A stretch of 19,585 bases of DNA from a candidate division Zixibacteria bacterium SM23_81 (GTDB lineage: Bacteria > SM23-81). The notes under the pieces are model-generated. The model did no database searches. It was not told the origin of the DNA and was given only the letters and a program-made list of their open reading frames with translations. The stretch spans positions 1-19,585 of the forward strand of contig LJUY01000053.1 in NCBI GenBank assembly GCA_001304015.1, read 5' to 3'. The position numbers were made by a program, and so were the translations under genes. This document shows positions 1 to 19,585 of this stretch, piece by piece. Position 1 is the stretch's first letter, and each line of letters opens with the position of its first letter.

Positions 1-381
1 ATCTTCCAACTTATCGTAAAAATGATCCCCAACATCTATCATTTTATCAGAATGAAGGTCATTTGTCAAGCAATTTTGATAAATTTTCGCCGATTTAATG
101 GCTCCTTACCAGAGAGGTCGAAGATTAAAGAGCCAAATTCGCAACATTTTCTCTGATATCATTAATATGAGCCTTAGTATCAAAATGTTATGATAGCGTA
201 CAATGGAATTAATAGTCCCCTTATTGTTAAAAAAATGAGTGGGCAGCTTATTCTACCTTTGGGTGCAAAAAAGCACACCCTCCTGGTTACAGACCGCTTG
301 TCATTTCATCAAATTCCGTTAACCGCTCAATTCTATCAAATCAAAAATGCCTTCATTCATCATATCCCTTTTTAAAACCCC
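1..381. other. AT-rich stretch with no confident gene
   Basis: This stretch is markedly richer in A and T than the rest of the window and holds no reading frame that I recognise. On the minus strand one frame is open from a TAA at 106-108 to the left edge (about 35 codons, including an in-frame ATG at 42-40, reading MIDVGDHFYDKLED). A second minus frame around 181-127 reads DTKAHINDIRENVANLAL and then stops. Both have plausible residue composition, so a leftward gene starting near the edge, or the remnant of a frameshifted one, is possible but unproven. The short plus-strand frame at 190-375 lacks a ribosome binding site and resembles no known family. Confidence 0.3.
41..69 (-). promoter_or_regulatory. 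Possible leftward sigma70-type promoter
   Basis: On the minus strand, TTGACA (69-64) is followed after exactly 17 bases by TAAAAT (46-41). This is the same -10 hexamer and spacing as the rightward promoter at 382-410. It would drive transcription out of the left edge. It also lies inside the short open minus-strand frame that continues to position 1, so it may simply be coding sequence that resembles a promoter in an AT-rich context. Transcription would begin near position 34, too close to or past the ATG at 42, which argues against a simple promoter-gene pairing. Confidence 0.3.
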
Positions 382-410
382 TTGACAGGCGGTCACGGAT
401 GTATTAAAAT
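382..410 (+). promoter_or_regulatory. Strong sigma70-type promoter for the DUF4416 gene
   Basis: A consensus -35 box TTGACA (382-387) is separated by 17 bases from a -10 box TAAAAT (405-410). Transcription would start near 417, giving a leader of about 45 bases that contains the AGGGGAGG ribosome binding site (about 444-451) of the TTG-started gene at 461. A perfect -35, ideal spacing and a good -10 just upstream of a gene make this the clearest promoter in the window. No operator-like symmetry is obvious around it. Confidence 0.65.
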
Positions 411-460
411 CCAGGTGACTGCAGATACGTCCTCCTGAACTCAAGGGGAGGTCCCTCATT

Positions 461-1003
461 TTGGGAAAGGTCCACACACCGCTCCCCGTGAAGCTCATTT
501 GCGGGATGATCTTCACCGGCCAGGATGTCCTCCAGCATGCCGCCCAGCGCCTTCAGGTGCGTTTGGGATCCATCGATATCTATAGCGAGATCTTTCCCTT
601 CACCCACACCGCCTATTACAACCGCGAAATGGGTTCGGACCTGAAGCGAGTATTCGTTGCCTTTGCACAACTGGTTCGCTGCGAGCGACTCTCGGAGGTG
701 AAGATCTTAACCAATGGCCTGGAGGAAAATTTGGCCTTGGAGGTGTCGGGACAGCTACGGCGACGGATCAACATTGATCCTGGGTACCTGGAGGCCAGCA
801 AGCTGGTGCTGGCCAGCACCAAGAACTTCTCTCACCGCATCTATCTCAAACGGGGCATCTACGCCGAGGTTGCGCTCCAGTATCGCAACAACCGCTTTGA
901 ACCTCTTCCCTGGACCTACCCCGATTATCAGGATCCCAAGGTTGTGAAATTCCTTCGCAGAGTTCGTAAAGTTTACATGGAGCAGGTGCGTCAGGAACAG
1001 TGA
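461..1003 (+). CDS. DUF4416 family protein
   Basis: This is a 180-residue soluble protein with no signal peptide or membrane segment. It matches the DUF4416 family by its characteristic order of blocks: PVKLICGMIF near the N-terminus (about residues 9-18), GSIDIYSEIFPFTHTAYYNREMG in the first half, then EVKILTNGLE, the run INIDPGYLEASKLVLASTK, and a C-terminal PWTYPDYQ. The conserved acidic and aromatic residues suggest an enzyme or ligand-binding fold, but the family's function is unknown and I do not assign one. The start is TTG, chosen because AGGGGAGG lies about nine bases upstream and the family normally begins just before the PVKL block. The gene has its own strong promoter at 382-410 and is followed by more than 400 gene-free bases, so it is probably monocistronic. 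Length is typical for the family. Confidence 0.85.
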   Translation: MGKVHTPLPVKLICGMIFTGQDVLQHAAQRLQVRLGSIDIYSEIFPFTHTAYYNREMGSDLKRVFVAFAQLVRCERLSEVKILTNGLEENLALEVSGQLRRRINIDPGYLEASKLVLASTKNFSHRIYLKRGIYAEVALQYRNNRFEPLPWTYPDYQDPKVVKFLRRVRKVYMEQVRQEQ

Positions 1004-1041
1004 GCGTATTTCGTTTGTCGGTATCGAAGCGCGTTACGTGC

Positions 1042-1069
1042 GTCGCTGGTCGTAGGTCGGAAGTCGTCT
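1042..1069 (+). repeat. Heptamer array, GTCG-type (4 units)
   Basis: Four consecutive seven-base units each begin with GTCG (for example GTCGTAG and GTCGGAA), starting at 1042, 1049, 1056 and 1063. It lies in the 1004-1417 gene-free stretch, just after the DUF4416 gene. It shares its period, but not its sequence, with the arrays at 1195, 1280, 1329, 7925 and 8024. Confidence 0.6.
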
Positions 1070-1194
1070 CTTCTCCGATGAACCGTATAGCATCTTAACC
1101 ACAACCGATTCGCGAACTCCAATTGAGGTAATGAATTTCAACTCCGCCATGCGCTAAAAGCGGCTGGCCTATGAAGATATTCTGAGAATACTGC

Positions 1195-1229
1195 ATTTAA
1201 AATTGAAGATTGCAGATTGAATATTTTTT
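1195..1229 (+). repeat. Heptamer array, ATTGAAG-type (5 units), left arm
   Basis: Five consecutive seven-base units each begin with ATT (for example ATTGAAG and ATTGCAG), starting at 1195, 1202, 1209, 1216 and 1223. The array is the inverted counterpart of the one at 1280-1321. Both arms begin with GC followed by ATT units when read outward-in on their own strands, so together they look like the imperfect terminal inverted repeats of a small element of about 130 bases. No open reading frame lies between them. Confidence 0.6.
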
Positions 1230-1279
1230 AAAAGATGTTCACTCGCTGAGGTGATTTGTCCAGTCGGGGAGGAAGGGTC

Positions 1280-1321
1280 AATCTTAAATCTCAAATCTTC
1301 AATTTCCAATCTTCAATGCAT
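1280..1321 (-). repeat. Heptamer array, ATTGAAG-type (6 units), right arm
   Basis: Read on the plus strand there are six consecutive units beginning AAT (AATCTTA and AATCTTC among them), starting at 1280, 1287, 1294, 1301, 1308 and 1315. On the minus strand they read as ATTGAAG-like units in the same register as the array at 1195-1229. The array lies upstream of the radical SAM gene and is in frame with a spurious N-terminal extension of that gene. This is one reason to place the real start at 1418. Confidence 0.6.
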
Positions 1322-1328
1322 TTCTCCC

Positions 1329-1356
1329 CGATCCACGATCCACGAATTACGGAATC
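1329..1356 (+). repeat. Heptamer array, CGATCCA-type (4 units)
   Basis: Four consecutive units start at 1329, 1336, 1343 and 1350. The first two are identical (CGATCCA) and the next two are degenerate (CGAATTA, CGGAATC). The array follows directly after the inverted ATTGAAG-type arrays. It completes a 1004-1417 stretch that contains no gene, RNA gene or clear terminator that I can see. Confidence 0.5.
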
Positions 1357-1417
1357 TGAAAAACTTTCCTTGACTTTAGGGGCTTACAGGATTTATTTTG
1401 GGAATGGAGAAATTGTT

Positions 1418-2644
1418 ATGGGGCGGAAGATACGCTGGCGGACGGGATCGGGCCAGATGGACCATGAGGTCATCGAAGCCCCCACCCCACATATCCTCAT
1501 TGAGTCCCGCAAAGAGCTTCACGGCTGGTGGAGGGGTAAAAGGGAGTGTACCTCGGAGCGCCTGCTCATCAATCCCTACAACGGATGTTCCATAGACTGC
1601 TTTTGCTGTTATGCCAAAGCCCTCCCGGGCTATTTCCAGCTATTTCGCCAGCACCAAGTGGTCACCGTCTGTCGCGATTTCGATCAGGTTGTCTCTCGAC
1701 AACTGGATGATCTTCTGGTGGCCAGCTGTGGCTACCTCTCTCCGGTGACCGATCCCTTTCAGCCTGTGGAAAAACGCTATCGGCTATCGGAGAAGATTAT
1801 CGGGGAATTCGTTCAGCGGAACATCCCCATCGAGTTTATCACCAAGTCTCATTTCCGCCCCGAGGTGGTCCAGCTCCTGCGCAGGCAAAAGCACTCTTTC
1901 GGGCAGATTTCCATCCTGACCCCAAGGGAAAACCTGCGCCGCCGGTTGATGGCCGGAGGGGCAACCACCGATGAGCTCTTTGGCAACCTGCATCGCCTGG
2001 CCAAGGCGGGGATTCACGCCGTCTGCCGTATCGATCCCATCATCCCCCATGTCACAGACGATGCGGCTGACCTCTTCAGATTGGCGCGCAGAGCACGTGA
2101 CTGCGGTGCCAGGCACATCGTGGCCAGCATCATGGACATCCCTCGGAGGTTGGCCGCCGAGATTTTCCGCCACCTTAGCACCCTGGGAGACGGCCTGGTC
2201 TATCGGGCTAAAAACCTCTATCGGGAGCTTATAGACGGTTCCCTTCACGCTGACCTGGATTACCGGAGAGCCGTTTTCTCTCGCCTGCGAGAGGAGTGCG
2301 ACCGGCTGGGCCTGACCTTCGCCCTGTGCATGGAGTACCGTTTGGAGAAGAGTCGGCCTGTTGGGCTGAACGCCGAGTTCATGAGTTCCGTCAACTGCGA
2401 GGGCATCGATATCCCCGTTTACGTTAGGTCAGGAGACCAATTCCAGCCTGCCTCCGATTGCGATGGGGCTTGTCTCACTTGTCAGGTCCCCCGGTGCGGC
2501 ATCCAAGATCTGGCTATGGGAAGACCGGAGGCGGCTCGGCGAGACTTTTATTTACGGGACTATCGCCGCTGGAGCTGCGAGGTGTTGGCTCAGACTTCGC
2601 ATCAGAAAGGGCTCAACATCTGGGATTCCGTCCCAGAGAGATGA
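1418..2644 (+). CDS. SPL-like (spore photoproduct lyase family) radical SAM protein
   Basis: This is a 408-residue radical SAM enzyme of the SPL/Rv2578c-like group. NPYNGC leads into the cluster-binding motif Cys57-x3-Cys61-x2-Cys64 (CSIDCFCC), followed by Tyr65-Ala, as in SPL-type proteins. Such enzymes use a [4Fe-4S] cluster and S-adenosylmethionine for radical chemistry; spore photoproduct lyase repairs UV-induced thymine lesions. A TIM-barrel-like middle section includes FITKS, QISILT and IDPIIPH. Unusually, the C-terminus carries a second cysteine cluster, Cys348-x3-Cys352-x2-Cys355-x4-Cys360, which could hold another metal centre. The ATG at 1418 is chosen over an upstream TTG at 1256 because it has GGAGA at a proper distance and because the upstream extension is made of intergenic heptamer repeats. 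The stop overlaps the start of endonuclease V, implying coupled translation and a shared nucleic-acid-repair role. The substrate is not known. Confidence 0.85.
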   Translation: MGRKIRWRTGSGQMDHEVIEAPTPHILIESRKELHGWWRGKRECTSERLLINPYNGCSIDCFCCYAKALPGYFQLFRQHQVVTVCRDFDQVVSRQLDDLLVASCGYLSPVTDPFQPVEKRYRLSEKIIGEFVQRNIPIEFITKSHFRPEVVQLLRRQKHSFGQISILTPRENLRRRLMAGGATTDELFGNLHRLAKAGIHAVCRIDPIIPHVTDDAADLFRLARRARDCGARHIVASIMDIPRRLAAEIFRHLSTLGDGLVYRAKNLYRELIDGSLHADLDYRRAVFSRLREECDRLGLTFALCMEYRLEKSRPVGLNAEFMSSVNCEGIDIPVYVRSGDQFQPASDCDGACLTCQVPRCGIQDLAMGRPEAARRDFYLRDYRRWSCEVLAQTSHQKGLNIWDSVPER

Positions 2645-3330
2645 TGAGAATCCCGGTGGATATAACCCATGAATGGGATGTTTCGCCTGGATTGGCCATC
2701 CAGATTCAGGAGCGGCTGAAAGCACGTGTGGTCCTCTCCAACGGTTTTCAGCAACTGTCCCGCATTGGCGGCGCCGACGTGGCCTTTTCCCGGAAAAGGA
2801 ACAAGGTCTACGCGGTCCTAGTGGTTCTGGACTACGTGACGATGTCTGCGCTGGAAATGGTCTCTGGTGAGGGACCGGCCCGTTTTCCCTATATCCCTGG
2901 GCTGCTGACCTTCCGTGAAGGCCCGGTGCTGATGGAGGTCTTCAACCGACTGCGGAAGTGGCCTGATTTGATTCTCTTCGACGGTCAGGGCATCGCGCAT
3001 CCGCGAAGGTTGGGATTGGCCAGCCATATGGGCCTGTTGCTCAACACGCCTAGCATAGGGTGCGCCAAGTCACCACTGAGGGTCCAGTTCAAACCTCCAA
3101 AACGGGAGAGAGGTTCCCTATCCAAGATGATGTATGGGCATGAGCAGGTAGGCGTGGTTCTGCGCACCCGCGATGGGATTAACCCTCTGTATATATCACC
3201 GGGGCACATGGTCGATCTGCCCACCAGCGTTAAAGTGGTTCTGGACTGTGGACGGGGATATCGGCTTCCTGAGCCGACCAGAATTGCTCACATTCAGGTT
3301 TCACAAATGAGAAGACGAGATGAAGAGTGA
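2641..3330 (+). CDS. nfi: Endonuclease V (deoxyinosine 3'-endonuclease)
   Basis: This 229-residue protein has the length and all hallmark motifs of endonuclease V, which cuts the strand one phosphodiester 3' to deoxyinosine and starts repair of deaminated adenine; some homologues act on inosine in RNA. Metal-binding residues are visible: Asp46 in GGADVAF, Glu93 in PYIPGLLTFREGP, and Asp114 in DGQGIAHPRRLGLASH, matching Thermotoga maritima D43, E89 and D110. The wedge motif PYIPGL and the GCAKSPL stretch are intact. The start at 2641 makes an ATGA overlap with the upstream radical SAM gene; ATG at 2644 is an alternative one codon later. A longer in-frame extension exists upstream but would lie wholly within the preceding gene. 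The overlap indicates translational coupling. Its stop codon sits on the edge of the inverted repeat at 3329-3353. Confidence 0.95.
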   Translation: MMRIPVDITHEWDVSPGLAIQIQERLKARVVLSNGFQQLSRIGGADVAFSRKRNKVYAVLVVLDYVTMSALEMVSGEGPARFPYIPGLLTFREGPVLMEVFNRLRKWPDLILFDGQGIAHPRRLGLASHMGLLLNTPSIGCAKSPLRVQFKPPKRERGSLSKMMYGHEQVGVVLRTRDGINPLYISPGHMVDLPTSVKVVLDCGRGYRLPEPTRIAHIQVSQMRRRDEE

Positions 3331-3353
3331 ATTTTTTCTGCGGATGGAGCCTT
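3329..3353 (+). repeat. Left copy of 25-base inverted repeat around zinc-ribbon gene
   Basis: This 25-base sequence (core TTTTTTCTGCGGATGGA) begins at the last two bases of the endonuclease V stop codon. It matches the reverse complement of 3612-3636 at 22 of 25 positions. The two copies bracket the 63-codon zinc-ribbon gene at 3383-3574. I recognise no named repeat family. Confidence 0.7.
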
Positions 3354-3382
3354 CATCATAGATATGGGAGGGGGCAAGCGGA

Positions 3383-3574
3383 ATGGAAAAAGAGTATCCA
3401 CCGTGTATCAAATGCTCAGCGGGCCTTTTAATTCCACTTTCAGACTACGGCCGGGATGGGGCTCCCATCCAATATAAAGCATGGGTCTGCACCAATCCGG
3501 AATGCGGATTCAATATCAGAATCGATAACGGTGAGATCAGTTTCGGCAAATCCGTAGGGCAATCATATAAATAA
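3383..3574 (+). CDS. Small zinc-ribbon protein
   Basis: This is a 63-residue protein with four cysteines spaced as a zinc ribbon: Cys8-x2-Cys11 and Cys36-x4-Cys41, the second pair reading VCTNPECGF. It has no signal peptide or membrane segment. The ATG at 3383 is preceded by a purine-rich GGGAGGGGG (about 3365-3373), a good ribosome binding site. The spacing of both cysteine pairs and the flanking aromatic and glycine residues support a real folded protein rather than a chance frame, but the partner and role are unknown. It lies alone between two copies of a 25-base inverted repeat (3329-3353 and 3612-3636). It may have moved as a unit, or its transcript may be enclosed by a long-range stem. 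Confidence 0.7.
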   Translation: MEKEYPPCIKCSAGLLIPLSDYGRDGAPIQYKAWVCTNPECGFNIRIDNGEISFGKSVGQSYK

Positions 3575-3611
3575 CGCGATGACCCACATTTCGTGCTTTG
3601 GAAGGGAAAAT

Positions 3612-3636
3612 AAGGTTCCATCCGCGGAAAAAATCC
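3612..3636 (-). repeat. Right copy of 25-base inverted repeat around zinc-ribbon gene
   Basis: This is the inverted partner of 3329-3353, with 22 of 25 matches and mismatches only at positions 2, 11 and 21. It carries a CCGCGG palindrome followed by a run of six A (T on the minus strand). It lies between the zinc-ribbon stop and the YbbR gene; the rest of 3575-3685 shows no other feature. Confidence 0.7.
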
Positions 3637-3685
3637 TTAACCTCTATTTTTCTTTCCTGGGCGGCTTTCAGTCGGTGAAATCCAA

Positions 3686-4612
3686 ATGCGCGTGTGGTTC
3701 ATAGATAACCTGGCCATTAAAATCGGCGCCCTGCTCATCGCCCTGTTTCTCTGGTTTCACGCGGTCACGGAGAAGGAATATGAGGTGAGACGGCAGGTCC
3801 CGATCCAGATCACCGCCATTCCCAATGGATTGGTGCTGGCCAAACCGGTTCCGGCCGAGGCGCACATCCGCCTCAAAGGAAAGGGGAAACAACTTATCGC
3901 CCCCTATTTCAGCCGCATTCGCCTGACAGTCAGGGCCGATGGGGCCAAGAAGGGAACAAAGCAGATAAACCTTTCCCCGGAGCATGTCAATGTCCCCCAT
4001 GGACGAGGGACGGTGGTGGCAGAAATCCTCTCGACCCGGAAGTTGGAGCTGGAATTCGACTCCCTGATAAGGAAGAGAGTTCCTGTGCAATCCCGCATCA
4101 CGGTGGAGCCGTCCCAGGGCTTTGTCCAGGTGGGGCCCTTCACCTTTAATCCGGACAGCGTCTCGGTTCAAGGGCCTTCTCAGTATGTCAAACCCATCGA
4201 GTTCGTGACCACCGATTCCGCCAATTTCTCCGACGCTAAGAAATCCATTGCCGACGTATTGAGCTTGGTGGTCCCCGAGGGCTTCAATGTTACGTGCGTT
4301 CCTCAGCAGATCGAGACCACCATTGAGATCCAGCGTCTTGTCCAACGCACCATTGACGATATACCGGTGACGTTGACCAATGTCCCCAAGGGAATCTCCG
4401 CTCAACTCGAGCCCGACGTGATCTCAATCACCATCTCTGGAGGAGAAGAATATCTTTCCTCCTTAACCAAAGAGGACTTCTCGGTCTTCGCCGATTATCT
4501 TCGTGCTCGACGGGACCCTGACAATCGGATCAACGCCCGTGTCAACCTGCCTCTCGAGGTTGAGCTGACCGGCGCAGAACCACAGATGTTCAAGGTGATC
4601 ACGGGGAGCTGA
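3686..4612 (+). CDS. YbbR-like domain protein (CdaR-like)
   Basis: This is a 308-residue protein with a single N-terminal membrane anchor (about residues 7-28, AIKIGALLIALFLWFHAVT). After it come extracytoplasmic beta-rich segments in what look like three YbbR repeats (roughly 35-110, 115-205 and 210-300), marked by motifs such as VPIQI, VPVQSRITVEPSQGFVQVGP and IPVTLTNVPKG. In Firmicutes, YbbR proteins (CdaR) bind and modulate the diadenylate cyclase CdaA, and the genes are usually adjacent. No cyclase or glmM is present here; the next gene is tsaD. The ribosome binding site is poor (GGTGA-like), but no better in-frame start exists and the membrane anchor begins right after this ATG. The family call is good; a role in c-di-AMP control is inferred from the family only. 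Confidence 0.8.
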   Translation: MRVWFIDNLAIKIGALLIALFLWFHAVTEKEYEVRRQVPIQITAIPNGLVLAKPVPAEAHIRLKGKGKQLIAPYFSRIRLTVRADGAKKGTKQINLSPEHVNVPHGRGTVVAEILSTRKLELEFDSLIRKRVPVQSRITVEPSQGFVQVGPFTFNPDSVSVQGPSQYVKPIEFVTTDSANFSDAKKSIADVLSLVVPEGFNVTCVPQQIETTIEIQRLVQRTIDDIPVTLTNVPKGISAQLEPDVISITISGGEEYLSSLTKEDFSVFADYLRARRDPDNRINARVNLPLEVELTGAEPQMFKVITGS

Positions 4613-4665
4613 GGACACAACTACCGATGTAATGCTGCCTAGCTGCCGGAGTTCGTAACTTAAAT

Positions 4666-5700
4666 ATGCTTATTTTGGGCATTGAAACCTCCTGCGATGA
4701 AACTGCCGCCTCTGTTCTCGAGGACGGGCAAAAGATCCACTCCAACATCGTCCTGTCCCAGAGCATCCATCGAGATTATGGGGGCGTGGTTCCGGAGTTG
4801 GCGTCCCGGGCTCACATCAAGACTCTTATTCCCATCATCAGGAAGGCCCTGGAAGAGGCCAACGTGAGCCTCCGCGAGCTGGAGGCAGTGGCTGTAACCT
4901 TCGGCCCTGGATTGGTGGGCTCCCTCCTAGTAGGCCTCTCCGTGGCCAAATCCCTGGCCTTCTCTCTGAACATTCCCTTCATCGGCGTCAACCACATTGA
5001 AGGGCATATCTTTGCCAACTTTCTGGAACATCCCTATCTGAAACCGCCGTTAATCCACCTCGTGGTCTCCGGTGGACACACCCAGCTTCTCTATCAACCC
5101 GGCTTGGGTCAATACCGCCTCTTGGGGCAAACGCTGGATGACGCCGCTGGTGAGTCCTTCGACAAAGTGGCCAAAATGCTACAGATGGGATATCCTGGAG
5201 GTCCGGAGATCGATCGGCTTTCAATGGAAGGTGATCCCCATTATGTGAAGTTTCCCAGGGCTTATCTTGAGAAAGGCAGTCTTGATTTCAGCTTTAGCGG
5301 CCTGAAAACAGCCGTTTTGAACTATTTAGATAACTTCACCCGAGCTAAAATTCACAGCCGCCTGGCTGATATTGCTGCCAGCTTTCAAGCGGCAGTGGTG
5401 GACGTACTAGTGAACAAATGTTTTCTAGCCCTCTCACAACAAAATGTTCAGCGCCTAGCTGTGGCCGGGGGGGTTGCTTGCAACACTCAGTTGCGGAAAG
5501 AGTTGAAGCGAAGAGCCTGCGACAATGAGGTGGAACTTTTCTATCCCAGCCCACTGCTGTGCACTGATAACGCCGCCATGATCGCCGCCGCGGGTCACTT
5601 CCATCTGGAACACGGCCAGCGGTCATCCCTGGATTTGAACGCTGTGGCCAACATCAACCTGGAATCCCTTCTCCAGGAGTCTCCGAGATCATTTCACTGA
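4666..5700 (+). CDS. tsaD: tRNA N6-adenosine threonylcarbamoyltransferase TsaD
   Basis: This 344-residue protein is a full-length TsaD (Kae1/Gcp family). It transfers the threonylcarbamoyl group to A37 of ANN-decoding tRNAs together with TsaB and TsaE, using threonylcarbamoyl-AMP from TsaC. It opens with LGIETSCDETAASV (the nucleotide-binding ASKHA start). It has GPGLVGSLLVG and the metal ligands His110 and His114 in NHIEGH (E. coli His111/His115), then VVSGGHTQL, DDAAGESFDKVAKMLQMGYPGGPEID, FSFSGLKTA, AVAGGVACN and a C-terminal CTDNAAMIA with the conserved aspartate. The ATG at 4666 fits the family N-terminus exactly, although GGAG lies somewhat far upstream. It follows ybbR by 53 bases and may share its transcript. 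Confidence 0.97.
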   Translation: MLILGIETSCDETAASVLEDGQKIHSNIVLSQSIHRDYGGVVPELASRAHIKTLIPIIRKALEEANVSLRELEAVAVTFGPGLVGSLLVGLSVAKSLAFSLNIPFIGVNHIEGHIFANFLEHPYLKPPLIHLVVSGGHTQLLYQPGLGQYRLLGQTLDDAAGESFDKVAKMLQMGYPGGPEIDRLSMEGDPHYVKFPRAYLEKGSLDFSFSGLKTAVLNYLDNFTRAKIHSRLADIAASFQAAVVDVLVNKCFLALSQQNVQRLAVAGGVACNTQLRKELKRRACDNEVELFYPSPLLCTDNAAMIAAAGHFHLEHGQRSSLDLNAVANINLESLLQESPRSFH

Positions 5701-5723
5701 GAGAATCGGAAGGCATATTTTTG

Positions 5724-5771
5724 TTGACAAATGCAAGTTTTTATGTTACCCTAACATTATTGTAGTATAAT
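5724..5771 (+). promoter_or_regulatory. Probable promoter region for the secreted-protein gene
   Basis: Between tsaD and the secreted-protein gene there is a perfect -35 box TTGACA (5724-5729) with TACCCT 17 bases later (5747-5752). A perfect -10 box TATAAT lies further on (5766-5771), without a good -35 at the right distance. Either pair could be used. The stretch is AT-rich compared with both neighbours and is followed by the strong ribosome binding site AGGGAGGAG at 5821. Confidence 0.45.
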
Positions 5772-5833
5772 TTTTTTTGCTGCGCCTGTCTCTTCTGGTG
5801 CGGCATGGTATCCCCACAGAAGGGAGGAGTGAG

Positions 5834-7855
5834 ATGAAAAAACTCGCACTCTCCTTGTCGCTCTTGATCGCCTGGTCTCTTATCGCGACCTGCGGGGTCT
5901 GGGCTGAGGGCTTTGGCACTCCCACCATGGATGGAATCCCCGACGGCGTCTACGGAGCCTCGGAGGCCTCCGATCCGAACACAGATGGCGGGGGCAATGA
6001 TAACATGGATCTGCTGAATTTGTATGTCTGCAACGATGCCACCTACTGGTACTTCTGTTTTACCATCGACGACGATATCGGCGCCACCAATTGGGGCAAA
6101 TACGTCATCTACATCGATGTTGACGGGATGACGGGCTCGGGAGCCACTTCCGACGCCTGGACCCGGTCGGTCACCAGCACCGACCCGCACCTGCCTGAGT
6201 ATGGCCTTTACAGCTGGGTCGACAGCCCCCCCTACGATCCCAACCACACCCAGTTTTGGATTTATAGTGGTGGCTGGTCCATGTCCGGTGGCGTGGACGC
6301 CGCAGCGCTCAATGCAGCAGTACCCTCGGGGATCGAATGGAAGCTCGATAAGAGCCGCATCGGCAGTCCCGACTCTCTTTGGTGCGAGGTGTGGTCCACC
6401 GGCGGCGGCGACAGTGACAACGCCCGGGACACCTCAAACGACCCGCCCGACGACTGGAATGGCCCCGAAGGTGTATGGGACTCTTTGGCAGTCATCGACC
6501 TCTCCACCTTGGTCCATTACGTCACCGGCGCAGACACCTCCAAGCCGCAAGTGCTGGGAGCTATTGCCACGGATTCAACACATGTGGACGTGACCTTCAA
6601 CGAGGCCATGGACACCACATCGGCGACCGATCCCAGCAACTACAGTATCTTCTTTGAGGGGAAACAGGAATCCTTGACGGTGACGGGAGCCGACATGCTG
6701 GTCCCCAACATAGTTCAGCTGACCACAGATCAGCAAACCCCTGGCGTCTTCTATTATCTGGAGGTCAGCTCGGCGGTCACCGATCTGGCAGCCAATGGTG
6801 TGGATCCCTTCCACAGCTTCTCAAATTTCATAGGATTTGGCGTGGCCCAAGTGACTTTTATTGTGGCCGATACAGCGGACAACAACTTCTCCGACGGTTA
6901 CAAATTCAAGGGCAGCTGGGACACCAACCAGCCCCATGCCTACGATCCCAGCTGGGGCCTTGGTCAGCTCTACGACATGTACGACGACGGCACTAATGGT
7001 GATGACGTGCCTGGCGATCACATCTGGAAGCGTACCCTGCAGCTGGTGATAGATGGGGGGGCCAATAACTGGGAATGGGGCGTCACCACCCTGGCTGGAG
7101 ACTGGATTGATGGAAACTGGCAGTTCATGGTGGTGGACATTTCCCCTCAGTCCCTGACATACATTCCTCCAGCCTTGACGGAGCAGGACGTTGCCGTGGT
7201 CTTCTCCGTGGACATGAGTGCCGAGACGGTGATTATGCCTGTAATCATCTCTGGAGATACCGAACCTTTAAACTGGGATTGGTCCGTGAACAATCCCGAC
7301 ACCCTCAACGACGAGGGCGTCAACGGCGATGTGGCGGCGGGAGACGACATCTGGAGCATCACCCTGGTCTTCCCTCTCGGTACTCGTAAGCGAGTTGAGT
7401 ACAAATTCGGCAACGGCGGCGCCGACAACGATCTTCCTTTCGGCGTGAACAGAATCTTCTTCATCGACGACGTCAACCACTCTGTTGCCAATCCCCAGGT
7501 TCTTCCCGCAGACACCTTTGGGATCCTCACGGGCGTCGAGCCGCAAAATCATATAGGAGGCATGCACCCCAAGGGATTCGCCCTGCTTCCCAACTACCCC
7601 AACCCCTTCAATCCAGAGACGGTCATCGGCTATCGCCTGAATCTGGAGGAGCCGACCCACGTGAGCTTGATGGTGTTCAACCTTCTGGGACAACAGGTGC
7701 GCACCCTCATGTCCTCCGGCCAGAGCTCTGGAGAATACCAAGTCATCTGGGATGGCCGAGACGATGCGGGGATCCCCTTGGCCAGTGGAGTCTACTTCCT
7801 GAGGCTGCAGGTGGGAACCGCTGGACAGACCCGGAAGATGGTGTTGACGCGATAG
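5834..7855 (+). CDS. Secreted multi-domain protein with type IX sorting domain
   Basis: This is a 673-residue exported protein. The ATG at 5834 has AGGGAGGAG just upstream and begins a clear signal peptide (MKKLALSLSLLIAWSLIATCGVWA). Domains in order: a CBM9/DOMON-like beta-sandwich (about 25-230, from MDGIPDGVYG); a bacterial Ig-like (SbsA-type) domain (about 237-335, VDVTFNEAMD...SSAVTDLAANG); two beta-sandwich repeats (about 338-435 and 452-549) with the acidic signature DDGTNGDDVPGDHIWKRTL, resembling starch-binding or choice-of-anchor-X-like modules; and a type IX secretion C-terminal domain (about 578-673, NYPNPFNPETVIGYRL, GQQVRTL, ASGVYFLRLQ, ending KMVLTR). It lies upstream of sugar-type ABC permeases and probably binds a glycan at the surface. 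No catalytic motif is seen. Its Ig and C-terminal domains are paralogous to those of the gene at 11866. Confidence 0.8.
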   Translation: MKKLALSLSLLIAWSLIATCGVWAEGFGTPTMDGIPDGVYGASEASDPNTDGGGNDNMDLLNLYVCNDATYWYFCFTIDDDIGATNWGKYVIYIDVDGMTGSGATSDAWTRSVTSTDPHLPEYGLYSWVDSPPYDPNHTQFWIYSGGWSMSGGVDAAALNAAVPSGIEWKLDKSRIGSPDSLWCEVWSTGGGDSDNARDTSNDPPDDWNGPEGVWDSLAVIDLSTLVHYVTGADTSKPQVLGAIATDSTHVDVTFNEAMDTTSATDPSNYSIFFEGKQESLTVTGADMLVPNIVQLTTDQQTPGVFYYLEVSSAVTDLAANGVDPFHSFSNFIGFGVAQVTFIVADTADNNFSDGYKFKGSWDTNQPHAYDPSWGLGQLYDMYDDGTNGDDVPGDHIWKRTLQLVIDGGANNWEWGVTTLAGDWIDGNWQFMVVDISPQSLTYIPPALTEQDVAVVFSVDMSAETVIMPVIISGDTEPLNWDWSVNNPDTLNDEGVNGDVAAGDDIWSITLVFPLGTRKRVEYKFGNGGADNDLPFGVNRIFFIDDVNHSVANPQVLPADTFGILTGVEPQNHIGGMHPKGFALLPNYPNPFNPETVIGYRLNLEEPTHVSLMVFNLLGQQVRTLMSSGQSSGEYQVIWDGRDDAGIPLASGVYFLRLQVGTAGQTRKMVLTR

Positions 7856-7924
7856 CAATGCGGATGGGATGAAGTTTTTGAGCCCGGAGGTCAGATCGAG
7901 GATTAATCCTGGGTAACAGCTGTT

Positions 7925-7998
7925 GAAGCTAGAAGCTCGTTTATGGGTGGAGCGGTTGGTATAGAAGCCAGAAACTGGAAGCTTGATGCAAGATCAGC
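7925..7998 (+). repeat. Heptamer array, GAAGCTN-type, left arm
   Basis: Two units (GAAGCTA, GAAGCTC) lie at 7925-7938. After a break, five further consecutive units each begin with GA (starts at 7964, 7971, 7978, 7985 and 7992; GAAGCCA and GAAGCTT are typical). Together with the inverted array at 8024-8101 it occupies most of the 7856-8110 gap upstream of the first ABC permease gene. Nothing else is evident in that gap: no RNA gene, no clear terminator. Confidence 0.6.
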
Positions 7999-8023
7999 TC
8001 TATCTCTCTTACTTTTTCGTTGC

Positions 8024-8101
8024 CTTCAAGTTGCCAGACTCTAGCCTCCAGCTTCCTGACAAGCATCCACAACCTTAAACCAGCTTCCAGCTTCTTTCAG
8101 T
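8024..8101 (-). repeat. Heptamer array, GAAGCTN-type, right arm
   Basis: On the plus strand five consecutive units end in AG or TG (starts at 8024, 8031, 8038, 8045 and 8052; for example TTGCCAG and CCTCCAG). Two identical CAGCTTC units and a degenerate one follow at 8081-8101. On the minus strand these read GAAGCTG, the same family as 7925-7998, so the two arms form an imperfect inverted repeat ending ten bases before the permease start. Confidence 0.6.
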
Positions 8102-8110
8102 TATAAGGCC

Positions 8111-9025
8111 ATGACCAAAACAGTTCGCGACAACCTGGTGGCCTATGCTTTTCTGGCCCCATTTCTGGCCGTCTTTTTGACTTTTTTGTTTTACCCCATT
8201 TTTTACTCGCTCTATCTCAGCTTTCATCGGGTAACAGACCTCTACGACGTCTTCGGTAAGATGAGGTTCGTGGGGTTGGACAACTTCGTCCAACTGATCC
8301 ATGACGGCCAGCTGTGGTGGTCCCTGCTGATGACCCTCTACTACGCCGCCCTTGTCATCCCGTTAGGGATCGCCGTCTCCCTGGCCTTAGCTCTCTTGTT
8401 GAACAACCGCCTTCCTTTCCGTTCTCTCTTCCGAAGCGCCTACTTCATGCCCTATGTGCTAGACATGTTCGTAGTGGGTGTGGTTTGGGTTTTGATTTAC
8501 AGCCCCCATTTCGGGGTATTGAATAGACTTCTGCTGCTCTTTGACATCGATGTATTTCTGGAGAAGGGATTTCTGGGGCATCCCCTGAGTGCCATGCCGG
8601 CGGTGGCCGTGGCCAACGTATTGAAAAGCTCTGGTTTTGGCATGGTGCTCTATCTGGCAGCCATGGCCAACATCTCGCCCTCCCTGTATGAGGCGGCGGC
8701 CATGGACGGCGCCGATGGATGGCAACGATTCCGGGCCATCACCTTTCCTCTCCTCAAGCCCGTCACTCTGTTCATGGTGATCATTGGAGTTATCGCTGCC
8801 TTAAATGCCTTTGCCGAGATCTACGCCATGACCGAGGGCGGACCTAACGTGGAGGTCAGGGGTAGGGCTCTAGGAGCTACATGGGTAACCGGGTACTATC
8901 TGTTCAGGACCTTTTACGTGAGCCTCAAGTTGGGATATGCAGCGGCCATCTCCTATGTGCTCCTGATACTCACCTTGATCATCTCGGTGGTAAACATGCG
9001 CCTGTTCCGCACGGAGAGGGCTTAG
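8111..9025 (+). CDS. Sugar-type ABC transporter permease (MalF/UgpA-like)
   Basis: This is a 304-residue inner-membrane permease of the CUT1 type, with about six transmembrane segments (first at roughly 12-35, AYAFLAPFLAVFLTFLFYPIFYSLYLSF). The cytoplasmic EAA loop, which docks onto the ATPase, is seen from about residue 193 as YEAAAMDGADGWQRFRAITF with PLLKPV following. Length is normal for the family. The ATG at 8111 has only a weak TAAGG upstream, but the next permease begins two bases after this stop, so the pair is co-translated. It forms a transporter with the gene at 9028 and the binding lipoprotein at 10597. The sugar specificity cannot be read from the sequence; no ATPase is encoded in the window. 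Confidence 0.92.
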   Translation: MTKTVRDNLVAYAFLAPFLAVFLTFLFYPIFYSLYLSFHRVTDLYDVFGKMRFVGLDNFVQLIHDGQLWWSLLMTLYYAALVIPLGIAVSLALALLLNNRLPFRSLFRSAYFMPYVLDMFVVGVVWVLIYSPHFGVLNRLLLLFDIDVFLEKGFLGHPLSAMPAVAVANVLKSSGFGMVLYLAAMANISPSLYEAAAMDGADGWQRFRAITFPLLKPVTLFMVIIGVIAALNAFAEIYAMTEGGPNVEVRGRALGATWVTGYYLFRTFYVSLKLGYAAAISYVLLILTLIISVVNMRLFRTERA

Positions 9026-9027
9026 TC

Positions 9028-9882
9028 GTGATATCCCAAAACACAAATCGTCGGCCGCAGCGCCCTTTGCCTCCTCAACTGCAAGCCACGCTCCTTTACC
9101 TGGGATTGATCCTGGGGGCCATCGTGGTGCTGTTTCCCTTCTTCTGGATGCTGACCACGGCCCTGAAACAGCCCGGGCAGGCTTACAGTTTAGACCTCTT
9201 GCCCGCCGAGCCCACGCTGGATAATTTCGGACGCATCTTGCGTGATTACGGCTTCGCCCGATATTTTATGAACAGCATCATCGTGGCCACCAGCGCTGCT
9301 TTCCTGGCCACCTTGTTCGCCGCCCTGGCTGCTTATGCCTTCGCCAAGAAGGATTTCCTTCTCAAGAACCAGCTGTTCTTGTTCCTGCTGGCCTCTCTGA
9401 TGATCCCCGGGATGATGTATATGGTGCCCCAATTCGCCATCATCAGCCGCCTGGGCCTCATGAACACGCGCACGGCTATGGTCTTGCCGCATCTCGCCAA
9501 CGTCTTCGGCCTGTTCTTGATGAAGCAGTTCATGGAGACCATTCCGGGTTCACTCATCGACTCCTCGCGCATCGACGGCGCTTCTGAGCTGCAGGTCTTT
9601 CGATCCATCATCGTCCCGTTGTCGTTGCCCATCATCGCCACCCTCTTTTTGTTGACATTCCAGTTCCACTGGGGAAACTTCTTATGGCAGCTCATCGTCA
9701 CCAACAAGGAGTCTCTGTACACCGTGCCCGTGGGCTTGGCTATGTTTCGCGATGCTCATGAGGAGCTAGTGACCCTGAAGATGGCCGGAGCTGCCATCTC
9801 CATTATTCCCATAGGGGTGCTGTTCTTCTTCACACAGAGGTTGTTTATTGAGGGCATGACGAGAGGCGCAGTGAAGGGTTAG
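9028..9882 (+). CDS. Sugar-type ABC transporter permease (MalG/UgpE-like)
   Basis: This is a 284-residue inner-membrane permease, the usual partner of a MalF-like subunit. The first membrane segment (about 18-40) ends in FPFFWMLTTALK, a typical MalG-type N-terminus, and the EAA-type loop appears from about residue 177 as DSSRIDGASELQVFRSIIVPL. The start is GTG at 9028, two bases after the upstream stop, with GGAGAGGG nearby inside the preceding gene. A longer in-frame extension to 8881 lies within the upstream gene and would add no family sequence, so I reject it. Downstream, the expected binding-protein gene is separated by a decayed RAYT element. Confidence 0.92.
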   Translation: MISQNTNRRPQRPLPPQLQATLLYLGLILGAIVVLFPFFWMLTTALKQPGQAYSLDLLPAEPTLDNFGRILRDYGFARYFMNSIIVATSAAFLATLFAALAAYAFAKKDFLLKNQLFLFLLASLMIPGMMYMVPQFAIISRLGLMNTRTAMVLPHLANVFGLFLMKQFMETIPGSLIDSSRIDGASELQVFRSIIVPLSLPIIATLFLLTFQFHWGNFLWQLIVTNKESLYTVPVGLAMFRDAHEELVTLKMAGAAISIIPIGVLFFFTQRLFIEGMTRGAVKG

Positions 9883-9965
9883 TGAAAAGATTCATTGCAA
9901 ATATCAAATTGAAAAAATAACAGTCACAACAGCCAAGGGATATTTGACCTCTGAGAACAAACACC

Positions 9966-9990
9966 GTAGGAGGCATCTCCCGATGCCGAT
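9966..9990 (+). repeat. Left REP hairpin, overlapping RAYT ribosome binding site and start
   Basis: The repeat is GTAGGAGG, stem GGCATC (9972-9977), loop TCCC, stem GATGCC (9982-9987), then GAT. The AGGAGG at 9968-9973 is a perfect Shine-Dalgarno for the ATG at 9983-9985. In RNA that AUG would pair with CAU of the 5' stem arm, so folding should hide the start codon. Confidence 0.75.
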
Positions 9991-10473
9991 ATCCCCGAAA
10001 AGGGAAATCCCCAATAAAGGCCATAGACAACTGCGAAAGCACCGGCATTCTCAAAGAGATCATTTTTATTTCGTCACCACGTGCATTTTCAACAAACAAA
10101 AGCTATTTGTGACAAAGCTTGCAGCACAGGTCGTATTTGACACCATCGATTGGCTGGAAAGGGAAAAACGCATAAGTTGTTATTTTGCCATTTTGATGCC
10201 AGATCATCTTCACCTTATCTTTCAGCTTCTTGGTGAGAAGAGCCTTTCCGAGGTGATGAAGAGCTTAAAAGGATTCACTGGAAGGAAGTTAAAAGGTCAT
10301 ATGGGATTAAGTACGCCAGTCTGGCAGAATCAGTTCTATGATCACCTCATACATGAAGACGAAGACCTGATTGATATCATGACATTTGCTTCTATAATCC
10401 AGTTCGCGCGGGCTTTGTAACAGACCCTTTTGATTATCCATACTGGAAGAGCAAATTCGATCTAGGCAAATAG
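9983..10473 (+). pseudogene. REP-associated tyrosine transposase (RAYT, Y1/IS200-like), frameshifted
   Basis: The gene encodes a Y1-type HUH single-strand transposase. HFYFVTTCIFN lies near the N-terminus, the metal-binding HUH motif is MPDHLHLIF, and the nucleophilic tyrosine should be in VWQNQFYDHLI. The original frame (from ATG 9983) ends at 10420, but the conserved family C-terminus NPVRAGFVTDPFDYPYW is intact in the next frame and ends at the TAG at 10471-10473. A single-base deletion between about 10376 and 10392 explains this. No slippery heptamer is present, so a programmed shift is unlikely; a sequencing error is possible. The reconstructed protein is about 163 residues, normal for RAYTs. 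The ATG at 9983 is preferred over a TTG at 9944 because of the perfect AGGAGG, itself part of the left REP. Confidence 0.8.
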
Positions 10474-10499
10474 CTACTGGTTTTACCTCTAATATCTGA

Positions 10500-10524
10500 A
10501 TCGGGGTCAGGAGACCCCTCCTAC
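10500..10524 (-). repeat. Right REP hairpin, inverted
   Basis: Read on the minus strand it is GTAGGAGG, stem GGGGTC, loop TCCT, stem GACCCC, then GAT. It differs from the left REP in both stem arms by paired (compensatory) changes, so the hairpin is preserved while the stem sequence is not. It lies 27 bases beyond the restored RAYT stop and 72 bases before the solute-binding-protein gene. Confidence 0.75.
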
Positions 10525-10596
10525 AAAAGATATTCGGGAACGAGTTCAAGCAGATCGGTTTGCTTATATGAAAATCGTGCACGCTAAGAGGAAGCA

Positions 10597-11844
10597 ATGA
10601 AAAATTTACAATTTACAATGAGTCTCTTCCTCATCCTCGCAGCCCTCAGCCTCTCCTGCGGAGGCGGCCAAAAGGAGGAGGGTCCCATCACTCTGACCAT
10701 CTGGCAAACTTACAACGACGAGGAAAATGCCCTGTTCCAGGAACTGGTGGCTGAATATCAAGCTACCCATGCAGATGTGACCATCCAGGACACCCGTCTG
10801 CCGTTCATGGGCGCAGAGCCCAAGATCCTCACCGCTTTGGCCACCCGCACCACTCCGGACATCGCCCGGGTAGACGGCTCTTTCGTGCCCAAACTGGCCA
10901 CGCGCAATGCGTTGATGAATCTGGACGACCTGGGCATGGCTGACATAAAGGACGATCTGCTTCCCGTGGCCCTGAGCAGCTGTTTAGCAAACGGCGTCAT
11001 CTATGCCATGCCGGAGCAGGTCAACGGATTGTGCCTGTTCTACAACAAAGCCCTCTTCCGTGCAGCGGGACTTGATCCAGAACGTCCACCCCGCACCTGG
11101 GAGGAATTTATCGCCTTTGGAAAAAAGCTCACCGACCGACAGAAGGGGATTTTCGGCTTTGGAATGCGCAATTCCCTATGGTGGACTTTTCCCTTCTTCA
11201 ACACCTTCGGGGCACCCTTCCTCAGCGAGGACGGAACCCGATGTGTTCTCAACGGCGAGAAAGGAGTGCAGGCCTTCCAGCTGAAGGTGGACCTGTATCG
11301 CAAATACAAGATCGAGGGGGGTGGCTGGAGGGCTGGCGGGATTCGTGATGACATGGGTTTTCAAAATGGCAAATACGCCATGGTCTTCAGCGGTCCATGG
11401 GCCGTTAAGGGCCTCCAGGCTGCGGGCATCGACTTCGGGGTTGGCCTTATTCCCGAGGGGCCAGCGGGGACCTCCACCAACGTGGGCGGAAACGATCTGG
11501 TCATCTTCCGCAGCTGCCAGCATCCAGATAAGGCTTTGAATTTTCTAAAGTTCATGGCCAGCGAGGCCGTCCAGGCCAGGTGGTGCAACGAGCTGGGCCA
11601 GATCCCTGTGAATATAAAGGCTGAGAAACTCTTGGATTTTGAACAACACCCTTACCTCAAGGTTTTCGTGGAGCAGATGAAGACGGCCATCCCCAGGCCA
11701 TCCATCCCCGACTACGACGAGCTGGAAAACATCATGAATCCAGAGATGCAGGCCGCCCTGGACGGCACCAAATCCGTGCAAAAAGCCCTGGATGACGCCG
11801 TCAGGCGCATCAACCAGGAAGTGCTGGGGAAATCCGGCTCATAA
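10597..11844 (+). CDS. Extracellular sugar-binding lipoprotein of an ABC transporter
   Basis: This is a 415-residue family-1 solute-binding protein. The signal peptide ends in a lipobox-like LSLSC with Cys21 as the likely lipid anchor, followed by GGGQKEEG. The mature part starts with the typical ITLTIWQTYNDEENALFQELVAEYQ, continues with a PDIARVDGSFVPKLA hinge-type segment and LCLFYNKALFRAAGLDPERPPRTWEEF, and later has a GKYAMVFSGPWAV block and FLKFMASEAVQARW. This is the order seen in maltose/glycerol-phosphate-type binding proteins. Length is typical. AGAGGAAG lies just before the ATG. It belongs with the two permeases upstream, from which it is now separated by the RAYT element; a read-through transcript or a separate promoter in 10525-10596 would be needed. 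The ligand cannot be named from sequence. Confidence 0.92.
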   Translation: MKNLQFTMSLFLILAALSLSCGGGQKEEGPITLTIWQTYNDEENALFQELVAEYQATHADVTIQDTRLPFMGAEPKILTALATRTTPDIARVDGSFVPKLATRNALMNLDDLGMADIKDDLLPVALSSCLANGVIYAMPEQVNGLCLFYNKALFRAAGLDPERPPRTWEEFIAFGKKLTDRQKGIFGFGMRNSLWWTFPFFNTFGAPFLSEDGTRCVLNGEKGVQAFQLKVDLYRKYKIEGGGWRAGGIRDDMGFQNGKYAMVFSGPWAVKGLQAAGIDFGVGLIPEGPAGTSTNVGGNDLVIFRSCQHPDKALNFLKFMASEAVQARWCNELGQIPVNIKAEKLLDFEQHPYLKVFVEQMKTAIPRPSIPDYDELENIMNPEMQAALDGTKSVQKALDDAVRRINQEVLGKSGS

Positions 11845-11865
11845 AGGAATGAAAGGTCCTAACTG

Positions 11866-13476
11866 TTGAAAACGTGGAGCTCCAGTTGTGCCTTTATTCT
11901 TATGAGCATTCTATTGGCTCGGCCCCTCTGGCCCCAGGAGTACGGCAAGCCCATTCTTGTGGACGGGGTGAATGACTTCGACGATCCCGAGACCTCTGAG
12001 GAGGACGAGTACCTGCTGGCCATCGACGATGGACATGACCCGGGCACCGAGGAGCTAGCCCCCATCTGGTCATTGTGGAACAACGGCATCGGCGACGCCC
12101 CCGTCGAGGACAACTGGAATCGCTGGATTGGACCGGAGGACGACTACAGCGCCAATCCGATGGAGATGAGCAAACTGTACACCACCAACGACCAGCTTTA
12201 TCTCTACATAGGCCTGGTGCACACCGACACCGACGGCCTTCCCGCGCCTGGGGGATTCGGCTACTGGAGCACTCAGATTGGAGTGGTCGTCGACGTGAAT
12301 AGGACTCCTACTGGAGGAAACCAAAGCCAGCTCTCACCCAGTGGCTTCATAGATCCATGGCACAACAATGAGGAGTTCTTCCACGAACATCGCCCCGACT
12401 ATGTCGTCTGGTTCGACCATCACTCCAACGATTTCGAACTGTATCATTGGGATGTGGCGGGCGAGGAGTGGAACGAAATTATCCAGGACTCGGTGGACAG
12501 CTATTATCCCGAATTCGAACTAGGTTTCTTCACCATTTACGGAGACGACGGCATCCCCAATCGGGATGACGGACCCTATTCGGGGCCCGACAAATTCGTG
12601 GAGTTCCAAATTCCCCTGCGAGCTCTGAGTATTGACTACAATGCCATCTTTGTCTATAATAGGGAGACCCAAGATTCCGTTGAAGTTTCGCTGCAGGCAT
12701 GGTGTACCCAACCTGGCCGGGGGGCCTATGACACGGTGCCCACCGACAATCAACTTGGACACTACCCCAGCATGGGCGATTGGTCGGCGGGGCAAGACAA
12801 AACAGACCTGAGCCAGTACGCTGACTACATACTCATGGAGAGCCCGGACACCACCAAGCCGCAGGTGCTGATGGCCGAGGCACAGGACTGGACACATGTT
12901 AACGTGAGCTTCAACGAGGCCATGGACAGCGCTTCATCGGTGAATCCAGCCAACTACTCCATTGCCAACGGAGGCGACTCACTGGTAGTTACGGTAGTCG
13001 AGCGTCTAACCGTCCATAAGGTTCGGCTTACTACGGACACCCAAACCTCCGGTACCCTCTATACTCTGACTGTCAGCTCAGCGGTCACCGACCTGGCGGG
13101 CAATGGCGTGAATCCTTTTTCCAACTCTGCGACCTTCAACGGATTCAGCACAGGCGTAGAGATCCAGAATTGGGCCGAAGGCATTCTTCCAGAGCAATTC
13201 GCTCTGTCTCCCAACTATCCTAATCCTTTCAATCAGGAGACAACCGTCGGCTACCGTTTGAACCTGGCAGAGCGGGTGCCAGTGAGCCTAAATGTGTTCA
13301 ATCTCCTGGGACAGCGGGTACGCACCTTGGTGTACGCTGTCCAAGGATCTGGCGAATATCAAGTGGTCTGGAATGGCCGGGATGATAAGGGAGGCCCCTT
13401 GGCCAGCGGAGTTTACTTCCTGAGATTGAAAGTGGGACAGGATAGCCAGACCAGAAAGGTACTGCTGACGCGATAG
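11866..13476 (+). CDS. Secreted glycan-binding-like protein with type IX sorting domain
   Basis: This is a 536-residue exported protein. The start is TTG at 11866 (AAAGG upstream); the encoded MKTWSSSCAFILMSILLARPLWPQ is a convincing signal peptide and no better start exists. Residues about 25-325 form one large acidic, aromatic-rich domain (VDGVNDFDDPET, YTTNDQLYLYIGLVHTDTDG, FVEFQIPLRAL, SLQAWCTQPG, YPSMGDWS). It resembles CBM9/DOMON-like sandwich domains and is closely related to the first half of the next gene. Residues about 331-428 are a bacterial Ig-like (SbsA-type) domain. Residues about 443-536 are a type IX C-terminal domain (NYPNPFNQETTVGYRL, GVYFLRLK, ending KVLLTR). The last two domains are paralogous to those of the gene at 5834. 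It follows the binding lipoprotein by 21 bases and is probably co-transcribed. No catalytic site is visible. Confidence 0.8.
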   Translation: MKTWSSSCAFILMSILLARPLWPQEYGKPILVDGVNDFDDPETSEEDEYLLAIDDGHDPGTEELAPIWSLWNNGIGDAPVEDNWNRWIGPEDDYSANPMEMSKLYTTNDQLYLYIGLVHTDTDGLPAPGGFGYWSTQIGVVVDVNRTPTGGNQSQLSPSGFIDPWHNNEEFFHEHRPDYVVWFDHHSNDFELYHWDVAGEEWNEIIQDSVDSYYPEFELGFFTIYGDDGIPNRDDGPYSGPDKFVEFQIPLRALSIDYNAIFVYNRETQDSVEVSLQAWCTQPGRGAYDTVPTDNQLGHYPSMGDWSAGQDKTDLSQYADYILMESPDTTKPQVLMAEAQDWTHVNVSFNEAMDSASSVNPANYSIANGGDSLVVTVVERLTVHKVRLTTDTQTSGTLYTLTVSSAVTDLAGNGVNPFSNSATFNGFSTGVEIQNWAEGILPEQFALSPNYPNPFNQETTVGYRLNLAERVPVSLNVFNLLGQRVRTLVYAVQGSGEYQVVWNGRDDKGGPLASGVYFLRLKVGQDSQTRKVLLTR

Positions 13477-13522
13477 ACAGCCGGCATTTGGGAATAGTCA
13501 TCTCGATTAGAGGATTATACCA

Positions 13523-15706
13523 TTGAGAGTTTTGAATTACGGTTTTTCCCTTGGCCTCATCGGCTTTTTGCTCACTGGGCCCGCCTGGACCCAGGAAGCG
13601 GATTCCCTCTACGGCAGAAATATTCAGGTTGACGGGGTAAACGATTTCGACGATCCCGAGACCGAGGATGTAGACGAGTATCTCATCGCACTGGACGACG
13701 GACATGATCCGGCCGCCGAGGAGCTGGCACCCATCTGGTTACTATGGCACAATGGCATCGGTGATGCCCCCATCGAGGACAACTGGAATCATTGGATCGG
13801 GCCGGAGAACGATTATACCGCCAACCCCATGGAGATGAGCAAACTGTACACCACCAACGACCAGCTTTATCTCTACATCGGCCTGGTCCATACCGACACC
13901 GACGGCCTTCCCCAGCCTGGCGGATTCGGCTACTGGAGGACTCAGATTGGGGTAGTCATCGACGTAAACAGAACTCCCACGGGAGGCAACCAGAGCGAGG
14001 CCTCACCCAGTGGCTATACAGATCCATGGAGCAATAACGAGGAGCTCTTCCACGAGCATCGCCCCGACTTCATCGCCTGGTTTGACCACGGCTCCAACGA
14101 CTTCAAGCTGTACCGCTGGAGTGTGGCAGACGAGTGGTGGAATGAAATCACTCAGGATTCCGTGAACAGTTATTATCCCGAATTCGAGCCGGATTTCTTC
14201 ACTATCTTCGGAGACGACGGTTTGCCCAACAAGGACCAGGGGCCTTATTCGGGCACCAATAAGTTCGTGGAGTTCCAGATTCCCCTGAGGGCTCTTGGGA
14301 TTGACTACAAGGCTGTTTATGGGGAGGATCAGAGTAACCTCGAGCCCCCAGTGGTCTCGCTCCAGGCTTGGTGCACCCAACCCGGTAAAGGTGCTTTCGA
14401 CACGGTGCCCACCGACAATCAGAACGGTCACTACCCCTCCATGGGCGATTGGTCGACGGGGAGCGACAAAACCGACCTCAGCCAGTACGCCGACTACATT
14501 CTCCTAGAGAGTCCGGATCAGGTGCCTCCTACCATTCTGTTCGCCGACCTACCCAGCTCCGTGATCCTGGAGAGCTCCGTGGCTGGTCTGGAGCGCCTCG
14601 CCGTGCTGGCTGACGTGTCCGACCAGCTCAGCTTAGTTCAGCAGAGTTCCATAGCCACCTTGGACAGCGTGGTCGTCTTTTACGTGGAGTCGGCCGAGGA
14701 GCGGGACTCCATCTACGTGATTTCCTCTCAGCAGGCAGAACTGGCCACCCGGGTGAGGATGGTCAATATCAGCGGCACTCAGCTGTGGCTGGCAGACATC
14801 CCCGACTCTGTCTACTTCTTCATTCAGGCTGATGACGGCACCTACGTGACGAGAGTGCCCGAAACTCCCGCCGGTATAGATACTCTGGTATACGTCTTTT
14901 CTCCCCCGCTGGAAGAAGCGGTGGAATGGGTTCAAGTTGCGGATGGGGCGGATATGTTCACCGTCTTCGCTCCCGACGGCACCATATTGGAGGTCCCCCG
15001 GGGAGCCGTCCCATCTAGTGTGCAGGTCTCCATCACCGTCCCACACGGCACCACTTTTACGGCTCCACCACCCAGCTGGGCCACACCACCGTACGCCACC
15101 AGCGGCCCCCTCACCCCCACTGAGCTGTGTCGCAAAATTTCAATTTCCGACAACGGAGCCGTATCTTTCCGGAAGCCCGCCCGATTGACTTTTCACTACG
15201 TAGATGAACTGGTCACGGGCAATGAAAGTCAATTGCGGCTCTACTATTGGAACGAAACCACCGACCGCTGGGTGCGGGCCGGAGGACGTGTGGATATGAC
15301 GGCCAACATCGTCCAGGCTGACATCACCCAGACGGGCATCTACGGGCTCTTCGTGGACCCTAACGTCTCCGGCGCCATGGCCAGCGTCATCGACGACCTG
15401 CACCTGGATCCCAATCCTTTCTCTCCAAATGAGGATGGCCTGTACGACCACCTCTCCATCCAGTTCACTCTGAACACCGCCGCTTTGTTGCGCGTCGAGA
15501 TTTACGACATCACCGGTGACTTGATCAAAACCCTGTTTGATGAGACGCGCTTCACCCGAGGTGGCCACAACTTGATTTGGGACGGTCGGGACATTAAAGG
15601 TGAAATCGTTCCCTTCGGCTTCTATTTCGTCTTCATCTTCGCCAAGAGCGCGCAGGAGGAGCTGCCTATAGCTAAGATAGCTCGAGGGGTGGGAGTTATC
15701 AGATAA
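13523..15706 (+). CDS. Secreted protein, paralogue of upstream gene, with FlgD-like C-terminal domain
   Basis: This is a 727-residue exported protein. TTG at 13523 has AGAGGA upstream and begins a signal peptide (MRVLNYGFSLGLIGFLLTGPAWTQ). Residues about 31-334 repeat the large N-terminal domain of the preceding gene, with long near-identical DNA stretches. After this the protein diverges: an unrecognised segment (about 335-470), a ZU5-like module (about 472-620, FTVFAPDGTILEVPRGAVPSSVQV...CRKISISDNG), and a gliding-motility/FlgD-like Ig C-terminus (about 628-727, DPNPFSPNEDGLYDHLSIQF...LIWDGRDIKGE). It ends in IARGVGVIR rather than the KMVLTR-type tail of its relatives, so its anchoring or sorting may differ. 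Probably the last gene of the glycan-binding block. Function is inferred from context only. Confidence 0.78.
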   Translation: MRVLNYGFSLGLIGFLLTGPAWTQEADSLYGRNIQVDGVNDFDDPETEDVDEYLIALDDGHDPAAEELAPIWLLWHNGIGDAPIEDNWNHWIGPENDYTANPMEMSKLYTTNDQLYLYIGLVHTDTDGLPQPGGFGYWRTQIGVVIDVNRTPTGGNQSEASPSGYTDPWSNNEELFHEHRPDFIAWFDHGSNDFKLYRWSVADEWWNEITQDSVNSYYPEFEPDFFTIFGDDGLPNKDQGPYSGTNKFVEFQIPLRALGIDYKAVYGEDQSNLEPPVVSLQAWCTQPGKGAFDTVPTDNQNGHYPSMGDWSTGSDKTDLSQYADYILLESPDQVPPTILFADLPSSVILESSVAGLERLAVLADVSDQLSLVQQSSIATLDSVVVFYVESAEERDSIYVISSQQAELATRVRMVNISGTQLWLADIPDSVYFFIQADDGTYVTRVPETPAGIDTLVYVFSPPLEEAVEWVQVADGADMFTVFAPDGTILEVPRGAVPSSVQVSITVPHGTTFTAPPPSWATPPYATSGPLTPTELCRKISISDNGAVSFRKPARLTFHYVDELVTGNESQLRLYYWNETTDRWVRAGGRVDMTANIVQADITQTGIYGLFVDPNVSGAMASVIDDLHLDPNPFSPNEDGLYDHLSIQFTLNTAALLRVEIYDITGDLIKTLFDETRFTRGGHNLIWDGRDIKGEIVPFGFYFVFIFAKSAQEELPIAKIARGVGVIR

Positions 15707-15747
15707 CTCATAAGTGAAGATACCAAAAGGAAAATGGTGAAGGAAGG

Positions 15748-16644
15748 ATGATTCGCATCACACAAACTACCATAAAAAGAGGAATCATCATCGGTGCCAT
15801 ACTGGCCTTCGGCTGTCTACTGTCTAACGGTCTCTGCCAGGCCGGTTTTGAGGATGTGGCCGTGGGGGCGAGGCCCCTCGCCTTGGGAGGCGCTTTTGTG
15901 GCCATCGCCGACGATGCCAATGCCGTCTACTGGAATCCTGCGGGGCTCACTCGGATCGAGGGCATTCAGCTCATGGGTACCAGAGCCTGGCTATACGGAG
16001 TGCCCGATTTCCACGTGGATTACGTAGCCCTTAAGGCACCGGATCTGGGCTTCCTGCATTTGGGTTTTGGATGGCTCAACGCCGCCCTGAAAGACATTCA
16101 GAACGAAAACACCTTTGTCCTCTCGTTGGCCCGCAAGGGACCGCGACAGCTGAGTCTGGGGATCAATCTGAAATACTTCCGCCTGGATGCACCAGGCTAT
16201 GAACGTTACAACGACCCAGCTTACAGCGGGGCTCAGTCCGCGTGGGGCATCGACCTGGGCGCGCTGATGCAATTCAGGCGTGATTTCACCTTGGGCTTGT
16301 CGGTCCGAAACCTGAACCAACCAGAGCTCCAGATGCTCAACACCACCACGGACCCCGATGTCATCTCCCGATGCCTTCATCTGGGAGCAGCCTATCTGTT
16401 TCGGGAGACGGTGATCCTCACTACCGATCTGGTCTCCCCAACGGGAGAGGTCGGGGATTTCAACCTTCACGCCGGGGGGGAAATCTGGTTCTTCAAGGCC
16501 TATGCCGTTCGAGTGGGCACATCCAAGAATCGCCAGAGCGTGGGCGCTGGAGTGAAGGCCGACCGCTGGAAGGTGGATTTCGCCCTGAACAACCACCAGA
16601 GCATGGATAACTCCTACCGATTGACGGTGGGATTGATGTATTGA
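15748..16644 (+). CDS. PorV/PorQ-family outer-membrane protein
   Basis: This is a 298-residue protein with a signal peptide (about 1-32, ending SNGLCQA) followed by the family signature GARPLALGGAFVAIADDANAVYWNPAGL. This block marks PorV/PorQ (UPF0164-like) beta-barrels. PorV in Bacteroidetes carries type IX secretion substrates at the outer membrane and passes them to the sortase. Its place directly after two genes with type IX-like tags makes a link to their surface delivery plausible. However, FCB genomes often encode many such paralogues, so this one need not be the true PorV. The ATG at 15748 has AAGGAAGG just before it. Beta-strand-like alternation continues to the C-terminus, which ends LTVGLMY, an aromatic barrel end. 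Complete. Confidence 0.85.
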   Translation: MIRITQTTIKRGIIIGAILAFGCLLSNGLCQAGFEDVAVGARPLALGGAFVAIADDANAVYWNPAGLTRIEGIQLMGTRAWLYGVPDFHVDYVALKAPDLGFLHLGFGWLNAALKDIQNENTFVLSLARKGPRQLSLGINLKYFRLDAPGYERYNDPAYSGAQSAWGIDLGALMQFRRDFTLGLSVRNLNQPELQMLNTTTDPDVISRCLHLGAAYLFRETVILTTDLVSPTGEVGDFNLHAGGEIWFFKAYAVRVGTSKNRQSVGAGVKADRWKVDFALNNHQSMDNSYRLTVGLMY

Positions 16645-16658
16645 AAGAAGGCGGTTTC

Positions 16659-17435
16659 ATGAATAAAACGAGACAAGAGCAAAACCTGGCCCTGTTCATC
16701 GACTTCGACAACATCGCCCTGGGTCTGAGAGCCTCTCGCCGAAAGAGGTTCGATATCCGACTCGTCCTGGAACGGTTGTTGGAGAAGGGAAAGATCATTG
16801 TGAAGAAGGCCTACGCCGATTGGAGCCACTTTACCGAGTACAAGGAGAAGCTGCATGCGGCGGGGATCGAGCTCATCGACATCCCCAAGCGGCAGATGAC
16901 CGGGAAAAACAGCGCTGACATCCGCATGGTAGTGGACGCCATGGATCTGTGTTACACCAAGGAGCACCTGGATACTTTCGTCATCGTCTCCGGGGATTCG
17001 GATTTTTCTCCCCTGGTCTCCAAGCTCCGAGAGAACGATAAATCGGTCATCGGTATTGGGGTGCGCAAGTCTTCCTCCAATCTGTTGATCGACAACTGCG
17101 ACGAGTTCATCTTTTACGACGACCTGAGCCGGGGACGGCCGGCAGCGCCAGCCCTAGGGGCCTTTCCCGCTGAGAAGGCGGAGGTCTTCAAGTTCCTTGT
17201 TTCCACCGTCGAGGCCTTGATACGAGAGAACAAAGAGGTGCTGTACTCTTCCCTGATTAAGGATACCATGAAGCGCAAACAGCCCTCTTTCACTGAACAG
17301 AGCTACGGGTACTCCACCTTCGGCGACCTTTTGGAGGATGCCAAAAAAAACGGGGTGGTGGAAATCACCCGGGATCCCAAGGCCGGAGGAACCTACATCG
17401 TCACCAAGCTAGGTAGTGAGGCCAGGAAAAAGTGA
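16659..17435 (+). CDS. NYN-domain protein with OST-HTH (LOTUS) tail
   Basis: This is a 258-residue soluble protein. The N-terminal NYN (PIN-like, LabA-type) domain shows acidic metal-binding positions: Asp15 and Asp17 in LALFIDFDNIALG, the NSADIRMVVDAMDL helix, and VSGDSDFSPLVSKLRE. It closes with IGIGVRKSSSNLLIDNCDEFIFYD. Such domains are putative RNA nucleases. Residues about 177-255 form an OST-HTH/LOTUS domain, an RNA-binding winged helix (YGYSTFGDLLEDAKKNGVVEI). The ATG at 16659 is chosen over a TTG at 16641 because of AAGAAGG upstream and because the extra residues are not family-like. It follows the PorV-like gene by 14 bases. Probably an RNase of unknown target; the NYN-LOTUS pairing is common in bacteria and is not by itself a defence marker. 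Confidence 0.88.
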   Translation: MNKTRQEQNLALFIDFDNIALGLRASRRKRFDIRLVLERLLEKGKIIVKKAYADWSHFTEYKEKLHAAGIELIDIPKRQMTGKNSADIRMVVDAMDLCYTKEHLDTFVIVSGDSDFSPLVSKLRENDKSVIGIGVRKSSSNLLIDNCDEFIFYDDLSRGRPAAPALGAFPAEKAEVFKFLVSTVEALIRENKEVLYSSLIKDTMKRKQPSFTEQSYGYSTFGDLLEDAKKNGVVEITRDPKAGGTYIVTKLGSEARKK

Positions 17436-17467
17436 GCTTTGAGACGAAAGAGGGCCAGATATATCTG

Positions 17468-17956
17468 ATGCCGAAATTTTGGCTTATTTGCAGCTTCACT
17501 TTCGCCTTTGTCATGCTCTTCGGGAACAGCTGTGTTCGGAAAGTGGAGGTGGTGGGCACAAAACAGACTCTGGAAGAGGCCGTCCACCGATGGGCCGAGA
17601 GCCATAGCAAGAATGATATAGATCTTTTAGCCAGTTGTGTAAGCAAGACCGAAGATATAGAATTCTGCATACTGGGCAATAGAATTGTGGGTTGGTCAGC
17701 CCTCAGAGAAAGATACCAACGGCTCTTTCAGGAAAGGAACATCGCCCAATTCAGGGCGGACAACATCTCCACCAAGATCTCTGGCAATGTGGGCTGGGTC
17801 TCCTTCGATTGGCATATGAAGATCCTCACCTCTGAAGGCACCACCTTGATTTCCGAGGGAGTTGAGACTCAGGTCTACCGTAAAATTGAGGGAGAGTGGC
17901 TGATCGTTCAGGTTCACTCCTCCAGTCCCATGCTGGCTCACGTCTCAACGCCTTAA
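17468..17956 (+). CDS. SnoaL/NTF2-like domain lipoprotein
   Basis: This is a 162-residue predicted lipoprotein: the signal sequence MPKFWLICSFTFAFVMLFGNSC ends in Cys22 as the anchor. The mature part is one alpha+beta cone fold of the NTF2/SnoaL (DUF4440-like) type: EEAVHRWAESHSKNDIDLLASCVS at the start, a central GWSALRERYQRLF, and paired strands GWVSFDWHMKIL and ETQVYRKIEGEWLIVQVHSS at the end. Proteins of this fold bind small ligands or have regulatory roles; the exact job is unknown. I use ATG 17468 because it places the hydrophobic stretch at the N-terminus; a GTG at 17432 overlapping the previous stop (GTGA) would add 12 residues and remains possible, with coupled translation. Confidence 0.75.
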   Translation: MPKFWLICSFTFAFVMLFGNSCVRKVEVVGTKQTLEEAVHRWAESHSKNDIDLLASCVSKTEDIEFCILGNRIVGWSALRERYQRLFQERNIAQFRADNISTKISGNVGWVSFDWHMKILTSEGTTLISEGVETQVYRKIEGEWLIVQVHSSSPMLAHVSTP

Positions 17957-18017
17957 GGAGGAGCATACGCGAACAGGTGCGGCGGGGGGCTTTGGTCCAT
18001 CTTCGGGGAGGACTCTT

Positions 18018-19580
18018 TTGCACTTTTTCTGCCAACGACAAAAATTGAGAATCATACCGAACAAATCTGGTGGAGTTCTGGCGTTGACCTTGTTTCTGAT
18101 GGCCCTTATCCCGCTCTCGACTCTCGCTGGCACCTCCCTAAGCGGCTTCTATGAGCTCAATTACGAGCAGCTCCAGGATAATCCCGGCGATTCCCATGGC
18201 GGCAATCTGGGATTCATCAAACATTACTTCGAGCTCCGCTTTTTCAGCAAACCCATAGATTGGTTGGAAACGTACCATAAGGTGGGAGCTAACGGCGAGG
18301 ACGTCATCAATCCCGACAAGTTTCACTGCTGGGAAAATCACATTCAGTTCAGGCGCTGGGGCATGGATGCAGTGCTGTTCAGCAATCAGTGGCGCCATTC
18401 TTTCAGCGAATATCTTTTGGGCCTCATCAGCGGCGAGGCCAGAGGTGATGAAGGTCGGGCTCAGGGCCTCCGGCTTGATCTGCAAGAGAGGCGAGGTTTC
18501 CGCAGCGAGTTGATGATTTCCCAAAACGGCGAGGGCGACGACGTCTACATCGGCCGGTTTCGAAAACGCCTGGGCTCTCGCTTTGACCTGGGCACTACCT
18601 TCCTCCAGAGAGACTGGACGGACGCCAATGTCCACCCAGATTCCTCATATAACCGTGTTATCGCCGGTGACCTGGAGATCGCCTTCACAAATGCCAGATA
18701 TACCCTGGAATATGCCGAAAGCTGGAATCCCTCCCTTCAGAAGCAAAGGAAACGGCGGTGGATTGACGGAAGGGTGGGAAACCACTCAGCCTTCAAGCTG
18801 GAGGTCCGAGGGTTAAACCTGGGCTCCATCAGCCTGCTGGGGCACTACCGGGATTATGGCAAGGAGTTCCACGACCACCTCTCCGATCAGTTCCACCCCA
18901 TCGACCAAGGGTCGTCTTTCGACCAAACGGGTTACTTCATCCAGGCAGTCATCCCGGTTCCGCGAAAGGCCGTCACCCTCACATTGCGGCACGACGGCTA
19001 TGAAACTTCTTTCGATCCCGAAAAAGACACCTTCCTGGAAAGGGAAAATGGTCAACAACGACCCTACCGAGTACGCTGGACTCAGGCGGAGTTCTATATC
19101 GAGTTCAAGGGCGGCATCACCGCCCGGACCAATTACGAGTGGTACACTAACCATGATCCCATCCGCGAGGAGTTTAAGCTATCGGACCATACAGAAAGCT
19201 ATTTCGCAGAGGTACAATCAGAGAACGAGATCGCTCTGGTAAAATTTCAGGTGAAGATAAAGGATATTGGGCAGAGGGACCGAGTGTATGGCGGGACGCG
19301 GCGGTTCGGCGAACGAACTCTCTTTGGCACCGAGGTCAAGGCCAATATCAGCGAAAAGTGGCAGGTATACGCTCGCATGGCTCTAGTGGACGCCCGAGTG
19401 GACACATGGTCCACTCTGATGGCCCATATGGGTTACTTCCCCTCGCCGCAGTCTGAGATATTCGTCGAGTTCGGCAGCGGGTGGCACACCGATAACGACC
19501 TGGTTAACGACAACGACATCGCCGACAACGTCCGAGAGATCGATCACAAGCTTTTTTTTGTGACAAAAGTTAACTTTTAA
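18018..19580 (+). CDS. Predicted outer-membrane beta-barrel protein
   Basis: This is a 520-residue protein with a basic n-region, a hydrophobic stretch (GGVLALTLFLMALIPLSTLAG, about 18-38) and then alternating polar and aromatic strands throughout (FYELNYEQ, HYFELRFF, YRVRWTQAEFYIEF). It ends in KLFFVTKVNF with a terminal phenylalanine, the standard barrel-insertion signal. About a dozen to two dozen strands are likely. The start is TTG at 18018 with GGGGAGG at a good distance. No substrate or family is recognised; it could be a porin or a surface-organising barrel. It may share a transcript with the lipoprotein 61 bases upstream. The gene is complete and ends five bases before the window edge. 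Confidence 0.72.
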   Translation: MHFFCQRQKLRIIPNKSGGVLALTLFLMALIPLSTLAGTSLSGFYELNYEQLQDNPGDSHGGNLGFIKHYFELRFFSKPIDWLETYHKVGANGEDVINPDKFHCWENHIQFRRWGMDAVLFSNQWRHSFSEYLLGLISGEARGDEGRAQGLRLDLQERRGFRSELMISQNGEGDDVYIGRFRKRLGSRFDLGTTFLQRDWTDANVHPDSSYNRVIAGDLEIAFTNARYTLEYAESWNPSLQKQRKRRWIDGRVGNHSAFKLEVRGLNLGSISLLGHYRDYGKEFHDHLSDQFHPIDQGSSFDQTGYFIQAVIPVPRKAVTLTLRHDGYETSFDPEKDTFLERENGQQRPYRVRWTQAEFYIEFKGGITARTNYEWYTNHDPIREEFKLSDHTESYFAEVQSENEIALVKFQVKIKDIGQRDRVYGGTRRFGERTLFGTEVKANISEKWQVYARMALVDARVDTWSTLMAHMGYFPSPQSEIFVEFGSGWHTDNDLVNDNDIADNVREIDHKLFFVTKVNF

Positions 19581-19585
19581 GGCGG

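Follow-up and report, generated by a model that had tools for sequence, protein, structure and literature searches.

A RAYT gene whose start codon very likely lies in the stem of its own left REP hairpin

A RAYT (TnpA-REP) transposase gene very likely starts inside the hairpin of the REP at its left edge, which raises the question of whether this hairpin regulates the translation of the transposase or is only carried along with the element. The first-pass annotation of the locus proposed that the REP supplies the Shine-Dalgarno sequence, hides the start codon and could act in the mRNA as an off-switch, possibly answering to the RAYT protein itself. The window, i.e. the whole stretch of DNA analysed (19,585 nt), makes up the complete contig G000:C74; the genome has 3.07 Mb, and the phylum was sampled by four genomes.

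The left REP and the RAYT gene

The features of the locus are listed in Table 1. The REP, the AGGAGG and the ATG were all found in the sequence where the first-pass annotation had placed them, and the ATG pairs base for base with the CAT of the opposite arm. The AGGAGG is formed by the REP, and only its last 2 bases belong to the stem proper. The 25-mer folded with -9.5 kcal/mol, and 4 of 200 shuffled sequences were as good. All REP counts were obtained by pattern searches. A degenerate REP pattern resulted in 20 copies in the 3.07 Mb genome versus 0 for the reversed control pattern, therefore the left REP is a true repeat rather than a chance hairpin. As a short tagged hairpin dispersed in the genome, it is a GTAG-tagged REP.

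Table 1. Features of the RAYT locus (positions in the window)
Feature	Position	Strand	Basis
Left (L-type) REP, GTAG-GA-GGCATC-TCCC-GATGCC-GAT	9966..9990	+	Sequence; family 20x in own genome, 0 for control
GTAG tag at the hairpin's 5' foot; the paralog has GTGG	9966..9969	+	Sequence
AGGAGG, Shine-Dalgarno-like; tag, linker and first 2 stem bases; 9 nt 5' of the ATG	9968..9973	+	Sequence; GGGAGG with equal spacing in the paralog
5' arm GGCATC, including CAT (9974-9976) facing the start codon	9972..9977	+	Sequence, folding
Loop TCCC	9978..9981	+	Sequence
3' arm GATGCC, including ATG (9983-9985)	9982..9987	+	Sequence, folding
ATG, very likely the RAYT start codon	9983..9985	+	Sole usual start available in the paralog; frame and MP... 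N-terminus common to both genes
RAYT (TnpA-REP) ORF, frame 1, ended early by a frameshift near 10387	9983..10420	+	NF047646 80.1 bits, PF01797, HUH motif PDHLH
Displaced C-terminal part, FYNPVRAGFVTDPFDYPYWKSKFDLGK and stop, other frame	10390..10473	+	Matches LYNPVRAG...DYPFWTSKFNLGQ of the paralog
Right (R-type) REP, inverted, GTAGGAGGGGTCTCCTGACCCCGA; two stem pairs unlike L-type, no ATG	10501..10524	-	Pattern search
ABC-transporter permease-like gene, upstream neighbour, ends 83 nt before the REP	8881..9882	+	ORF list; family read by eye from the translation

The ORF matched the NCBIfam family REP_Tyr_transpos (NF047646) with a score narrowly above the cut-off of 80 and contains the Pfam Y1_Tnp domain. 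The HUH motif is present in the window copy and in a paralog of the same genome. Inverted tagged REPs flank the window gene, the L REP at 9966-9987 (+) and the R REP at 10524-10501 (-), and the paralog is flanked likewise. The locus resembles in this the known REPtron, a RAYT with flanking GTAG REPs (Nunvar 2010, PMC2817692; PMC8266576; Di Nocera 2013, PMC3733652), in which a Y1 HUH transposase gene lies between inverted GTAG/GTGG-tagged hairpins that are also dispersed as solo REPs and REPINs.

Frame 1 stops at 10420, and the conserved FYNPVRAGF runs on in another frame up to the stop at 10471-10473. In the alignment of window 10366-10410 with the paralog and E. coli RayT, the reading frame breaks at the codon corresponding to Y115, the catalytic tyrosine of the E. 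coli protein. A catalytic tyrosine preceding NP(V/x)(K/R) was not found in the window copy; the paralog has the Y (KYCLYNPVRAG). The window RAYT appears to be a broken member of the family, and an assembly error may also account for the frameshift. Between 8111 and 11844, the neighbours of the RAYT were read by eye as two genes of transporter-permease type and one of solute-binding-protein type. All lie on the + strand, and the placement of the RAYT looks as if it had been inserted in a sugar-type ABC operon.

The paralog (G000:C22:8627-9106, - strand) is intact, encodes a RAYT of 160 aa with 58% identity to the window copy and scored 120.5 bits with NF047646. Its left REP, GTGG-GA-GGCATC-TCCT-GATGCC, has the ATG at the matching site of the 3' arm, and its GGGAGG is spaced from the ATG exactly as the AGGAGG of the window. 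The REP blocks of the two genes were identical in 22 of 25 positions, and the identity of the 60 nt upstream was 21.7% (ungapped). A compensated pair distinguishes the two R REPs, GGGGTC/GACCCC versus GAGGTC/GACCTC. The coding DNA was 66% identical, resulting in 76, 76 and 48% for the three codon positions. The lowest identity at the third position, together with a dN of 0.28 against a saturated dS of 4.4, indicates that the RAYT protein of this pair is under constraint.

No ATG, GTG or TTG was found in the paralog from the upstream in-frame stop to the REP ATG. Lacking any other usual in-frame start upstream, the paralog starts in the stem with as much certainty as a sequence can give, and the REP-stem ATG is very likely the RAYT start codon, as the first-pass annotation had assumed. 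A true start elsewhere, for example at TTG 9944, would turn the REP into ordinary N-terminal coding sequence or a 5' leader. TTG 9944 is in frame and preceded by AAGGG, and two other RAYTs have the REP inside the N-terminal coding region. However, TTG 9944 was rejected on the evidence of the paralog; of the later starts before the conserved QLRK block, the paralog offers only a GTG at codon 8 and the window none, and the two genes have no similarity upstream of the REP. A start outside the stem is consequently regarded as extremely unlikely.

Searches of 386 relatives (next best 42%), of the G319/G042 phylum with 84 genomes (best 45-46%), of viral contigs and of phages revealed no other member of the close subfamily; plasmids contained distant RAYTs only, with the best at 34.8%. 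The start-in-stem arrangement was thus seen in one lineage and in two genes, one of them frameshifted, and so corresponds to one evolutionary event.

Position of the tagged hairpin in other RAYTs

The survey included 121 RAYT loci with an aligned N-terminus from the own genome, same-phylum relatives and other-phylum genomes. With perfect stems of 5-12 bp, GTAG/GTGG tags only and the start chosen by rule, a tagged hairpin was detected near the start in 70 of the 121 loci; 46 had no such hairpin, and in 5 the start was not assignable. The hairpin was located upstream of the start in 66 of these 70 RAYTs, at a gap of 9-221 nt (median 40), and wholly within the N-terminal coding region in two (L089, L106). 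An ATG in the 3' arm was found in two RAYTs only, the window copy and its paralog. Five further RAYTs have the hairpin 9-14 nt 5' of the start, which is close enough to touch the Shine-Dalgarno region. The nearest outside relatives (36-46% identity, from the phylum with 84 genomes) mostly have their own leader after the REP, e.g. ACTTATAGGAATATGAAATG, and E. coli K-12 rayT has over 90 nt between its upstream REPs and the start.

The arrangement is real but rare, and it is not a general RAYT trait. The generality of a start in the stem was rejected on the 121 loci, and the supposition that the left REP always covers the RAYT start in related genomes failed outside the pair. What sets the two genes apart from the remaining 68 RAYTs in which a tagged hairpin was detected is that the 3' arm of their left REP contains the start codon and its head is the Shine-Dalgarno sequence.

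Two other hairpin placements were observed in the survey. In L085 and L106 (G119) and in L089 (G003), the left REP falls entirely within the N-terminal coding sequence, and the start codon precedes it. A perfect two-sided palindrome, GTAG...CTAC, was present in the RAYT-like coding region of L003 (G000:C82:4313-4735-), L004 (G000:C22:49345-49662-), L005 (G000:C29:59575-60027-), L094 (G277:C248) and L112 (G323:C42). These palindromes follow the HUH motif (NH[IVLF]H) by a few codons, and their location is roughly constant from genome to genome; they differ in sequence, are read in different frames and are mostly open (L004 is frameshifted elsewhere).

The earlier remark that no description of this arrangement exists was too strong. 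In Di Nocera et al. 2013 (PMC3733652), the legends of Fig. 8 and 9 code some of the repeats flanking RAYTs as 5'ov, i.e. overlapping the 5' end of the gene, and a passage of the same article suggests that REPs at the 5' ends of ORFs may act post-transcriptionally. A start codon in a REP stem was not mentioned in the running text of the RAYT/REP literature searched. The 5' overlap of REPs with RAYT genes was already catalogued, and the new part appears to be the start codon within the stem arm.

REPs of the left type without a gene

The L-type REP, GTRGGAGGCATCTCCYGATGCCGA, was present in each of the phylum's four genomes, with 30 occurrences in total when up to 3 mismatches were allowed. The ATG was found at the stem position in 20 of the 22 gene-free copies examined, a value that has to be read with the limit of 3 mismatches, which favours near-consensus copies and under-counts diverged or decayed copies lacking the ATG. 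The possibility that the ATG of a gene-free REP serves as the start of some other gene was rejected, since the ORFs from these ATGs have 6-72 codons and no RAYT similarity. REPINs, consisting of an L REP followed directly by an inverted R REP with no gene, were found at C32:30339-30467 and in many G002 copies; these are dispersed copies and not the window element.

Among 24 distinct L variants, the stem was paired in 94.4% of cells, and one outer pair covaried (GC in 17, AU in 7). The asymmetry between the arms of these variants (CAT intact in 18/24, ATG intact in 21/24) was too weak for use. The GTRGGAG Shine-Dalgarno-like head (GTAGGAG/GTGGGAG) is common in unrelated REPs of other genomes. 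G002 carries 18 L-type copies of a family that is also found in G003 and G001, and no close cognate RAYT with more than 33% identity was found in G002; these copies are either orphan REPs or their RAYT is absent from the assembly.

Because the hairpin, the Shine-Dalgarno-like head and the ATG are kept in gene-free copies and the head is common in unrelated REPs, all three are properties of the REP. An L REP that keeps its ATG where there is no gene means that the conservation is no evidence of a translational switch, and REP mobility explains it.

The L and R REPs share GTRGGAGRnnTCTCCYGAnnYCGA and are two stem pairs apart. These two pairs make the ATG in the L REP (21/24 variants) and remove it in the R REP (0/29), and in both REPtrons the L REP is the gene-proximal 5' end. 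The difference hints that the left REP was specialised as a start site and later spread by REPINs, but it could also result from drift or recognition instead of coding.

Predicted folding and the working of the element

The predicted pairing of the ATG was 0.98-1.00 in both the window and the paralog, and at 70 °C the ATG was still 87-96% paired in the model. To open the stretch between the Shine-Dalgarno sequence and the second codon, inclusive, was predicted to require 13.4 kcal/mol in the window and 18.1 kcal/mol in the paralog, compared with a median of 5.9 kcal/mol for 116 RAYTs, among which the two genes ranked 8 and 2, respectively. The prediction agrees with the earlier view that the start codon is hidden in the stem, and the real fold may differ from the predicted one. 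For the start region of E. coli K-12 rayT (L165 1570-1640), pairing was likewise predicted, in this case within a local structure that is not a REP (ATG 0.95, Shine-Dalgarno region 0.74).

The distance from the edge of the element to the ATG is 17 nt. In a search that covered sigma-70-like promoters, no match was found on the + strand upstream of the start within 9850-10600. The locus is probably best described as a compact REPtron in which the left REP is the initiation region, translation is low and limited by structure, and transcription comes from outside. The GGAGG of the REP would serve as the Shine-Dalgarno sequence and the ATG of the 3' arm as the start codon of the RAYT. Transcription would depend on the host, because 17 nt leave no room for an internal promoter and a leader and no sigma-70-like match precedes the start; the upstream permease-like gene is the likely source. 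If transcription enters from outside, every mRNA with the Shine-Dalgarno sequence would also carry the hairpin. The hairpin would be retained mainly as the DNA recognition site of the transposase, and its side effect would be low translation of the RAYT, keeping the protein scarce in a way comparable to IS200 tnpA. Ribosomes, or translation coming from upstream, can melt a hairpin of 6 bp.

A dedicated autoregulatory switch would go further: the RAYT would recognise the REP hairpin of the mRNA that encodes it and would repress or release translation, tying expression to the number of REPs. We know of no case in which a RAYT binds REP RNA, and any response of the mRNA to the protein is speculative. 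The start codon inside the stem, the strong predicted occlusion and the conservation in a diverged paralog are consistent with a switch, as is the established binding of such hairpins by RAYTs as single-stranded DNA (PMC8266576). However, the hairpin and the ATG are kept equally well in the gene-free REPs of the four genomes, so that the conservation does not point to a switch and the step from sequence to off-switch does not follow; moreover, in most RAYTs the REP is away from the start. Such a switch is considered very unlikely. A related idea, for which we see just as little chance, is that the L REP is a dual DNA/RNA element, a DNA recognition site that also serves in the RNA for feedback at the start codon it covers, with the L type specialised by the two stem pairs. 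If true, the RAYT would control its own synthesis via the structure that it mobilises.

The opposite explanation is a pure by-product, the start being placed in the REP by the compactness of the element, without the hairpin making any real difference to translation in vivo. This would account for the Shine-Dalgarno-like sequence as an intrinsic part of REPs, given the GTAGGAG/GTGGGAG head of unrelated REPs, and for the ATG of gene-free copies. The wide scatter of REP-to-start distances, including REPs within the N-terminal coding region, is also as expected without tight positional selection. However, few of the 116 RAYTs have a predicted opening cost as high as these two, and a zero effect at the start of a transposase would be surprising; the by-product reading is considered rather unlikely. 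The compact REPtron with structure-limited translation remains the preferred reading. From the interpretation of the first-pass annotation as a whole, the start in the stem and the predicted occlusion are retained, with the paralog in their favour, whereas the generality and the step to a switch are given up, and the gene in the window is frameshifted.

Structural control of transposase translation has precedents. In the tnpA mRNA of IS200, the sequestration of the ribosome binding site by a stem-loop is established (PMC12594629). Both there and here, the start region of a Y1 transposase is masked by an inverted-repeat hairpin in the 5' part of the transcript, here by prediction, but the hairpin of the present gene is a dispersed REP that contains the start codon and the Shine-Dalgarno sequence. 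In ISPpu9, a structure of the 5'UTR limits the translation of the transposase (PMC8450116), as is predicted for this RAYT. Unlike the latter, ISPpu9 has a long 5'UTR, an unrelated transposase and control by two sRNAs. Effects of REPs on translation were reportedly described by Liang, Rudd and Deutscher in 2015 (cited in PMC6006769 and PMC8266576), for REPs that lie 3' of a gene and close to its stop codon; here too, translation would be affected by a REP hairpin of the mRNA, with the REP at the start.

The arrangement exists, is rare and lends itself to testing, but a simpler cause than a switch accounts for its conservation, and the example in the window is a broken gene. Such overlaps should be read with caution, as the hairpin, the Shine-Dalgarno-like head and the ATG persist in REPs without a gene. 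The paralog and the difference between the L and R REPs provide ready-made mutants. As to the question of why RAYTs remain single-copy and are tolerated by genomes, a RAYT that has its own recognition hairpin as the initiation region would offer a simple, testable reason for low expression.
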